NCBI RefSeq assembly: GCF_000835165.1
Contig: NZ_CP007790.1
Coordinates: 124,001-188,000 of the forward strand
Direction: 5' to 3'
Length of the DNA stretch: 64,000 bases
Source of the DNA: Corynebacterium marinum DSM 44953
GTDB lineage: Bacteria; Actinomycetota; Actinomycetes; Mycobacteriales; Mycobacteriaceae
The position numbers and the translations under genes are program-made. Shown here piece after piece: positions 1 through 64,000 of the stretch; within the stretch, counting starts at the first letter, position 1, and the number at the start of each line of letters is the position of its first letter. Below the pieces are notes generated by a model. That model worked only from the letters and a program-made list of their open reading frames with translations, was not told the DNA's origin and did not search any database.

Positions 1-1
1 C

Positions 2-799
2 GAGTTCTCCAACCTGCCCGGCCGACCCATGCCGGCCTACGAGGGTTTCCCGCCGGCCAGCCACGTGGTCGACTACCTCGCCGACTACGAGAAGCGCTAC
101 GACCTGGAGGTTATCCGGCCCGTGACGGTGGAGGAGGTCACCCACGACGGCGAGGTCTTCCATCTGCGCGCCGGCGACCGCGAGTGGCGGGCCAGGCAGG
201 TGGTGGCGGCGACGGGCACCTGGTCCGCGCCTTTCGTCCCCGTGTACCCGGGCACCTTCGCGGGCCGCCAGTGGCATTCGGCGAATTACCCCGGGCCGGA
301 ACCCTTCCGGGGGACGAAGGTGGCGGTGGTCGGGGCCGCGAACTCGGGCGCGCAGATCGCCGCCGAACTCACGGATGTCGCGGACGTCACCTGGTACACC
401 CGGCATGAACCGCGCTGGATGCCCGACGACGTCGACGGCCGCGTCCTCTTCCGCCGTAACAGCCTCCGCGCCCTGGCGATCCTGCGCGGGGAGGAGGACC
501 CGGGGGCGGATTCGGAGCTCGGCGACATCGTCGTGCTGCCGGCGGTGAAGAAGGCCCGCGACGAGGGTCGCCTCGTGGCCACCCCCCTGTTCGCCAGCCT
601 CGACGACATCGACGCCGACCACCTCATCTGGTGCACCGGCTTCCGTCCGGCGATCCGGCCGTTCCGGAAGCTCCTGGACCGGGGGCTGCCGCTCCACCTG
701 GTCGGTTACGGCGACTGGGTGGGCCCCGGTTCGGCGACGATCACCGGGGTCGGGCCCTACGCTAAGAAAGCGGCGGAAGCAGTCGCGCGTTATCGATGA
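2..799 (+). CDS. ArsO-like flavin-containing monooxygenase (5' end outside window)
   Basis: FAD/NAD(P)H-dependent oxidoreductase of the flavin-containing monooxygenase type, most like ArsO-family proteins. The frame is open from base 2, so the N-terminus with the first FAD-binding motif lies outside the window. Visible are an ATGTW motif, a second Rossmann motif [10 protein letters not shown] near bases 320-355 that should bind NAD(P)H, a conserved MPDDVDGR segment and the terminal WCTGF motif. The TGA at 797-799 lies inside the convergent panC gene, a 38-bp tail overlap. The substrate is unknown. The ArsO likeness is from conserved segments only, and no arsenic genes are visible nearby. Confidence 0.8.
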
Positions 800-1613
800 G
801 CCGGGTGCCGCCGACGTGGATCGCGGCCACGGCCAGGGCCCCCGCCCCGACCTCGTCGACGGGCAGCAGGGTGGCGGCGTCGACGATCTCGAGGTGGTCC
901 AGCTCCACGCCCGGCGCCCCGCGCAGCTGCGCGCGCGCCGACTCCAGCTCCAGCGGCCGGCCTGCGGCGGCGCGTTCCCGCAGCGCCGCCAGGGTGTGCG
1001 GGAGCACCAGGGCCTGTTCACGGGCCTCCGGTGTCAGGTGCTGGTTGCGGGATGACTCTGCCAGCCCGTCCTTCCCGCGGATGATGGGCACCGGCCGGAT
1101 GGCCAGGGGGAAATTGAGGTCGGCGACCATGCGCTGGATGATGGCCAGCTGCTGAGCGTCCTTTTCCCCGAAGTAGGCGCGGTCGGGCTGGATGAGCTGG
1201 AAGAGCTTGGCCACCACGGTGGTCACTCCGTCGAAGTGGCCGGGGCGGGCCGCGCCCTCCAGGCGTTCGCCCATCTCGCCGGCGCGGACCCACACCTGGG
1301 GCACGCCGCCGGGATACATCTCTTCCTCGGAGGGGGCGAAGACGACATCCACGCCGAGACGTTCCACGCGGTCCAGGTCGGCCCGCAGATCGCGCGGGTA
1401 GTCGCGGAAGTCCGCGCAGTCGCCGAGGTCGGTGAACTGCAACGGGTTGACGAAGATGCTCACCACGACGGAGGTGTTCTCCGCGGCGGCCTTCGAGATC
1501 AGTTGGCCGTGCCCGTCGTGGAGGGCGCCCATGGTGGGCACCAGCCCGACGGATCCCTCCAGGGAGGCGACGGCGGAGCGCAGCTGCGCGATCGAGCGTG
1601 CCAGGACCGTCAT
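762..1613 (-). CDS. panC: Pantothenate synthetase PanC
   Basis: ATP-dependent condensation of D-pantoate with beta-alanine, the last step of pantothenate synthesis, in the cytoplasm. The 283-residue product shows [11 protein letters not shown] at residues 25-35 (the HIGH-like nucleotide-binding signature), [16 protein letters not shown] and SSRNQHL, all family hallmarks, and has the usual length. The reading frame is open further upstream, but ATG at 1613 overlaps the panB stop as ATGA and begins the conserved N-terminus, so it is taken as the start. It is the third gene of a ROK regulator-panB-panC operon. Its 3' end overlaps the convergent monooxygenase gene. Confidence 0.96.
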
Positions 1614-2419
1614 CTCTCGTCCCGGAAGGACTCGTCCTCGTTGGGGAAGTCGCCGGAGCGCACGTCGGTGAGGTAGGAACGGGCGGCGTCGAGAAGCACA
1701 TCGCCGACCTCGGCGTAGCGGCGAGCGAAACGGGGGGTGCGGCCGCGGGTGAGGCCGAAGGCGTCGGTCCACACGAGAATCTGGCCGTCGGTGCTGTTCC
1801 CGGCGCCGATGCCGACCGTCGGGATCTCGAGCTCCCGGGTGATCTCCCCGGCGATGCCGGCGGGCACCATCTCCAGGACCACGGAGAAAGCCCCGGCCTC
1901 CTGCACGGCGAGCGCGTCCGAGCGGAGCTTGGCCGCGCCTTCGCCGCGGCCCTGGACGACGTAGCCGCCGAGGGCGTGCTCGGACTGCGGGGTGTAACCG
2001 ATGTGGGCCATGACGGGGATGCCGGCGTCGACGAGCGTGCGGATCGTCGGGGCGATCTCCACGCCGCCCTCGATCTTCACGGCCGAGATGCCCGTCCGCT
2101 TCATGAAGCGCACGGCCGTCTCCAGCGCCTGGGCCGGAGAGGCCTCGTAGGAGCCGAAGGGGAGGTCCGAGACGACGAAGGCGCGCTCGGTGGCGCGGGC
2201 GACCGCGGTGGCCATCGTCATCATCTCCTCGACGGTGATCGACAGGGTCGAATCCTGGCCGAGCACCACGTTGGCGGCGGAGTCACCGACGAGGAGAAGG
2301 TCAATGCCCGCCTCGTCGAAGATGGCGGCGGTGGGGGCATCGTAGGCGGTCAGGCAGGAAATTTTCCGGCCCTCGGCCTTGGCCTGGGCGAAGTGTCGGG
2401 TACGCATCCGGGAAACCAT
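1610..2419 (-). CDS. panB: 3-methyl-2-oxobutanoate hydroxymethyltransferase PanB
   Basis: Transfers a hydroxymethyl group from methylenetetrahydrofolate to alpha-ketoisovalerate to give ketopantoate, the first committed pantothenate step. The 269-residue protein contains [13 protein letters not shown] around residues 41-53, [14 protein letters not shown] and VVLEMVP, which carries the catalytic Glu, and closely follows corynebacterial PanB. An alternative start is the MRTRHF Met four residues in. The gene begins 3 nt after the ROK regulator stop and overlaps panC by 4 nt, so the three genes should share a transcript. Confidence 0.96.
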
Positions 2420-2422
2420 GGA

Positions 2423-3460
2423 TCATGAGTATAGGGCCAACGGTTCCCGCAGCGCCTGATCGAGTGCCACCGCACGGGCGATGGCGCGCACGACCTCGCG
2501 GTGGGTGGGAATCAGGCGCATCTGCACCTCGGGCAGCCGGGTGCGCACCTGCGACGCGAAGAGCTTGGGGGCGGCGGAGTCGTCGATGAAGGCGGAACCG
2601 GCGACGACGATGGTGCTCGGCTGATGGCGCTGCGCCACGTCGACGGTGAGGTCGGCGAGGCGGCGGGCGCGGTCGTCGAGAAGCCCGCGGGCGGCGGGGT
2701 CGGCGGCCGCGGCCCGCACGTTGGGCCAGCGTTCCCGCAGGACCGCGGCGGTGGTCAGGTCGCGGGCGCGGCCGGGCAGGTCGATCTGGGCCACGCCCTG
2801 CTCGTCGGCCACCGCCGCGCCGATGGAGTCGTCGGCGAACAGCGCCATGGTGCCGGTGGGCAGGTCGGCGGACTGGATCTCGGAGCCGAGAATGGCGGGC
2901 ACCGCAGCAGAAACGACGACGGGCACGGAGAACTGGTAGCGCAGCCGGCCGGCGAAGTCGACGCCGTGCCAGCCGAGGTTCGGCGCGTCCACGATGCCGT
3001 CCTCGGACACCCGGCCCGAGGTGGTCACGCCGACGGAGGCCAGGGGGCGCTCCAGGCCGGCGGTGAGCCGGTTGAGACCGGCCATGACGTGCTCGATGAA
3101 GTCGGATTCGGTGAGCTCGGCCACCGGCGTGGGGACGTCGGCGTCGCGGATGGTGCGGCCGCGGGTGTCGAAGAGCCCGATGTAGGTCGTGGACGTACCC
3201 ACGGCGACGCCGGCGTGCAGCGCCGGGTGGTTGCTCAGCTCGATGGGGATCGTGGGGCGTCCGCGGCCCTGCGAGCGGGTCAGGTCGGTGCGTTCGTGCA
3301 CCAGTCCGGCGCCGATCAGGGAGCTGACGGCCCGGGTGATCGTGGGCTGGGACAGGCCGGTCGCCTCGACGAGTTCGCCGCGGGTGACTATCTGGTTCAG
3401 CCGCACCAGGTGGAGAGACTTCGCCGCTGGCGTGCGGGGACGGGAGAAGACGGTGGCCAT
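2423..3460 (-). CDS. ROK-family transcriptional regulator
   Basis: Predicted DNA-binding regulator of 345 residues. Residues about 15-55 form a winged helix-turn-helix (LNQIVTRGELVEATGLSQ region), and the rest is a ROK-type sugar-kinase-like domain. The usual ROK zinc motif CxCGxxGC is absent, so ligand binding may be atypical. A TAGTAT hexamer lies 6 nt before the ATG with no Shine-Dalgarno, which suggests a leaderless start. Inverted and direct repeats at 3473-3518 cover the predicted -35 region and suggest autoregulation. panB starts 3 nt after its stop, so it is the first gene of the panBC operon and plausibly controls it. That role is inferred from layout. Confidence 0.85.
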   Translation of the reverse strand: MATVFSRPRTPAAKSLHLVRLNQIVTRGELVEATGLSQPTITRAVSSLIGAGLVHERTDLTRSQGRGRPTIPIELSNHPALHAGVAVGTSTTYIGLFDTRGRTIRDADVPTPVAELTESDFIEHVMAGLNRLTAGLERPLASVGVTTSGRVSEDGIVDAPNLGWHGVDFAGRLRYQFSVPVVVSAAVPAILGSEIQSADLPTGTMALFADDSIGAAVADEQGVAQIDLPGRARDLTTAAVLRERWPNVRAAAADPAARGLLDDRARRLADLTVDVAQRHQPSTIVVAGSAFIDDSAAPKLFASQVRTRLPEVQMRLIPTHREVVRAIARAVALDQALREPLALYS

Positions 3461-3472
3461 GCGGGCATACTA

Positions 3473-3518
3473 ATCTATTCAGACAACGCTGTCTAATTTT
3501 TACTTATCTAAATAGACA
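3473..3518. promoter_or_regulatory. Candidate operator of the ROK regulator
   Basis: A perfect palindrome AGACA-ACGC-TGTCT occupies 3481-3494. It lies inside a 13-mer ATCTATTCAGACA (3473-3485) that recurs as ATCTAAATAGACA at 3506-3518, 33 bp away (about three helical turns). The palindrome covers the expected -35 and spacer of the leaderless ROK promoter (-10 TAGTAT, minus strand, 3467-3472). The layout fits an autorepressor site. The binding protein is inferred. Confidence 0.5.
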
Positions 3519-3520
3519 GG

Positions 3521-4816
3521 TCAGTTTGTCGGGTCCTCTTCGTCGACGTGCCGCGGGGCGGGCCGGACGTAGCGGGTGAAGCCCGGGACCAGCACGGCGC
3601 ACACGAGCGTGCCCACGATCACCAGGACGCCGCCCAGCAGCGTCGCCAACCCCACCCCGAAAGGCGCGGCCGCCCACCCGTGCAGCACGTCCGCCAGACG
3701 CGGACCGCCCACCACCACCACGATGTAGACGCCCTGGATGCGCCCCTGCACGTGCTCGGCCGCCGACTGCTGCAGGATCGCGGTCCGCAGGGAGGCGGAG
3801 AACATGTCCGCCGCCCCGCCGACCACGAGCATGAGGATGACCAGCCACGCCCACACCGTCACCGCGCCGGGGCTGACCATGACGGCGGCGCCCGCCACGA
3901 TCACCGCCGCGCCCCACACGAGGATGCACACGATCACCGCCAGGCCCTGCCTCACCACCCGGGAGATCCAGCCCGAGACCAACCCGCCGACCACCGCGCC
4001 GACGGCCATGGAGGAGTAGAGCAGGGCGAGCATCATGCCGCCTTCGCCGTGCTCGCCGAAGTTCACCGCCGCGATCTCCGGGTACAGGGCCCGCGGCATG
4101 CCGAAGGTCATGGCGATGAGGTCCAGCAGCATCGCCACCATGAGGACCGGCTGAGTGCGCAGATACGCCAGGCCGTCAACGACGGAGCGGAAGCCGGCGC
4201 GCGCGGCCTTCCCCGCCGGCGGCAGGGCGGGTAGCGCGAGCACCGCACCCAAGGTGGGGATGAGCAGCGCCGCATCGAGCGCGTACAGCCACGAGTAGCC
4301 GATGAAGGGGATCAGCGCCCCCGCGACCAGCGGGCCGACGATGGCGCCGGCCTGCATGAGCATCATGTTCAGACTGGCTCCCGCCGGAAGTTGCTCCAGG
4401 GGCAGGATCGACCGGAACACCGCCGTGCGCGTCGGCTGGTTCACGGCGAAGAAGGCCTGCTGCAGCGAGAACGTCAGCAGCAGCCACCACACGTTGGTGT
4501 TGCCGGCGGCCGTGAGCCCCCAGAAAGCCAGCGCCGTGAGGATCATGCCCAGCGTGGAGGCGACGAGCACCTTCCGCTTGTCGAAGCCGTCCGCGATGGA
4601 ACCGCCGTACAGCCCGAAAACCACCAGCGGCACCAGCCCGAAGAGCCCCGAGAGACCGACGTAGGCCGAGGAGCCGGTGATGGCGTAGATCTGCGCGGGG
4701 ACCGCCACCACCGTGAGTTGCGCGCCGATGGTGGTGGCGATGTTCGCCGTCCACAGCCGCCGGTAGGCGGGCACCTGCAGCGGTCGGGTGTCGGCGAAGA
4801 AGTCACGGATGCTCAC
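3521..4816 (-). CDS. MFS exporter (EntS/MFS_3-like)
   Basis: Major facilitator superfamily transporter of 431 residues with about 12 hydrophobic segments. The N-terminal RRLWTANIATTIGAQ, the loop GGSIADGFDKRK between helices 2 and 3, and the NQPTRTAVFRSILP segment are typical of the MFS_3/EntS-type drug and siderophore exporters. The GTG start at 4816 is chosen because TACCAT sits 8 nt upstream with no Shine-Dalgarno, and because the longer upstream reading lacks conserved sequence and runs into the sirtuin gene. It lies 46 nt downstream of the sirtuin on the same strand. The substrate cannot be told from sequence. Confidence 0.85.
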   Translation of the reverse strand: MSIRDFFADTRPLQVPAYRRLWTANIATTIGAQLTVVAVPAQIYAITGSSAYVGLSGLFGLVPLVVFGLYGGSIADGFDKRKVLVASTLGMILTALAFWGLTAAGNTNVWWLLLTFSLQQAFFAVNQPTRTAVFRSILPLEQLPAGASLNMMLMQAGAIVGPLVAGALIPFIGYSWLYALDAALLIPTLGAVLALPALPPAGKAARAGFRSVVDGLAYLRTQPVLMVAMLLDLIAMTFGMPRALYPEIAAVNFGEHGEGGMMLALLYSSMAVGAVVGGLVSGWISRVVRQGLAVIVCILVWGAAVIVAGAAVMVSPGAVTVWAWLVILMLVVGGAADMFSASLRTAILQQSAAEHVQGRIQGVYIVVVVGGPRLADVLHGWAAAPFGVGLATLLGGVLVIVGTLVCAVLVPGFTRYVRPAPRHVDEEDPTN

Positions 4817-4862
4817 GGAGGGGAATGGTAGTCCCTGCCGCGGGGAGCCCCGCCCCGGAGCC

Positions 4863-5633
4863 TCAGAGGGTGAGACCGAGCACCAGCTCGGGCAGACCCT
4901 GCGCGGCGGTGCTGCGCCACGAGACATCGGCGGCGCGGCTCAGCTCCGTCTCCTCCGGGGAGATCTCCAGCACCCTCGCCCCGAACTGTTTCGCCAGGGC
5001 GGGCAGGCCCGCCGCCGGCTGGACCACACCGGAGGTGCCGACGACGACCACCAGGTCGGCCGCCAGCATCCGCGCCTCCGCCCGGTCCCATTCGTCCTGG
5101 GGGAGCGGCTCCCCGAACCATACGACGCCGGGGCGGATGAGGTTGCCGCACAGCGGGCAGGCGGGCGGGGCCTGCCGCGCCACCGGTTCCGCCGGGTAGT
5201 CCACCCCGCCGCGCCAGGGGCGGGAGCAGATGGTGCACCGGTAGTCGAAGAGCGAGCCGTGGAGGTGCACGACGTCGCGGGCGCCGCCCCGTTCGTGCAG
5301 GTCGTCGATGTTCTGCGTGGTCACCCCGAGGTGCGCCCCGTCGCGGGCGGCCCACCCGGCCCACTCCGCGATGGCCCGGTGCCCGGCGTTGGGTTCGGCG
5401 CCCCGGCACACGCTCGCGCGCCACAGGTACCAGGCCCACATGGGTTCGGGGTCGCGGGCCCAGGAATCGAGGGAGGCGAAGGCGACCGGGTCCACCTTCG
5501 TCCACAGGCCGGTGCGGGCGTCGCGGAAGGTGTCGAGCCCGGATTCGGCGGACATCCCCGCCCCGGTGAAGATCTCCACGCGCCCGGCGCCACGGGCGAG
5601 AGAGAGCGCATCTGCGAACTGGTCGGAGCTCAT
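4863..5633 (-). CDS. NAD-dependent protein deacylase, Sir2 class III (CobB-like)
   Basis: NAD+-dependent lysine deacylase of 256 residues. It shows GAGMSAESG at residues 24-32, TQNID at 106-110, the catalytic His in HLHGS (His125) and four zinc cysteines (133, 136, 159, 162). Tyr69-x-x-Arg72 matches the class III signature that recognises succinyl and malonyl lysine, so desuccinylase activity is likely (inferred from the family). ATG 5633 is preceded by TAGCGT with a 7-nt spacer, a leaderless start. It is divergent from the DUF885 gene, with 73 bp between them, and upstream of the MFS gene. Confidence 0.93.
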   Translation of the reverse strand: MSSDQFADALSLARGAGRVEIFTGAGMSAESGLDTFRDARTGLWTKVDPVAFASLDSWARDPEPMWAWYLWRASVCRGAEPNAGHRAIAEWAGWAARDGAHLGVTTQNIDDLHERGGARDVVHLHGSLFDYRCTICSRPWRGGVDYPAEPVARQAPPACPLCGNLIRPGVVWFGEPLPQDEWDRAEARMLAADLVVVVGTSGVVQPAAGLPALAKQFGARVLEISPEETELSRAADVSWRSTAAQGLPELVLGLTL

Positions 5634-5706
5634 ACCTGCCACGCTACCTGCGCTCTGCCCGGTGAAAATGGGACTAGTGGCGGCACCCCCGCTACACTGA
5701 CGAGCC

Positions 5707-7398
5707 ATGAGTTCCGATACCGCCGTGAATTCGACTTCCCGCCACCCTGGAAACGTCGGGCGATCGCCGTCGCTGCTCGACGCTTCCTGCGAGGGATTCG
5801 TCCACGACCTGGCGGCCTTGTCCCCCACCGACGCCACCGCCTGGGGAATCCCGGGCTTCGACGGCGAGCTGCAGGATTTCTCCCCCGAGTACTGGGGGGC
5901 GCTCGCCGACCGCACCCGCGAGATGATCGCGGACGTCGACGCCTTCGACGACGGCACCGATGATTCCGACGACGAGGACGACTTCGACGAGGTCGACCAC
6001 GTCACCGCCGCCGTCCTGCGCGACCGCCTCTGCCTGGCCCTCGATCTCCACCACCACGGCGAGGACCTGGCCCAGCTCAACAACATCGCCTCCCCGGTAC
6101 AGACGATCCGGGACACCCTCCTGATCATGCCCACGGACACGCCGGAGCAGATCGACGCCATCCGCTCCCGCCTGTCCAAGGTGCCGGCCGCGCTGGCGGG
6201 CTACCGGGAATCCCTCGCCGAGGCTGCCGGCCACGGCCACGTCGCCCCGGCCCGCCAGATCGACGAGGTCTACTCGCAGTGCCAGGACCTGGTGGAGTCG
6301 CCCTCCCTGCTGGAGAACCTCGGCGTGGTCAAGGACGCCCCCGAGATCGGGGCGGCCAAGGCAGCCTTCGCCGACATGGCGGACTGGCTCTCCGAGCAGC
6401 TGGCCAACCACGCCCCCCGGGAGGATGGCGTGGGCCGGGAGCGCTACCAGCGTTTCTCGCACCTGTTCGTCGGTGACTCCGTCGACCTGGACGAGGCTTA
6501 TTGCTGGGGTCTGGAGCGGCTCCGCGAGATCGACGCCCAGCAGCAGGCCATCGCCCGCGAGCTCTACGGCACCGGGGACGTGCGGCAGGCGTACCGGAAA
6601 CTCAACGAGGAGCCCCGCTACACCCTGCACGGCCAGGAAGAGCTCCTGTCGTGGATGCAGAAGACCGCCGACGACGCCGTCGCCGGCCTCCACGGCAGCG
6701 CCTTCGACATCCCCGAGCAGGTCCGCACGATCGAGGCGAAGATCGACCCGGCCGGCACCGGCGGCATCTTCTACACCCCGCCGAGCGACGACTTCTCCCG
6801 CCCGGGCCGCATGTGGTGGTCCGTCCCCGCGGGCCAGGCGAAGTTCCACACGTGGCAGGAGTTGTCGACCGTCTTCCACGAGGGCGTCCCGGGCCACCAC
6901 CTGCAGATCGGCCAGACCCTCGTCGAGCGCGGCAACCTCAACCTGTGGCGCCGCGTCGCGTGCTGGAACTCCGGCCACGGCGAAGGCTGGGCGCTCTACG
7001 CCGAGCAGCTCATGGAGGAGCTCGGCTACCACGAAGATCCCGGCACCCGGATGGGGCTTCTCGACGCCCAGCGGCTCCGCGCCGCCCGCGTCGTCCTGGA
7101 CATCGGCGTCCACCTGGGCAAGAAGGTCCCGGAAGGCACCATGGTGTGGGACGCCACCTACGCCAAGGCCTTCCTGCGGGAGAACACCGCCATGGACGAG
7201 GCGAACCTGCGTTTCGAGCTCAACCGCTATCTCGGCTGGCCGGGGCAGGCTCCGTCCTACGCGCTGGGGCAGCGCCTGTGGCAGCAGACGCGCGACGACG
7301 CCGTCGCGCAGGGCATGTCCGTGGCCGATTTCCACCGGGAGGCACTCTCACTGGGTTCCATCCCGATGTCCATCCTGCGGGAGCAGATCCTCGACTAG
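5707..7398 (+). CDS. DUF885-family zinc metallopeptidase-like protein
   Basis: Soluble protein of 563 residues in the DUF885 family, related to zinc-dependent carboxypeptidase-like enzymes. The key motif is HEGVPGHH near residue 391, an HExxH-like zinc-binding sequence, followed by GHGEGWALYAEQLM, which would supply the Glu ligand. An acidic low-complexity run of Asp and Glu lies at about residues 80-98. No signal peptide is visible, so it is probably cytoplasmic. TACACT lies 8 nt before the ATG (leaderless). The stop overlaps the convergent pirin stop by 4 nt (CTAG). Its substrate is unknown. Confidence 0.88.
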   Translation: MSSDTAVNSTSRHPGNVGRSPSLLDASCEGFVHDLAALSPTDATAWGIPGFDGELQDFSPEYWGALADRTREMIADVDAFDDGTDDSDDEDDFDEVDHVTAAVLRDRLCLALDLHHHGEDLAQLNNIASPVQTIRDTLLIMPTDTPEQIDAIRSRLSKVPAALAGYRESLAEAAGHGHVAPARQIDEVYSQCQDLVESPSLLENLGVVKDAPEIGAAKAAFADMADWLSEQLANHAPREDGVGRERYQRFSHLFVGDSVDLDEAYCWGLERLREIDAQQQAIARELYGTGDVRQAYRKLNEEPRYTLHGQEELLSWMQKTADDAVAGLHGSAFDIPEQVRTIEAKIDPAGTGGIFYTPPSDDFSRPGRMWWSVPAGQAKFHTWQELSTVFHEGVPGHHLQIGQTLVERGNLNLWRRVACWNSGHGEGWALYAEQLMEELGYHEDPGTRMGLLDAQRLRAARVVLDIGVHLGKKVPEGTMVWDATYAKAFLRENTAMDEANLRFELNRYLGWPGQAPSYALGQRLWQQTRDDAVAQGMSVADFHREALSLGSIPMSILREQILD

Positions 7399-8096
7399 AG
7401 TTCCCGGTCCATCACCCACACCAGGATCTCGCCCTCGCCGTCGACGGTGAGCTCTCCCGCGTCGGTGGCGCGCAGGGTATCGCCCTCCGCGAGGCGTTCA
7501 CCCGCCGCCGCGATGTGTCCGCGGATCACGTAGAGGTGCACGAAGGCGCCCGTCGGGACGACCACCTCCGGGGCGGGCCGTGCCGCGTAGAGTGCGGCGC
7601 CCGCGGTGCCCAGCGGGAGCGGCGAACCCGGCCCCGCGATCTGCACCAGGCCGCCCCCGGCGAGCGCCCCGTGGTAGTCGTGGGAGGCGTGGAACGGGGC
7701 GGTGTCCCGGTTGTCCGCCGGCAGCCAGGACTGCACGACGCGGACGCTGCTGCGGCTGGTGTAGCCCGCGGCGTTGACCTCCGAGTGCCGCACCCCGGCA
7801 CCCGCGCTGATGTGCTGGGCGCACCCCGCCCCGAGTTCGGTGGACCCGGTGGAGCCGCTGTCGCGGTGGCGCAGGCTCCCGTCGACCACCCAGGTGAGGA
7901 TCTCCACGTTGTCGTGCTGGTGCATGTCGAAGCCCTCGCCGGGTGCGACGACGTCGTCGTTGTGCACCATGAGCAGGCCGAAGGCGTTGGCCTCGAGGTC
8001 GAAGTTCCCGGTCGCGGGGAAGGACTGCCGGGACAGGATGTCCGGGCCGCGCCAGATGTCGCGCCCGGCGGAACGGATCACACGGATAGAGGACAT
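7395..8096 (-). CDS. Pirin family protein
   Basis: Bicupin protein of the pirin/YhaK-YhhW group, 233 residues. The N-terminal cupin carries the metal-binding MHQHDNVEILTWVVDG motif, followed by GAGVRHSE, both hallmarks of pirins, some of which act as quercetinases or redox-sensitive regulators. The C-terminal cupin is weaker. TAGCGT 7 nt before ATG 8096 marks a leaderless start. It is convergent with the DUF885 gene. The physiological role is not shown by the context. Confidence 0.9.
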   Translation of the reverse strand: MSSIRVIRSAGRDIWRGPDILSRQSFPATGNFDLEANAFGLLMVHNDDVVAPGEGFDMHQHDNVEILTWVVDGSLRHRDSGSTGSTELGAGCAQHISAGAGVRHSEVNAAGYTSRSSVRVVQSWLPADNRDTAPFHASHDYHGALAGGGLVQIAGPGSPLPLGTAGAALYAARPAPEVVVPTGAFVHLYVIRGHIAAAGERLAEGDTLRATDAGELTVDGEGEILVWVMDREL

Positions 8097-8118
8097 GGCG
8101 CCTACGCTACCGTCCCCG

Positions 8119-9150
8119 CTACCGTCCCCGGGTGAGCAGACGGATCACCTGCGGGAGCCACCCGGCGATCGCCAGCACCGCCATCAGCCGGATCATCTGG
8201 ACCGCCACCACCGCCGGTCCGGCGCCGCCCTCGCTCGACAGGGCGAGCACCGTCTCCAGGGCGCCGGGGCTGGTGGCCAGGTACGCCTCGAAGTAGGTGA
8301 TGCCGAGCCACCCGGCCAGCGGCACCGCCGTGAGTGCGCATGCCCCGATGACCACCAGGATGAACGCCACCGTGGCGGGCAGCTGGCGGGCGAAGGCACG
8401 GAGGGCGGGGAAGGAGAGCGCGCCGCCGCACATCCAGCCGATGGTCAGGAACGCCAGGATGCGGAAGAGCTCCGGCGGCAGGAGGGTCAGGCCGTCGGGG
8501 AGCAGGAGTGAGACGACGACCGTGAGGATCAGCGGGCCCAGGACGCTGGGCACCGGCAACCGGACGAGCCGGCCGAGCGCCTCGCCGGCAAAAGCGACGA
8601 GCACCACCGCGAGGACCATGAACCAGATGACGGGCGGGTCGTCGGCGGGGGCGCCCCCGCCGGGCGTCGGAAAGAAAGCGGTGACCAACGGCAGGGAGAC
8701 AGAGACCGCGAGCAGGCGGAGGTACTGGCCCAGGGCGACGAAGCGGAAGTCGGCGCCGAGCTCCTTCGCCAGCACGGGCATGATGGACGCGCCTCCCGCC
8801 AGCATCGAGAGGATGCCGGTCTCGGGGCTGACGGCCTTCTCCTTCGCGGCCAGCAGCAGGCCGCCGCCGACTCCGATCGCCAGCGTCACCACCGCCACGA
8901 ACAGGCCCGGCAGCAGGTACCCGCCCAGCACCCCGAGCGGAACCCCGACCAGGGGGAGACCGGCGAGCATCCCGATGATGCCGCGGCCGAAGCGGAAGAC
9001 CCCGGGGTTGAGCGGCAGCTCCCGGCCGGTGGACAGCGCCATGGCGCCGGAGGCGAGGATCGCCGCCAGGATCCACGCCGCCGGGACGTGCCAGTAACTG
9101 AAGAGCAGCCCCAGGCCGACGGAAACCGGAGCGACGATGAGCCAGCGCAT
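8119..9150 (-). CDS. AbrB family membrane protein, second copy of a tandem pair
   Basis: Integral membrane protein of 343 residues in the AbrB/ammonia-monooxygenase-like transporter family (the membrane family, not the DNA-binding AbrB). It has repeated hydrophobic helices, conserved ILSMLAGGASIMPVLAKELG and YFEAYLATSPGALETVLALS, and shares most of these motifs with the next gene. The frame is open upstream through the neighbour, but ATG 9150 gives the family N-terminus and overlaps the upstream stop as TGATG, so the two genes are translationally coupled. The substrate is unknown. Confidence 0.88.
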   Translation of the reverse strand: MRWLIVAPVSVGLGLLFSYWHVPAAWILAAILASGAMALSTGRELPLNPGVFRFGRGIIGMLAGLPLVGVPLGVLGGYLLPGLFVAVVTLAIGVGGGLLLAAKEKAVSPETGILSMLAGGASIMPVLAKELGADFRFVALGQYLRLLAVSVSLPLVTAFFPTPGGGAPADDPPVIWFMVLAVVLVAFAGEALGRLVRLPVPSVLGPLILTVVVSLLLPDGLTLLPPELFRILAFLTIGWMCGGALSFPALRAFARQLPATVAFILVVIGACALTAVPLAGWLGITYFEAYLATSPGALETVLALSSEGGAGPAVVAVQMIRLMAVLAIAGWLPQVIRLLTRGR

Positions 9151-10199
9151 CAACGGCCCTTGCTCAGGAGACGGAGGATCTGGGGCAGGTAACCGGCGAT
9201 GAGCAGGACACCCAGCAGGCGGATGAGCTGGATCGTCACCACCGACGGGCCCGCGCCCCCCTCCGCGGACAACGCCAGAGCCGTCTCGATCGCGCCGGGA
9301 CTGGTGGCCAGGTAGGCCTCGAAGTAGGTGATGCCCACCCAGTGCATGATCGGGATCGCCAGCAGCGCGCACGCGACGCTGAGCAGGATGATGAACAGGA
9401 TCGTCGCCGGGAGCTGACGGGCGAAGAACTTCAGGGCCCGCATCGACAGCCCACCACCGCACATCCAGCCGATGGCAAGAAAAGCGTAGATGCGGAAGAA
9501 CTCCGGTGGCTGCAGACTCCACTCCGCCGGCAGCAGGAGGCCGCCGAGGAGGGTGAGCAGCAGCGGACCGAACACGCCGGGGGACGGCAGCCGCAGGAAC
9601 TTGGCCACGTGGAAGCCGAAGAAAGCGAGCAGGGCGATCACCGGGAACATCCACGGGTTGACCTCCGGGCCGGCGGGGTCGGCGCCGGTTCCGGCGGGCG
9701 TCGCAAAGAATACGGTGACCAGCGGCAACGTCATCGAGACCGCGAGCAGGCGCAGGTACTGGCTGAGCGCCACATAGCGGAAGTCGGCGCCGAGGTCGCG
9801 GGCCAGGGCGGGCATGACCGAGGAACCACCGGCGAGCATGGACAGAATTCCGGTCTCGCGGCTGATGGCGCGTTCCGCGCGCGAGAGCAGCAGTCCGCCG
9901 CCGACGCCGAACGCCCCGATGAACAGGGCCACGACGATGCCCGGCAGCGCGTAGTCCCCGAGTTCCACCAGCGAGACCCCGACCAGCGGAATACCGGCCA
10001 GGATACCGATGGTGCCCCGGCCGCCGCGTTCCACGATCCGGTTGAGCGGGAGTTCCTCGCCCGTGGACAGTGCCATGGCGCCGGCGGCGAGGATGCCGGC
10101 GAGGATCCAGCCGGCGGGGACGTTCAGCCAGTCAAAAAGTGCACCGAGGAGAAGGGAGGCGGGAAGGACGACCGCCCATCGCGCCGCCACTGATCTCAT
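9150..10199 (-). CDS. AbrB family membrane protein, first copy of a tandem pair
   Basis: Integral membrane protein of 349 residues, clearly paralogous to the downstream gene. It shares the N-terminal WILAGILAAGAMALSTG segment, ILSMLAGGSSVMP, LRLLAVSM and the YFEAYLATSPGAIETALALS loop. Both copies look full length, with two copies of the AbrB half-repeat each. TATCGT lies 8 nt before ATG 10199, a leaderless start. The tight TGATG junction suggests the two products are made in step and could form a heteromer, which is inference only. Confidence 0.88.
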   Translation of the reverse strand: MRSVAARWAVVLPASLLLGALFDWLNVPAGWILAGILAAGAMALSTGEELPLNRIVERGGRGTIGILAGIPLVGVSLVELGDYALPGIVVALFIGAFGVGGGLLLSRAERAISRETGILSMLAGGSSVMPALARDLGADFRYVALSQYLRLLAVSMTLPLVTVFFATPAGTGADPAGPEVNPWMFPVIALLAFFGFHVAKFLRLPSPGVFGPLLLTLLGGLLLPAEWSLQPPEFFRIYAFLAIGWMCGGGLSMRALKFFARQLPATILFIILLSVACALLAIPIMHWVGITYFEAYLATSPGAIETALALSAEGGAGPSVVTIQLIRLLGVLLIAGYLPQILRLLSKGR

Positions 10200-10267
10200 G
10201 ATGCAGCACGATACTCGCCCGGCGGGTCCGTACTACGTTTCCCCCGTCAGGGGTGGATAATTGTCGT

Positions 10268-11035
10268 GTGGAACCTGAACTGTGGGCGGTGCTCATCGCC
10301 GGCGCCGCCGCAGCCGGCTGGGTCGACGCCGTCATCGGCGGCGGTGGGCTGGTCCTCATCCCGCTGCTGCTGGCGGTCGTGCCCGGGCTCGCCCCGGCGA
10401 CCGCACTGGGCACCAACAAGCTGGTGGGCCTCTCCGGCACGGCTTCGGCGGCGTGGACGTTGGTCCGCCGGGTCCGGCCCCGCATCACGCCCTGGCACGT
10501 GGTGCTCGCGCTGGCCTGTTCCGGCGCCGGCGCCCTGTCGGCCTCTCTCATCGACGCCGCCGTCATGCGCCCCGTCATCATCGTCCTCCTGCTGGCGGTG
10601 GGCACCTTCGTGGCGCTGCGGCCCTCCTTCGGCACCGCTCCGGCCGCCGGTGGAGGGGAGGTCGGCCGGTGGCGGCGCTGGCTCGTGCTGCTCGCGGTCG
10701 GGGTGATCGCCTTCTACGACGGCATCTTCGGCCCCGGCACCGGCATGTTCCTCATCATGGCGTTCACCGCGCTCCTGTCGCAGGATTTCCTCAGGTCGGC
10801 CGCCATGGCGAAGGTGGTGAACGCCTCCACCAACCTCGGCGCGCTGCTGGTGTTCGCGTGGGGAGGGCACGTGTGGTGGCAGCTGGGGCTCGTCCTCGCC
10901 GTGGCGAACATCCTCGGCGCCCAGCTCGGTGCCCGGACCGTCCTGGGCGGCGGGGCGAAGCTGGTGCGGTTCGCACTGTTATCGGTGGTGATTGTCATGA
11001 GTTCTCTGCTCACCTGGCAGGAAATTTCCAGTTGA
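10268..11035 (+). CDS. TauE/SafE family permease
   Basis: Membrane permease of 255 residues in the TauE/SafE (sulfite/organosulfonate exporter) family. The N-terminal half shows GWVDAVIGGGGLVLIPLLL followed by TALGTNKLVG, and the second half shows the matching DGIFGPGTGMFLIMAFT, the internal duplication typical of the family. GTG 10268 is preferred because GATAAT lies 6 nt upstream (leaderless). An in-frame GTG at 10253 would add five residues. The gene is divergent from the AbrB pair. The transported anion is unknown. Confidence 0.87.
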   Translation: MEPELWAVLIAGAAAAGWVDAVIGGGGLVLIPLLLAVVPGLAPATALGTNKLVGLSGTASAAWTLVRRVRPRITPWHVVLALACSGAGALSASLIDAAVMRPVIIVLLLAVGTFVALRPSFGTAPAAGGGEVGRWRRWLVLLAVGVIAFYDGIFGPGTGMFLIMAFTALLSQDFLRSAAMAKVVNASTNLGALLVFAWGGHVWWQLGLVLAVANILGAQLGARTVLGGGAKLVRFALLSVVIVMSSLLTWQEISS

Positions 11036-11054
11036 GATCTTTATTGTCGGGTCC

Positions 11055-11300
11055 ATGAGTACCACAACCGTCATCAATCCCCTGCAGGTCCCCGCCCCGG
11101 ACAACATCGCCGGAGACGGGAACGCGGCCCTCGACTTCCTCGCCGGGGAGTTCTTCCTGGCCAAGGTCTACGGCAACGAGGACCTGGAGGTGCTCGCCTC
11201 CGCGGAGTCGCTGCCCACCCTGGCCACCGCCGCGGCGGCCTTCGACTCCGACGACATGCCCGCCAACTTCCGGCTCGTGGAGCACCCGGCGGACAGCTAG
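11055..11300 (+). CDS. Small uncharacterised protein (81 aa)
   Basis: Not recognised. The 81-residue protein is acidic, without signal peptide or membrane segment, and rich in Ala and Asp, with a central LDFLAGEFFLAKVYGNEDL. A TATTGT hexamer 7 nt before the ATG fits a leaderless gene, which supports real expression. Its stop overlaps the convergent hrpB stop by 4 nt. It follows the TauE gene by 19 nt on the same strand but has its own -10. No function can be offered. Confidence 0.6.
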   Translation: MSTTTVINPLQVPAPDNIAGDGNAALDFLAGEFFLAKVYGNEDLEVLASAESLPTLATAAAAFDSDDMPANFRLVEHPADS

Positions 11301-13636
11301 GACCGCCTCTTGGTCCGCGCTGTCGCCGGTGCCGTCCACGGGTCCTCCGGCCACGGGTGCCTGGGGTAGCGGCCGCGCATCTCCGCCCGGACCTGGGCAT
11401 AGGGGCCGGACCAGAAGCTGGCCAGGTCGTCGGTCACCGCCAGGGGGCGGCCTGCGGGGGAGAGCAGGTGGAAGAGCACCGGCATGCCCGCCAGCTCCGG
11501 TGAGGAGGCCAGACCGAAACACTCCTGCAGCTTCACACTGACCACGGGCCGGCCGGTGGAGTAGTCCACGCGGTGCCGGTTACCGCTGGGCACCTTCAGA
11601 CGTTCGGGGGCGAGCTCGTCCAGGCGGGACGCCTCGGGCCAGGGGAGCAGCCGCTGCAACGCCGGGTGCATGTCCACCCGGCCGATCGGCGTGCCCCGGG
11701 CGATCCTGTCCAGCTCGGGGCCGAGCCACAGCATCGGATCGGCGGACTCGACGTCCGGCCACGGGGCACCCACCTGCTGGTGCAGGTAGGAGAGGCGGTC
11801 GCGGAGGTTCTGGGCGGCCTCGGAGAAGCGGAACATGCCCAGCCCCTCGCGGGCGACTGTGGCGGCGAGGGCCGCCGCGGCCTCCGCAGGCGGGACCTGC
11901 ACCGGGGTGGAGCTGAGCTCGATGGCCCCGATGCGCACGACCCGGCGGCCGCGGACCCGCCCGCCCGCCACGGTGGCCAGGATCTCCGAGGTGTCGCCGA
12001 CGGCCTCGCGGGCCTGCTCCTCCGTCAACCGGGCGGCCGCCCGGATCGTCGCGCCCGCCCGGCCTTCGCGCGACGTGCCGCCGCTGCGGGTCACCTCGGC
12101 GACGGCGAGCCACTCCGCTCCCGTCAGGCCCAGGTCGCCGGGCAGGACGGCGCGGGTGCCGCCGGCGAGCAGGTACTCGTCGCCGATCCGCCGGGCCACC
12201 CGGGAGGGGAAGGCCAGCGCCGTGACCACGCCCGGATCGGATTCCCCGGTCCCGCCCCGTACCAGGCGGCGCAGGCGCGCCACCTCCCGCTTCGGAGCCG
12301 TGGACCGGGCGATGTCACCGCGCGGAGAGTCCGCCAGCACGGCGACGACCCCGGCCGCCGCCGGGCCGCACTCCACCAGGGCGCGCCCCAGGCGGGGATC
12401 GACGGGCATCGCCGCGAGCTGGCGGCCGAGCTCGGTCGCCTCGCCGGAGTCCGATACCGCACCGATCCCGCGCAGCACCGTCTCGGCGGCGTCGAGGGCG
12501 GGGGAGGGAGGGGCGTCGGCGAGCGGGAGTCCGACGCCGCGGGGCGTGCCCCACACGGCGAGGGTCAGCGCCGCCTGCGTGAGGTCGCTGGTGGCGATCT
12601 CCGGGGTGATGTGCGGACGGAACTGCTGGTAGTCCGCCTGCGTGTAGGCGCGGATGACGGTGCCCGGACCCTCGCGCCCGGCGCGGCCTGCACGCTGGTC
12701 CACCGTCGACTGCGCCGCCGAGACGGTGACCAGGCCGGTCATGTCGCGGGTGGCGTCGCGGCGGGGCACACGCGAGAGCCCCGAGTCGACCACCACGCGC
12801 ACGCCGGGGACGGTGAGGGAGGACTCGGCGATGGAGGTCGCCACGATCACCCGGGGGCGGTCAGTCGGCGTCAGCGCCGCGTCCTGCTCCGCCGCGCTCA
12901 GCGAACCGTGCAGGGGCAGTGCGCCCGGAATCCGGGACAGGACATGCTCGACCTCGCGCACGCCCGGCACGAACACCAGCACCGAATCGTCGTGGCCGAC
13001 GGCCTGCGCCGCGAGGTGGTCGAGGAACTCCCGCGTGCCGCCCGCCCGCCCCGGATGCGGCGCGTACCGGATGGTCAGCGGGTGCGTCACCGCCGGCGTG
13101 TCCAGGACGGGGGCGTCCATGAGGGAGGAGAACTTCTCGACGTCGAGGGTCGCCGACATGGCCGCCACTGTCAGGTCCTCGCGCAGCTGCACCAGCTCCA
13201 GGAGCATGCCCAGCACCAGGTCGGTGTCCAGCTGCCGTTCATGGACCTCGTCCACGGCCACCGCCGCGACACCCGGGAGCTCCGGGTCGGACATGAGGCG
13301 GCGCAGCAGCACGCCGGGCGTCATGAACTCCACCAGGCTGCCCGGGTGGTGCTCGCCACGCACGGTGAAGCCGACGCGCTCGCCGAGCTGCGAGCCGTCG
13401 AGGTGGGCCAGACGCCGGGCCGCGGCCCGGACGGCCACCCGTCGTGGCGCGGTGACCAGCACCTTCCCGCCGGTATGGTTGTGCAGCGCCGGAGGAACCA
13501 GCGTCGTCTTGCCGGTGCCCGGCGGAGCCTGCACCACCAGGGTCCGGTGCCCGGCGAGCAGGCTGGGGAGCCGGTCGATGGTGTCCGCGACCGGCAGCCC
13601 TGCGCCGATGCGCCCCAGATCGAAGAGGTCAGGCAT
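11297..13636 (-). CDS. hrpB: ATP-dependent RNA helicase HrpB
   Basis: DEAH-type superfamily 2 helicase of 779 residues. Walker A APPGTGKTT starts at residue 37, the Walker B DEVH is at 128-131 and SAT at 160-162. The helicase C motifs ATSIAESSLTVPGV and QRAGRAGREGPG follow, and the C-terminal HrpB-specific region ends with WPEDPWTAPATARTKRRS. The length is normal. ATG 13636 overlaps by 8 nt the end of a 28-codon ORF on the same strand, and no obvious Shine-Dalgarno precedes it, so coupled translation is likely. The cellular role of HrpB is poorly defined. Confidence 0.93.
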   Translation of the reverse strand: MPDLFDLGRIGAGLPVADTIDRLPSLLAGHRTLVVQAPPGTGKTTLVPPALHNHTGGKVLVTAPRRVAVRAAARRLAHLDGSQLGERVGFTVRGEHHPGSLVEFMTPGVLLRRLMSDPELPGVAAVAVDEVHERQLDTDLVLGMLLELVQLREDLTVAAMSATLDVEKFSSLMDAPVLDTPAVTHPLTIRYAPHPGRAGGTREFLDHLAAQAVGHDDSVLVFVPGVREVEHVLSRIPGALPLHGSLSAAEQDAALTPTDRPRVIVATSIAESSLTVPGVRVVVDSGLSRVPRRDATRDMTGLVTVSAAQSTVDQRAGRAGREGPGTVIRAYTQADYQQFRPHITPEIATSDLTQAALTLAVWGTPRGVGLPLADAPPSPALDAAETVLRGIGAVSDSGEATELGRQLAAMPVDPRLGRALVECGPAAAGVVAVLADSPRGDIARSTAPKREVARLRRLVRGGTGESDPGVVTALAFPSRVARRIGDEYLLAGGTRAVLPGDLGLTGAEWLAVAEVTRSGGTSREGRAGATIRAAARLTEEQAREAVGDTSEILATVAGGRVRGRRVVRIGAIELSSTPVQVPPAEAAAALAATVAREGLGMFRFSEAAQNLRDRLSYLHQQVGAPWPDVESADPMLWLGPELDRIARGTPIGRVDMHPALQRLLPWPEASRLDELAPERLKVPSGNRHRVDYSTGRPVVSVKLQECFGLASSPELAGMPVLFHLLSPAGRPLAVTDDLASFWSGPYAQVRAEMRGRYPRHPWPEDPWTAPATARTKRRS

Positions 13637-13715
13637 GGAGTCCGTCCACCGGGACGCACCACGTGCCCATGCGGAGGCGAACCGGGGTGGAGTAGGTTTC
13701 CGGGTTGAAGCTCAT
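13629..13715 (-). CDS. 28-codon ORF overlapping the hrpB start
   Basis: ATG at 13715 begins MSFNPETYSTPVRL and ends VPVDGLHA, TGA at 13629-13631, inside the first codons of hrpB. CACAAT lies 7 nt upstream of the ATG, a near-consensus leaderless arrangement. It could be a leader whose translation delivers ribosomes to the hrpB start, or a small protein in its own right. The codons are ordinary for the region. No family was recognised. Confidence 0.4.
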   Translation of the reverse strand: MSFNPETYSTPVRLRMGTWCVPVDGLHA

Positions 13716-13742
13716 GGGTCCCATTGTGTCAGGAGGCACCCG

Positions 13743-14561
13743 TTGTCCATGCTTTTCGACGCCCCCCTGCCCCGCCCGCCCCGCGAGGTCCGCGCCGGGG
13801 TGGCTCACCTGCCCGGCTTCCTGACCCTGGAGCAGCAGGCGGAGATGGTCGGGCTGGCCCGCGGCATCGCGCGTGCGGCGGCGGGCACCCCCGCGGCCAT
13901 GCGGCGTGTGCCGGTCGGGCACGGGGACGGCATGACCAGCGCGTACCTGATGGCGCTCGGCCAGGCCTACCTCTCGCAGCCCTTCCGTTACGTCCCCCGC
14001 GGCGCCGGCGGGGTCGAGGCGCCCGATGTTCCCGCGGAGTGGCGGGAACTCGCCCGCCGCGCGCTACTCGACGCCGTCCGGATCAGCCCGGATCTCGTCC
14101 CCTGGGCCGCCGCCTACCGCGCAGACGTCGCCCTGGTGAACTACTACCCGCCGGGGGCGTCGATGGGACTGCACGTCGACGCGATGGAGGAATCGCCCGC
14201 GCCGGTGGTTTCCCTGTCCATCGGCGACGAGGCGCTGTTCCGGATGGGCGGCACGGAGGGCCGGTCCAAGCCCTGGGACGACGTCCTGCTCATGTCGGGC
14301 GACCTGCTCGTCTTCGGCGGACCCGCCCGCCGGGCCTATCACGGGGTGCCCCGGATCCACCCGGGCACGGCGCCCGCCGGGTGCGGGGTGACGGAGGGGC
14401 GGTTGAACATCACGATCCGGCAGGTCGACCACTTGGCAGCCCACCCCACCGGGGAGCTGTGCAAAATCGTACATACCTACATTCGGCGAACAGGGCCGAT
14501 GCACGAATGTGAACGGTGTTCAGGTGAGATTTTGCAATCGGACCACCACGGGGATCACTGA
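13743..14561 (+). CDS. alkB: Alpha-ketoglutarate-dependent dioxygenase AlkB-like
   Basis: Fe(II)/2-oxoglutarate DNA-repair dioxygenase that removes alkyl groups from bases by oxidation. The product shows YYPPGASMGLHVDAMEE (iron ligands His and Asp about 142 and 144), the distal His in AYHGVPR (about 198) and the 2-oxoglutarate Arg in RLNITIRQ. AGGAGG at 13731-13736 is 6 nt before TTG 13743 and 12 nt before ATG 13749, so TTG is slightly favoured. Beyond RLNITIRQ, where AlkB proteins normally end, the frame continues for about 45 residues through a sequence with nested inverted repeats (14460-14536), including a CERC pair. The tail may be a late addition. Confidence 0.9.
   Translation: MSMLFDAPLPRPPREVRAGVAHLPGFLTLEQQAEMVGLARGIARAAAGTPAAMRRVPVGHGDGMTSAYLMALGQAYLSQPFRYVPRGAGGVEAPDVPAEWRELARRALLDAVRISPDLVPWAAAYRADVALVNYYPPGASMGLHVDAMEESPAPVVSLSIGDEALFRMGGTEGRSKPWDDVLLMSGDLLVFGGPARRAYHGVPRIHPGTAPAGCGVTEGRLNITIRQVDHLAAHPTGELCKIVHTYIRRTGPMHECERCSGEILQSDHHGDH
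14460..14536. repeat. Nested inverted repeats at the 3' end of alkB
   Basis: An outer 9-bp perfect inverted repeat, TGCAAAATC (14460-14468) and GATTTTGCA (14528-14536), encloses an inner 7-bp pair, ACATTCG (14479-14485) and CGAATGT (14504-14510). The element lies in the unusual C-terminal extension of alkB. It could be a palindromic mobile sequence or a structured 3' end. It has no T-run and is not a standard terminator. Confidence 0.4.
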
Positions 14562-14653
14562 TCGAGCACACGCGACCCCATCAGGGAACCTTCTGACCCC
14601 GCGCGCAGTCGAATAGAGGGACAACAACACCAGCGCCTTCACAGGGGGGAGAC

Positions 14654-15784
14654 ATGCGCTACCGGGGAACGCGCGTCGACGAGATCGTCGCGGCGGGATC
14701 GGGACGGGTCCACATCCGGGACGGGGCCTCGCTCGACGCCCGCATCACGACTCTGCCCACACCGTTGCACGAGGTTCGGCTGCGCTCCGCGGCGTATCTC
14801 AACGTCGCACCCGAGGAACCGGTCGTCATGACCGAGCTCCTGCAGCATTATCACAGGGTCTCCCGCCACCACGTGGTCCCGCGGAACGTACTGCGTCCGC
14901 CAGGCCTGGCCGTGTACACCGCCAGGTACCATCCGCGGCGGCTGCGCTACGACGCCGACGCCTGCACCCGCGTTGTCGCGCACCTTATCGAACGTCCCCG
15001 GGCCGTCGCCGCCCAGTTCAGTGCCGCCGCCCTGCTGGGGATCACCGATTTCGCGGACTCGGCCGATACAGCATTGCTCGGCCCGTTCAACCGCCGGATC
15101 ACGGATGACGTCACGGTGCCGTCGGTGCGTCGTGAAGCGGCCGATCTGCCGACCTGGACCCTTCGCCTGGGCGAGCGGACGCTGCGCACCACCCCGCCGA
15201 TGCTCACTCTCGCGCACTGCCTCCGCGCGGTGCTCGACTCTGAGCACGCCTGGTCGACACCGGCCGGGCTGCCCCCGCACCCCGCCACGATCCGCGGGGT
15301 GCAGCTCATCGACCGGTTCCGCCGCGAGTTCGGCCTCACCGCCGACCACATCGCCGAGGCCCTCCACGGCCTCATCGCCCAGCGCACCCTCACGCGCCTG
15401 CTTGCCCTGTCGGATGCGGGCGCGGACTCCCCGCCCGAGACCGTCATGCGCCTGGTTGCCCGCGAGGCCGCCCCGCACCTGGAGTGGTGCCCGCAGGTGC
15501 CGGTGTACACGGACGGGTCCGTCGGCGCGCCGGGCACCCGTGATCCCGGCCGGACCCTGCTCACCGTTCTCGACCTTGCGGCGACTGCGTGCCGACGTTT
15601 CCTCTATTACGACGGCGATCACCACCTCGACCGCAGTCAGCGCGACATGGATTCGGCGATCTTGGCGCAGCTGACCGTCTGGAACTGGACGGGGTTGCGG
15701 GTCACGGCCGGCATGCTCGCGGATGTTCGGCATCTGAACGCCCTCATCAGGGCCCTCGCATACCCCCGGGTTCTGTCGGCGTGA
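14654..15784 (+). CDS. DUF559/Vsr-like nuclease-fold protein
   Basis: Uncharacterised 376-residue protein whose C-terminal third resembles the DUF559 (Vsr-like, PD-(D/E)XK fold) domain common in actinobacteria. It has SPPETVMRLVAREA, then QVPVYTDG, then a strand-rich RRFLYYDGDHHLDRSQRDMD with the Asp-Gly and His pattern seen in this family, ending near WNWTGLRVTAGML. The N-terminal part looks like the regulator-like arm of AbiEi-type proteins but is weakly conserved. ATG 14654 follows a GGGGGA sequence. Nuclease activity is not demonstrated and may be absent. A second protein with this fold lies at 45878-46807. Confidence 0.6.
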   Translation: MRYRGTRVDEIVAAGSGRVHIRDGASLDARITTLPTPLHEVRLRSAAYLNVAPEEPVVMTELLQHYHRVSRHHVVPRNVLRPPGLAVYTARYHPRRLRYDADACTRVVAHLIERPRAVAAQFSAAALLGITDFADSADTALLGPFNRRITDDVTVPSVRREAADLPTWTLRLGERTLRTTPPMLTLAHCLRAVLDSEHAWSTPAGLPPHPATIRGVQLIDRFRREFGLTADHIAEALHGLIAQRTLTRLLALSDAGADSPPETVMRLVAREAAPHLEWCPQVPVYTDGSVGAPGTRDPGRTLLTVLDLAATACRRFLYYDGDHHLDRSQRDMDSAILAQLTVWNWTGLRVTAGMLADVRHLNALIRALAYPRVLSA

Positions 15785-15821
15785 CCCGCACCACGATGTG
15801 AACCGATCTACACTGACGGTC

Positions 15822-16538
15822 ATGAGTGACAAGAAGATTGCAGTCATCACCGGCGGCGGTTCCGGCATCGGCGCCGCCGCAGCCGAGGCCCTCGCCGGCG
15901 ACGGGTACCACGTCGTCGTGGCGGGGCGCCGCGTCGAGAAGCTCGCGGAGGTTGCCGAGCGGACCGGCGGCACCGCGGTGGAACTGGACGTGACCTCCGA
16001 CGAATCGGTGGCCGCCTTCGCCGCCGAGGTGGCGGCGTTCGGCCGCGTCGACGTGCTGGTCAACAACGCCGGCGGAGCCCACGGCCTGGACACCCTGCGC
16101 GAGGCGGACCTCGGCGACTGGCAGGTCATGTACGACACCAACGTCCTCGGCGTCGTGCGGGTCACCCGCGCGCTGCTCCCGCTCATCGACGCCGCCGAAG
16201 GGCTGATCATCAACATCGGCTCCATGGCCGCCTTCACCGCCTACCCGGGCGGCTCCGGATACAACGCCGCGAAGTTCGGCCTGCGCGCGCTGACCCGCGC
16301 CTTCCGCATGGAGGAGGCCGGCAACCCGATCCGCATCACCGAGATCGACCCGGGCCGCGTGGCCACGGATTTCTCCCTCGTCCGCTTCAAGGGCGACGCC
16401 TCGAAGGCCGACGCCGTCTATGCCGACAAGCTCAATCTCACCGCCGGGGACATCGCGGAGGCGATCCGCTGGGTGGCGTCGCTGCCGAAGCACGTGAACA
16501 TCGACACCATGAACATCATGCCGAGGGACCAGGCCTGA
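15822..16538 (+). CDS. Short-chain dehydrogenase/reductase (YdfG-like)
   Basis: Classical SDR of 238 residues. The cofactor motif TGGGSGIG is at residues 10-17, NNAG in the middle, the active-site YNAAK follows IGSMAAFTAYPGGSG, and IDPGRVATDF closes the fold. Overall it resembles NADP-dependent 3-hydroxy acid (serine/allo-threonine) dehydrogenases such as YdfG, so an alcohol or hydroxy acid substrate is likely. TACACT is 7 nt before ATG 15822, with no Shine-Dalgarno, so the leaderless start is preferred over an upstream in-frame ATG. Confidence 0.9.
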   Translation: MSDKKIAVITGGGSGIGAAAAEALAGDGYHVVVAGRRVEKLAEVAERTGGTAVELDVTSDESVAAFAAEVAAFGRVDVLVNNAGGAHGLDTLREADLGDWQVMYDTNVLGVVRVTRALLPLIDAAEGLIINIGSMAAFTAYPGGSGYNAAKFGLRALTRAFRMEEAGNPIRITEIDPGRVATDFSLVRFKGDASKADAVYADKLNLTAGDIAEAIRWVASLPKHVNIDTMNIMPRDQA

Positions 16539-16576
16539 ATTCCGGGCTTTAAATTCACGGGCCTAGACTGCGGGGC

Positions 16577-17227
16577 GTGACCCCCTCTCTCTTCCTGTCG
16601 CTGCTGACCGTGTGGGTGGCGGCGATCGTTTCACCTGGCCCCGATGTCGCCCAGGTCATCCGCCTCGGGGTGCGTTCGCGCGCCGCCGGCGTCTGGACAG
16701 GGCTGGGCATCATGACCGGCACCGCGGTGTGGATCTCCGCGTCCATGCTCGGGCTCTCGGCGCTGGTCAACACCCGTCCGGAACTGCTGGCCGTGCTGCA
16801 GTTGGCCGGCGGCGCCTACCTGCTGTGGATGGGGGCGGGGGCGCTGCGCTCCGGCTTTTCCGGGCACGGGGAGCCGCTGGGCGGGGAGGGATCCGCCGGG
16901 GAGGGGAGCGAGGGGGAGGTCTACTCCCCGGCCCGCGCGTGGCGCATCGGCACGGCGACCAACCTGTCGAACCCGAAGGCGCTGCTCTTCTTCGGTGCGG
17001 TGTTCGCGCAGTTCATCCGGCCGGGGACGGGTTGGGAGTGGAACCTGCTCATCATGACGGTGCTCATGGCGACGGGTGTCGCGTGGTTCATGATCCTGGC
17101 CTTCGCGGTCCACAGCCTCTCGGAGCGTCTGCTGCGTAACGCGCGGGCCATCGACGTCCTCACGGGCCTCGTGTTCGTGGGGCTCGCGCTGTACATGCTC
17201 TTCGAGGGCGCGACCAGCCTGGGGTGA
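16577..17227 (+). CDS. LysE/RhtB family amino acid exporter
   Basis: Membrane exporter of 216 residues. The signature SPGPDVAQVIRLG near residue 18, the loop GGAYLLWMGAGALRSG, and NPKALLFFGAVFAQF are typical of the LysE/RhtB superfamily, which exports amino acids. A Gly/Glu-rich linker (about residues 97-115) sits between helices 3 and 4. The GTG start at 16577 has TAGACT 7 nt upstream (leaderless). Which amino acid is moved cannot be told. Confidence 0.88.
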   Translation: MTPSLFLSLLTVWVAAIVSPGPDVAQVIRLGVRSRAAGVWTGLGIMTGTAVWISASMLGLSALVNTRPELLAVLQLAGGAYLLWMGAGALRSGFSGHGEPLGGEGSAGEGSEGEVYSPARAWRIGTATNLSNPKALLFFGAVFAQFIRPGTGWEWNLLIMTVLMATGVAWFMILAFAVHSLSERLLRNARAIDVLTGLVFVGLALYMLFEGATSLG

Positions 17228-17278
17228 TCCCCGTGGCCGTGCGCGGGGTCCGGCCCGCCCCGGCTAGACTTGGCCACC

Positions 17279-17572
17279 ATGCACGCCCATGATGTCGCGA
17301 TCCGTGACGAGTCGATCAAGCTCGGCCAGTTCATCAAGCTCGCCAGCCTGGTCGCCACCGGCGGCGAGGCGAAGGAAGCCATCGCCGAGGGGCAGGTGAC
17401 GGTCAACGGTGAGGTGGATACCCGCCGGGGCCGGACACTGCGCCACGGAGATCTCGTGTGCGTCGCGGACGCGTGCGCGCGTGTGACGTCGGCGGCCGAG
17501 GACGAGGACGACTACTTCGACGAGGCCACCGCCGACGATGATTTTGACCCTGAGAAGTGGAGAAACCTCTAG
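17279..17572 (+). CDS. S4-domain RNA-binding protein (YaaA/RqcP-like)
   Basis: Small RNA-binding protein of 97 residues. Residues about 10-60 form an S4 domain: IKLGQFIKLASLVATGGEAK, then EGQVTVNGEVDTRRGRTLRHGD, the standard S4 signature. The C-terminal tail is strongly acidic. Relatives include ribosome-associated YaaA and RqcP proteins. TAGACT lies 8 nt before ATG 17279. The stop abuts the start of the next gene (TAGATG), so the VOC gene is co-transcribed. Confidence 0.88.
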   Translation: MHAHDVAIRDESIKLGQFIKLASLVATGGEAKEAIAEGQVTVNGEVDTRRGRTLRHGDLVCVADACARVTSAAEDEDDYFDEATADDDFDPEKWRNL

Positions 17573-18382
17573 ATGCCAGCTTTCGAGGCCGTCGGCGGTA
17601 TGCCGTACTGGATCGACCTGACCACCTCCGACGTGCGGAAGTCCGCCCGTTTCTACTCCGAGCTCCTCGGTTGGGAGATTTCCGGGGAGGACTACCGCAT
17701 CGCGCGGGTCCAGGGCCTGCCTGTCGCGGGTTTCATCCCGCAGCCCGAGGGCGGGGGAGGGTTCCCCGACACCTGGGTCACCTATTTCCTGGCCGACGAC
17801 ATCGAGGGGCAGGTCGAGCAGGTCAAGAGCCTGGGCGGCCGTGTGCTCGCCGGGCCGACCGAGGTCGATCTCGGCCGGATGGCCGTGCTTGTCGACGCCG
17901 CCGGTGCGCTCTTCGGCCTCATCGAACCCGCCGGCGAGGACGCCTTCATCGCGGCCGGTGAACCGGGCACCCCGGTGTGGCACGAACTCACCGCCACCGC
18001 CGGCTTCGAGCGGGCCGTCGACTTCTACCACGGACTGCTCGACTGGGAGCTCGTGGCCATGGAGGCCGGCGAGGACTTCACCTACACCACCGCCATGGTC
18101 GAGGGCGCCCCCTTCGCGGGCATCTGGAAGGCGGAGGGGGTGTTCCCGCCGCAGGTCCCCAGCTTCTGGCAGTCCTACCTGGGCGTCCTTGACATCGACG
18201 CCGCGGTGGCGAAGGTGCCCGAGCTTGGCGGCGACATCATCCGCGAGCCCTGGGACTCCGAGTTCGGCCGTATGTGCATCATCGCCGACTCCACCGGCGC
18301 GACCGTCACCCTCTGCGAGGTCGACGAGCCCGCCGAGGAGGACATCCGCGAGTCCGATCCGCTGGAGGGCTTCTCCCTCTGA
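17573..18382 (+). CDS. VOC family protein with two glyoxalase-like domains
   Basis: 269-residue protein made of two vicinal-oxygen-chelate modules, about residues 5-125 and 130-255. Each begins with a helix of the DVRKSARFYSELLGWE or ERAVDFYHGLLDWE type and ends with a strand in which the metal-ligand Glu can be seen (LCEVDE at the C-terminus). Such two-module proteins are often annotated as hydroxylases or glyoxalase-like, but specific activity cannot be assigned. Its ATG directly follows the S4 gene stop. Confidence 0.88.
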   Translation: MPAFEAVGGMPYWIDLTTSDVRKSARFYSELLGWEISGEDYRIARVQGLPVAGFIPQPEGGGGFPDTWVTYFLADDIEGQVEQVKSLGGRVLAGPTEVDLGRMAVLVDAAGALFGLIEPAGEDAFIAAGEPGTPVWHELTATAGFERAVDFYHGLLDWELVAMEAGEDFTYTTAMVEGAPFAGIWKAEGVFPPQVPSFWQSYLGVLDIDAAVAKVPELGGDIIREPWDSEFGRMCIIADSTGATVTLCEVDEPAEEDIRESDPLEGFSL

Positions 18383-18405
18383 GCGGGGAAATCGAACTCG
18401 ACGAT

Positions 18406-18672
18406 GTGACGGACCGGGTGCTCGGGACGGTGGACCTGATCCCCGCGGGCCGGGTCGCCTCCTACGGGGACATCGCCGCACTCGCGGCCACCGGCCCCCG
18501 GCAGGTCGGCCGGATCATGTCCCGCCACGGTCACCTGACCTGCTGGTGGCGGGTTGTCCGCGCAGACGGAACCTCGGCCGTGGCCGACCGCGCCGCCGCG
18601 CACTGGGACGCGGAGGGGATCTGGCACCGCGAAGGCCGCGTCGACATGCGGGCCTGCCGGTGGAACAACTAG
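18406..18672 (+). CDS. Alkyltransferase-like (ATL) DNA-binding protein
   Basis: Member of the MGMT/ATL family that recognises O6-alkylguanine. It shows IPAGRVASYGDIAALA and GPRQVGRIMSRHGHL. In active methyltransferases the motif is PCHRV. Here the aligned stretch is CWWRVV, with Trp at the acceptor-Cys position, so it should be a non-enzymatic ATL that flags damage for nucleotide excision repair (known for ATLs). The start is uncertain. GTG 18406 gives the usual N-terminus (VTDRVLGTV). A CTG overlapping the VOC stop is possible. It follows the VOC gene closely. Confidence 0.78.
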   Translation: MTDRVLGTVDLIPAGRVASYGDIAALAATGPRQVGRIMSRHGHLTCWWRVVRADGTSAVADRAAAHWDAEGIWHREGRVDMRACRWNN

Positions 18673-18681
18673 CCTGGCCCC

Positions 18682-19722
18682 ATGACTGAATTGACCGTCC
18701 GTGCCTGGGGCACCACCGGCTTCGCGCAGCCGCTGGAACCCGTGACCATCACCCGCCGCGAACTGCGCGACGACGACGTCCGCATCCGCATCGAATTCGT
18801 CGGTATCTGCCATTCCGACATCCACACCATGCGCGGCGACTGGGGCGAGCGCAGCTACCCGCTGGTCCCGGGGCACGAGATCGTCGGCATCGTCGAGGAG
18901 ACCGGGCCGGCGGTCACCGCCTACCGTGAAGGCGACCGGGTCGGCGTGGGCTGCTTCGTCAACTCCTGCGGCACCTGCGACGCGTGCCTCCAGGGCGAGA
19001 TCTCCTACTGCGACGAAGGACCCACCCCCACCTACGGCGGCTACGACGGCGACGAGCTCACCCAGGGCGGGTACTCGCAGGCCATCGTGGTGCGGGAGTC
19101 CTTCGTCGTCCGCATCCCCGGGGGGCTGGATCCGGCGGCCGCCGCCCCGCTGCTGTGCGCCGGCATCACCACCTACTCCCCGCTCAACCACTGGGGCGCC
19201 GGCCCGGGCAAGCGGGTGGGCATCATCGGCATGGGCGGCCTGGGCCATGTCGGCGTGAAGATCGCCGCCGCCATGGGAGCCGAGGTCACCGTCTTCTCCC
19301 ATTCCGCGGCCAAGCGGGAGGATGCCCTGAACTTCGGCGCCGTCCGCCACGTCTCCACCGCAGACGGTCTGCCCGAGGATCTGCGCCGGCACTTCGACAT
19401 CATCCTCAACACGGTCTCCGTGGATCTGGACACCGCCGCCTACCTCGGTCTGCTGCGTTTCGACGGGGCCCTCGTCCAGCTCGGCCTGCCCGCCGAGCCG
19501 CTGCAGGCCCCGGCCCGCATGTTCACCCAGCAGCGCCGATCTCTCTCCGGCTCCCTGGTCGGCGGGATCCGCGAGACCCAGGAGATGCTCGACTTCTGCG
19601 CCGCCCACGGCGTCACCGCCGAAATCGAGCTCATTCCGGCCGAACTCATCAACGAGGCCTACGACCGCACCATCGCCTCCGACGTCCGCTACCGCTTCGT
19701 CATCGACGCGGCGAGCTTCTAG
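18682..19722 (+). CDS. Zinc-dependent NAD(P) alcohol dehydrogenase (CAD/YahK-like)
   Basis: Medium-chain dehydrogenase of 346 residues. The catalytic zinc motif GICHSDIHTMRGDWG, GHEIVG, the four structural-zinc cysteines in CGTCDACLQGEISYC and the Rossmann motif GIIGMGGLGHVGVK are all present. It is closest in pattern to the cinnamyl alcohol dehydrogenase/YahK group, which are NADPH-dependent aldehyde reductases of broad specificity. TAGCCT is 6 nt before the ATG (leaderless). The downstream YihY gene starts 4 nt after the stop. Confidence 0.92.
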   Translation: MTELTVRAWGTTGFAQPLEPVTITRRELRDDDVRIRIEFVGICHSDIHTMRGDWGERSYPLVPGHEIVGIVEETGPAVTAYREGDRVGVGCFVNSCGTCDACLQGEISYCDEGPTPTYGGYDGDELTQGGYSQAIVVRESFVVRIPGGLDPAAAAPLLCAGITTYSPLNHWGAGPGKRVGIIGMGGLGHVGVKIAAAMGAEVTVFSHSAAKREDALNFGAVRHVSTADGLPEDLRRHFDIILNTVSVDLDTAAYLGLLRFDGALVQLGLPAEPLQAPARMFTQQRRSLSGSLVGGIRETQEMLDFCAAHGVTAEIELIPAELINEAYDRTIASDVRYRFVIDAASF

Positions 19723-19726
19723 CCCG

Positions 19727-20752
19727 GTGCCCCTCCCCCGGCTCAGACACCACGGCTGGCGGTTCGTCGCCGGCCGTGCGGTCCGCGAATTCTGGCTGGG
19801 CGGAGGACTGGACAAGGCGGCCATGCTCACCTTCTTCACGCTGTTGACCTTCGTCCCCACGAGCCTGGCGGTCTACTCCATCGCCACCCTGGTGCTGGCG
19901 AACAACGCGGAGCTGGTCTCGGAGCTGTCGGCCGACTTCATCGGCACCTACGTCCCGTCCGCATACCGGGAGGCGGTCGGCGACGTCGTGGGCATGGTCG
20001 TCGACTCCTCGGCCGGCGGCGTCGTCGGCCTGACGGTCGGCGCCGCCGTCGCGCTATGGTCCGCCTCGGCGTACGTGCAGGCGTTCTCGCGCTGCGCCAA
20101 CCTGGTCTACGGCCAGGCGGAGGGGCGGCGTTTCCTCCCCAAGGTCGCGGCCATGCTCGCCACCACCCTCTTCCTGCTGGTCGGGATAGTCGCGGTGCTG
20201 GTGTCGGTCATGCTCAACGCGACGGTGGTCAATGCCACTCTGGGGCCGCTCGCCGAACCTCTGGGTCTCTCGGGTGTACTCGAGTACCTGCTCGGCGGCT
20301 TCCTGCCGGTGTGGGTGTGGCTGAAATGGCCCCTGATCGTGGCGTTGGTCGTCGTCCTCATCGCGGTGCTCTACTACGCCACCCCCAATGTGCGGCAGGT
20401 GCGCTTCCGGTGGCTGAGTGTCGGCGCGCTCGTCGCGTTGATGGGGCTCGCGCTGGTCAGCGTGCTCTTCTACCTCTACCTGAGGTTCTTCGCGTCGTTG
20501 AGTCCCTACGGTGCGATCGGCACCCTCGTCGCGCTGATGTTCGCCCTGTGGGCGGCGAATGCGGTGCTCGTGCTCGGGGTGCACGTCGACGCGGAGACCG
20601 AGCGCGCCCGCCAACTCAAGTCGGGGGTGGAGGCGGAACGCGAACTCAAGCTCCCGCCCCGCTCCACCCGGCGGCCGGACCGGAGGGATGAGGTCCGGGA
20701 CCGCATGGCGGAACGCGGCCGGGACCTGCGGATGCGCTACCTCGAGGACTGA
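19727..20752 (+). CDS. YihY/BrkB family inner-membrane protein
   Basis: Membrane protein of 341 residues with about six hydrophobic segments between residues 30 and 280 and a charged C-terminal tail. The pattern AAMLTFFTLLTFVPTSLAVYS, then LWSASAYVQAFSRCANLVYG, and the late SPYGAIGTLVALMFALWAANAVLV are typical of the YihY/BrkB family. The function of the family is not settled, and it is not an RNase despite old annotations. The GTG start at 19727 follows the ADH stop by 4 nt. The last 16 bp overlap the convergent hydrolase. Confidence 0.88.
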   Translation: MPLPRLRHHGWRFVAGRAVREFWLGGGLDKAAMLTFFTLLTFVPTSLAVYSIATLVLANNAELVSELSADFIGTYVPSAYREAVGDVVGMVVDSSAGGVVGLTVGAAVALWSASAYVQAFSRCANLVYGQAEGRRFLPKVAAMLATTLFLLVGIVAVLVSVMLNATVVNATLGPLAEPLGLSGVLEYLLGGFLPVWVWLKWPLIVALVVVLIAVLYYATPNVRQVRFRWLSVGALVALMGLALVSVLFYLYLRFFASLSPYGAIGTLVALMFALWAANAVLVLGVHVDAETERARQLKSGVEAERELKLPPRSTRRPDRRDEVRDRMAERGRDLRMRYLED

Positions 20753-21657
20753 ACGCGGAGGAACTCCGCCACGTCGGAGATCTTCTGCCGCGCCACCGCC
20801 GGGGTGGACACCCGGTGGCGGGAAACATACTCACGGACCTCGTGCCCCTCGACGCCGGTGGGTCGGCCCGCGACCTCGTCCTGCGAGGCCACCTGCACCA
20901 GCGTCCGCGGCCAGGTGGAGGGATCCGGCACCGACTGGCCGGCCCGGATCTCCTCGGGGAGGCCGGCGACGCTGCCGAGGTCGGGGAAGGTGAGCACGAG
21001 GGCGTCGAAAAGCGGGGCGTTCATCGCCGCGAGGGCGGCGCCGGAGGAGTAACCCCAGCCGGTGAGCGACGTCGCGTTGTGGTGCTGCGCGATTCCCGCG
21101 GCCTTCCGCACCAGTTCGTTGATCTCGGCCAGGGTGTTCTGCGGCGCGAGCGGGTAATCCAGGTCCAGGATGATGGTGCCGGACCTCTGCGCGGCGGCGG
21201 CGACCTCTGGACGCCACGACATCTCCAGGGCGTTGCCCGAACCGCGCCACCACCCGCCGGAATGGAAGCTGAGTGCCCAGGCGCCGGTCGGCTCGCTGGG
21301 GGTGAACATCCGGCCGCCTACCTCGGGGACCTCCTCGATCTCGATGCCCTCCGCCCACACCACGCCCGGCATCGAATGATCGAGTCCGGAGCCGAGCATG
21401 AGCATCGCTGTGTGGGTGATCCGGTCCGGCAGGCGGGCGATGTAGTTGTCCGCGGGGTCCGGATCGCCCGCCCCGCCCTTCCACGGCGGGGTGAAATCGG
21501 GGGTCTCGTAGTGCGCGTCGAGGTAGGAGTAGAGCTGCTCCAGCTGGTCTTCCGCGGGCATGTCCCGGTCGACGCCGCCGACCTGGAACTCGGCGCGGAA
21601 CTGCTCTTCCTTCAGCTGCTCGGGGGTGGGGCTGTTCTGGTCGGGAGTGTCGGTCAT
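20737..21657 (-). CDS. Alpha/beta hydrolase
   Basis: Probable esterase-like alpha/beta hydrolase of 306 residues. The oxyanion-hole segment FHSGGWWRGSG corresponds to the HGG motif of hormone-sensitive-lipase-like enzymes, and the nucleophile elbow is GYSSGAA (Ser in GxSxG). LDYPLAPQNTLAE matches the D-Y-x-L-A-P block of the same group. No signal peptide is visible. ATG 21657 is preceded by TAGGCT with a 7-nt spacer. An upstream extension lacks conserved features. The substrate is unknown. Confidence 0.83.
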   Translation of the reverse strand: MTDTPDQNSPTPEQLKEEQFRAEFQVGGVDRDMPAEDQLEQLYSYLDAHYETPDFTPPWKGGAGDPDPADNYIARLPDRITHTAMLMLGSGLDHSMPGVVWAEGIEIEEVPEVGGRMFTPSEPTGAWALSFHSGGWWRGSGNALEMSWRPEVAAAAQRSGTIILDLDYPLAPQNTLAEINELVRKAAGIAQHHNATSLTGWGYSSGAALAAMNAPLFDALVLTFPDLGSVAGLPEEIRAGQSVPDPSTWPRTLVQVASQDEVAGRPTGVEGHEVREYVSRHRVSTPAVARQKISDVAEFLRVQSSR

Positions 21658-21751
21658 GGCGACCAGCCTAGTTGCCTCGGCCCGGACACGTTCCCGGTTC
21701 AATCGGGCTACTCTAGGGGCAAACACGGACACCTCAGGCAGGAGCATAACC

Positions 21752-22372
21752 ATGAGCGGCGAAGCACTCATCTACGATGCGGAACTCAGCCCGAAGAAAG
21801 AGGATATCGCGGGCCGGTACGCGGGGATCGTGACCCTCTTCGGTTCCTACCGGCTGGTGGACCCGGACGATGTCGTCGGTATTGAGGTGCTCGTGGGCTC
21901 AGATCTGGACGGGCGCACCGTCCAGCTCCCCCTGACCTACCGGCCGGAGGAGATCGACCCCGAGTGCACCCTCACTGACATGGAGCACAGCGTGCTCGGC
22001 CGCCGTTGGGTGTCCAACGCCCTGGGCGACCCGGTAGCCGTGGCCCAGTTCATCCGCACCATCCTGGAGGGCGACGACGGCGCGACCCGCTCCGACGGCG
22101 TCCCGGCCGCACTGGACATCCGCGGGTCCGGTTCCGAGGGCAAGGTGGATGTCCGGGACGTCGAGCTTTTCGAGGTCACCCGCCAGCGTGCCGTCGGCAC
22201 AGTCAATATCGACGGTAATGTCCGTTCCTTCCAGCTGATTCTTCCGCACCTGTTGCGGCGCCTGAACAGCACGGGCGTCGACGCCAACACCGCGCGCCTC
22301 CACCTCATCGGCTGGCTCCCGTCCATGCCCGAGAAGCAGCGCGTTCTGGCTGAACTGAGCCTGCGGACCTAA
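21752..22372 (+). CDS. Maltokinase N-cap-like domain protein
   Basis: 206-residue soluble protein resembling the N-terminal cap domain of maltokinases but lacking the kinase part. The segment LVGSDLDGRTVQLPLTYR, then LTDMEHSVLGRRWVSNALGDPV, matches this domain type, which occurs as stand-alone proteins in Corynebacterium. AGGAG lies 8 nt before ATG 21752, so it is a led gene unlike most neighbours. No kinase motif is present. Its role is unknown, and a regulatory or binding function is possible. Confidence 0.65.
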   Translation: MSGEALIYDAELSPKKEDIAGRYAGIVTLFGSYRLVDPDDVVGIEVLVGSDLDGRTVQLPLTYRPEEIDPECTLTDMEHSVLGRRWVSNALGDPVAVAQFIRTILEGDDGATRSDGVPAALDIRGSGSEGKVDVRDVELFEVTRQRAVGTVNIDGNVRSFQLILPHLLRRLNSTGVDANTARLHLIGWLPSMPEKQRVLAELSLRT

Positions 22373-22379
22373 CCCGCCG

Positions 22380-22789
22380 CCCGGTCATGCCGGTGCCGGT
22401 TCCTTGTCCGGTCTGTTTCCGGTTCTTGCTTCGGCGGGCCGGTTTTGGGCGTGGGTGCCGTTGAACCGCAGCGGTTCACCCTGACCCGCGTGATGCGGCG
22501 GGCGCACCGGCATCCGGTTGACCAGGTCCTCCGGCCCCCTACCTCAACACATCCACCAGGTTCAGCGTGTCGCCGGTGTGAACGGGAAACCTCGATCCCG
22601 CCGACCACGACTCCACGTCCTGCGCCGTGACGCGCGACAGCACCGACCCCACCCCCGCAGCGGGTGGCGGCCCGCTGGGATAACTTCCTGATATCCCGCC
22701 CGTCCGGCTTCGGCCCGGGACCGCTCGGCCAGCCACGCGAAGGAGTCGGCGACATCCCCGAAAGCCGGGCGGGAAGAGGTGGCCGTCAT
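22380..22789 (-). pseudogene. Decayed coding stretch, possibly a DUF222/HNH gene remnant
   Basis: The 460 bp between the cap-domain gene and the M13 peptidase hold no intact gene. On the minus strand, an open start at 22789 (MTATSSRPAFGDVADSFAWL) runs into a different frame that reads VLSRVTAQDVESWSAGSRFP, then meets stops, with GGPGQPD-like and arginine-rich pieces beyond. VTAQDVESW and GGPGQ resemble the C-terminal region of corynebacterial DUF222/HNH endonuclease proteins of the 13E12 type. The frame breaks and stops suggest a remnant. The family assignment is tentative. Confidence 0.25.
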
Positions 22790-22834
22790 CTCAGCCGGGC
22801 CGCCCTGCCAACCCCCTGCATCAGAACAACTTTG

Positions 22835-24775
22835 CTACCAGATGGTCACCCGGTCCTCCGGCTTGATCCACATGGGGGAGTTTTCCGTGATGTCGGGGAA
22901 CGCCCCGTAGAATTCGTCGACGTTCGCGGCGATGACGTTGCAGCGGAACTCGGCGGGGGAGTGGGGGTCGATCGCCAGGTACTGCTGCGCCTGCTCCGGG
23001 CGGATGGCGGTGCGCCACACCCGGGCCCACGAGAGGAAGAGGCGCTGCAGCCCGGTGAACTCACGTTCCGCGAGCGCGGGCTCCGCGCCTTCCGCCTCGA
23101 AGGGCAGTATCGGGGAGGTTTCGAAGCTCATGCCGAGGTCCTCGAGGTACTTCCGGTAGGCGACCACCGCGATGCCGAGTCCGCCGAGGTCGCCGATGTT
23201 CTCGCCCAGGGTGAATTCGCCGTTGACGCCTTCGGATTCGATGTCGGCGTCACGGAGCACGGAGGGGATGAGGCCGTTGAACTGGGCGACGAGGTTGTCG
23301 GTCAGACGGGTGAAGGCGGCGCGGTCCTCGTCGGTCCACCAGGACTGCAGGTTGCCGTGGCCGTCGTACTGCGAGCCCTGATCGTCGAAGCCGTGGCCGA
23401 TCTCGTGGCCGATGACGGCGCCGATGGCGCCGAAGTTCTCGGCGGCGTCCATCTCGGGGGAGTAGAAGGGCGGGCGGAGGATGGCGGCGGGGAAGGTGAT
23501 GTCGTTGACCACGGGGTTGTAGAAGGCGTTGACGGTCTGCGGGGTGGTGAACCACTCCTCCCGGTCCGCCGGCTTGCCGATCTTCTTCAGCTCGTAGTCC
23601 TGGAGGAAGGCGGAGCCGACGCGCACGTTGTCCAGGAGCGAGGCACCGTCGGCGCCGAAGGAGAGACCCTCGTAGGAGCGCCACACGTCGGGGTAGCCGA
23701 TCTTCGCCTTGAACTGGCCCAGTTTCTCCAGGGCGCGGCCGCGGGTCGCCTCGGTCATCCACGGCAGGTCGGTGATCCGCTCGCGGTACGCCTCCACCAG
23801 GTAGGCGACGAGTTCGAGCATCTCTTCCTTCGACGACGCGGGGAAGTGCCGGTCCACGAAGACCTTCCCCACCTCCTGGCCGACCAGGGACTCGACCAGG
23901 CCGACACCACGCTTCCACCGGTCGCGCTGCTGGGTGGCGCCGGAGAGCCGGGTGCCGTAGAACTCGAAGTTCTTCGCCCCGACCTCCTCGGGCAGCACGC
24001 CGGCGCGGGAGCGGAGGATGTGCCAGGTGGCCCAGAGCTGCCAGTCGGCGAGACGGTCGTCGGTGAGCAGGCCGGTGAGGTGGTCGACGTACGGGGGCAT
24101 CATGGAGACGACCCGCCGGGTGGGCAGGCCGGTGGCGGTGAGCAGGGTCCGGATGATGCCGGGCAGGGCGGGGAACTCGGTCGGGTTGTAGGTCTTCACG
24201 GCGTCGCGGGTGGTCACCACGTCCCAGTGGCCGGCGGCGATCTCGGTCTCCAGGGCAACGATGCGCTCGGCGGCGATCTCGGGGGTCAGACCGAAGAGGC
24301 GGGCGGGGTCGAGGAACTGGAGCATGTCGGCGACGTGGCGTCGATAAGCGGTGACGGTGGAGGCGTGCTGCGCTTCGCGGTAGTAGGCCTCGTCGGGCAG
24401 GCCGAGGCCGGACTGGATGAGGTAGGCGACGGCGTCCTCCGAGTCGGAGTCCTTCTCCACCCAGAAGGTGAGCGGGGCGGCGACGCCGAGGCGCTCGAGC
24501 TCGCCGAGCCGGGCTGCGAACTCCTCGACGTCGCGGACGCTGAGCAGATCGAGGTCGGCGTCGAGGGGGCCCATGCCGGCGGCGTTGACGCCGTCGACGT
24601 CCATGAAGGAGGAGAACAGGGTTCCTGCCCGGCCGGTGTCGGTCTCGACGATGTCGTGGACGTCGGCTTCGGCGTCGTCGCGCAGCTTGTGGAAGGTGCC
24701 GTCGACGCCGCGATCCTCGGGGATCACGTGGGTGGCGAGCCAGGGGCCGTTGACGTAGGCGTAGAGGTCATTCAT
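22835..24775 (-). CDS. M13 family zinc metallopeptidase (PepO-like)
   Basis: Neprilysin-like oligopeptidase of 646 residues. The zinc site is HEIGHGFDDQG (HExxH), with the third ligand Glu in GEFTLGENIGDLGG. NAFYNPVVNDI supplies the substrate-binding Asn-Ala-Phe-Tyr motif. There is no signal peptide or N-terminal anchor, so unlike mammalian neprilysin it should be cytoplasmic. TAGAGT sits 7 nt before ATG 24775, so the leaderless start is used rather than an upstream ATG. It is divergent from the membrane-protein operon at 24819. Confidence 0.93.
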   Translation of the reverse strand: MNDLYAYVNGPWLATHVIPEDRGVDGTFHKLRDDAEADVHDIVETDTGRAGTLFSSFMDVDGVNAAGMGPLDADLDLLSVRDVEEFAARLGELERLGVAAPLTFWVEKDSDSEDAVAYLIQSGLGLPDEAYYREAQHASTVTAYRRHVADMLQFLDPARLFGLTPEIAAERIVALETEIAAGHWDVVTTRDAVKTYNPTEFPALPGIIRTLLTATGLPTRRVVSMMPPYVDHLTGLLTDDRLADWQLWATWHILRSRAGVLPEEVGAKNFEFYGTRLSGATQQRDRWKRGVGLVESLVGQEVGKVFVDRHFPASSKEEMLELVAYLVEAYRERITDLPWMTEATRGRALEKLGQFKAKIGYPDVWRSYEGLSFGADGASLLDNVRVGSAFLQDYELKKIGKPADREEWFTTPQTVNAFYNPVVNDITFPAAILRPPFYSPEMDAAENFGAIGAVIGHEIGHGFDDQGSQYDGHGNLQSWWTDEDRAAFTRLTDNLVAQFNGLIPSVLRDADIESEGVNGEFTLGENIGDLGGLGIAVVAYRKYLEDLGMSFETSPILPFEAEGAEPALAEREFTGLQRLFLSWARVWRTAIRPEQAQQYLAIDPHSPAEFRCNVIAANVDEFYGAFPDITENSPMWIKPEDRVTIW

Positions 24776-24818
24776 GCACCCAACTCTAGGCGAGCACATC
24801 CCCGATAGTCTGTGAGCC

Positions 24819-25436
24819 ATGAGTTCCTATCGCCTCCAGCCGGCCACGGACCGCCGATGGTGGTGGTCGCTGTTCGGGGTGACCGCCGTTGTCCTGCTGT
24901 TGCCCGCCGCGCTGCTGCCGCTCGTGCCGACGAGGGCCGTCTCCTCCGACGTCCGCCTCGGCATGACCGGCTACAGCTGGTCGATCCCGCTGGATCTGTC
25001 GTGCAGCCCCGGCTCGGACCTGCTGGTGGAGGGGTGGACCTGCGGCTCCGTCTCCCTGCAGACGATGATCGTCGAAGGCGGGGCCGATCCGGACCGCACG
25101 CTGCGGCGCATGATGCGGGCGGCATCCTCCGGCCTCGCGCCGACGGGCGCCGAGATCCTCCGTGAGGGTGACGCGCGCATGCTCATCGACGCCCCGACGG
25201 CCTCCGTCGGCATGTCCCTGGAAGGCTCGGGGGAGCAGGAGGGCCTCACGATGATCGCGGTGCTCACCGGCCCCGGGGAGCAGGTGGTCCCCCTCGCCGA
25301 CCTGGTGTGGGAGAAGTTCACGGGGCAGGGTCTGCCGGAGATTGTCCGGGAGGCGATCGTCACCCCCACCTTCGAGGGGGACGGGTGGATCCCCATCCCC
25401 TTCGAGCCCCTCGAGATGACGAAGGTGAGTGTCTGA
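24819..25436 (+). CDS. Uncharacterised membrane-anchored protein
   Basis: Not recognised. The 205-residue protein has one hydrophobic segment at about residues 16-38 (LFGVTAVVLLLPAALLPLVP) after a basic N-terminus, then an extracytoplasmic domain with two cysteines (SCSPGSDLLVEGWTCG) that could form a disulfide. TAGTCT is 7 nt before the ATG (leaderless). The TGATG junction couples it to the PrsW-type protease gene, so a functional link with that protease is plausible but unproven. Confidence 0.75.
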   Translation: MSSYRLQPATDRRWWWSLFGVTAVVLLLPAALLPLVPTRAVSSDVRLGMTGYSWSIPLDLSCSPGSDLLVEGWTCGSVSLQTMIVEGGADPDRTLRRMMRAASSGLAPTGAEILREGDARMLIDAPTASVGMSLEGSGEQEGLTMIAVLTGPGEQVVPLADLVWEKFTGQGLPEIVREAIVTPTFEGDGWIPIPFEPLEMTKVSV

Positions 25437-26305
25437 TGAGCCGCCTCTTCCGTGTGAGCCTGGTGCTGTGTCTGATCCTGGGCGCCCCCGTCCTCCTGTA
25501 TTTCTCCGGCGTCAACTTCCTGGTGTCCTGGGTGGGCGCCTCGTTGGGTGTGCTGTTCTCGGTGCTCTACGTCGCCTTCGTGCTGTGGCTGTTGAGCCGT
25601 TCGCCCATGTGGCCTGAGCGCGGCGGCGCCGGGTGGCGGTGGGTGGCGGCCTCGCTGTTGTGGGGCGGCGGGGTCAGCTTCCTGCTGGTGATGCTCGGCG
25701 GCCTCCCCGTCCTGGCGATCACCGACCGGCTGGGCCTGCGGCTGATCTCGGCGTCGCTGGGCGGGGCGTACCCGGAGGAGATCGCCAAGGTGCTGGGCGT
25801 GGGCGTGATCCTCTTCAGCTTCCGTGCGCTCAACCGGCCGTGGCACGGTCTGGTGACGGGCGCGGTGGTCGGCCTCGGCTTCGAGGTCGTCGAAAACGCC
25901 ATGTACGGCAGTTTCGGGGCCATCCTCGACCCGAACACGGACGTCGCCGGCACCCTGGAGATGTGGGGGGCCCGCATCTTCGCCGGTCCGGGGCTGCACA
26001 TCGTCTTCTCCGCGGTCGCGGGCTGGGGTCTGGGCCTGGCGGTGTTCGCGGCCGCACGTTCCACGGCCTGGCGCCTGCGCACCGCCGCCGGCTGGCTGTT
26101 CGTGGCCTTCGCCCTGCACTTCGCGTGGAACCTGCTCTACCCGGAGGGCTGGATGATGATCGCCAACTACATCGTGGTCTCCCTCGTGATGTACCCCGTG
26201 TTCATCGTCGTCTGGATCCGCGCGCACAGGGCCTGCCGGGCGGACCGGTCCTACGCTTTCACGCCGGTGCCGGTGACGTCGGTGCGCCAGGTGGCAGACG
26301 CATGA
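25436..26305 (+). CDS. PrsW-family intramembrane metalloprotease
   Basis: Polytopic membrane protease of 289 residues. The PrsW motifs are visible: EEIAKVLG (Glu-Glu), GFEVVENAMYG (the E-x-x-E-N block) and two His-bearing helices, GLHIVFSAVAGWGLG and ALHFAWNLL. In Bacillus, PrsW cleaves an anti-sigma factor. The substrate here is unknown, though the co-translated membrane-anchored protein upstream is an obvious candidate partner. It overlaps the upstream stop (TGATG) and the downstream start (ATGA). Confidence 0.88.
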   Translation: MSRLFRVSLVLCLILGAPVLLYFSGVNFLVSWVGASLGVLFSVLYVAFVLWLLSRSPMWPERGGAGWRWVAASLLWGGGVSFLLVMLGGLPVLAITDRLGLRLISASLGGAYPEEIAKVLGVGVILFSFRALNRPWHGLVTGAVVGLGFEVVENAMYGSFGAILDPNTDVAGTLEMWGARIFAGPGLHIVFSAVAGWGLGLAVFAAARSTAWRLRTAAGWLFVAFALHFAWNLLYPEGWMMIANYIVVSLVMYPVFIVVWIRAHRACRADRSYAFTPVPVTSVRQVADA

Positions 26306-26811
26306 GCGGAGACGGCGTGGAGCGCACGGACGACGGCCGCTACATCGTTGTCAAAGGCCGGCGGTGGCGCGCGTCCGATCCCTCGATCCCCGAGGCGCTG
26401 CGCGCCGAGCTGGTCTCCGCACTGATGACCGGGCGGCGGATGGTCCGCACGCACCAGGACGCCGCCCGCGTGATGGTGCACGATGCGAAGGTGGCCCTCG
26501 GCGAGCGCGGCGACCCGTGGTGGGAGCCCACCGCGGAGGGGCGCAGGGACCGGATCGCGGCGGCGGTGAGAACTTTCGCGCGGGCCCGCGGGGAAGGCTC
26601 CTTCTGCCCCAGCGAGGTCGCCCGGGCGGTCGGGGGAGAGCAGTGGCGGGATCTCATGCCGGCCGTGCGGGAGGTCACCGTGGAGTTGCGGGAAAAGGGG
26701 GTGGTCCACATCCGGCAGAAGGGCGCGGATGTGGAGGGCGCGGACTTCGCCGGTCCGGTCCGGATCGTCGCGGCGGAAGGTCTGGAGTTCCAGCCGAACC
26801 TGCCGGACTGA
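26302..26811 (+). CDS. DUF3253 domain-containing protein
   Basis: Protein of 169 residues. The N-terminal part reads VKGRRWRASDPSIPEALRAE and LVSALMTGRRMVR, a pattern common in actinobacteria. The C-terminal half, about residues 85-145, is a DUF3253 winged-helix-like domain (AAVRTFARARGEGSFCPSEV and ARAVGGEQWRDLMPAVR). Such proteins may bind nucleic acid, but function is unknown. It starts within the PrsW stop (ATGA) as the third gene of the operon. Confidence 0.78.
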   Translation: MSGDGVERTDDGRYIVVKGRRWRASDPSIPEALRAELVSALMTGRRMVRTHQDAARVMVHDAKVALGERGDPWWEPTAEGRRDRIAAAVRTFARARGEGSFCPSEVARAVGGEQWRDLMPAVREVTVELREKGVVHIRQKGADVEGADFAGPVRIVAAEGLEFQPNLPD

Positions 26812-26825
26812 CGCCGCGCCGGCGC

Positions 26826-27185
26826 TCAGGCGGCGGCCGCCTTCGGTTCCTTCTGCCAGGGCCAGCGGCCGGTGATCTCCAGCTCCAGGGAGAAGCTGAG
26901 GAAGGTCCGGATGACCACGATCAGGCCCAGGACCCCCACGGACTGGAAAGTGGGGGTGATGGCCACGGTGCGGATGATGTCGGCGGCGACGAGCAGTTCC
27001 AGGCCGAGGAGGATGGAGCGCCCCAGCCGCTGGCGGTAGCGGTGGTAGATGTCCTGGTCTCGCCGCCTGCGCAGCATCGCTCCGGCGGCGATGAGGCTCG
27101 CCGCGAGGATGCCTACGACGATGGCCGCGACCCCGGCGACATCGACGATCTTGCCGGTGGTCTCCATTGCTTCCTGAAAAGACAT
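26826..27185 (-). CDS. DUF1622 membrane protein
   Basis: Small integral membrane protein of 119 residues with three hydrophobic helices. The pattern IVDVAGVAAIVVGILAAS, then RQRLGRSILLGLELLVAADI and IRTVAITPT, is characteristic of DUF1622, where RxxLGRxILLGLExLVAADII is the family signature. ATG 27185 is chosen because AAGGAAG lies upstream and the following residues fit the family start. It is divergent from gltB across a 181-bp regulatory region. Confidence 0.85.
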   Translation of the reverse strand: MSFQEAMETTGKIVDVAGVAAIVVGILAASLIAAGAMLRRRRDQDIYHRYRQRLGRSILLGLELLVAADIIRTVAITPTFQSVGVLGLIVVIRTFLSFSLELEITGRWPWQKEPKAAAA

Positions 27186-27325
27186 TCCGCTTCCTTTCCC
27201 GGTGGCCGGCACCTGGCGCAGGGGGAGCGTGGGGCTGGGCCGTCCAGGTCAATCGTAGCCCCCGGGACGCAGTGAAATCTCTCACTCGACCCTATTACCT
27301 ATTGCGCGACAGGCTTAGATGTAGT

Positions 27326-27345
27326 TTTCTGTAGATCGACAGACA
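27326..27345. promoter_or_regulatory. Candidate AmtR operator upstream of gltB
   Basis: The sequence TTTCTGTAGATCGACAGACA, 21 nt before the gltB ATG, keeps the spacing and most positions of the known corynebacterial AmtR box (tttCTAT-N6-AtAGat/aA). It differs by CTGT/ACAG in place of CTAT/ATAG, a symmetric change. gltBD is an AmtR target in C. glutamicum, so nitrogen control is likely. The match is by eye. Confidence 0.55.
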
Positions 27346-27366
27346 GATAACTGCGAGGAGTCAACC

Positions 27367-30300
27367 ATGCACCGAGAAGGGCTCTACAACCCGGCCCACG
27401 AACACGACGCCTGCGGCGTCGGCTTCGTCGCTGATCTGCACGGGCGGGCGTCGAGAAGCATCGTCGACCAGGGCCTGCAGATCCTGGCCAACATCGACCA
27501 CCGCGGAGCCGCGGGCGCCGAGGCCGACACCGGCGACGGCACCGGCATCCTGCTGCAGATCCCGGACGGCTTCTACCGCGGGGTCGTCGACTTCGAGCTG
27601 CCCGCGCCGGGCGCCTACGCCACCGGCATCGCCTTCCTGCCCGCCGCCCGCATGGCCTGGCTGGACGCCCGGCGCGAGATCGAGGCCATCGCCGTGGGGG
27701 AGGGCGCGACCGTCCTCGGCTGGCGCGAAGTCCCCGTCGACCCCGCCGGGCTGGGCTCCATGGCGCTGGCCGCCATGCCCTCCTTCCACCAGATCTTCCT
27801 CACCGCCGACGGCCGGGAGGGCATTGACCTGGACCGGGCGATGTTCTTCGTGCGCAAGCGCTGCGAGCGTGAGCTGGGCTCCAGGAACGGCGCGGACACC
27901 GTCTACTTCCCCTCGCTGAGCGCCCGGACCATCATCTACAAGGGCATGCTCACCACCCCGCAGCTCTCCACCTTCTACACCGACCTGCGTGACCCGCGCC
28001 TTGAATCGGCCATGGCTCTGGTGCACTCGCGTTTCTCCACCAACACCTTCCCCTCCTGGCCGCTGGCGCACCCCTACCGGCTGGTCGCCCACAACGGCGA
28101 GATCAACACCGTCACCGGCAACGAGAACTGGATGCGCGCCCGCGAGGCGCTCATCGACTCCGCGGAGCTGGGCAGCCTCGAGCGGGTCCTGCCCGTCTGC
28201 ACCCCCACGGGTTCGGACACGGGGCGCTTCGACGAGGCCCTCGAGCTCCTCCACCTCGGCGGCTACTCCCTCCCGCACGCCGTGGCCATGATGATCCCGC
28301 AGGCCTGGGAGCAGAACCCCACCATCGACCCTGAGCTGCGCGACTTCTACGAGTACCACTCCTGCCTCATGGAGCCCTGGGACGGCCCGGCGGCGGTCGC
28401 CTTCACCGACGGCACGCTCATCGGCGCCGTCCTGGACCGCAACGGCCTGCGCCCGGGCCGCGTGTGGATCACCGCCGACGACACCGTCATCATGGCCTCC
28501 GAGGCCGGCGTCGTGGCGGTCGAACCCGCCGACGTGATCAAGCGGACCCGTGTGCAGCCGGGGAAGATGTTCCTCGTCGACACCGCCGAGGGCCGGATCG
28601 TCGAGGACGCGGAGATCAAGGAGCGCCTGGCCTCCACCGCCCCCTACGGCGAGTGGATCAGCGGGAACTTCGTCCCGCTCGACGGCCTGCCGCAGACCCG
28701 CTACGAGTACATGCCCCATGAGCGGGCGGTGCTGCGCCAGCGCGTCTTCGGCATCACCGAGGAGGACGTCGAGCTCATCATCGCCCCGATGGCGCGCAAC
28801 TCGGCCGAGGCCATCGGTTCCATGGGCTCCGACACCCCCATCGCCGCGCTGTCCGCCCGCCCGCGCATGCTCTACGACTTCTTCTCCCAGCGCTTCGCCC
28901 AGGTGACCAACCCGCCGCTCGACGCCATCCGCGAGAAGCCCGTCACCTCCATGGTCACCCTGCTGGGCGCCCAGTCCGACGTGCTCAACCCGACGGCCGA
29001 GGCCGCGCGCCGCATCCGCATCGACTCCCCGGTCATCGACAACCACCACCTGGCCACCCTCGTCCACGCCGACGACCAGGGCGAATGGCCGGGCTTCCAC
29101 GCGGAGGTCATCTCCGGCCTGTACCCGGTCGCCCACCACGGCGCCGGCATGCGCGAGGCGATCACCCGGGTCTTGCGCGAGGTGCGCGCGGCCGTCAAGG
29201 CCGGGGCGAGCATCATCGTGCTCTCCGACCGCGACTCCGACGAACGCTTCGCCCCGATCCCCTCCCTCCTGCTCACCTCGGCCGTGCACCAGCACCTGGT
29301 GGCCGAGCGGACCCGCACGCGGGCCTCGCTGATCATCGAGTCCGGCGACGCCCGCGAGGTCCACCACCTGGCCATGCTCGTGGCCTTCGGCGCCGACGCC
29401 ATCAACCCGTACATGGCCTTCGAGACCATCGACGAACTGCGCACCGCCGGCCAGCTCGAGGAGATGAGCCTGGACGAGGCCTGCACCAACTACGTCGCTG
29501 CCGCCGCTTCCGGCGTGCTCAAGGTGATGTCGAAGATGGGCATCTCCACCGTGGCCTCCTACCGCGGCGCGCAGCTCGCCGATGTCACCGGCCTGTCCCG
29601 CGACCTGCTGGACACCTACTTCGGCGGCGTCGCCTCGCCGATCTCCGGCGTGGGGCTGGAGGAGCTGGCCGCCGACGTCGAGGCTCGGCACCGCTCCGCG
29701 TTCCTGCCCCGGCCCGAGGAACTCGCCCACCGCAAGCTCGACCTGGGCGGCGAGTACAAGTGGCGCCGCGAAGGCGAGTACCACCTGTTCAACCCGGAGA
29801 CCATCTTCAAGCTGCAGCACGCCACCCGTACCGGGCAGTACGCCATCTTCCGCGACTACACCCGCTCCGTGGACGAGCAGTCGGAACGCCTGGCCACCCT
29901 GCGCGGCATGCTCGAGTTCACCCCCGACCGCCCGCCCGTGCCGCTTGAGGAGGTCGAGCCGGTGAGCGCCATCGTCAAGCGCTTCTCGACGGGAGCGATG
30001 TCCTACGGCTCCATCTCGGCCGAGGCGCACGAGACTCTGGCCGTCGCCATGAACCGTCTCGGCGGCATGTCCAACTCCGGCGAGGGCGGCGAGGACCCGG
30101 CCCGCTTCGAACCCGGCCCTGACGGCGACTGGAAGCGCTCCGCCATCAAGCAGGTCGCCTCCGGCCGCTTCGGCGTGACCAGCCACTACCTCAACAACTG
30201 CACCGACATCCAGATCAAGATGGCCCAGGGCGCCAAGCCCGGCGAGGGCGGGCAGCTGCCGCCGGAGAAGGTCTACCCCTGGATCGCCGAGGTCCGCATC

Positions 30301-31875
30301 ACCACGCCCGGCGTCGGGCTCATCTCCCCGCCGCCGCACCACGACATCTACTCCATCGAGGACCTCGCCCAGCTCATCTTCGACCTGCGCAACGCCAACC
30401 CGGACGCCCGGATCCACGTGAAACTGGTCGCCGAGCAGGGCGTGGGCACGGTCGCCGCGGGCGTGGCCAAGGCGCACGCCGACGTCATCCTCATCTCCGG
30501 CCACGACGGTGGCACCGGCGCCTCCCCGCTGACCAGCCTCAAGCACGCCGGCGGCCCCTGGGAGCTCGGGCTCGCGGAGACCCAGCAGACGCTGCTGCTC
30601 AACGGCCTGCGCGACCGCGTCCGCGTGCAGTGCGACGGCCAGCTCAAAACCGGCCGCGACGTCGTCGTCGCCGCCCTCCTCGGCGCGGAGGAGTTCGGGT
30701 TCGCCACCGCCCCGCTGGTCGTCGAGGGCTGCATCATGATGCGCGTCTGCCACCTGGACACCTGCCCCGTGGGCATCGCCACCCAGAACCCGGACCTGCG
30801 GGCCAAGTTCACCGGGCGGGCCGAGCACGTGGTCAACTTCTTCACGTTCCTCGCCGAGGAGATCCGGGAGTACCTCGCCGAGTTGGGCTTCCGCAGCATC
30901 GACGAGGCCGTCGGCCAGTCCCAGGTCCTGCGCCAGCGCACCGACGACGCCTTCACCGCCACCCACCCCCGCGCCGCCCGGCTCGACCTCTCCCCGCTCC
31001 TGCACACCCCGGAGTCCCCCTTCTTCCCCGGCCAGTCCCCGCGCTGCACCACCCGGCAGGAGACCGGGCTCGCGGGGGTCCTCGACGAGCGGCTGCTCGC
31101 CGACGCCGCCGCCACCATTGAATCGGCGGCCGCCGGAGCCCGCTCCCGCATTGACCTCGCCTACCCGATCCGCAACGTCGACCGGACCGTGGGCACCCTC
31201 ACCGGTTCCCGCATCACCCGCCTGACCGGCGGCGCCGGCCTGCCCGGGGATACCGTCCGCGTCACACTCACCGGTTCCGCCGGCAACTCCGCCGGTGCCT
31301 TCCTCCCCGCCGGGCTCACCCTCGACCTCGTCGGCGACGCCAACGACTTCGTGGCCAAGGGCCTGTCCGGCGGCCGGGTCGTCCTCCGCCCCCACCCGGA
31401 GGCCCCGCCCCAGCTCACCGGCGAGAACCCCGACATCATCGCCGGCAACGTCATCGGTTTCGGCGCCACCAGCGGCGAGATCTTCATCCGCGGCGGCGTG
31501 GGCGAGCGCTTCTGCGTGCGCAACTCCGGCGCCACCGCCGTCGTCGAGGGCATCGGCAACCACGGCTGCGAGTACATGACCGGCGGCCGCGTCGTCGTCC
31601 TCGGCGAGGTCGGCGACAACTTCGGCGCCGGAATGTCCGGCGGCATCGCCTACCTCGCCCCCGTCGGCGACCTCGACCGCAGGATCAACCCGGGCCTGGT
31701 GGACGTCGAGAAGCTCGACGGCAACGACGTCGCCTTCCTCGAGGAGATCATCGACCGCCACCGCCGGCTCACCGGTTCCACCACCCCCTGGCAGGCCCTC
31801 GACCTGGTCAAGGTCATGCCGCGCGACTACAAGCGCGTTCTCATCCACACCAAGGAGGTTGCCCACCATGGCTGA
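27367..31875 (+). CDS. gltB: Glutamate synthase large subunit GltB
   Basis: NADPH-dependent glutamate synthase large subunit of 1,502 residues. It hydrolyses glutamine and transfers the ammonia to 2-oxoglutarate. The glutaminase nucleophile is Cys16 in HDACGVGF, exposed after removal of a short propeptide. The FMN-binding barrel includes [25 protein letters not shown] and the [10 protein letters not shown] motif. The 3Fe-4S cysteines are in [16 protein letters not shown]. The C-terminal beta-helix (GXXG repeats) is complete. GAGGAG 6 nt upstream sets the ATG. gltD overlaps by 8 nt. Confidence 0.98.
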
Positions 31876-33367
31876 CCCGCACGGCTTCCGCACCCACAGC
31901 CGCACCGAACCCGCCCACCGGCCCGTCCCGCTGCGCCTGCTCGACTGGCGCGAGGTGCACGACCACGCCGCCCCCGGGCAGCACACCGCGCAGTCCACCC
32001 GCTGCATGGACTGCGGCGTGCCTTTCTGCCACGCCGGCTGCCCGCTCGGCAACATCATCCCCGAATGGAACGACCTCGTCCGCCAGGACCGGTGGAAGGA
32101 GGCGTGGGACCGCCTCCACGCCACCAACAACTTCCCCGAGTTCACCGGCCGCGTGTGCCCCGCCCCCTGCGAGGGCGCCTGCGTGCTCGGCATCAACGAC
32201 GACGCCGTGGCCATCAAGGACATCGAGCTCGCCATCGCCGAACGCGGCTTCGAGGAGGGCTGGGACGTCCCGACCGTGCCCAGCTTCAGCACCGGCATGT
32301 CCGTCGCCGTCGTCGGTTCCGGCCCCGCCGGCCTGGCCGCCGCGCAGCAGCTCACGCGCGCCGGACACGCGGTCACCGTCTTCGAACGCGACGAGCGGCC
32401 CGGCGGCCTCATGCGCTACGGCGTCCCCGAGTACAAGATGGAGTCCCGCTTCATCGACCGCCGCCTCGACCAGATGCGCGCCGAGGGAACCGTCTTCCGC
32501 ACGGGCGCGTCGCCCACCGCCGCCGACCTCTCGCTTTTCGACGCCGTCGTCCTCGCCACCGGCACCCCCGTCCCCCGCGAGCTGCCCGTCCCGGGCCGCG
32601 AGCTGGCGGGCATCCACCAGGCCATGGAGTACCTCCCCCTGGCCTCCTCGGACACCCCGCCCATCGATGCCCGCGGCAAGCGTGTCGTGATCATCGGCGG
32701 CGGCGACACCGGCACCGACTGCTTCGGCACCGCCTTGCGGCAGGGAGCGGCCAGCGTCACCCAGTTCGACATCCGCCCCCGCGCCCCCCGCCAGCGCGCG
32801 GCCTCCACCCCCTGGCCGATGAACCCGCTGATGTGGCGGCAGGCCACCGCGCACGAGGAGGGCGAGTACATCATCACGGGCGACGAGTCCGCCGACGAGA
32901 TCGTCGCCCTCGGGTTGGCCTCCCGGGGCGTGGGCTCCACGCTGGGCGACCGGATGTTCTCCGTCAACACCGTCGCCTTCTCCGGCGGGGACGGCCGCGT
33001 CACCATGATCCACGGCAACGAGGTCAAAGTCATCGACGGCCGCCGCGTCCCCGTGAAGGGCACCGATTTCGAGGTCGAGGCCGACCTGGTCCTCATCGCC
33101 CTGGGCTTCGTCGGCGCGTCCCGCGACGGCCTCCACGCCGAACTGGGCGTGGAGATCGACGACCGCGGGCGCATCGTGCGCGACCAGTCCTACCGCTCCA
33201 CCGTCCCCGGCGTCTACGTCGCCGGCGACAACGGACGGGGGCAGTCGCTCATCGTCTGGGCCATCGCCGAAGGCCGCGCCGCCGCCGCAGCCGTGGACGC
33301 CGACCTCATGGGCGAGACCGCGCTTCCCGCCGCGGTGACCCCCTCGGACCGGCCGCTGGGGGTCTGA
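31868..33367 (+). CDS. gltD: Glutamate synthase small subunit GltD
   Basis: FAD- and NADPH-binding subunit of 499 residues that feeds electrons to GltB. The N-terminal cysteine clusters [17 protein letters not shown] and CPAPCEGAC hold 4Fe-4S centres. FAD binding is at [15 protein letters not shown] and NADPH binding at [13 protein letters not shown]. The C-terminal [19 protein letters not shown] completes the FAD site. AAGGAGG inside the end of gltB precedes ATG 31868, and the frames overlap by 8 nt, so the two subunits are made together. Confidence 0.97.
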
Positions 33368-33374
33368 GACTTCT

Positions 33375-33455
33375 GAGGTGGAAGGCTCGAACCCCCTCAA
33401 GGACCGGCGGGAAGTGATTCCCGGGCTTTGAGGGGGTTCGAACTGTCTGCACCTC
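33375..33455. repeat. Long hairpin between gltD and emb, shared-stem repeat family (copy 1)
   Basis: A 14-bp perfect stem, TCGAACCCCCTCAA (33387-33400) with TTGAGGGGGTTCGA (33428-33441), sits inside an outer 6-bp pair GAGGTG/CACCTC (33375-33380, 33450-33455) and encloses GGGAA/TTCCC. It lies between the convergent gltD and emb stops and probably terminates both. The same stem core recurs at 51426-51496. Confidence 0.7.
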
Positions 33456-33465
33456 GTTCGGGGAA

Positions 33466-36400
33466 TTACCCGCCCGTGTTGATGTTCATCTCCGAGGGCT
33501 TCCACCAGCCCGAACGCTGGATGAGCTCGTAGTCGATCTCGGCGTTGTCCGGGGATGCCCCGGCGGAGTTGGTGCGCGGCTGGTAGATCTCGATGGATCC
33601 CCAGTCGCGGTGCCAGTCCTGGCGGGTGTAGCTGGGCAGCTCGTAGGAGAAGTTCACTGCCTCGGCGGTGCCCATGACGCCGCCGCCGTCGTAGTCCTGG
33701 AAGGGCGTGAGCGTCGACTTGCCCGGGTGGTCGGGGGAGATGCGGAACTCGGGGATCTCCGCGACGCCGGCGAAGTGGTCGAAGGTGCGCTGGCAGGGGA
33801 ACTGCAGCGCCACCGACCAGTCGAGCAGCCCAGGCTGCTCCGACCCGATGACATTGTGCAGCGAGTCGAGAGCGGGCACGCGCGGCGGGGTGAAGGCGAG
33901 CCACTGCTCGGGGTCGAGGCTGAGGTCGGTCGCGGTGATGCGGATGACGTCGGCCTCCTCGGGCAGGGCCTCGACGGGCAGTCGGAGGTTGCGCCAGGAG
34001 GGCTGGGGGCCGATGTCCAGCAGTTCTGTCTCGCCGACGTTGCCCACCTCCCCGTCCGCGCCGAGGGTGCCGTACTCGAGGGTCAGATCCTGGCCGTCGT
34101 GGAGGACGCCGTTGATGTCGTGGTGCTCGATGCGGCCCGCGGCGGAGACGACGATGAGGGGGGCCTCCTCGCTGCGCTCGGGCAGTTCGTACCAGCTGGT
34201 GGTGATGCTGGCGGGGTACTGCGGGCCCGAGGTCCAGGAGCCGACGACCGGGACCTGCGTGTAGTCGAGGTCGAAGGGCAGGCGGGCGCTGGAGCCGTTG
34301 ACCCCGACGTCGGCGCGCACGCCGCCGGTGTTGCCGGTCTCCTGGCCGGTGGCCTCCTCGGAGCCGCCGGCGTTGTCGGAGTCGGCGATGGCGCCGACCG
34401 ACGCGGTGGAGACGGCGTCCTGGCTGATCGACGGCGGGACGTTGTTGGCCTCGAAGCCGCGGTTGTCCTCGGATTCGAGGGAATCGCCCAGTTCCACGCC
34501 GCCGACGGGGGAGAGGAAGGAGTCGTTGGAGTTGGTCTCCACGAGGGCGTCGTTGGCCAGGCTGCAGGTGTCTCCGGTCAGGGAGCGCAGGTTGCCCATG
34601 CCGATGGAGTAGGCCGGCGCCTGGGAGACGAAGGCCTTGGCGAAGGACGCCATGGAGAACAGCACGATCAGGGCGCTGGCCACGGCGATGGGGGCGGAGG
34701 CGACGCCGACCCAACGGGATCGTTTGCGGGCCTCCTCAGCCTCGAGTTCGTCGAGGGTGCCCTGTTGTTCGGCGCGGGCGGTGCGCACGTCGCCGACGAA
34801 GGACTGGAGAGTGCCCAGGAGCAGGACCGCCAGGGCGATGAACAGCACGAGGGTGGAGGCCTCGAAGCCGCGGAACTGCACGGTCTTGTCGAACCACGGG
34901 ATGCCGAAACTGGAGATGTACCACCAGCCGTTGATGCCGGACAGGGAGATCGCCAGGAGGAAGATCACCGCGCCGATCATGAGGGTGCGGGCGCGGGTCG
35001 AGCGCAGCGCCAGGTGGCTCAGCGACACCGCAGCCAAGGCCGCGAGGGCTCCGGCGATGCCGGCGTAGACACCGAAGTGGTGGGTCCACTTGGTCGGCGT
35101 GAACATCATGAAGAACATGGTGCCGAAGATGATCAGCACCAGACGCATGGACGGGTCCTTCGCGGCGCCCGGCACCCGCCCCTGCCGCAGGATGGCGGCG
35201 ATGACGATGGCCAGGCAGAGGAACAGCATCAGCACGACGAAGCGGCGGGTGAGCGAACCGTCGACGGTCTGCTCCATGAGCGTCTGGTAGCGCGCCCACT
35301 CCTCGTACCAGTTCATGGCCGGACCCTTGGCGGAGCGCACCCGGATGGACTCCATCACGGAGGCCAGAGTCTGGTCGCCGAAAACGCCGATGAGGATGGC
35401 GGTGCCGGAGGCGAGGAAGGGGGCGACCATCGCGGCCACGGCCTTGAAGATCGTGCTTCTCGACGCCCCCGCGCCCGCACCCAGCAGCGGCAGCCGCCGG
35501 TTGACGATGCGGATGAGACTGGACAGCGAGGCCAGCAGGGCGGCCACGGCCATGAGGCCGGTGGGGCCGGCGCCGAGGGCCAGCGTGGCGATGATCACGC
35601 CGATGGCGGCGGGCAGCAGACGGGAGGTGGCGATGGAGCGTTCGAAGGATGCCCAGGTGAGCAGCGCGGCCATGGCGATGATCGGCTCGGGGCGGGTGCC
35701 GTTGTTGTAGGGCAGCCAGAAGGCGAGGAACACCATGGCGGCGGTCCAGTGGGCGACCTTGCGGCCGTCGATACGCGCGCCGAGGCGGGGGATGATCTCC
35801 CGCGAGAGGACGAACCAGATGATGAGCCCGGAGAGCAGCGCCGGCACGCGCATCCACACCGAGGCGGTGGACACCTGGGTGAACAGGGCCAGCATGTCGT
35901 AGAACGGGGAACCGAAGGGTGACTCGGGCACGCCGAACCAGCGGTAGTAGTTCGCCATGTAGCCCGCGTTTTCGGAGACCCGCGCCATGGTGAGGATGAA
36001 ACCGTCGTCGGAGGTGTTGGCGCCGAAGATGTGCCAGTAGACCAGGACGAAGCTGACGATGCCGTCGAGGGGGCGCAGCCGCCACCAGCCGGCGGGCAGG
36101 AAGCGCCGCGACGTCCGCCCGTCCAGGCGGTCCATCCGGTGCAGCGCCCACAGTGCCACCAGGAGGGCGGCCAGGCCGCCGAACATGGCGGTGTACTTCA
36201 GGGCGGAGGGGGCGGAGGTGAAGCGGGAGTTGATCTCGACGTCGGCGCTCAGACCGGCGTCGGTGAGCGAGGCGAGGTTGCCGTCAGTGTCCTCGATCTC
36301 GGTGTAAATGCCGGTGACCTGGGGGCGGACGTCCTCGTCGATCACGCCCCTGAGCTCCTCGCCCTCGGCGTCGCGCTCGCCCGGGATCTCGGCGACCGTC

Positions 36401-36873
36401 TCGTCCCCGGTGGAGGAGACGGTGAGCACGGCGTCGTCGGGAAGCTCCGCGACCTCATCCGCGGTGAGCTCGAGGGGGACCTGGTCGCGGACGACCACGT
36501 CCAGGCCGCCGTCGAAGGAGCGGACGAACATGCCGCGGGAGGTGGCGTCGGTGGAGTCGGCGGGCAGCGTCGACAGCAGGAGGGACTGACCGCCCCGCAG
36601 GCCGTCGACGGCTTCGGCGACGGGGAGCTCGACGTCGATGCGCTCGGGGGCGTAGGACACCAGCGGCGCGTTGACCGAGTTGAGGCTGTCACCCTGCGGC
36701 CACGAAAAGGACGACTGGGTCTGGTTGACCGGCAGGAATGGCGTCAGCAGGAAGAGCACGAACCCGAGCAGGCCGGAGATGATCGCGACGTTCTTCAGCC
36801 ATTCCGGGGCGGTGTCCCGGCCACGGGGGGCGGCTGGGGACGTCTCACGGTTAGACACGGCAGTTTCAGACAC
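33466..36873 (-). CDS. emb: Arabinosyltransferase Emb (GT53)
   Basis: Membrane glycosyltransferase of 1,135 residues that extends the arabinan of arabinogalactan using decaprenyl-phosphoryl-arabinose. It is the ethambutol target in corynebacteria, which carry one emb gene. The N-terminal helix is followed by a periplasmic domain, then 12-13 helices. The GT-C motif is ANTSDDGFILTMAR in the first large loop. The C-terminal part is a periplasmic carbohydrate-binding domain ending PSEMNINTGG. The start at 36873 fits the normal N-terminus. aftA ends 16 nt upstream on the same strand. Confidence 0.96.
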   Translation of the reverse strand: MSETAVSNRETSPAAPRGRDTAPEWLKNVAIISGLLGFVLFLLTPFLPVNQTQSSFSWPQGDSLNSVNAPLVSYAPERIDVELPVAEAVDGLRGGQSLLLSTLPADSTDATSRGMFVRSFDGGLDVVVRDQVPLELTADEVAELPDDAVLTVSSTGDETVAEIPGERDAEGEELRGVIDEDVRPQVTGIYTEIEDTDGNLASLTDAGLSADVEINSRFTSAPSALKYTAMFGGLAALLVALWALHRMDRLDGRTSRRFLPAGWWRLRPLDGIVSFVLVYWHIFGANTSDDGFILTMARVSENAGYMANYYRWFGVPESPFGSPFYDMLALFTQVSTASVWMRVPALLSGLIIWFVLSREIIPRLGARIDGRKVAHWTAAMVFLAFWLPYNNGTRPEPIIAMAALLTWASFERSIATSRLLPAAIGVIIATLALGAGPTGLMAVAALLASLSSLIRIVNRRLPLLGAGAGASRSTIFKAVAAMVAPFLASGTAILIGVFGDQTLASVMESIRVRSAKGPAMNWYEEWARYQTLMEQTVDGSLTRRFVVLMLFLCLAIVIAAILRQGRVPGAAKDPSMRLVLIIFGTMFFMMFTPTKWTHHFGVYAGIAGALAALAAVSLSHLALRSTRARTLMIGAVIFLLAISLSGINGWWYISSFGIPWFDKTVQFRGFEASTLVLFIALAVLLLGTLQSFVGDVRTARAEQQGTLDELEAEEARKRSRWVGVASAPIAVASALIVLFSMASFAKAFVSQAPAYSIGMGNLRSLTGDTCSLANDALVETNSNDSFLSPVGGVELGDSLESEDNRGFEANNVPPSISQDAVSTASVGAIADSDNAGGSEEATGQETGNTGGVRADVGVNGSSARLPFDLDYTQVPVVGSWTSGPQYPASITTSWYELPERSEEAPLIVVSAAGRIEHHDINGVLHDGQDLTLEYGTLGADGEVGNVGETELLDIGPQPSWRNLRLPVEALPEEADVIRITATDLSLDPEQWLAFTPPRVPALDSLHNVIGSEQPGLLDWSVALQFPCQRTFDHFAGVAEIPEFRISPDHPGKSTLTPFQDYDGGGVMGTAEAVNFSYELPSYTRQDWHRDWGSIEIYQPRTNSAGASPDNAEIDYELIQRSGWWKPSEMNINTGG

Positions 36874-36889
36874 AGAAGGGAAGTCTACG

Positions 36890-38890
36890 TCAGGCCGGGT
36901 TCTTTACCCGGGTTGCCACCACGAAGGGGCCGATCTGGGAGGTATTCCACATATCCGACCGGAACACCTCCGGGTTGAAGTCGATGATGCGGTAGCGGAC
37001 GTTCGGGTTGTTCGGGTAGATGTCTTCGGCGAGGTGGGACTTCCACCCCGATTTCTGGTCCTCGTCTGCGATTGCGTCCACTTCGCCGCGGAGGAGGAAC
37101 ACGTCCGGGCCGCGCCACGGGGTGCCCGTCAGCGCGTCGTCGAAGTCCTCCGGGTCGGACAGGTCGTCCCAGGACCCGGTGGCCCAGTCGTCGATGGTGT
37201 CGTTGCGCGCCGTGAACTCGCCCAGGGGGTTGGCGTAGTGGCTGGTGAACGCCTGAAACCCGAAGTAGGGGTGGAAGGCGAGGAAGTTGAGTTCGTCGGT
37301 GTACACGACGGTGTCCGAGGGCTCGTGGCCGTGGGAGCGGATCTCAGCGTCGATCTCCCCGTAGTACCGGCTGACGTCGGCGGTGAAGCGGTCGGCGCGT
37401 TCGCCGTACCCGTCGGTGTCGGAGTACGCGTGGTCGATGGCGCGCTGGTTCTCCACCGGGATCTGCTGGGCGTAGAGCAGGCCGCCGCCGCTGAGGATGA
37501 TGACCATGAGCACCGTGACGTAGCGGCGGCTGCGTGCGTTGAGGCGGTCGGGATACAGAGACTCCACCCCGATCAGGCGCAGTTCCGCGAGCGCGAGCAC
37601 ACCGGCGGTGGCCAACTGGAGGACGATGAGGACCTCGATGCGGAAGCCCAGCAGCGTCGTCCCGGCCAGCGTGAACACCATGGACGCGACCGCCCACAGG
37701 TAGAACCCCGCCAGTGCCAGACCCATGCTGCGGGCGTCCAGGTCGGTGGCGCGGACCACCAGCCAGATCAGTCCGGCCAGACACAGCAGCCCCACCACCG
37801 ACAGCGAGAGGAACGGCACAGGGATCTGCGTGCCTTCCACGGGCAGGAAGTTCGGTGCGGTGCTGCCCTCCGTCGGGTGCCCCGTGACGGTCAACCACAG
37901 GTACGGCCCCCAGGTGGTCAACGCGATGAGGATCGATCCGGTGCCGATGACCACCAGATGGAGCAGCGGACGCCAGGTCCGGTAGATGAGGCCCGCGAAG
38001 AGGGCTGCGACAGCGACCACGGACAGCGCCACCACACCCGTGTACAGGGTGTAGAACGTGGCGGAAATGCCCAGGTACAGCACCATCGCCGCGGTGGCGT
38101 ACCAGGAGCCCAGCAGCGCCCGCCCGACGACGACAGTGGCCGCGGGGACACCCATCGCGACGATCGCGCCGTAGGGCTCCTCCGGGGCCATCACCAGCGT
38201 GACGCACAACGTGACCAGTGCGATTCCCACCGCGACGGGCAGGGAACCGGTCAGACGCTGCCACACCGGGACGAGCATGCAGCCGACCACCGCGAAGGAG
38301 ATCAGCGCCCACGGTTGGTAGACCTCCCACCCCGGGATACCGAGGAGATCGGCGAGCCGTCCGCCGCCCCAGAACCACCCCAGCGGGTAGTAGCTGGGCA
38401 GGTCGATGTAGTTCATGTCCTGGTTCGCCCACGTGGTGGCCATCCTGGTGAGGAACTGCGTGCGGAACTGCTGGTCGACCTGCATGCCGTCCAGGTAGAG
38501 GCGTGTCGCTGACAGCGGGATCGCAGTGGTGGAGATGACCAGTGCCGCGGGGGAGAGATAGGAGACGAGGTAGGTGAGGATCACCCGCCACCGGGGCCGA
38601 CTGATCCCGGCGCTGCCGCCCGCTTCCCGACGCCGCGCCAGCTTCTGCTCGTCGAGCAACCACGCGACGGTGAGGGCGCCTACCGCCGCGAGCGTGACGA
38701 CAGTCGCGGCGGTCGACAGCGCGTACGTCATGTTCGACGTGTTGAACGCCGGCCAGCTGGTCATCCGGAGGACCAGCCAGACGGCGAGGGTGACCACCGC
38801 TCCCGCAGCCCCGGCGGCGGCGACGCCCACCAGGGTCCCGCGCCGGCTCAACTGGTCAGTGGTGTAGTCCTCGGTGGTGGTCGTTGGCAT
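36890..38890 (-). CDS. aftA: Galactan 5-O-arabinofuranosyltransferase AftA
   Basis: Membrane enzyme of 666 residues that adds the first arabinofuranose to the galactan chain, priming it for Emb. About eleven helices are followed by a soluble C-terminal domain. The loop WANQDMNYIDLPSYYPLGWF and APEEPYGAIVAMG are conserved in AftA. ATG 38890 starts 2 nt after the dprE2 stop, and the longer upstream frame runs through dprE2 with no AftA features. Its position between dprE2 and emb is the standard order. Confidence 0.95.
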   Translation of the reverse strand: MPTTTTEDYTTDQLSRRGTLVGVAAAGAAGAVVTLAVWLVLRMTSWPAFNTSNMTYALSTAATVVTLAAVGALTVAWLLDEQKLARRREAGGSAGISRPRWRVILTYLVSYLSPAALVISTTAIPLSATRLYLDGMQVDQQFRTQFLTRMATTWANQDMNYIDLPSYYPLGWFWGGGRLADLLGIPGWEVYQPWALISFAVVGCMLVPVWQRLTGSLPVAVGIALVTLCVTLVMAPEEPYGAIVAMGVPAATVVVGRALLGSWYATAAMVLYLGISATFYTLYTGVVALSVVAVAALFAGLIYRTWRPLLHLVVIGTGSILIALTTWGPYLWLTVTGHPTEGSTAPNFLPVEGTQIPVPFLSLSVVGLLCLAGLIWLVVRATDLDARSMGLALAGFYLWAVASMVFTLAGTTLLGFRIEVLIVLQLATAGVLALAELRLIGVESLYPDRLNARSRRYVTVLMVIILSGGGLLYAQQIPVENQRAIDHAYSDTDGYGERADRFTADVSRYYGEIDAEIRSHGHEPSDTVVYTDELNFLAFHPYFGFQAFTSHYANPLGEFTARNDTIDDWATGSWDDLSDPEDFDDALTGTPWRGPDVFLLRGEVDAIADEDQKSGWKSHLAEDIYPNNPNVRYRIIDFNPEVFRSDMWNTSQIGPFVVATRVKNPA

Positions 38891-38892
38891 GC

Positions 38893-39654
38893 CTAAAAGG
38901 GTAGCCTGCGGAAGATCTTTCGCGGGATCACGTTGAACACTGCGGCGACGGCCTCGAACGCCGGGTGGACGAAGATGATGTCCCTGCCCTTCATGACGCC
39001 GTCGACGGTGGCCTCTGCGACCTCGGTGACGTCGACGGTCAGCGGGGCCTCCTTGCCGCCGGAGGACATCCGGGTGCGGACCTGTCCCGGGCGGACCACG
39101 AGCACGTTCGCGCCGGTGCCGCGAAGCGCCTCGCCGAGCTGGGTGTAGAAGCCGTCGAGGCCCGCCTTGGAGGCGCCGTAGACGAAGTTGGAGCGGCGCA
39201 CGCGCACCCCGGCGACGGAGGACAGGGCGACGATCGTGCCGTGGCCCTGTTCCTTGAAACGCTGTCCCAGCAGCACGCCCACCGACACGGGGCCGGTGTA
39301 GTTGGTCTGGGCGGAGGCGACGGCGGCGGTCTGGTCCTGCCACAGCGCCTCCTGGTCGCCCAGGGTGCCGAACGCCACAATGGCGACGTCGACGTCCCCG
39401 TGGGAGAAGGCGGCGTCGATGACTGCCGGGTGGGATTCGAAGTCGGTGGCGTCGAAGTCGACGACGTCGACCTCGGAGGCGCCGGCGTCGATGATCTGGT
39501 CCGTGGCTGCGGTGATCCGCGGGGAATCCTTGCGTGCCGCCAGCGTGACGCGGGCGGGGCCGCGCTTGAGGAACTCGGCGACGATGCCGAGGCCGATCTC
39601 GGAGGTGCCGCCGAGCAGCAGAATGTTCTGGGCCTGGCCCACTGCGTTGAGCAT
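38893..39654 (-). CDS. dprE2: Decaprenylphosphoryl-2-keto-ribose reductase DprE2
   Basis: SDR of 253 residues that reduces the keto sugar made by DprE1 to decaprenyl-phosphoryl-arabinose, the sole arabinose donor of the wall. It has the variant cofactor motif LLGGTSEIGLGI, VVDFDATD, ALSSVAGVRVRRSNFVYGAS with the YxxxK, and VVRPGQVRTRMS. Its C-terminal NVIPRKIFRRLPF is typical. It lies 19 nt after dprE1 and 2 nt before aftA, with translation probably coupled. Confidence 0.96.
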   Translation of the reverse strand: MLNAVGQAQNILLLGGTSEIGLGIVAEFLKRGPARVTLAARKDSPRITAATDQIIDAGASEVDVVDFDATDFESHPAVIDAAFSHGDVDVAIVAFGTLGDQEALWQDQTAAVASAQTNYTGPVSVGVLLGQRFKEQGHGTIVALSSVAGVRVRRSNFVYGASKAGLDGFYTQLGEALRGTGANVLVVRPGQVRTRMSSGGKEAPLTVDVTEVAEATVDGVMKGRDIIFVHPAFEAVAAVFNVIPRKIFRRLPF

Positions 39655-39673
39655 TGTTTCTGTGACTCCTGTG

Positions 39674-41089
39674 CTAGTTCAGTTCGAGGCGGCGGGACAT
39701 GTCGGAGGCGAAGACGCCGGTGGGGTCGATCTCGTTGCGGGTCTTCAACCAGCCCGCCATTCCCGGGTACATCTTGTGGAAGTTCTCGGCGGAGGTGCGC
39801 GACTCCTTGGCCAGGTACAGGCGGCCGCCGAACTCCATGACGCGGCGGTCCAGGTCGTCGAGGAACGCGCCCAGCCCCTTCTTGATGGGGAAGTCGACGC
39901 AGACGTTCCAGCCCGGCATGGGGTAGGACAGCGGGGCGCGGTTGCCCTCGCCGAAGAGCTTGAACACGTTCAGCGCGGAGTAGTGCCCCGAGCCCTGGAT
40001 GTCGCGGATGATCTCCTTGAACGGCTCGGTGGCCTCGCGCGGGACCACGAACTGGTACTGCAGGAAACCACGGGAACCGTAGCCGCGGTTCCACTCGCCG
40101 ATGAGGTCCAGCGGCTGGTAGAACTGCGTGAGGTTCTGCACCTGGTTCTGATACTCGCCGGACTTCAGCCACCACAGCTCGCCGATGGCCATCATGGACA
40201 GCTTGTTCATGGTGAAGGAGGGGAAGATGTCCGGCACGGTCACCAGCTGCGGCGCGTTGAACTTCAACGGATCCTTCGCCAGCTTCGGCGACAGCTCCTT
40301 GAGCTGGTCCAGCGTGGCCAGGGAACCACGGGAGATGGCCGCGCGGCCGAGCTTGGGTTCCGGGGAGATCGCGTCGAACCAGGCGGAGGAGTAGGTGTAG
40401 TTCTTCTCCGAACCGTCCGCGTGGAACTCGATGGTCTCCTCGAGGTTCTGCGTCAGGTCGCCGTCCGCGATGAAGTACGCGGTCTCCGTCTTGGTCATGC
40501 GGATGCGGGCGCGCAGGATGATGCCGGTCAGGCCCATGCCGCCCACGGTCGCCCAGAACAGGGTGCCGGCCGGGTCGTCGGCCGAGCCTTCCGGTTCGAG
40601 GTGGAGCACACGGCCGTCGGCGACCAGTAGTTCCATGGAAGTCACGTGGTCACCGAAGGAGCCGGCGGAGTGGTGGTTCTTGCCGTGGATGTCCGGGCCG
40701 ATCGCGCCGCCGATGGTCACCTGGCGGGTGCCCGGCAGCACCGGGACCCACAGGCCGTAGGGCAGCGCGGCTTTCATCAGCTGGTCGAGGGTCACGCCGC
40801 CGTCCACGTCCACGATCGCCGAATCCGGGTCGATGGAGTGGATCTTGTTCAGCGGCTGCATATCGACGACGAGCCCGCCGGCGTTCTGCGCCGGGTCGCC
40901 GTAGGAGCGTCCCATGCCGCGGGCGATGACGCCGCGACGCAGGTGGATGGGCTTGTCCGCGTTGTCGTCGGCGACCTGCGTCACGGCCGCGATGATCTTC
41001 TCGACATCCGGCGTCGCCAGGACGTGCGCCGTCGACGGGGCGGTGCGGCCCCATCCGGTGAGGGACTGGGTGGTGGTCTGAAGTTCCAT
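39674..41089 (-). CDS. dprE1: Decaprenylphosphoryl-beta-D-ribose oxidase DprE1
   Basis: FAD-dependent oxidase subunit of 471 residues that starts the epimerisation of decaprenyl-phosphoryl-ribose. The FAD domain shows [36 protein letters not shown] and [12 protein letters not shown]. The conserved Cys in [11 protein letters not shown] is the residue attacked by benzothiazinones in mycobacteria, so the enzyme should be BTZ sensitive (inferred). ATG 41089 is chosen from the family N-terminus, and the upstream extension is not conserved. It is the first gene of the dprE1-dprE2-aftA-emb run. Confidence 0.96.
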
Positions 41090-41721
41090 CTTTCGAATTC
41101 TTCTTTCGACAGAAATGATGAGCGGAACCCAGCGTACTGGTGGTCCCCGACATGGGCGTTCCCCATCCGGGGGTTTCGCGGTGGATGGGGCGTCTTTCAC
41201 AGGTGAGAAGCAGACGCCGTTGAGCGAAAAGGGGTGGTCGGTGTGGAGGAACGCTAATCCCGACAGAACCCCTCCGGACCAGAACCGCATGGGAACAATC
41301 CCTGATGGGGTACCAGAATGTCTCGTGGGTAGAGACCTTTTGCGGAAGAATCTCCACGTTTCTTTGGACGGTGTGTAACAACGGACGGTTGATTTTCGAT
41401 TGATTCTCGCCTATTCTTTACCTGTATGTAGTTTAAAATTCAATATGCGCGCGCCGGGGGACTGCAGTGGTTGGTCGTGTAGTGCATGCTTCAACCCCAG
41501 ATTGGGGTGCTCGTCGCGGGGGGGTTTCTGTCGAACCCGTTTGTCGAGGGGGGCAAATAGTTGCAGGTCAAGCGGGCGGAGGCTCTATTCTTTTTCTGGT
41601 TGAGTAAATTTTCTTTTATGTGTCGCCCGCCTCCTGTTGCTGGCTCGATCGGGATTTGCAATGATGGTTGCAGGAACAAGCCAAACGGTTTGTTCGACAA
41701 CACCGACCGAAAGGCATTAAC
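41090..41721. other. Long AT-richer intergenic region upstream of the micro-ORFs
   Basis: 632 bp without a convincing conventional gene. The left end should carry the dprE1 promoter (minus strand). From about 41320 the base composition becomes clearly richer in A and T than the surroundings. It contains a good sigma-A-like promoter pointing right (41389-41417) and a second CTATTCTTT block near 41584. Open frames here are short and have unnatural composition. The distance from the promoter to the first micro-ORF implies a leader of about 300 nt. Confidence 0.5.
41389..41417 (+). promoter_or_regulatory. Strong sigma-A-type promoter for the micro-ORF region
   Basis: TTGATT (41389-41394) and TATTCT (41412-41417) are separated by exactly 17 bp, a near-ideal housekeeping promoter and unusually complete for this genome, where most genes show only a -10. 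Transcription would run right, towards the micro-ORFs at 41722 and 42060. Confidence 0.6.
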
Positions 41722-41820
41722 ATGCTGAACGACCTCTTCAACTTCATCCAGCTGTCCTTCTACTTCCTCACCGAGCTCGTGCAGGACGGCTTCGGCGGCC
41801 TGTCCTCCGTCTTCTTCTAA
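41722..41820 (+). CDS. 32-aa amphipathic peptide, candidate PorA/PorH-type micro-porin
   Basis: A 32-codon ORF (MLNDLFNFIQLSFYFLTELV, then GFGGLSSVFF) with GAAAGG 8 nt upstream. The peptide is strongly hydrophobic with acidic residues spaced along one face, has no signal sequence and no Cys, and would form a single amphipathic helix. Corynebacteria are known to carry very short porins of this kind (PorA about 40-45 residues, PorH 57) in the mycolate outer membrane, made without signal peptides. An intrinsic terminator follows 30 nt later. Size, composition and placement support a porin-like role, but homology is not shown. Confidence 0.6.
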   Translation: MLNDLFNFIQLSFYFLTELVQDGFGGLSSVFF

Positions 41821-41850
41821 GCAAGACGATGGCCTGGTGAGGCCAAACTG

Positions 41851-41881
41851 AAACCTCGGACTTCGGTCCGGGGTTTTTCTT
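41851..41881 (+). terminator. Intrinsic terminator after the first micro-ORF
   Basis: AAACCTCGGAC (41851-41861), loop TTCG, then GTCCGGGGTTT (41866-41876) and a T-rich run TTTTCTT. It is a strong hairpin with a UUCG tetraloop. The stem core is shared with the hairpin after the second micro-ORF. Confidence 0.85.
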
Positions 41882-42059
41882 ATTGGTGCTCGCGGTGGAT
41901 TCTAGGGCCCGTCCTTCCGGGTGAGGGCTATCGGAAACCTTCGCCCTAGTGAGGGAAGTTTCCTCTGACCTTGCCGGGGTCACGATCTTTTGGCACGGTG
42001 GGGTACTGGAACCCGTCGCATAGTGGGTTCCCTGAGCTCCCCTACGAAAGGATCTGCAC

Positions 42060-42185
42060 ATGACCTCCAGCATCATCGATTCCCTGTCCAACCTCGTCTC
42101 GGGTGTATTCGACGTCGCTGCCGGCTCCGCCACGGGCCTGTGGGCTGAGCTGACTGCCTTCGTCGAGGGCCTGCTCTCCTCCTAA
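42060..42185 (+). CDS. 41-aa amphipathic peptide, candidate PorA/PorH-type micro-porin
   Basis: A 41-codon ORF: MTSSIIDSLSNLVSGVFDVA, AGSATGLWAELTAF, VEGLLSS. AAGGAT lies 7 nt upstream of the ATG, a good ribosome site. The peptide is acidic, Cys-free and lacks a signal peptide. Hydrophobic residues fall on one helical face, with Ser, Asp and Glu on the other. The serines, including two at the C-terminus, are possible O-mycoloylation sites as found in corynebacterial porins (inferred). It is a close match in size to the 40-residue C. jeikeium PorA. A CAACCCCGGAC hairpin follows 43 nt after the stop. Confidence 0.62.
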   Translation: MTSSIIDSLSNLVSGVFDVAAGSATGLWAELTAFVEGLLSS

Positions 42186-42227
42186 CATCTGGAGCAGACA
42201 ACCCGCCTTCTACAGGGTGGTATGCGC

Positions 42228-42253
42228 CAACCCCGGACTGCGGTCCGGGGTTG
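42228..42253 (+). terminator. Hairpin after the second micro-ORF
   Basis: CAACCCCGGAC (42228-42238), loop TGCG, GTCCGGGGTTG (42243-42253): an 11-bp perfect stem. The following T content is weak. It also lies between the convergent micro-ORF and the 86-residue gene, so it may serve both directions. Confidence 0.7.
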
Positions 42254-42273
42254 AGTTGATTCAGGGCCAGGTG

Positions 42274-42534
42274 TCAGAGATCCAGGATCTCCCGGATCCC
42301 CGCCGGAAGTTCGTCCTGGTTGGTGATGACTTTTCCGCCGGAGGCGGAGTACTGGCGTAGCAGGCGGTAGACCTCGGTGCGTTCACGGCTGTCGAGGAGG
42401 GGCAGCTCCTGGGCGAGCAGACGGGTCATGAAGTCATTGAGCGGGAGGTTCGTCTGCTCCGCGGCGACGAATCTCCCCTCGCGCAGGTCCTTCTCTTCGT
42501 CATAGCCGTCCCTGGTCTTCTTCTTTCCGAACAT
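42274..42534 (-). CDS. Uncharacterised small protein (86 aa)
   Basis: Not recognised. The protein begins MFGKKKTRDGYDEEKDLREG and is highly charged at the N-terminus, followed by a helical segment (LPLNDFMTRLLAQELPLL) and RTEVYRLLRQYSASGG. There is no signal peptide or membrane segment. TACGCT lies 6 nt before ATG 42534 and a GAGGA sequence overlaps it, so either a leaderless or a led start is possible. It is divergent from the membrane-protein gene at 42590. Confidence 0.65.
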   Translation of the reverse strand: MFGKKKTRDGYDEEKDLREGRFVAAEQTNLPLNDFMTRLLAQELPLLDSRERTEVYRLLRQYSASGGKVITNQDELPAGIREILDL

Positions 42535-42589
42535 GTCCTCAGCGTAGACACCCCGGGTCATGTCGGAGCAACGGGATAGGGTTGGGACC

Positions 42590-43093
42590 ATGACCGACTA
42601 CTACAGTCTCGATGACACCCTGGCGGGCAGAATCGCGCAGGCGGGGATGGTGGGAACCGCCGTCGCGCTGCCCGACTACTTCTCCTCCCGGCCGCTGCGG
42701 GCGCTGGTCACGGCGGCCATCGGCCTCGGCGGCGCGGGGTTGGTGGCCGTGCTCAACTCCTTCGACGATGACCTGGGCAATGATCCGGCGGTGATGGCTG
42801 AACAGCTGCGCACCTCCATCGGTGGAATAGGTTCCGTCCCCGGCCCGGACTCGGACACTCCTCCCGGGGATTTCTCCACGGCCTCGCCGGCGCAGACCTG
42901 GACGGTCATCATCGGCGCGCTCGTGGTCATCGTGGCCCTCGTGCTTGTCGACGCCGCACTCCAACGTCGCCTCGTCGCCTGGCTGAGACGCCGGGGCGTG
43001 TCTCGTCCCAACACCTGGCTGGGTGGTGTGGCCTCGGCCGCGGTGTTCGCCGTGGCCGAGATCGCCCACCAGCGGAGGGGCGGACGCGCATGA
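42590..43093 (+). CDS. Uncharacterised membrane protein (167 aa)
   Basis: Not recognised. Three hydrophobic segments are visible at about residues 37-57, 103-123 and 143-158. A polar, Pro/Asp-rich stretch lies between the first two and would face outside or form a loop. A basic sequence RRLVAWLRRRG lies before the last helix. TAGGGT is 7 nt before the ATG (leaderless). The stop overlaps the next start as ATGA, so the two genes are co-translated. Its location beside the cell-envelope genes suggests an envelope role but does not prove one. Confidence 0.7.
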   Translation: MTDYYSLDDTLAGRIAQAGMVGTAVALPDYFSSRPLRALVTAAIGLGGAGLVAVLNSFDDDLGNDPAVMAEQLRTSIGGIGSVPGPDSDTPPGDFSTASPAQTWTVIIGALVVIVALVLVDAALQRRLVAWLRRRGVSRPNTWLGGVASAAVFAVAEIAHQRRGGRA

Positions 43094-43590
43094 GTGAGCC
43101 CCGGGTGATCGCGGTCGTCGACAAGCAGGGTGAGATGACCGTCGTATGGCACGTGCACACCTCCGCAGACGCACCCGCAGCGGCCGGACTGCTGTCCGGT
43201 GCGTGGTTGCTGGGCCCCGGGGAGGTTGACCCCGACCGGCTCGCAGACCTCACCGCCGAGGCACATGTCCTGCCCACGGACGGGGACGGGTTGCGGGTGA
43301 TCCTGGAGGGCGTCGAGAAGCGTCTCGCCGGTTACCAGGCAGCGGCGAAGGACGCCGTCGAGGCGAACCCGCAGCTCAAGCCCGTGCGTTTCGACGCCCC
43401 CGAGGCTCCCGACCTCGAGCAGCTCGCCGCAGCATACCGCGGTGAACCGGCAGGTCAGCGTGCCTGGGCGCATGCGACGGCCGCGGCGGAGCTGGTGGCG
43501 GCGTGGCACACCATCGAGAGTCAACGGCGCTCGCGGAAATACCTGCAGGAGAAGTTCGGCCCGGATACGTTGCCGCTGCCACTGGGGTGA
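43090..43590 (+). CDS. Uncharacterised soluble protein (166 aa)
   Basis: Not recognised. The start MSEPRVIAVVDKQGEMTVVW suggests a beta-rich N-terminal domain. The C-terminal half is helical (EKRLAGYQAAAKDAVEANPQ, then AWAHATAAAELVAAWHTIES), ending in a basic QRRSRKYLQEKFG. There is no signal peptide. Translation is coupled to the upstream membrane protein through ATGA, so the products may interact. Confidence 0.68.
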   Translation: MSEPRVIAVVDKQGEMTVVWHVHTSADAPAAAGLLSGAWLLGPGEVDPDRLADLTAEAHVLPTDGDGLRVILEGVEKRLAGYQAAAKDAVEANPQLKPVRFDAPEAPDLEQLAAAYRGEPAGQRAWAHATAAAELVAAWHTIESQRRSRKYLQEKFGPDTLPLPLG

Positions 43591-43613
43591 GGAAAATCGC
43601 TACCCTGGGTGGC

Positions 43614-44516
43614 ATGCCAACCGAGGGAGCGCGCAGAGCAGGCCGGGTCGTCGACCTGACGGCCGCGCGCGCCCGCCGGCAGCGGCAGCTGCGCACCGTG
43701 ATCATCCGGTCGGCGAACGTGCGTGCCGACGCCGAGGTGCACCGCCACATCGGCGTCAACGACGCCCTCCACCTCGCCGACCTCCACGACGTCCTGGTGA
43801 CCTCCTTCGGTTTCCAGGAGGAACGCGGCGCCACCCCCTGGCATTTCTCCGCCCTCGACGACCGTGAGCACCGCCTCGACGCCGCCGACGAGCTCCACCT
43901 CCACCTCAGCGAGGAGGGCGACTCGATCGCCTACCACTTCGGCCTGTGGGACATCATCATCACCACGGTGGAGTCCTACCCCCGCGATTCCGGCACCCCG
44001 CGCGCTCTGTGCGTCGGCGGATCAGGCGCCTTTGGCGAGGCCGACTTCGACCTCGCGGCCATCAACGCCGAACTGACCGGCACCTCCACCATCCGCGAGG
44101 TACTCGCCGCCACCACGCCGGCGGTCCGCGGGATCATCGACCGTTCCGGCATCTTCGACTTCGTGCCGCTGCTCCAGGCGCTCGACCTCATGCGCGACGT
44201 CGAACTGCCGCGCGAGGTCGCCGAGGTTCTCGCGGGCCTGCCCGTGGAGACCGACCCTCCGGCCCGCGACGCCTTCTGGTCCGTGGTTCTGGGACTGGCC
44301 TGCATGAGCGACGACCTGCTCGGCGACCACGTCCTGGAAACCACCATGGCGGCGCTGGGTTGGGAGGACGACGACGGCACCCCCCTCACCAGCACCCGGG
44401 TCCGGGAGTTGTGCGGCCGCTCCCTGACCCGGCTCGCCGACGTCGGCGGATACGGCCCCGAGGCACTGTCCCCCGTCGACCGGTTGGACCTCTACCGCGG
44501 ACTCCTACGGGGATAG
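43614..44516 (+). CDS. pRiA4b ORF-3-like (IS1096 TnpR-type fold) domain protein
   Basis: 300-residue protein. The N-terminal half resembles the plasmid pRiA4b ORF-3 family: HIGVNDALHLADLHDVLVTS, FGFQEE, TPWHFSALDD and IAYHFGLWDI follow the spacing of the usual L-x-x-LH-x-x-x-Q...W-x-F...Y-x-x-GD/D-W pattern. The second half is unrecognised and helical. Although the family was first seen on a plasmid and in IS1096, no transposase or terminal repeats are present here. TACCCT is 7 nt before ATG 43614. Function is unknown. Confidence 0.6.
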   Translation: MPTEGARRAGRVVDLTAARARRQRQLRTVIIRSANVRADAEVHRHIGVNDALHLADLHDVLVTSFGFQEERGATPWHFSALDDREHRLDAADELHLHLSEEGDSIAYHFGLWDIIITTVESYPRDSGTPRALCVGGSGAFGEADFDLAAINAELTGTSTIREVLAATTPAVRGIIDRSGIFDFVPLLQALDLMRDVELPREVAEVLAGLPVETDPPARDAFWSVVLGLACMSDDLLGDHVLETTMAALGWEDDDGTPLTSTRVRELCGRSLTRLADVGGYGPEALSPVDRLDLYRGLLRG

Positions 44517-44544
44517 GCGACTTTCCGGGGTAGGGTAATGCCTC

Positions 44545-44964
44545 GTGGTAACAGAGGTACAACCCAAGGAAAAGGGCCTGCGCATTCAGGCCATCCGGTT
44601 CATCATCTCCGGCGGCGTCTCGGCGATCGTCGACCTCGGGCTGACGTTCATCCTCCAGGTGCTCCTGGGCGTCGGCCCGGTCCTGGCGCGGTCCGTCGGA
44701 TTCATTTTCGGCACCACCACCGCCTACCTGATCAACCGGCGCTGGACCTTCCAGGCAGAGCCCTCCCTGCGCCGATTCCTGCAGGTGGCGGGGCTGTACA
44801 GCATTACGTACTTCGTCAACGTCGGCCTGCACGCCGTCTTCTACCGGCTGTTCACCGACTGGGACTGGCACAACTCCGTGGCCGTGGTGGTCGCTTTCCT
44901 CATCGCGCAGGGCACCGCCACGGTGATCAACTTCATCGTCCAGCGGGCCTTCATCTTCCGCTAG
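44545..44964 (+). CDS. GtrA family membrane protein (Rv3789-like)
   Basis: Small membrane protein of 139 residues with four helices. RFIISGGVSAIVDLGLTFIL, FGTTTAYLINRRWTF and the C-terminal NFIVQRAFIFR are GtrA signatures. In mycobacteria the GtrA protein Rv3789, next to dprE1, is linked to decaprenyl-phosphoryl-arabinose handling or arabinan assembly, and the same job is likely here. The GTG start at 44545 has TAGGGT 8 nt upstream. Its TAG overlaps the convergent glfT1 stop (CTAG). Confidence 0.88.
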   Translation: MVTEVQPKEKGLRIQAIRFIISGGVSAIVDLGLTFILQVLLGVGPVLARSVGFIFGTTTAYLINRRWTFQAEPSLRRFLQVAGLYSITYFVNVGLHAVFYRLFTDWDWHNSVAVVVAFLIAQGTATVINFIVQRAFIFR

Positions 44965-45881
44965 CTCGGCCGCGTGAAACGCTCGTTGCGCCCCTGACGG
45001 TGCAGCCGCAGCCACTCCCGGAATCCTGCCGGATCACGGCGCTGCACCAGGAAGAACCAGCTGAAGCGGGCGTACTCCTGCGGCAGCAGCTTCCGCATGC
45101 CCGGCTGGCTCATGACGTAGCCGCGGTTGCGGTAGGTGAAGTAGCGCTTGGACTCGTTGTCCGGGTACTGGGTGTGCATCCGCCCGCCCAGGATCGGCTT
45201 GAATTCATCGGAACCGTCCGGGTGCAGGTAAGCGGTGCTCAGGGCGGTGCCGAAGGCCAACCCTGAACGCACCAGCCGGCGGTGGTACTCCACCTCGTCG
45301 CCGCGGATGAACAGGCGGTAGTCGGGCACGCCGATGATCTCCATCGCCTGCGCGCTGATCAGCGCGCCGTTGAACAGGCTCGCGATACCGGGGAGGAACT
45401 CCCCCTCCAGCTCGTCGCGGCGCCGCTTCCAGGTCAGCCCCTGGCGCAACGGGAACGCGAGCCGGCCGGGGTCGTCGATGTTGCACACGACGGGGGAAAC
45501 CTCGTGGAGACGGTGACGCTCGGCGACGTCGAAAAGCAACGCCAGCACGTGCTCGTCCGCGGGGCGGCCGTCGTCGTCGGCGCACCAGACCGCGTCCGCG
45601 CCCAGGGCCAGGGCGGTGAGGAAACCGTAGGCGAAGCCGCCCGCCCCGCCCAGATTCGTCCGGCTCGCCAGGTACACCGCCCGCTCCCCGGCGAGCTCTG
45701 CGACCAGGTCGCGGACCGCCTCCTCACAACCGTTGTCCACCACAATCACCCAGTCCACCGGGTGAGTCTGGCCCACCACCTGCTCCAGCGAGGCCCGGAG
45801 GAGCTCCACCCGGCGATGGGTGACGATCACCGCTGCAGTGGTGCCGGAACGTGACAAAGTGGCTGTTGGCATGGGGATCAT
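44961..45881 (-). CDS. glfT1: Galactofuranosyltransferase GlfT1
   Basis: GT2-type enzyme of 306 residues that adds the first galactofuranose units to the rhamnosyl-GlcNAc-diphospho-decaprenol linker. It shows AVIVTHRRVELLRASLEQV, VVDNGCEEAV, the catalytic acid cluster in WCADDDGRPADEH and IRGDEVEYHRRL. ATG 45881 has GGAGG 7 nt upstream and overlaps the stop of the upstream DUF559-type gene as ATGA. A second Met 3 codons on is possible. Confidence 0.92.
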   Translation of the reverse strand: MIPMPTATLSRSGTTAAVIVTHRRVELLRASLEQVVGQTHPVDWVIVVDNGCEEAVRDLVAELAGERAVYLASRTNLGGAGGFAYGFLTALALGADAVWCADDDGRPADEHVLALLFDVAERHRLHEVSPVVCNIDDPGRLAFPLRQGLTWKRRRDELEGEFLPGIASLFNGALISAQAMEIIGVPDYRLFIRGDEVEYHRRLVRSGLAFGTALSTAYLHPDGSDEFKPILGGRMHTQYPDNESKRYFTYRNRGYVMSQPGMRKLLPQEYARFSWFFLVQRRDPAGFREWLRLHRQGRNERFTRPS

Positions 45882-46807
45882 TGTGCCACCTCCGCCCACC
45901 ACGGGCCGTCCCGGATGAACGTGTTGTGCCATCTCCACACCTGACGCGCCTCAGTACCCAGATGCTCCGGGTCCTCATTGACGGCCGCCGCAATCTGCTC
46001 CACGACATCCTCCAGGTGGTATTCCACGCAACTCCCCGAATAGCGCAGCACCCGGTACCCGTGCCGGACAGCGTAATTGGCCTTCCACCGGTCAGCGATG
46101 AACGTCTCGCGGCTTTCGGCCGAGTGGTACTTGTAGCCGTCGATCTCCACGATCAACTGCGCCGCCTCGATCACCCCGTCGAAAAGATAGCCCCCGATGT
46201 CCTTGTTCTGCTCGACGACCAGCCCCCGCTCCCTGAGCCTGCGGAACACCTTCCGCTCGGCGTCGCTGTCACCGCCGACGGCCGCCCGCCCGAGCAGACT
46301 CGCCAGCCCCGGTGAAACCCGCGGCAGCTGCTCCAGGTGGCGCTCCAGCAACTGTCTGCCCTCCTTCCGTCGGTACGCCTTCTCCAGGAAATCCAGCAGT
46401 TCGGAGTCGTCATGATCCATATGATCGGCCACCGCGGACACAGGGGACACCACCTTGAGTTCCCCGATTGATTCGAAGGGCAGCTTCCTGCTCTGCCTCA
46501 GGGTCAGCAACGGGGTCCCCGTATCCGAGGAACCATAAAGAACCCGCCCGGTCAACGGCAGCGTGAGCTCCTGCTCAGAGTGGAGTTCGAAGGCTGTTTT
46601 TCCCGAGTACACCAGGGTCGGCCGCCGATGCGCCAGCGCCCGCAGCAGCAGGCTGCCTGCCGGCGGGGAGGTGGTGTAGACGCCCCGTTCCACGCGGTGC
46701 AGTTGACCCGCCTGCACCAACACGGCGATGTGGTGCGCACTGACCCCGTTCGCCTTCAACATCGCCGTATCCACGACCGCGTCCTTCTCCAGCCGGAACT
46801 TCTTCAT
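45878..46807 (-). CDS. AbiEi/DUF559-type protein (regulator arm plus Vsr-like domain)
   Basis: 309-residue protein. Residues about 1-50 form a helix-turn-helix arm of the AbiEi antitoxin type (MLKANGVSAHHIAVLVQAGQ, LHRVERGVYTT). The middle shows VSPVSAVADHM, and the C-terminal third is a Vsr/DUF559-like fold: SDAERKVFRRLRERGLVVEQ, VIEAAQLIVEIDGYKYHSAE, ADRWKANYAVRHGYRVLRYS. No cognate AbiEii-type toxin is adjacent. It couples by ATGA to glfT1, an unusual partner, and lies beside the palindromic repeats at 46865-47069. Actinobacterial proteins of this design have no settled function. Confidence 0.75.
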   Translation of the reverse strand: MKKFRLEKDAVVDTAMLKANGVSAHHIAVLVQAGQLHRVERGVYTTSPPAGSLLLRALAHRRPTLVYSGKTAFELHSEQELTLPLTGRVLYGSSDTGTPLLTLRQSRKLPFESIGELKVVSPVSAVADHMDHDDSELLDFLEKAYRRKEGRQLLERHLEQLPRVSPGLASLLGRAAVGGDSDAERKVFRRLRERGLVVEQNKDIGGYLFDGVIEAAQLIVEIDGYKYHSAESRETFIADRWKANYAVRHGYRVLRYSGSCVEYHLEDVVEQIAAAVNEDPEHLGTEARQVWRWHNTFIRDGPWWAEVAQ

Positions 46808-46864
46808 GTCTCATCCCCCCAGGCGGAGAGATTATGCCGGGAGCGGCGTTCGCGCAGCTCGAGA

Positions 46865-46934
46865 ATCCGCCGCAGAGTGGACATCGGTCCGGAAACCGGG
46901 CCGTTTCAGCGGCGATGTCAGCGCGGCGGCGGAT
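46865..46934. repeat. 70-bp palindromic repeat, copy 1
   Basis: Begins ATCCGCCGCAGAGTGGACAT and ends CGCGGCGGCGGAT. The ends form ATCCGCCG/CGGCGGAT, inner arms are ACATCG/CGATGT, and the centre is GAAAC-cgggcc-GTTTC, so the whole unit folds into one hairpin. It matches copy 2 at 66 of 70 positions. It is open in one minus-strand frame, but no gene is evident. It resembles REP/BIME-type elements. Confidence 0.85.
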
Positions 46935-46999
46935 CCTTTTGGGGGACACCATCGACGCAACGGGCGTGCCGGGCATACGGGGCGTCGGGAAGCACGGAT

Positions 47000-47069
47000 A
47001 TCCGCCGCAGGGTGGACATCGGTCCCGAAACCGGGCCGTTTCAGCTGCGATGTCAGCGCGACGGCGGAT
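47000..47069. repeat. 70-bp palindromic repeat, copy 2
   Basis: A direct copy of the 46865 element after a 65-bp unrelated spacer. It differs at four positions (12, 27, 47 and 62 of the unit) and keeps the ATCCGCCG/CGGCGGAT ends and the GAAAC/GTTTC centre. It ends 18 bp before the wzt stop, so it may also act as the 3' structure of that transcript. Confidence 0.85.
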
Positions 47070-47087
47070 CAACCTCCCTCCGCCCCG

Positions 47088-47897
47088 CTACGGGGAGGGG
47101 GTCGGTTGGCCGTCCTCGTCGAAACGCTGCAGCAGGGAGCGGACGTAGTCGCCGGCACCCTTGCCCTCATAGGCCTCCACGACCTCGTCGACGAGGCCGG
47201 CCTTGCGCACATGGCCGTGGTCGATCCACAGGGCGGTGTTGCACAGCTGGGCGAGGAAGTCGTTGGAGTGGGACGCGAAGACGAGGATGCCGGAGCGTTT
47301 GACCAGTTCCTGCAGGCGGACGCGGGCCTTGGCCATGAAGGCGGCGTCGACGGCGCCGATGCCTTCGTCGAGAAGCAGGATCTCGGGTTCGATGGAGGTG
47401 ACCACGCCGAGGGCGAGGCGCACGCGCATGCCGGTGGAGTAGGTGCGAAGAGGCATGTTGAGGTATTCGCCGAGCTCGGAGAAGTCGGCGATCTCGTCGA
47501 TCTTGGCTTTCATCTGTTTGCGCGTCTGGCCGAGGAAGAGGCCGCGGATGATGATGTTCTCGTAGCCGGAGATCTCCGGGTCCATGCCGACGCCGAGGTC
47601 GAAGACGGGGGCGACGCGGCCGCGAATGTCGGCGGAGCCGCGGGTGGGTTCGTAGATGCCGGACAGCAGGCGCAGCAGCGTGGATTTGCCGGCGCCGTTG
47701 TGGCCGACGAGCCCGACGCGGTCGCCTTCCCGCAGGTGCAGGTTGATGTCCTTGAGCGCTTCGACGACGACGGTGTTGTCGCTGTTGCGGCCGATGGCGC
47801 CGCCGGCGGTGGAGAGCAGGGTCTTCTTCATGGAACGCGATTTGGCGTCGAAGATGGGGAAGTCGACGCAGGCGTCGTAGGTGTCGATGGAAACCAA
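47088..47897 (-). CDS. wzt: Galactan/lipid-linked polysaccharide ABC exporter ATPase Wzt
   Basis: ABC ATPase of 269 residues, the nucleotide-binding half of the transporter that flips lipid-linked galactan across the membrane. Walker A is GHNGAGKST, the signature YSTGMRVRLAL, Walker B ILLLDEGIGAVD and the switch His FASHS. This matches the Rv3781/RfbE group. Starts MVSIDTYDACVDFP, 9 nt after the wzm stop, with GGATCC-type sequence upstream. It forms an operon with wzm. Confidence 0.94.
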   Translation of the reverse strand: MVSIDTYDACVDFPIFDAKSRSMKKTLLSTAGGAIGRNSDNTVVVEALKDINLHLREGDRVGLVGHNGAGKSTLLRLLSGIYEPTRGSADIRGRVAPVFDLGVGMDPEISGYENIIIRGLFLGQTRKQMKAKIDEIADFSELGEYLNMPLRTYSTGMRVRLALGVVTSIEPEILLLDEGIGAVDAAFMAKARVRLQELVKRSGILVFASHSNDFLAQLCNTALWIDHGHVRKAGLVDEVVEAYEGKGAGDYVRSLLQRFDEDGQPTPSP

Positions 47898-47906
47898 GGG
47901 ATCCTC

Positions 47907-48821
47907 CTAGACCCAGTAGCTGACGCGGAATCGCCACTGCTTCATGGCGAGCAACGCGAGGACGAGGCCCAGGGCCGTGAAGGCCAGGACGATCCACCAG
48001 TGGTAGGCGGCCAGGGGCTGGCCGATTAAGGGTGCGCGGATGATCTCCATGTAGTGGTACAGCGGGTTGATCTCGGCGAGCAGGGCGCGTTCGGCGACGT
48101 CGCCGCCCTGCTCCTTGAGCGTCTGCGTGGTCCACACGATGGGCGTGACGTAGAAGAGCAGCTGCACCATGGCCTCGAGCAGCGGTGCGACGTCGCGGTA
48201 GCGGGTGGCGACGATGCCGAAGAACATGGTCACCCACACCCCGTTGAGGATGAGCACCGCCATCGCCGGGATGGCCATCAGCACCTCCCAGCCGAGGTCC
48301 CGGGGGAAGATGAGCATGAGGATGACCCAGATGACCAGGTTGTGGGCGAGGAACAGCGCCTGGCGCCACACCAGCCGGTAGACGTGGACACTCAGCGCGG
48401 AGGGGAGCTGTTTGATCAGGCCCTCGTTGTCGATGAAGATGTCCGAGCCGTCCTTGATGCAACCGGAGATGAACCCCCACATGATCAGGCCCACCGTGAC
48501 GTGCGGCAGGAACTCGGCGAGTTCGATCTGGAAGAGCATGGCGTAGAGCAGGCCGAGGGCCAGTGCCATCACGCCGGTGGCGATGGTGATCCACAGCGGG
48601 CCGAGTGTGGAGCGGCGGTAGCGCTGCTTGATGTCCTGCCAGCCGAGCTGCAGCCACAGTTCGTGCTGGCGGAATCCGCGGACCAGGTCGTTCCACGCCG
48701 CGCCGAAGGTCTTGGACCTGGAGGCGGGCGGGTTCGTGTCGACGCTCGCCGTCATGCGGGCGACGTCGTCACGCAACTGCTGTTCGTCCAGCTGGTTTCG
48801 GTAAGGGGATGGTTCCTGCAC
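47907..48821 (-). CDS. wzm: Galactan/lipid-linked polysaccharide ABC exporter permease Wzm
   Basis: ABC-2 type permease of 304 residues, the membrane half of the galactan exporter (Rv3783-like). It has an N-terminal helix ELWLQLGWQDIKQRYRRSTL, GPLWITIATGVMALALGLLY and six hydrophobic segments ending WRFRVSYWV. GTG 48821 is preferred over an upstream ATG because TAGTGT (48829-48834) lies 7 nt before it with no Shine-Dalgarno. It precedes wzt. Confidence 0.94.
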   Translation of the reverse strand: MQEPSPYRNQLDEQQLRDDVARMTASVDTNPPASRSKTFGAAWNDLVRGFRQHELWLQLGWQDIKQRYRRSTLGPLWITIATGVMALALGLLYAMLFQIELAEFLPHVTVGLIMWGFISGCIKDGSDIFIDNEGLIKQLPSALSVHVYRLVWRQALFLAHNLVIWVILMLIFPRDLGWEVLMAIPAMAVLILNGVWVTMFFGIVATRYRDVAPLLEAMVQLLFYVTPIVWTTQTLKEQGGDVAERALLAEINPLYHYMEIIRAPLIGQPLAAYHWWIVLAFTALGLVLALLAMKQWRFRVSYWV

Positions 48822-49044
48822 ACCGACAACACTATCCCCGCGGGGGCGGTTGACGGGCATCCGGCGCCGGTCAGGTCCGCGCCGGCCCGCACTCTGTGAA
48901 TTTCATGGGAGTCCGGCCAGAATTAATCTGATTCACAGGTCGCCTAGCAGGGCTTTCCTGCTTATCTGTCCGGCGCGGGGGCGATGGTGCATCTGGGCGG
49001 TGGACGGGGCATACTGGACGGACGTGTCGGAAGGAGTGTCGTGA

Positions 49045-50247
49045 ATGGCCTATGACGTCGCCCGGGTGAGAGGGCAGTACGTGTCCCTCGGAGACGGGTG
49101 GACCTACCTCAACGCGCACCAGTGCCCGCAGATCCCGGAGCGTGTGTCGGCGGCGGTGTCGCGTTCCTTCCGCCTGGCCACCGGCGTGGCCGAGGTGGAG
49201 AAGTCCTCGGGTTCCCATTCCCGGGTGCATGAACCCGGCCGCCTGGAGGGGTCGCTGCTTCTCGACGCCGCCCGCACCGCCGTCGCCGACCTCTGCGGCG
49301 CCACCCCGGACCGGGTCATCCTGGGGCCGAGCCTGCCCGCCCTCTACGTGTCGCTGGCCCGCGCGATGCGGCCGCTGCTGCGCGCGACGTCCTCCGTGGT
49401 GCTCTCGGGTCTCGACGAACCAGACCTGGTGGCCCCGTTCGAAGAGACGGGGGCGCGGATCCGCCGCGCCCAACCGGACCTGGGGACGGGCACGTTGCCG
49501 GCCTCGCAGTACAGCGAACTCGTCGACGGCTCCACCCGCCTCGTCGCCCTCTCCGCCGCCCAGCGTTATCTGGGCACCGTCGCGCCCGTCGCGGAGATCG
49601 TCGAGCACACGCGCTCGCGTTCCCGCGCCTGGGTGCTTGTCGACGCATCCTCCTACGCCCCCTACCGCCCCCTCGACGTCAGCGACTGGGACGCCGACAT
49701 CGTCGCCCTCGACGTCGCGGCCCTCGGCGGCCCGCAGGTGTCGGCGCTGGTGTTCCGGGACACCGCGATGTTCCGACGCCTCAACCCGGTTCTGGAGACC
49801 CCCGTCGCTCCGGCGCTGGCGGGCGGTGTGCCCACCCTCGTGGACGTCATTGCCGACCAGACCAGCCCCGGCGGAACCCGCCGTACCCGCCTCCAGCGCG
49901 CCATGCGGGAGATGTCGGGTTACCTCACGTCCCTGACGGGTGAGCTGCAGCAGTTCCTCGGTGCTCTGCCGGCCGTGCACATCCTCGGCGTCACCGGCGA
50001 GGCGGGCGACGGCGGCCGCTCCGACCGGATCCCGCGCCTGTCCTTCGCCGTCCGCGGCGTCCCCGCCCGGACGGTCCACCAGCGGCTGCTGGACAACGGC
50101 CTGGTCACCACGATCCTGCCCCTCGCCCGGCTCTTCGCCGACATGGGCGTGGACGAGGTCGGCGGCGCCGTCACCATCTCCCTGAGTCCGTACACCGCCC
50201 GCCACGACCTCGAGCACCTCACCCGCGTCGTGGCCTCCCTCGCCTAG
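49045..50247 (+). CDS. Cysteine-desulfurase-like class V aminotransferase homologue, PLP lysine lost
   Basis: 400-residue fold-type I protein similar to the cysteine desulfurase-like Rv3778c group, which sits near glfT1/wzm in mycobacteria too. It keeps LNAHQCPQIPERV, LCGATPDRVILGPS, VLVDASSYAPYRPLDV and the C-terminal domain. In this family the PLP lysine lies in an S-x-YK-x-x-GP block. The aligned residues read DVAALGGPQ, so the lysine is missing and normal PLP catalysis is unlikely. AAGGAG is 8 nt before the ATG. It ends in a CTAG overlap with the convergent oxidoreductase. Confidence 0.8.
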   Translation: MAYDVARVRGQYVSLGDGWTYLNAHQCPQIPERVSAAVSRSFRLATGVAEVEKSSGSHSRVHEPGRLEGSLLLDAARTAVADLCGATPDRVILGPSLPALYVSLARAMRPLLRATSSVVLSGLDEPDLVAPFEETGARIRRAQPDLGTGTLPASQYSELVDGSTRLVALSAAQRYLGTVAPVAEIVEHTRSRSRAWVLVDASSYAPYRPLDVSDWDADIVALDVAALGGPQVSALVFRDTAMFRRLNPVLETPVAPALAGGVPTLVDVIADQTSPGGTRRTRLQRAMREMSGYLTSLTGELQQFLGALPAVHILGVTGEAGDGGRSDRIPRLSFAVRGVPARTVHQRLLDNGLVTTILPLARLFADMGVDEVGGAVTISLSPYTARHDLEHLTRVVASLA

Positions 50248-51200
50248 GCCTCCAGCACGATCTTTCCGGTGACCTCGCCGGAGTCCAGCAGATCGTGGGC
50301 CTTCGCTGCCTCGGCCAGCGGGAGGACGGCGTGGATGCGGTGGGCGATGCGGGCGTCGGAAAGCATCGGCCACACGTGCTCGACGGTGGAGGCGACGACC
50401 TCCGCCTTGCCGGCCAGGGAGCGGGCGCGCAGGGTGGTGCCGCGGACCGACAGGCGGCGCGGGAGCAGCGCGCCGAGGTTGATCTCCGTCTTCACCCCGC
50501 CCTGCAGTCCGATGATGACGAGCTGACCGTCCTCGGCCAGCGCGCGCAGGTTCTGCCGCAGGTATTTCGCGCCGATGATGTCGAGGATGACGTCGCAGCG
50601 CCCCTTGAGCTCTTCGGCGAAGTCCTGTTCGCGGTAGTTGATCAGGATGTCGGCGCCGAGTTCGCGGCACACCTCCAGTTTCTCCGCGGAGCCGGCGGTC
50701 ACCGCGACGGTAGCGCCCAGCTGCCTGCACAGCTGGATGGCGAAGGTGCCGATACCGCCCGCGCCTCCGTGAATGAGCACCGTCTGCCCGGCGCGCACCC
50801 CGGCGAGCATCCCCAGGTTGGACCACACCGTGCACGCCGCCTCCACGACGCTGGCGGCCTCGGTCAGCGAGTAACCCGCCGGAATCGGCATGAGCTGACC
50901 CTCCGGCACAGCGACGTACTCGGCGTAACCCCCGCCGGCCAGCAGACAGGCGACCTCCTCGCCGGCCTTCCGCCCGGTGGCGCCCGGGTCCTCGATGACG
51001 CCCGAGCACTCCAGGCCGATGATGTCCGACGCCCCCGGCGGCGGCGGGTAGTGCCCGCGCGCCTGCAGCAGATCACCCCGGTTCACGCCCGCTGCGTGCA
51101 CCTTCACCAGGACTTCGCCGTCCCTGAGCTGCGGCAGGTCAGTGTCGACGAGTACCAGTGAGCGCGGATCTTCCGGATTGGTCAGTTGGATTGCCTTCAT
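50244..51200 (-). CDS. NAD(P)H-quinone oxidoreductase (zeta-crystallin/PIG3-like)
   Basis: Zinc-free medium-chain dehydrogenase of 318 residues. VHAAGVNRGDLLQARGHYP, the Rossmann-type IHGGAGGIGTFAIQLCRQLG and GADILINYREQDF match quinone oxidoreductases of the PIG3 type. No zinc-binding cysteines are present. TACCCT is 8 nt before ATG 51200 (leaderless). In mycobacteria the counterpart Rv3777 also neighbours the cysteine-desulfurase-like gene, so the pairing is conserved. Confidence 0.9.
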   Translation of the reverse strand: MKAIQLTNPEDPRSLVLVDTDLPQLRDGEVLVKVHAAGVNRGDLLQARGHYPPPPGASDIIGLECSGVIEDPGATGRKAGEEVACLLAGGGYAEYVAVPEGQLMPIPAGYSLTEAASVVEAACTVWSNLGMLAGVRAGQTVLIHGGAGGIGTFAIQLCRQLGATVAVTAGSAEKLEVCRELGADILINYREQDFAEELKGRCDVILDIIGAKYLRQNLRALAEDGQLVIIGLQGGVKTEINLGALLPRRLSVRGTTLRARSLAGKAEVVASTVEHVWPMLSDARIAHRIHAVLPLAEAAKAHDLLDSGEVTGKIVLEA

Positions 51201-51286
51201 GCCATCCCAGGGTAGGGAAATTCCAGGCCTGGGGGTGGCTCAGGTATTGTGGAGGATTGTCGTCGGGGAGTTTTCCCGGGCGACGA

Positions 51287-51371
51287 GGAGATGTGGCAGA
51301 GCGGCCGAATGCACTGGTCTTGAAAACCAGCGAGGGTCAAACCTCCGGGGGTTCAAATCCCCCCGTCTCCG
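51287..51371 (+). tRNA. tRNA-Ser (anticodon UGA)
   Basis: GGAGATG pairs with CGTCTCC in the acceptor stem. The anticodon stem is CTGGT/ACCAG with loop CTTGAAA, giving anticodon TGA. A long variable arm (GCGAGGGTCAAACCTCC region) and TTCAAAT T-loop fit a class II serine tRNA. No CCA is encoded. Confidence 0.97.
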
Positions 51372-51376
51372 CTGCC

Positions 51377-51410
51377 AAGTGCCTTCCACCGCCGCCGGTG
51401 GGAGGTACTT
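51377..51410 (+). terminator. Hairpin after tRNA-Ser(UGA)
   Basis: AAGTGCCTTCCACC (51377-51390), loop gccgcc, GGTGGGAGGTACTT (51397-51410). As RNA the 14-bp stem is fully paired, with two G-U pairs. It begins 5 nt after the tRNA and is followed by CTTCC. It probably ends the tRNA transcript. Confidence 0.65.
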
Positions 51411-51425
51411 CTTCCGTGGCGGACG

Positions 51426-51496
51426 TTTCCACTTCGTGCCCCCTCAAGACACCGTCGTGACCTCTCCGGACAGCTTGAGGGGGTACGAAGTGGAAA
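51426..51496. repeat. Long hairpin, shared-stem repeat family (copy 2)
   Basis: Arms of 23 nt at 51426-51448 and 51474-51496 pair along their whole length, with one G-U position and a 25-nt loop. The inner stem CCCCCTCAAG/CTTGAGGGGG matches the stem of the gltD-emb hairpin at 33387-33441. It lies between tRNA-Ser(UGA) and moeB. The rest of 51497-51620 shows no gene. Confidence 0.7.
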
Positions 51497-51620
51497 ACCG
51501 GCCGCGGAGCCCGGCCCCCGGGTGAATACCGGAGGGTGGAGGTGGAGCAGATGACGCTCACCAGAATCATGGGGAACCTGGGGCCGGGGCTGGCGGGGTA
51601 GCATGCCCGCCGGCGGCCCG

Positions 51621-52676
51621 TCAGCCCTGCCGGTTGAGCCAGGCGTCGATGCCGCCGGCCAGGCTCACCGGTCCCGTCACTCCGCGTTCGGCCAGGGCCC
51701 GGACCGCGCGGGCCGAACGGATGCCGCCGGCGCAGTAGATGACCACGTCCTGGCCGGGGGCCGGGGTCGGGGGAACCCATCCGCCGGTGAGCACCTCGCC
51801 GAGGGGGACGTTGACGGCGCCCGGGATGCGGGTACCGGCGAACTCGTGGGGTTCGCGGACGTCGATGAGCAGCGGGGCGTCGGGGAGCTCGGTGACCTCC
51901 GGTACGGGGGGAAGTTCCGGGGAGGTGACGGGGCCGTTCCCCCGCACCCGGGTCAGGGTCTCCTGCGTGCCGACGACCGGCACGTACTCCCACGTGCCGT
52001 CCAGCCCGGAGAACACGGCGAGACGGCCGATCAGCGGGCGGCCCAGACCGGTCAACAGCTTGATGGCCTCCAGCGCCATGGCGGAGCCGACCACCCCGAC
52101 CACGGGTCCGAGCACGCCGGCCTGGGCGCAGTTGGGCACCACTCCCGGGGCCGGCGGCTGGCGGTAGATGTCCTCGTAGATCGGGCCGTGGCCGGCGTGG
52201 AAGACGGAGAGCTGCGCGTCGTGGCCGAGGATCGAGGCCCACACGTGGGGGATGCCCAGGCGGGCGCAGGCCCAGGAGGCGAGGTGGCGGGTGTCGAAGT
52301 TGTCGGCGCCGTCCAGGACCACGTCCGCGCCCTGCAGCACCTCCAGCGCGTTGGCGAGGGTCAGGCGCCCGGGGGAGGCGGCGACGGCGATGTCCGGGTT
52401 GAGGGCCCGCATCGCCTCGGCGGCCGACTCCGCCTTGGGGCGGCCGACGCCGGCGTCGCGGTGGATGACCTGGCGGTGGAGGTTGGAGATGTCCACGGCG
52501 TCGTCGTCGATGACGGTGATGCGCCCGACGCCCGCGCCCGCCAGGTAGAGCAGCGCGGGCGAGCCCAGGCCGCCGGCGCCGATGACGGCCACGTGCGCGC
52601 GGGAGAGGGCCTCCTGGCCGGCCAGGCCGAAGTCGGGCAGGGAGATCTGGCGGCGGTAGCGGGAGACCGGGGTCAT
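51621..52676 (-). CDS. moeB: MoeB/ThiF adenylyltransferase with C-terminal rhodanese domain
   Basis: Activates the C-terminal glycine of MoaD as an adenylate so that it can receive sulfur for molybdopterin. The 351-residue protein has RYRRQISLPDFGLAGQEAL, the nucleotide motif VIGAGGLGSPALLYLAGAG, DGADNFDTR and PNCAQAGVLGP. From about residue 260 a rhodanese domain follows with active-site Cys in IYCAGGIRSARA, so it can also supply sulfur, as in MoeBR proteins. It overlaps the moaE stop as ATGA. Confidence 0.93.
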   Translation of the reverse strand: MTPVSRYRRQISLPDFGLAGQEALSRAHVAVIGAGGLGSPALLYLAGAGVGRITVIDDDAVDISNLHRQVIHRDAGVGRPKAESAAEAMRALNPDIAVAASPGRLTLANALEVLQGADVVLDGADNFDTRHLASWACARLGIPHVWASILGHDAQLSVFHAGHGPIYEDIYRQPPAPGVVPNCAQAGVLGPVVGVVGSAMALEAIKLLTGLGRPLIGRLAVFSGLDGTWEYVPVVGTQETLTRVRGNGPVTSPELPPVPEVTELPDAPLLIDVREPHEFAGTRIPGAVNVPLGEVLTGGWVPPTPAPGQDVVIYCAGGIRSARAVRALAERGVTGPVSLAGGIDAWLNRQG

Positions 52677-53134
52677 TCCAGACCCACCCACTGGGAGGCG
52701 CCGTCGGGGAGCTCCTGCTCCTTCCAGATGGGCACCTCGGCCTTCACCCGGTCGGCCAGCTCCGCGGCGGCGGAGAAGGCGGCCCGGCGGTGGGCGGCGG
52801 CGGCGACGACCACGAAGGCCAGGTCCCCGATGGACAGGTCGCCGGTGCGGTGTGCCGTCCACAGGCGCGCTGCCGGGTGCCCGTTGCTCACCTCCCGGGC
52901 CACGACGGCGATGACCTCGCCGGCGGTGGGGTGGGCGGTGTACCGCAGGCTGGCCACCTGGTGTCCGCCGTCGTGGTCGCGGACCACGCCCTCGAAGGTG
53001 ACGACCGCGCCCATGGCGTCGGTGGCGGTGGCGGCGCGGGCGTCGGCGAGCAGGGGCTCCAGGGGAGCTTCGGTCATCGTCGCGGAGATGACCAATCCGG
53101 TCTGTTCGGCGACGTAGGCGGGGTCAGTGCTCAT
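52673..53134 (-). CDS. moaE: Molybdopterin synthase large subunit MoaE
   Basis: Catalytic subunit of molybdopterin synthase, 153 residues, which with thiocarboxylated MoaD converts precursor Z to molybdopterin. It shows GAVVTFEGVVRDHDGG, the H-R-x-G motif in WTAHRTGDLSIGD, VVAAAAHRRAAFSAA and the active-site Lys in VPIWKEQ. Gene order mog-moaE-moeB with short overlaps supports a single operon. Confidence 0.95.
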   Translation of the reverse strand: MSTDPAYVAEQTGLVISATMTEAPLEPLLADARAATATDAMGAVVTFEGVVRDHDGGHQVASLRYTAHPTAGEVIAVVAREVSNGHPAARLWTAHRTGDLSIGDLAFVVVAAAAHRRAAFSAAAELADRVKAEVPIWKEQELPDGASQWVGLE

Positions 53135-53597
53135 GGTGTCCCTCCAGCTGGTCGAGGAGATGGGTGAGGATCGGCTCCAGTACGGCCGCGCCGTCCCGGG
53201 CGCCGCCGGTGGAGCCCGGCAGCGTCATGACGAAGGTCGAACCCGCCACACCCGCCACCGCCCGGGACAGCACCGCGGTGGGCACGGCCGCCAGCCCCCG
53301 GTTGTAGAAGGCGTGCACGATGCCGGGCAGCTCCCGGTCCAGGTGCGGGGCGACGACGTCGACGGTGCGGTCGTCGGGGGTGACGCCGGTGCCGCCCGAG
53401 GTCAGCAGCACCGAGGGGTCTTCGGCCAGGGCCCGGCGGAAGGCCTCGTCGATGTCCGCGTCGGCGACCACCCTGGCGTCCGGGGTGTCCACGCCGACAG
53501 AACGCAGGAAGTCGACGAGAATCGGGCCGGAGCGGTCGGCGTACTGTCCGCGGGCGGCCCGGGTGGATGCGACGAGGACGAGGCCGGTTCTGGTCAT
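53124..53597 (-). CDS. mog: MogA/MoaB family molybdopterin adenylyltransferase
   Basis: Adenylates molybdopterin before metal insertion. The 157-residue protein shows LVASTRAARGQYADRSGP, LLTSGGTGVTPDDRTVD and MTLPGSTGGARDG, the three family blocks. The start is ATG 53597: TAAGGT lies 7 nt upstream (leaderless), and the same bases contain AAGG, so a led start is also possible. An alternative ATG is at 53603. It follows moeA by 10 nt and overlaps moaE. Confidence 0.92.
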   Translation of the reverse strand: MTRTGLVLVASTRAARGQYADRSGPILVDFLRSVGVDTPDARVVADADIDEAFRRALAEDPSVLLTSGGTGVTPDDRTVDVVAPHLDRELPGIVHAFYNRGLAAVPTAVLSRAVAGVAGSTFVMTLPGSTGGARDGAAVLEPILTHLLDQLEGHHEH

Positions 53598-53607
53598 ACC
53601 CATCACC

Positions 53608-54774
53608 TTAGAACGGATGGACCCGGACGCGGTCGCCCGCGGGCAATCCGCCCGGGGCGGGGATCCGGATCACGCAGTCGGCCTCGAGAGCCTGGGCCAG
53701 CAGGTGGGAACCGGGGCCGCCGACCGGCCGCACGCCCTCCGCGGTCACCTTCCCCCGCAGGAACTGGTCGCGATCGGGCAGCCCCGGGGCGTCCTGCGCC
53801 AGCGGGAGGGTGAGCGGTGCCGGCGCGGACCCCAGGACCGGGGCCACGAAGAGGAGGAAGCTGACCAGCGTGGACACCGGGTTTCCGGGCAGGCAGATCA
53901 CGGGCACCCCCCGGAAGGAGGCCAGCCCCTGCGGGCCGCCCGGTTGCTGGTCCACGTGTCCGAACCAGCCGGAACCCTCGAGCACGCGGCGCACCACCTC
54001 GAACTTGCCGGCGGAGATGCCGCCGGAGGTGATGACGGCGGTGGGCGAGTGCGCGTCCACGGCGGCGGCGAGGTCGGCGCTCAGTCGCGCCGGGTCGTCG
54101 TCGGTGTGCAGCCGGGCCGCGACCTCGATGCCGGCGCGGGCGCACAACGCCTCGAGCATCGGGCCGTTGGCGTCGGGGATGCCGGCCGCGCCCGTCCCGC
54201 CGATCTCCGCACCGCCGGTGCAGAGGATGACCCGGGCCCGCGCCAGGACCTCCACCTCCGTGATCTCCTGGCCCGCGAGCACCCCGACCGCCACCGGGCC
54301 GAGCACCGCGCCGGCGCGCAACAGGGTCTCCCCGGCGGCGATGTCGGAACCGGCGGGGCGGATGAACTGGCCGGGGGTGGGGGAGACGGTCACCCTGACC
54401 GTGGCGCCGGCCTCGGGGAAGGCAGGCGGATCGCAGGCCTCGACGGGCACGACCGCCGCGGCGCCCGCGGGCACCTTCGCGCCGGTCATGATGGGGACGA
54501 TTTCGCTGAGGATGCCCTCCGGGTAGGCGGCGTCGGGGTCGGCTCCCGCCGCCAGTGTCTCGCCCACCCGGAACTCGCCGGGTGAGGCGGCGATCTGCTC
54601 GGGGGAGAGTGCGAAGCCGTCCATCTGCGAGTTGTCGAAACGCGGCGAGGGGTGCCCGGCGAGGAGTTCGCCGGCGAGGACGCGCCCGGGGGCGTCCGCG
54701 AGCGCGACGGTGACCGCCCGTCGGGCGGGAACAGCCTCGAGGACTGCGGCCAGGTGATCTTCGGGTGAACGCAT
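53608..54774 (-). CDS. moeA: Molybdopterin molybdenumtransferase MoeA
   Basis: Inserts molybdenum into adenylated molybdopterin. The 388-residue protein contains FDNSQMDGFAL (MDGYA-like active-site motif), PIMTGAKVPAGAAAVVP, RPAGSDIAAGETLLRAG, ITSGGISAGKFEVV and LPGNPVSTLVSFLLFV, plus the C-terminal domain. ATG 54774 is chosen because TAGCAT lies 7 nt upstream. An upstream ATG at 54783 lies next to the -10. It is the first gene of the leftward cofactor operon, divergent from moaD. Confidence 0.95.
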   Translation of the reverse strand: MRSPEDHLAAVLEAVPARRAVTVALADAPGRVLAGELLAGHPSPRFDNSQMDGFALSPEQIAASPGEFRVGETLAAGADPDAAYPEGILSEIVPIMTGAKVPAGAAAVVPVEACDPPAFPEAGATVRVTVSPTPGQFIRPAGSDIAAGETLLRAGAVLGPVAVGVLAGQEITEVEVLARARVILCTGGAEIGGTGAAGIPDANGPMLEALCARAGIEVAARLHTDDDPARLSADLAAAVDAHSPTAVITSGGISAGKFEVVRRVLEGSGWFGHVDQQPGGPQGLASFRGVPVICLPGNPVSTLVSFLLFVAPVLGSAPAPLTLPLAQDAPGLPDRDQFLRGKVTAEGVRPVGGPGSHLLAQALEADCVIRIPAPGGLPAGDRVRVHPF

Positions 54775-54813
54775 GCCGTCCATGCTATCCCCGGTGATGG
54801 CATGCTGGACAGC

Positions 54814-55065
54814 GTGGAAATTCATTACTTTGCCGCTGCCCGCGCCGCTGCGGGGGTCGAGAGGGAGAGCGTCACCGCGGCGACGCTCGGGGAGCTTCTC
54901 GACGACCGCGCGGCCCATCACCGCGGAACCACCGACGCCGGAATGTCCCTGGGGGAGATTTTCGACCGCTGCACGTTCCTCGTCGACGGCCGCAACAGCG
55001 GCCGCGACACGCCCCTGGCGGGGGCGGCCCGGGTCGACGTGCTGCCGCCCTTCGCCGGCGGCTAA
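54814..55065 (+). CDS. moaD: Molybdopterin synthase sulfur carrier MoaD
   Basis: Ubiquitin-fold sulfur carrier of about 83 residues, partner of MoaE and substrate of MoeB. It begins VEIHYFAAARAAAGV and ends VDVLPPFAGG, the C-terminal Gly-Gly that becomes the thiocarboxylate. GTG 54814 gives the standard N-terminus, with CATGCT 7 nt upstream as a weak -10. ATG 54802 would add four residues. It is transcribed away from moeA, so the carrier is separated from the other cofactor genes. Confidence 0.92.
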   Translation: MEIHYFAAARAAAGVERESVTAATLGELLDDRAAHHRGTTDAGMSLGEIFDRCTFLVDGRNSGRDTPLAGAARVDVLPPFAGG

Positions 55066-55439
55066 CGCTTGAGGCCGACGGAGCCCAGGACGAGCCCCAT
55101 CACCCACGTCGCGATCCCCATGACGACCGCGCCCATCAGCGCCGGCACAAATCCGTCGACCCTCAGGCCCAGGCCCAGCGCGCCCGAGAGCCAGCCGGCC
55201 AGCAGTAAGAGGGCCGCGTTGATGACCAGCGCGAACAGTCCCAGCGTGAGAATGGTGAAGGGCGCGCCGAGCAGCCGCAGGACGGGGCCGACGACGGCGT
55301 TGACGACGATGAACACCAGCGCCACCCACATGAAGGCCCACGGGTCATCCGGCGGGGTGACGGACACACCCGGGACGAACTGCGTGACCACGTAGAGGGC
55401 GATGGCCGTGACGATGATGTTCAGGAGAAAGCGGAGCAT
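55062..55439 (-). CDS. Phage-holin-like 4-TM membrane protein (superfamily IV)
   Basis: Small membrane protein of 125 residues with four hydrophobic helices: FLLNIIVTAIALYVVTQFVP, WVALVFIVVNAVVGPVLRLL, TLGLFALVINAALLLLAGWL, AVVMGIATWVMGLVLG. The PG-V-x-V after helix 1 and the overall pattern match the YvlD-like 'mycobacterial 4-TMS holin' family, common in bacterial chromosomes and not evidence for a prophage. Its end overlaps the convergent moaD by 4 nt. Function is unknown. Confidence 0.88.
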   Translation of the reverse strand: MLRFLLNIIVTAIALYVVTQFVPGVSVTPPDDPWAFMWVALVFIVVNAVVGPVLRLLGAPFTILTLGLFALVINAALLLLAGWLSGALGLGLRVDGFVPALMGAVVMGIATWVMGLVLGSVGLKR

Positions 55440-55453
55440 GCCTCCATCATGGG

Positions 55454-56476
55454 TCACAGACCCGCCGCGCGCCACGCCTCCAGCAGCCGGTCGGTCTCCT
55501 CTTCCGTGGTCACCGTGATACGCACGCACTCCGGGAAGGCCCGCACCAGGACGCCCTGATCTGCGAGACGGTCGGCGATGTCCTGCGAATCGACGCCCGG
55601 CAGCCACACGAAATTGCCCTCGCTGCGGCGCACACCGAGCGCGTCGGCCACACGGTCGCGCTGCACGACGGTCTCCTCGGTGCGCTCCAGCAGCTCGTCC
55701 GCGGCGTTCAGGCTGGCCAGTGCGCCTGCCTGGGCCACGGAACTCACTCCGAAGGGGACGGCCATCTTGTCCAGCGCCGTGATCAACTCCGGGGACCCGA
55801 AGGCGTAACCGATCCGCACTCCGGCCAGCCCGTAGGCCTTGGAGAAGGTGCGCAGGCCCACGACATTGGGGTAGCGGGTGATCGCCTCGGTGCCCACGAC
55901 TGTGTTCTCGGCCCGGTTGTACTCGAAGTAGGCCTCGTCCAGGCCCACCACCACGTCCGCCGGGACCTTCGCCATGAAGCGGTCGAATTCATCCTGCGTG
56001 ATCACGGCCCCGGAGGGGTTGTTCGGGCTGCACAGGAAGATCAGCCGGGTGCGCTCCGTGACGGCGTCGGCCATGGCGTCGAGGTCGTGGCGGCCGTCGT
56101 CGAGAAGCGGGATCGCCACCGGGGTGGCCCCGACGATCTGCACGAAGATCGGGTACGCCTCGAAGCTGCGCCACGGGAAGATCACCTCGTCGCCCGGGGC
56201 GGCCGTGATCTGCACCAGCTGCTGGCACAGCGCCGAGGAACCGCAGCCGACGGCGATCTGCGCCACGTCCAGCTCGAGGTGCTCCGCCAGCGCCTCCTTC
56301 ACGTCCCCGGCGAACATGTCCGGGTAACGGTTGGCCCCTGCGGCGGCTTCGGACATGGCCCGGACGGCGGCCGGCAGCGGGGTCGCGGCGACCTCGTTGG
56401 AGGAGAGCTTGAGGGCATCCGGCCGGCGGGTGCCGGGGACGTAGGCGGGCATGGCGGCGAGGTCGGGGCGGATCAT
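55454..56476 (-). CDS. pat: Aromatic amino acid / histidinol-phosphate aminotransferase Pat
   Basis: Fold-type I PLP aminotransferase of 340 residues. It shows LKLSSNEVAATPLPAAV, NRYPD, CSPNNPSGAVIT, the DEAYFEYN block, and the PLP lysine in RTFSKAYGLAGVRIGYA, followed by the Arg in ECVRITV that binds the carboxylate. It most resembles corynebacterial Pat, which transaminates aromatic keto acids, with HisC as the close alternative. tyrA, a functional partner, lies 4 kb away. TAGACT is 8 nt before the ATG. Confidence 0.92.
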   Translation of the reverse strand: MIRPDLAAMPAYVPGTRRPDALKLSSNEVAATPLPAAVRAMSEAAAGANRYPDMFAGDVKEALAEHLELDVAQIAVGCGSSALCQQLVQITAAPGDEVIFPWRSFEAYPIFVQIVGATPVAIPLLDDGRHDLDAMADAVTERTRLIFLCSPNNPSGAVITQDEFDRFMAKVPADVVVGLDEAYFEYNRAENTVVGTEAITRYPNVVGLRTFSKAYGLAGVRIGYAFGSPELITALDKMAVPFGVSSVAQAGALASLNAADELLERTEETVVQRDRVADALGVRRSEGNFVWLPGVDSQDIADRLADQGVLVRAFPECVRITVTTEEETDRLLEAWRAAGL

Positions 56477-56491
56477 GACACCGGAGTCTAT

Positions 56492-56518
56492 CGCGGTTTA
56501 AACGCGGTTTGATCGCGG
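56492..56518. promoter_or_regulatory. Three 11-bp-phased CGCGG repeats between pat and tRNA-Ser
   Basis: CGCGG occurs at 56492-56496, 56503-56507 and 56514-56518, the first two continuing as CGCGGTTT. The 11-bp period puts them on one face of the helix. They lie just upstream of the pat -10 (minus strand) and overlap the -35 of the tRNA-Ser promoter, so they could bind a regulator acting on either. Confidence 0.35.
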
Positions 56519-56538
56519 GGCTGTCCGGCAGGTACGAT
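56509..56538 (+). promoter_or_regulatory. Promoter of the tRNA-Ser(GCU)/tRNA-Arg unit
   Basis: TTGATC (56509-56514), 18-bp spacer, TACGAT (56533-56538), about 34 bp before the tRNA. A good match to the housekeeping consensus in both hexamers. Confidence 0.6.
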
Positions 56539-56571
56539 ACCGGGAGTCTCACCACTGCGAAGTGGCGGACT

Positions 56572-56660
56572 GGAGACGTGCCAGAGTGGCCGAATGGGAC
56601 TCACTGCTAATGAGTTGCCTGCTTAACGGCGGGCCGGAGGTTCGAATCCTCTCGTCTCCG
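56572..56660 (+). tRNA. tRNA-Ser (anticodon GCU)
   Basis: Acceptor GGAGACG pairs with CGTCTCC. The anticodon stem ACTCA/TGAGT encloses CTGCTAA, giving anticodon GCT. The long variable arm (TTGCCTGCTTAACGGCGGGC region) and TTCGAAT T-loop mark a serine tRNA. No CCA is encoded. The next tRNA starts 1 nt later. Confidence 0.97.
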
Positions 56661-56661
56661 C

Positions 56662-56737
56662 GCGCCCGTAGCTCAACGGATAGAGCATCTGACTACGGAT
56701 CAGAAGGTTGGGGGTTCGAATCCCTCCGGGCGCACCA
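56662..56737 (+). tRNA. tRNA-Arg (anticodon ACG), copy 1
   Basis: GCGCCCG pairs with CGGGCGC. The anticodon stem TCTGA/TCAGA encloses CTACGGA, anticodon ACG, a TadA substrate (A34 to inosine). The tRNA body is 56662-56734, with CCA encoded at 56735-56737. The body is identical to copy 2 at 60155-60227. Confidence 0.97.
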
Positions 56738-56743
56738 GTAGCT

Positions 56744-56776
56744 ACCCCAGGCGAAGTCTTGTATGCCTGGGGTTTC
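56744..56776 (+). terminator. Terminator after tRNA-Arg copy 1
   Basis: ACCCCAGGC (56744-56752), a 12-nt loop, GCCTGGGGT (56765-56773), then TTTC. The stem and following TTTCTGC-TTGC-CGGAAA sequence recur after tRNA-Arg copy 2. Confidence 0.8.
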
Positions 56777-56923
56777 TGCATTGCCCGGAAAATCCTTCCC
56801 CGGGTGGACCCGGGGCCGAGGTCCATGCGACGGCGGAATGGCCGCCTCCCGGGAAAGGGTCTACCGTTGACCAGCGGATAAGCCTGCCGGACGGCGGGCG
56901 CCGCAACCCCGGGAGGTGTCATC

Positions 56924-58273
56924 GTGACCGACGTCGACGCACTGGAGAGAATTCTGCGTTCCGCCGAGGACATTCCGCCGGAACGGGCGGCCGAAATAGC
57001 GGCGCGGCTCGAAAAGACCCCGATCCAGGAGGTCGTGCGGCTGGTCGAGCGGTCGACGGCGACGAGGGCGGCCGTGGTGCTGCGGCTGCTGTCGCGACGT
57101 CGCTCGATCGCGGTCTTCGACGCCCTGGACGCCGCGCACCAGGCCGATCTCATCGATGCGTTGGGGGACCGGGCCGTCTACGAGTTCTTCGCGGAGCTGG
57201 ACCCGGATGACCGGGTCTCGCTTCTCGACGAACTGCCGGCCGAGATCGCCGGCCGCCTCCTGCGCACCCTCGACGGCTCCGAACGCGAGATCACGGGCGT
57301 GGTCCTCGGTTACCCGAAGGGTTCGATCGGCCGCCGGATGTCGCCGGAGGTGCCGCACCTCTACGAGGACATGAGCGTCGACGAGACGATGGATAAGCTG
57401 CGCCGGGTGGCCGATGACGTGGAGACGATCTACACCCTGCCGATCATCTCCCGGGACCGGACGCTGGTGGGCGTCATCTCCCTGCGTGAGCTGTTCACCG
57501 CGGAAGGGTCCGCCGGTGTGGCGGAGTTGATGGCCGAGCCGGTGTTCGCGAGCGCGCACGATGAGGCGGAGGAGACCGCCCGCTGGTTTCTCCCCCTGGA
57601 CATTCTGGCGATGCCCATCGTGGACGACTCCGGCCGTCTCGTCGGCATCCTCACGTTCGACGACGCGGTGGACATCGTCGAGGACGCGGATTCCGAGGAC
57701 ACCGCCCGGTCCGGTGCCCACGAGCCGCTCCAGCAGCCCTACCTGTCGACGCCGCTGCTCAGGGTCGTGCGCTCGCGCATCGTGTGGCTGCTGGTCCTGG
57801 CGGTGTCGGCCCTTCTGACGGTCCAGGTGCTGGACACCTTCGAGGACACCCTGGCCGCTGCGGTCGTGCTCAGCCTCTTCATCCCGCTGCTCACCGGCAC
57901 CGGCGGCAACACGGGCAACCAGGCGGCCACCACCGTCACCCGCGCCCTCGCGCTCGGCGACGTCCGCCCGCGCGACGTCCTCTCCGTCGCGTGGCGCGAG
58001 GTCCGCGTGGGCATGCTCCTGGGCGCGCTGCTGGGGACGATCGGACTCGGGTTGGCGTCGTTGGTCTACGGTCTCGACATCGGAATCGTCATCGGGTCCA
58101 CGCTTTTCCTGGTGTGCACGATGTCGGCGACGGTGGGTGGAGTCATGCCGATCATCGCGAAGAAGGTGGGCGCGGATCCGGCGGTGTTCTCCAATCCCTT
58201 CATTTCGACTCTCAGCGACGCTACGGGTCTTATTGTGTATTTCCTCATCGCAAAGACAGTTCTCGGTCTGTAA
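56924..58273 (+). CDS. mgtE: Magnesium transporter MgtE
   Basis: Mg2+ channel/transporter of 449 residues. An N-terminal helical superhelix domain (about 1-125) is followed by two CBS domains (about 130-260; LPIISRDRTLVGVISLREL and MPIVDDSGRLVGILTFDDA), which sense Mg2+, and five membrane helices. The pore motif PLLTGTGGNTGNQAATTVTR and GGVMPIIAKKVGADPAVFSNP are diagnostic. The GTG start at 56924 has GGGAGG about 7 nt upstream. No recognisable Mg2+ riboswitch was seen in the leader. Confidence 0.95.
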   Translation: MTDVDALERILRSAEDIPPERAAEIAARLEKTPIQEVVRLVERSTATRAAVVLRLLSRRRSIAVFDALDAAHQADLIDALGDRAVYEFFAELDPDDRVSLLDELPAEIAGRLLRTLDGSEREITGVVLGYPKGSIGRRMSPEVPHLYEDMSVDETMDKLRRVADDVETIYTLPIISRDRTLVGVISLRELFTAEGSAGVAELMAEPVFASAHDEAEETARWFLPLDILAMPIVDDSGRLVGILTFDDAVDIVEDADSEDTARSGAHEPLQQPYLSTPLLRVVRSRIVWLLVLAVSALLTVQVLDTFEDTLAAAVVLSLFIPLLTGTGGNTGNQAATTVTRALALGDVRPRDVLSVAWREVRVGMLLGALLGTIGLGLASLVYGLDIGIVIGSTLFLVCTMSATVGGVMPIIAKKVGADPAVFSNPFISTLSDATGLIVYFLIAKTVLGL

Positions 58274-58295
58274 AATCCGGCGCCTCAGGAATTAA

Positions 58296-58315
58296 TCACC
58301 CCTGGACAGGGGTGA
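58296..58315 (+). terminator. Hairpin downstream of mgtE
   Basis: TCACCCCT (58296-58303), loop GGAC, AGGGGTGA (58308-58315), 23 nt after the mgtE stop. It has no T-run, so it may stabilise the 3' end or need Rho. The remaining 170 bp before dccT contain the dccT promoter region. Confidence 0.5.
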
Positions 58316-58484
58316 CCTTCGGGTTGGTGTTGCGCCCGTCTCCGCAGGTGGCGTGCGGCAGGCGCACCAGTGACCCTCACCGCCCAATTGGCGCATGGTG
58401 GGGTACTGCACTTAGGTATCTCCGGGTAAGTACCACCACCTCCGTTCCCGACCGGGAACTCCGACGGAAGGATCGTGCATCATC

Positions 58485-60077
58485 ATGAGCACTCCTCAGA
58501 CCCACGAGGCCGAGGTTCTCGTCGAGCCGGCGCCCGGCGACCTCGCCGAGGGGCGCGACCCCCGCGAATGGCACCGCCAGGCGTTCGGCATCGTCATCGG
58601 CGTGCTGCTGGCCGCCCTCGTGTATCTCTTCTTCCCCGCTGACGCCGCGGAAACCGTCCTCCAGTCCGCCGGTGCGGACCCCGAGGCGGAGTACTCCCAC
58701 CAGGCCATGCGGATCGTCGCCGCCACCACCGTGCTGATGGGTGCATGGTGGATGACCGAGGCCATCCCGCTGGCGGCCACCGCACTGCTGCCCATCGCGA
58801 TCTTCCCGCTCTCGCAGGTGGCGACCTTCGCGGAGGTCGGGTCCCCCTATGCCAGCGCCACGATCTTCCTGTTCCTGGGCGGATTCCTCCTCGCGTTGGG
58901 CCTCCAGCGCTGGAACGTGCACCGCCGTATGGCGCTCGCCGTCGTCCTGGCCGTGGGCACCAGCCCCAAGCGGCTGATCCTCGGATTCATGATCGCCACC
59001 GGTTTCCTCTCCATGTGGGTCTCCAACACCGCCACCGCCGTGGTCATGCTGCCCATCGGCATGTCCGTCCTGCACCTCACCGCCGGCCTGGTGGGCGGCA
59101 TGCACCACCAGAAGAAGTTCGCCACCGGCCTCATGTTGGCGATCGCCTACTCGGCGTCCATCGGTTCGCTGGGCACCCTGATCGGCACCCCGCCCAACGC
59201 CCTGCTCGCCGGCTACATGGCGGAGGCGCACGACATCACCATCGGCTTCGGCCAGTGGATGATGGTCGGCGTTCCCATCGCCGTGGTGTTCACCCTGATC
59301 GCCTGGCTGGTGCTGATCACCGTGTTCAAGCCTGAGATGGACGAGATCCCGGGCGGCCGCGAGCTGATCCGCGGAGAGATCGCGAAGATGGGCTCCTGGT
59401 CCCGCCCGCAGATCATTGTGACGGTCATCTTCGTGCTCGCCGCCCTGTCGTGGATCTTCGTTCCGCTGATCATCGACTGGACCGGTGCGGAAGTCGGCTA
59501 CAACGACGCGCTCGTCGGCATCATCGCCGGCCTGCTGATGTTCGCCATCCCCGCCGACCCGAAGACCGGCGTCCGCATCCTCGACTGGAAGACCGCCAAC
59601 GAGCTGCCCTGGGACGTTCTCCTGCTCTTCGGCGGCGGCCTGGCGCTGTCCGGCATGTTCACCGCCACCGGCCTGTCGCTGTGGATCGGTGAAGTGGCCA
59701 AGGGTCTGGAGGTCCTCCCGACCTTCCTGCTCATCGCCGCGGTCGCCGCGCTGGTCCTGATCCTCACCGAGTTCACCTCCAACACCGCCACCGCCGCGAC
59801 CTTCCTGCCCATCATGGGCGGCGTCGCGGTCGGCATCGGGCTGACGGCCTCCACCGACATGAACATTCTCCTGCTGACCATCCCGGTCGCGCTCTCCGCC
59901 ACCTGTGCGTTCATGCTGCCGGTGGCCACCCCGCCGAACGCCATCGCCTTCGGTTCGGGGTACGTGAAGATCGGCGACATGATCAAGGGCGGCGTCTGGC
60001 TCAACCTCATTGCTGTCGTGCTGATCACCCTGGCGACCTTCTTCATCGCCGTCCCGGTCTTCGGCCTCGTCCTCTAG
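58485..60077 (+). CDS. dccT: Dicarboxylate transporter of the DASS family (DccT-like)
   Basis: Na+-coupled uptake of succinate, fumarate and malate (known for DccT of C. glutamicum). The 530-residue protein has about 12 helices after a polar N-terminus. Both copies of the DASS signature are present: WVSNTATAVVMLPIG and LTEFTSNTATAATFLPIMGG, and the C-terminal CAFMLPVATPPNAIAFGSGY is typical. GGAAGGATCG precedes ATG 58485. The gene lies between the two tRNA-Arg copies. A GGTACT/AGTACC inverted repeat at 58402-58434 may be an operator. Confidence 0.92.
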   Translation: MSTPQTHEAEVLVEPAPGDLAEGRDPREWHRQAFGIVIGVLLAALVYLFFPADAAETVLQSAGADPEAEYSHQAMRIVAATTVLMGAWWMTEAIPLAATALLPIAIFPLSQVATFAEVGSPYASATIFLFLGGFLLALGLQRWNVHRRMALAVVLAVGTSPKRLILGFMIATGFLSMWVSNTATAVVMLPIGMSVLHLTAGLVGGMHHQKKFATGLMLAIAYSASIGSLGTLIGTPPNALLAGYMAEAHDITIGFGQWMMVGVPIAVVFTLIAWLVLITVFKPEMDEIPGGRELIRGEIAKMGSWSRPQIIVTVIFVLAALSWIFVPLIIDWTGAEVGYNDALVGIIAGLLMFAIPADPKTGVRILDWKTANELPWDVLLLFGGGLALSGMFTATGLSLWIGEVAKGLEVLPTFLLIAAVAALVLILTEFTSNTATAATFLPIMGGVAVGIGLTASTDMNILLLTIPVALSATCAFMLPVATPPNAIAFGSGYVKIGDMIKGGVWLNLIAVVLITLATFFIAVPVFGLVL

Positions 60078-60097
60078 AACTCGCCTGACCTGCGAAT

Positions 60098-60127
60098 TTG
60101 TTTGTTGTCGTCGGCCTGATGTAATGT
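60098..60127 (+). promoter_or_regulatory. Promoter of tRNA-Arg copy 2, overlapped by a palindrome
   Basis: TTGTTT (60098-60103), 18-bp spacer, TAATGT (60122-60127). The -10 is embedded in GATGTAATGTTACATC (60118-60133), a perfect inverted repeat with 7-bp arms and a 2-bp centre, which could be bound by a regulator or be chance. Confidence 0.55.
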
Positions 60128-60154
60128 TACATCTCGTTGCACAGCAGCAAACCT

Positions 60155-60227
60155 GCGCCCGTAGCTCAACGGATAGAGCATCTGACTACGGATCAGAAGG
60201 TTGGGGGTTCGAATCCCTCCGGGCGCA
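60155..60227 (+). tRNA. tRNA-Arg (anticodon ACG), copy 2
   Basis: The 73-nt sequence is identical to 56662-56734. It carries ACG in the anticodon loop. No CCA is encoded here (ACAA follows). It has its own promoter and a terminator with the same stem as copy 1, so the whole unit appears duplicated. Confidence 0.97.
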
Positions 60228-60233
60228 CAAATG

Positions 60234-60266
60234 AAACCCCAGGCAGATTTTCTGCCTGGGGTTTCT
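60234..60266 (+). terminator. Terminator after tRNA-Arg copy 2
   Basis: AAACCCCAGGCAGA (60234-60247), loop TTT, TCTGCCTGGGGTTT (60251-60264): a 14-bp perfect stem. It also lies before the convergent tyrA stop (60312) and could serve both directions. Confidence 0.85.
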
Positions 60267-60311
60267 GCGTTGCGCGGAAATCCGCCGCCGGAGGGCCCCG
60301 GGGCCGGGCAT

Positions 60312-61319
60312 CTAGAAGATGTCGATCCGCCCGCCCAGGGATTCGGCCTGCTCCAACTGGCGGACCCAGCCCGGGGTGCCCGGGTGGAGGCGCAGGAGCG
60401 GGCGGGAGGAGATCTTCACCGGCGACACGGACTCGCCGCGGGCACCGTGGCGGGCCTCGAAACGCACCCGGGCGGCGTAACCGGTCTCGGCGAGGGCGGT
60501 GAGGTCGGGGCGGTCCTTGGCCAGGGAGTCGCGGGCGTCGTGAAGCAGCTCGAGGGCCTCGTCGAGGGCGGCGACGACAGCGTCGGCGTTGGTCTCGCAC
60601 ATGGCCTGCACGAGAGAGGGCTGGGTGCCGGCGACGCGGGTGGAGTCGCGGAAGCTGCCGGCGGCGAGGGACTGCGCCAGAGCGCCGCCGTTGTCGCCGA
60701 CGATGGCGAGGGTCTCGGCGAATACGTGGACGAGGTGGGAGACGCGGGCGACGGCGGCGTCGTGGCGCCCGACCCGGGCGGGGATGGCGTCGGCGCCGAC
60801 CCCGAGGATCATGCGGGCGACCTCGGTCCACAGGGCGATCCACTCGGGGGATGCGTCGGGGGCGTGGTCGTAGGTGATCACCCAGGCCGCGCGGGTGAAC
60901 AGGCCCTCGCGGGAGGCGTCCCAGCCGGAGTCTGCGGTGCCGGCCATGGGATGGCCGCCGACGTAGCGGTCCTCCAGGCCCCGTTCCTTGACCAGGTCGT
61001 AGACGGCGGCCTTGACGGACACGACGTCGGTGATGCCGCAGGAGGGGGCGTGCTCCATGATGGCGTCGAGAAGCCCGGGGATGGCGGGCATCGGCGTCGC
61101 CACGACGATGATCGCCCGGTCCTGTTCGGCGCGCTGCAGGGTGAGCGCGAGGTCGTCGGAGGCGTCGAATCCGGCGGCGGAGGCGGCGCGGGCGCCGGAG
61201 CCGGAACGGTTGTAGCCGTAGACGTGCACGCCCTGAGCGGCGAGGTCGCGCAGGAGCGAACCGCCGATGAGGCCGAGACCGAGGATGCAGATGGGGCGGG
61301 AAAGGTTCGTCGAGGTCAC
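60312..61319 (-). CDS. tyrA: Prephenate dehydrogenase TyrA
   Basis: Oxidative decarboxylation of prephenate (or dehydrogenation of arogenate) on the tyrosine branch. The 335-residue protein has the NAD(P) motif ILGLGLIGGSLLRDL at residues 12-26, VVATPMPAIPGL, VVSVKAAVYD, GGHPMAGTADSGWDA with the catalytic His, and GSFRDSTRVAGTQPSLVQAM. GTG 61319 fits the family N-terminus. CACACT 6 nt upstream is a weak leaderless -10. It is divergent from the tadA-associated gene and near pat, which supplies the transaminase step. Confidence 0.93.
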   Translation of the reverse strand: MTSTNLSRPICILGLGLIGGSLLRDLAAQGVHVYGYNRSGSGARAASAAGFDASDDLALTLQRAEQDRAIIVVATPMPAIPGLLDAIMEHAPSCGITDVVSVKAAVYDLVKERGLEDRYVGGHPMAGTADSGWDASREGLFTRAAWVITYDHAPDASPEWIALWTEVARMILGVGADAIPARVGRHDAAVARVSHLVHVFAETLAIVGDNGGALAQSLAAGSFRDSTRVAGTQPSLVQAMCETNADAVVAALDEALELLHDARDSLAKDRPDLTALAETGYAARVRFEARHGARGESVSPVKISSRPLLRLHPGTPGWVRQLEQAESLGGRIDIF

Positions 61320-61356
61320 CTGACAAGTGTGGCACAAGCAGACTAATCTCACCCGT

Positions 61357-61854
61357 ATGGAACACGAGGAGTACGGCCAGAGCTTCGCCGTCACGGTCGC
61401 CAGCCAGGATGGCGGGTGGGTGGTGCGTACCTTCGACGATGATTTTTCTGCGTTGGCCACCTCCATCCGCGCCGTCCGGGCCCTGCGCAGCGAGGGTCCT
61501 GCGTTCGCGCTGCTGTGCGTCGAGGACGAGTATTTCGTCATCGTCCGGCCCATCCCCGACGGGGTGCAGGCGTTGGTGTCGGACGCGACGATGGCGGTGG
61601 ACGACGATTTCGCCGCCTCGGTGCTCGGGGAGCTCGACGCGGAGATCCCCGATCTCGACCCGGACGAGCTGGACGAGATCGACGGCTGGGCGGACGGCGA
61701 CTTCGAGGTGCTCGCCGACCTGGGGCTGAGCGCGGAGGTGCTCGGGGTCATCGTGGACGACTCCGACATGTGGCCCTCGGAACAGCTGGTCCGGATCGCC
61801 GAGGAGCTGGGATTCGCCGAAGAACTCATCGATGCCGCAGGTCTCGACGATTAA
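61357..61854 (+). CDS. tRNA adenosine deaminase-associated protein
   Basis: Acidic 165-residue protein regularly found next to tadA in actinobacteria and named for that association. It shows FAVTVASQDGGWVVRTFDDD, LLCVEDEYFVIVRPIPDGVQ and a long Asp/Glu-rich middle (DLDPDELDEIDGWADGDFEV). No enzymatic motif is seen, and its role is unknown. TAATCT lies 7 nt before the ATG. tadA follows within the same transcript. Confidence 0.85.
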   Translation: MEHEEYGQSFAVTVASQDGGWVVRTFDDDFSALATSIRAVRALRSEGPAFALLCVEDEYFVIVRPIPDGVQALVSDATMAVDDDFAASVLGELDAEIPDLDPDELDEIDGWADGDFEVLADLGLSAEVLGVIVDDSDMWPSEQLVRIAEELGFAEELIDAAGLDD

Positions 61855-61879
61855 CGTCCTGCCCCGCGAGGAGGGTCTG

Positions 61880-62329
61880 GTGCGCGCCGAACGGCTCATG
61901 CGGCGCGCCCTCGAGGTCGCCCGTTCCACACCTGCCGGCGACGTCCCCGTCGGCGCCGTCCTCTTCGGCCCGGACGGGCGGGAGCTGGCGGCGGGCACGA
62001 ACCGCCGGGAGGCGGACCGCGATCCCACCGCGCACGCGGAGATGCTGGCGATCCGGGAGGCCGTGAAAAAGCACGGCGATTCCTGGCGCCTGACGGGCTG
62101 CACGCTCGTGGTCACCCTCGAGCCCTGCACCATGTGCGCCGGTGCGCTCCTCGGCGCCCGCGTCGGCGAGCTGATCTTCGGGGCTTTCGAGCCCAAGACC
62201 GGCGCCTGCGGCTCGCTTATCGACGCCGTCCGAGCCCCCGGCCAGCTCCACCGCCCGGCGGTGCGCGCCGGGGTGCTCGAGGGGGAGTGTGCGGCGCTGA
62301 TGGCTGGATTCTTCGGATCGTTACGGTGA
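61880..62329 (+). CDS. tadA: tRNA(adenine34) deaminase TadA
   Basis: Zinc deaminase converting A34 to inosine in tRNA-Arg(ACG), which is encoded twice nearby. The zinc site is HAEMLAIREA (HAE) and EPCTMCAGAL (PCxxC), with GDVPVGAVLFG near the N-terminus and AFEPKTGACGSLID after the active site. The GTG start at 61880 has GGAGG 5 nt upstream and gives the usual length. An ATG at 61832 overlapping the upstream gene is possible but adds unconserved residues. Confidence 0.93.
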   Translation: MRAERLMRRALEVARSTPAGDVPVGAVLFGPDGRELAAGTNRREADRDPTAHAEMLAIREAVKKHGDSWRLTGCTLVVTLEPCTMCAGALLGARVGELIFGAFEPKTGACGSLIDAVRAPGQLHRPAVRAGVLEGECAALMAGFFGSLR

Positions 62330-62409
62330 CGTTATGCGAGGTTCGTCACATATCACTACCGTGGGAGGGGTACCTGCACCGACCGAAATCACGAAAGCGA
62401 GTGACCATC

Positions 62410-62619
62410 ATGAGCACATTCGAGAACAAGGCGAAGGACCTCGGCGGCAAGGCCAAGGAGGCCTTTGGCAAGGCGACCGACAACGAGCGCCTCGAGGCCG
62501 AGGGCAAGGCGGACCAGACCAAGGCCGACATCAAGGAAGGCGCCGAGAAGGCCGGCGACAAGGCCAAGGAGGCCGGCGACCGGGCCCTCGGCGCGTTCCA
62601 GGACGACGACAAGCGCTGA
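62410..62619 (+). CDS. CsbD-family stress protein
   Basis: Small, highly charged protein of 69 residues with the repeated heptad-like pattern FENKAKDLGGKAKEAFGKAT, DNERLEAEGKADQTK, and KAGDKAKEAGDRALGAF, a single CsbD domain. Such proteins are general-stress proteins of unknown mechanism. The ATG at 62410 follows GAAAGCGAG. An in-frame GTG 9 nt earlier is possible. Confidence 0.88.
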   Translation: MSTFENKAKDLGGKAKEAFGKATDNERLEAEGKADQTKADIKEGAEKAGDKAKEAGDRALGAFQDDDKR

Positions 62620-62634
62620 TCCGGCCCCGCTGAT

Positions 62635-62664
62635 TTGGCGCGTTCGGACCCGCTCGATTACTCT
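62635..62664 (+). promoter_or_regulatory. Promoter of tRNA-Ser(CGA)
   Basis: TTGGCG (62635-62640), 18-bp spacer, TACTCT (62659-62664), 29 bp before the tRNA. Both hexamers fit the housekeeping sigma consensus reasonably. Confidence 0.5.
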
Positions 62665-62693
62665 TGCCGGAGGCCGTTTATCGGCCTGAACAA

Positions 62694-62781
62694 GGTGGCG
62701 TGTCCGAGCGGCCGAAGGTGATCGCCTCGAAAGCGATTGTTGGGTAACCCCCAACCGAGGGTTCAAATCCCTCCGCCACCG
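62694..62781 (+). tRNA. tRNA-Ser (anticodon CGA)
   Basis: GGTGGCG pairs with CGCCACC. The anticodon stem ATCGC/GCGAT encloses CTCGAAA, anticodon CGA. A long variable arm (TTGGGTAACCCCCAA) confirms a serine tRNA. No CCA is encoded. It is the third serine tRNA in the window. Confidence 0.97.
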
Positions 62782-62787
62782 CCAGCT

Positions 62788-62818
62788 GAAGGCCCCGACG
62801 ACAGTCGGGGCCTTCTGT
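62788..62818 (+). terminator. Terminator after tRNA-Ser(CGA)
   Basis: GAAGGCCCCGAC (62788-62799), loop GACA, GTCGGGGCCTTC (62804-62815), followed by TGTTATTT: a 12-bp perfect stem ending the tRNA transcript. Confidence 0.85.
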
Positions 62819-62885
62819 TATTTCCGGCTACCTCGGTAGACTGACCCTGTTTGATTGTCGACAGTATTGAGGAAGCCCATACCCC

Positions 62886-64000
62886 GTGGCTAAATTTCTG
62901 TTCAAGCTGGGACGCTGGTCCTTTCACCACAAGTGGATCGTCATCGTCTTGTGGCTGTCGGCGCTGGCCGGAGTCGCGGGCGCGGCGGCCGCATTCCAGA
63001 AGCCCTTCTCCAACGAGTTCTCCATCGGCGGCACCCCGTCCATCGATGCGACCTACACGCTGGTGGAGAAGTTCCCGGACGGCGGCAACCCCGTCAACGC
63101 CGCCGGCGTGAACGTGGTGTTCGCGGCGCCGGAGGGGCAGACCCTGGCGGAACCCCAGAATTTCGCGGCGGTCGACCGGGTGGTGGGCCACATCGAGGAC
63201 AATCTCCCCGACCTGACCGGCACGGAGCGTTTCGGTAACCCGGTGGAGGTGTCGCCCGCCCTGCAGGAGGGCGTCGTGGCCCAGATGACTGAGCAGGGGC
63301 TGCCGGAGGAGACGGCCCGCGCGGACGCGGAGAACCTCAAGATGCTGTCCGACGACGGCCGCATCGGCTACACCACCTTCACCATCGACGTCGACTCGTC
63401 GATGGACGTCACCGACGAGCACCGCCGGACCGTCAACGACGCCATGGACCTCGGGCGCGACGCGGGCATCGAGGTCGAGGCCGGCGGCGCCGGTTTCGGC
63501 GACCCCATCGCCATCAAGACATCCAGCGAGATCATCGGCCTGGTCATCGCTTTCGTGGTGCTCATCGTGACCTTCGGTTCCATGGTGGCCGCGGGCCTGC
63601 CGGTGCTCACCGCCGTCATCGGTGTCGGCATCGGCGCCTTGACGATCATGATCGCCACCGCCTTCGTGGAACTCAACAACATCACCCCGGTCCTGGCGGT
63701 GATGATCGGCCTGGCGGTCGGCATCGACTACGCGCTGTTCATCCTCTCCCGCTACCGGGTGGAACGCGAACGCATGGCCGCCGACGAGGCGGCCGGCATG
63801 GCGGTGGGCACCGCCGGGTCGGCGGTCGTCTTCGCCGGCGCCACGGTCATCATCGCGCTGGCGGCGCTGGCTATCGTCAACATCGAGTTCCTCACCGCCA
63901 TGGGCCTGTCGGCCGCCTTCACCGTGTTCGTGGCCGTGCTCGTGGCGCTGACCTTCATCCCCGCCCTGCTGGGCGTGCTCGGCGACCGGACCTTCGCCGG
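62886..64000 (+). CDS. MMPL/RND family transporter (3' end outside window)
   Basis: N-terminal part (about 371 residues) of a large MMPL transporter. After a basic N-terminus comes helix 1 (WIVIVLWLSALAGVAGAAAA), a periplasmic loop, then a block of helices, with IGLAVGIDYALFILSRYRVE, the MMPL/RND motif with the Gly-Ile-Asp-Tyr that carries the proton-relay Asp. In Corynebacteriales such proteins export trehalose mycolates or other lipids (CmpL/MmpL), but this one cannot be assigned. GTG 62886 starts the family N-terminus. AGGAAG lies 12 nt upstream, and TAGACT lies further upstream at about 62837. Confidence 0.88.
   Translation, partial: MAKFLFKLGRWSFHHKWIVIVLWLSALAGVAGAAAAFQKPFSNEFSIGGTPSIDATYTLVEKFPDGGNPVNAAGVNVVFAAPEGQTLAEPQNFAAVDRVVGHIEDNLPDLTGTERFGNPVEVSPALQEGVVAQMTEQGLPEETARADAENLKMLSDDGRIGYTTFTIDVDSSMDVTDEHRRTVNDAMDLGRDAGIEVEAGGAGFGDPIAIKTSSEIIGLVIAFVVLIVTFGSMVAAGLPVLTAVIGVGIGALTIMIATAFVELNNITPVLAVMIGLAVGIDYALFILSRYRVERERMAADEAAGMAVGTAGSAVVFAGATVIIALAALAIVNIEFLTAMGLSAAFTVFVAVLVALTFIPALLGVLGDRTFA

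Follow-up and report, generated by a model that had tools for sequence, protein, structure and literature searches.

Two micro-ORFs between dprE1 and p105 in Corynebacterium marinum as probable genes of ProtX-like mycomembrane micro-proteins

The window is a stretch of 64,000 nucleotides of Corynebacterium marinum DSM 44953 (genome G000; the genomes compared are denoted by G numbers). Two short ORFs lie in it on the forward strand, in an island bounded by dprE1 and by a conserved 105-aa gene, p105.

39674 to 41083, reverse strand: matched part of dprE1, the left island boundary (NF053785, 749.7 bits, cut-off 500)
41709 to 41714, forward strand: ribosome site GAAAGG of ORF1
41722 to 41820, forward strand: ORF1, an ORF call of 32 aa, MLNDLFNFIQLSFYFLTELVQDGFGGLSSVFF
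42046 to 42051, forward strand: ribosome site GAAAGG of ORF2
42060 to 42185, forward strand: ORF2, an ORF call of 41 aa, MTSSIIDSLSNLVSGVFDVAAGSATGLWAELTAFVEGLLSS
42274 to 42591, reverse strand: p105, the right island boundary, convergent with ORF2

As a sequence-only reading of the window had stated, the ORFs have 32 and 41 codons and stand about 240 bp apart (239 nt as measured), a good ribosome site precedes each of them, and the setting is an arabinogalactan locus, with dprE1 and, downstream of it, dprE2 and aftA identified by family models. A GtrA gene lies at 44545. The AT-rich tract of that reading is present: in a profile spanning 40.8-43.0 kb, GC reaches a minimum of 0.49 ahead of ORF1, compared with about 0.68 at both ends, and the contrast holds for this segment. 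The third codon positions of both ORFs are rich in G and C (GC3 1.00 for ORF1 and 0.85 for ORF2). The claim that conventional gene finders would miss both fails for ORF2, of which a one-residue variant, representing 7 sequences, is present in a protein database.

We examined the same place in other genomes of the genus, 240 of 242 of which contain dprE1. The stretches upstream of dprE1 were taken from 100 genomes, which with the window give 101 loci; this sample is not random, because the genomes were picked mainly among the best dprE1 matches. The next recognisable neighbour of dprE1 is p105 in 97 of the 101 loci, and the four loci where it is not were left out of the counts. The dprE1-p105 gap is shorter than 350 nt in 67 loci and larger in 30, which together amount to 42,471 bp. 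When ORFs with an ATG start, 27-60 codons and a strong ribosome site were counted, the 30 expanded gaps yielded 32 on the divergent strand (a count that keeps two Cys-containing ORFs of G199 unlike the family) and 1 on the opposite strand, whereas 50 dinucleotide shuffles gave a mean of 1.16 and a maximum of 4. At least one micro-ORF is present in 22 of the 30 expanded gaps, the window included, and 8 have none. Species carry one, two or three micro-genes at dprE1, and G139, which was added by profile search, has three tandem ORFs of 38 aa. The position across genomes shows that the ORF pair is beyond chance.

In the proposed tBLASTn check against 151 genus genomes, ORF2 has weak matches in 16 genomes besides its own, and 2 (G091 and G029) of the 9 matched genomes with the locus checked have them at dprE1, while the single match of ORF1 lies inside a 397-aa frame. 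In G103, whose dprE1 is the closest match, the gap contains a single diverged ORF of 43 aa. Selection was estimated on pairs from other species, the window ORFs being without a sufficiently close relative, and each value is based on 31-47 codons. Two ORF2-type pairs have dN/dS values of 0.12 (G029/G233, dS 0.33) and 0.19 (G091/G045, dS 1.39), showing by computation that the ORF2 type is under purifying selection at the protein level, whereas the ORF1-type pair G029/G233 gives 1.07. The question raised earlier, whether the proteins and not the hairpins alone are conserved, is thus answered in the affirmative for the ORF2 type. The remaining seven pairs tested range from 0.18 to 0.93; the value is 0.55 for G132/G199 and 0.33-0.64 for the protX pairs. 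Two of the tandem copies in G139 are identical and the third has a dN/dS of 1.69. Taken together, both micro-ORFs are very likely real genes.

Each ORF has its own set of putative control elements, as follows.

41637 to 41665, forward strand: inferred ORF1 promoter, with -35 TTGCTG, 17 nt and the extended -10 TGC-AATGAT
41674 to 41695, forward strand: stem-loop in the ORF1 5' leader, 9 pairs with an AAAC loop (fold p 0.017)
41851 to 41876, forward strand: terminator-like hairpin 3' of ORF1, from the terminator scan and the downstream stem search
41971 to 41999, forward strand: inferred ORF2 promoter, with -35 TTGCCG, 17 nt and the extended -10 TGG-CACGGT
42008 to 42031, forward strand: stem-loop in the ORF2 5' leader, GGAACCC/GGGTTCC (fold p 0.11, not significant alone)
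42228 to 42253, forward strand: terminator-like hairpin between ORF2 and p105, with a weak T tract and absent from the terminator-scan list

A near-ideal sigma-A promoter had been placed about 300 nt upstream, and this does not hold: the site (TTGATT-17-TATTCT at 41389) has only 8 of 12 matches, and 35 sites like it occur on the forward strand of the window. Better supported by sequence pattern is a putative promoter that precedes each ORF by about 55-90 nt. The layout TTG[C/A]NN-17/18-NANNNT (or NNNNAT), ending 6-14 nt ahead of the leader hairpin, was found in 23 of 27 leaders (40 minus 13 without a marked hairpin), including 3 of 3 from protX, against a mean of 0.41 and a maximum of 4 in shuffled leaders. 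Requiring TGN ahead of NANNNT leaves 22 sense copies and one antisense copy in the 42,471 bp of gaps; the window gap has exactly two, one for each ORF. All of these numbers overstate the evidence, because the pattern was derived from the same leaders and the species are related.

Folding is more stable in the 40 leaders (-58 to -14) than in their shuffles, with a mean z of -1.43 and p<0.05 in 15 of 40, compared to a mean z of -0.06 and p<0.05 in 10 of 147 for control leaders at other long-ORF starts of the window. The stem in the three protX leaders is no better than in shuffles (p 0.22-0.51). Among ten ORF1-type leaders, hand-cut to equal length, 92% of the stem cells are paired, with the 7 unpaired cells confined to two of nine pairs; the stem covariation is 0.484 versus 0.319 in shuffles (0/500) and at most 0.175 when the stem is slid, and the 3 double-change pairs are no excess over shuffles (295/500). 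The strong hairpins with a shared core that had been described at the ORF pair are there, at 41852-41875 and 42229-42252, and are 92% identical. The genome contains five copies of the core CCGGACTNCGGTCCGG (at most 1 mismatch), the two of this pair included, and four of the reversed control pattern, so the motif is not enriched. A downstream stem candidate is found within 130 nt of 29 of the 32 ORFs as a raw count, and these stems differ between species; the shared core as a functional mark of the pair was rejected, since relatives carry other stems. We regard the hairpins of ORF1 and ORF2 as terminator-like, and infer short single-gene mRNAs with a stem-loop at or near the 5' end, which may protect that end. 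The Rfam scan of the window reported tRNAs only.

The peptides had been described as signal-less, Cys-free, acidic, amphipathic single helices. Both are without Cys and without Lys or Arg, with net charges of -3 (ORF1) and -4 (ORF2), and their helical moment exceeds that of shuffles (p 0.032 for ORF1 and <0.001 for ORF2). Judged by eye, neither has a signal sequence. The single helix applies to ORF1 only, because in single-sequence AF2 prediction ORF2 folds into two helices and ORF1 into one. SS forms the C-terminal end of ORF2 and stands five residues before the end of ORF1; it is present in 24 of 30 dprE1-locus peptides versus 39 of 48 porin-locus ORFs, which contain a few probable non-porins. 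The hydropathy of the pair (0.85 and 0.89) falls within that of the ProtX set (0.64-0.97), compared to a median of 0.24 for the porin-locus ORFs. Like ProtX, both peptides are thus signal-less and acidic, with a helical build and a length near 40 aa.

Searches of NCBIfam and Pfam (E<=1) return no family for either ORF, and no PorA/PorH model is known in these libraries; the 30 dprE1-locus peptides gave a few chance-level matches only. We recovered protX with a pattern built on a published primer sequence. Its peptide in G178, encoded between purB and purC, has Ser at 3, 10, 21, 32, 37 and 38, the same as printed for cg2875. The 30 dprE1-locus peptides were then compared in shuffle tests with four references per family, one of the four ProtX references being a 49-aa ORF at purB-purC of G145. 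Nine peptides reach p<0.01 with ProtX, four with PorH and three with PorA, and the dprE1 peptides of G103, G019, G045 and G180 stand at the shuffle floor against the ProtX set. The p values for ProtX, PorH and PorA are 0.034, 0.42 and 0.0055 for ORF2 and 0.038, 0.35 and 0.46 for ORF1. ORF2 resembles four ORF2-type relatives (p 1.5e-4), two of which match ProtX at p 0.002 and 0.0002, and ORF1 shows no significant likeness to its positional counterparts (p 0.39).

These data bear on the proposal that the pair encodes PorA/PorH-like micro-porins, of which the class (signal-less, acidic, amphipathic micro-proteins at a cell-wall locus) stands and the named family does not. The window genome has its own porH-porA pair of 88 aa and 33 aa between groEL2 and ppk2, where such a pair is recognisable in most of 22 relatives examined. 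PorA/PorH orthology was rejected because of these genes and because the peptide set is nearer to ProtX (9 matches versus 4 for PorH and 3 for PorA among 30). A second pore pair, made of paralogues of the groEL2-ppk2 porins that form a mycomembrane channel, would agree with the size class, acidity, helix and SS content and with the match of ORF2 to the four PorA references. PorACj (jk0268) and PorACur (cur_1714) are, according to PMC3792995 and PMC5944148, channels made from one peptide of 37-40 aa; they came to light through their place and ribosome site after sequence search had not found them, and a CCCCGG..CCGGGG hairpin follows jk0268, like the hairpins of the ORF pair. However, both lie at groEL2-ppk2, which is not the place of the pair, and each forms its channel from a single peptide, whereas a channel of the pair would be hypothetical. 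By eye, the PorH start and the PorA LIGL end are absent from both ORFs. PorA and PorH share with the pair the signal-less, Cys-free, acidic and amphipathic micro-protein build and the frequent SS, but differ in locus and motifs; instead of forming an operon, the two ORFs have a separate promoter layout and a separate hairpin each, species carry one to three genes at dprE1, and the canonical porH-porA is present. We therefore consider a second porin pair unlikely. Upstream of ppk2 in G154, the porH-porA pair is present as a tandem duplicate with two identical PorA copies.

The relation to ProtX was further examined with profiles. A 12-row profile (3 rows from ProtX and 9 from dprE1-locus peptides outside the window) was searched against 242 genomes. 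Beyond its own rows, it found ProtX-type ORFs at purB-purC (G090, G157), the G139 triple (E 0.0014-0.0105; p 1e-4 against ProtX), which is not among the rows, and further ORFs away from these two loci in G179, G011 and G211, as well as many weak matches in long frames; neither the window genome nor G029 was reported at E<=5. A 17-row profile searched against 401 family-level genomes did not report the window genome at E<=0.05. Its matches beyond Corynebacterium fall within frames of 82-6247 aa, almost all of them much larger than a micro-ORF, and were taken as chance. The 17-row profile was also run, with the window peptides held out, on 237 window micro-ORFs (169 received a score), 21 other held-out peptides, 48 porin-locus ORFs and 2000 shuffles. 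ORF2 ranks first of 169 (E 0.0019), with 0 of 1000 of its own shuffles as good, and ORF1 ranks second (score 6.7), with 4 of 1000. The ranks are the same with 15 rows, leaving out two ORF2-type rows (0/1000 for ORF2 and 7/1000 for ORF1), and with 8 rows, namely 4 ProtX, G157, G179 and two G139 (1/1000 and 4/1000). The best porin-locus ORF scores 10.2 with 17 rows and 8.3 with 8 rows, where ORF2 scores 8.4, so the profile parts ORF2 from porins only in its 17-row form, and ORF1 never. A 19-row profile that includes ORF2 gave 35 matches of 37-78 aa at E<=1 among 5.8 billion proteins; the names displayed are hypothetical or uncharacterized, and one is phage-related. That name stands in a public record (P0024) for a relative of the family, noted with the G179 locus, and looks like a misnomer. 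ProtX-like micro-ORFs occur three in a row in G211, two in a row in G011 and also in G179, and the 3-kb stretches around them have no match to dprE1, p105, purB, purC or ppk2.

The dprE1 and purB-purC loci are complementary. ORFs at the ProtX place were found in G178, G164, G117 and G145; the dprE1-p105 gaps of the first three (137, 136 and 157 nt) are too short for a unit, and that of G145 (3,370 nt) contains no micro-ORF. Conversely, purB and purC are 18-159 nt apart without a candidate between them in 13 of 20 dprE1-type genomes, the window genome included. The other seven comprise two with wider gaps and no candidate (G018, G180), three in which purB is not next (G229, G236, G154) and two without a purC match (G075, G032). 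The purB-purC survey omits G132, G199 and G139, and the dprE1-gap survey omits G090 and G157. Because the purB-purC gap of the window genome (47 nt) is empty, the pair is ProtX-like and not a ProtX orthologue. In the 49-aa purB-purC ORF of G145, VIETIYNSI resembles VIETIFDSI of the dprE1-locus ORF of G180.

Based on the position, strand excess, ORF2-type selection, layout, profile ranks and complementary loci, we conclude with a probability of roughly 0.7 that ORF1 and ORF2 are two separately transcribed genes encoding ProtX-like mycomembrane micro-proteins, the support being good for ORF2 and moderate for ORF1. Counting against this are the genome-wide scans that miss the window genome, the ORF1-type dN/dS of 1.07 and the p of 0.39 for ORF1; ORF2 alone is nearer to PorA than to ProtX, and ORF1 matches ProtX at p 0.038. 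The porin-locus profile scores, the circularity of the promoter pattern and the protX leader stems at shuffle level also weigh against it.

ProtX of C. glutamicum (cg2875 / cgp_2875) resembles the pair in size (38 aa), in being a signal-less acidic helix and in hydropathy; its C-terminal SS recurs in ORF2, its own TTGC-type promoter layout is common to both, and the profile ranks suggest similarity. It differs in being one gene at purB-purC, whereas the pair consists of two genes at dprE1 with far diverged sequence. In PMC5310785, ProtX is identified as an O-mycoloylated mycomembrane protein, modified at Ser37, and has no sequence homology to proteins of known function; the mycolate mass steps given there for C. 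glutamicum are +478, +504 and +530 Da. Adsorption of phage Cog requires ProtX, which appears to be its receptor (PMC9671496), ProtX belongs to the sigma-D regulon (PMC11175481), and polar insertion and a cell-wall link are described (PMC12632848; see also PMC11927696, PMC11066868, PMC6397837). Mycoloylation, surface exposure and phage binding are features of ProtX and hypothetical ones of the pair. By analogy with ProtX, PorA and PorH, the acidic signal-less helices would be exported, would carry an O-mycoloyl group attached to Ser by the MytC/Cmt1 enzyme, and would reside in the mycomembrane with surface exposure. The site in ORF2 could be the C-terminal SS, as for Ser37 of ProtX, and ORF1 and ORF2 might form a pore besides a surface role. 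In the open-licence literature (titles and abstract openings), we found no treatment of ProtX relatives or dprE1 micro-ORFs.

Three other explanations fare worse. Secreted membrane-active peptides of the bacteriocin or phenol-soluble-modulin type, acting outside the cell, would share the short leaderless amphipathic helices and small variable arrays, and 1 of 30 locus peptides matched PSM-epsilon (E 0.066); the net charges of -3 and -4, the lack of a family match for ORF1 and ORF2, the likeness to ProtX, an envelope protein, and a shallow look alongside that recognised no export or immunity gene make this improbable. Slightly less probable still are type I toxin genes with an antisense RNA as the repressor of each: the ORFs are short and hydrophobic, their leaders are long and tandem repeats occur in G061, all of which would fit, but the peptides are acidic rather than cationic, the unit promoter layout, which alone was scanned, occurs 22 times in sense versus once in antisense, and purifying selection and ProtX similarity also speak against it. 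A regulatory RNA or leader region with incidental ORFs, although consistent with the conserved stem-loop and the ORF1-type dN/dS near 1, is very improbable given the ORF2-type dN/dS of 0.12 and 0.19, the excess by strand and ribosome site, the GC3 of 1.00 and 0.85 and a hairpin that closes each unit before the next gene.

If the pair is ProtX-like, the tandem copies, the rapid divergence and the shifts of locus between species would be in keeping with surface proteins on which phages or other binders exert selection. Tentatively, the dprE1-p105 gap may be a variable surface-protein island holding one to three monocistronic ProtX-like micro-genes in a fixed layout, with fast turnover and diversification because phages or other surface binders use the exposed products as receptors; C. 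glutamicum would keep the same role at purB-purC, and other species at different loci. ProtX would then belong to a family whose members mostly lack a name in databases and are spread over several loci, partly in tandem; the common gene layout could reveal more micro-genes where sequence search fails, and phage-driven diversity of mycomembrane micro-proteins and ProtX-like roles would become testable. The gaps of G145 and G172, of about 3.4 kb, contain no micro-ORF, and the 2.7-kb gap of G061 holds three near-identical, uncharged and very hydrophobic ORFs of 31 aa, which are less ProtX-like than the others and could be, for example, small toxins.
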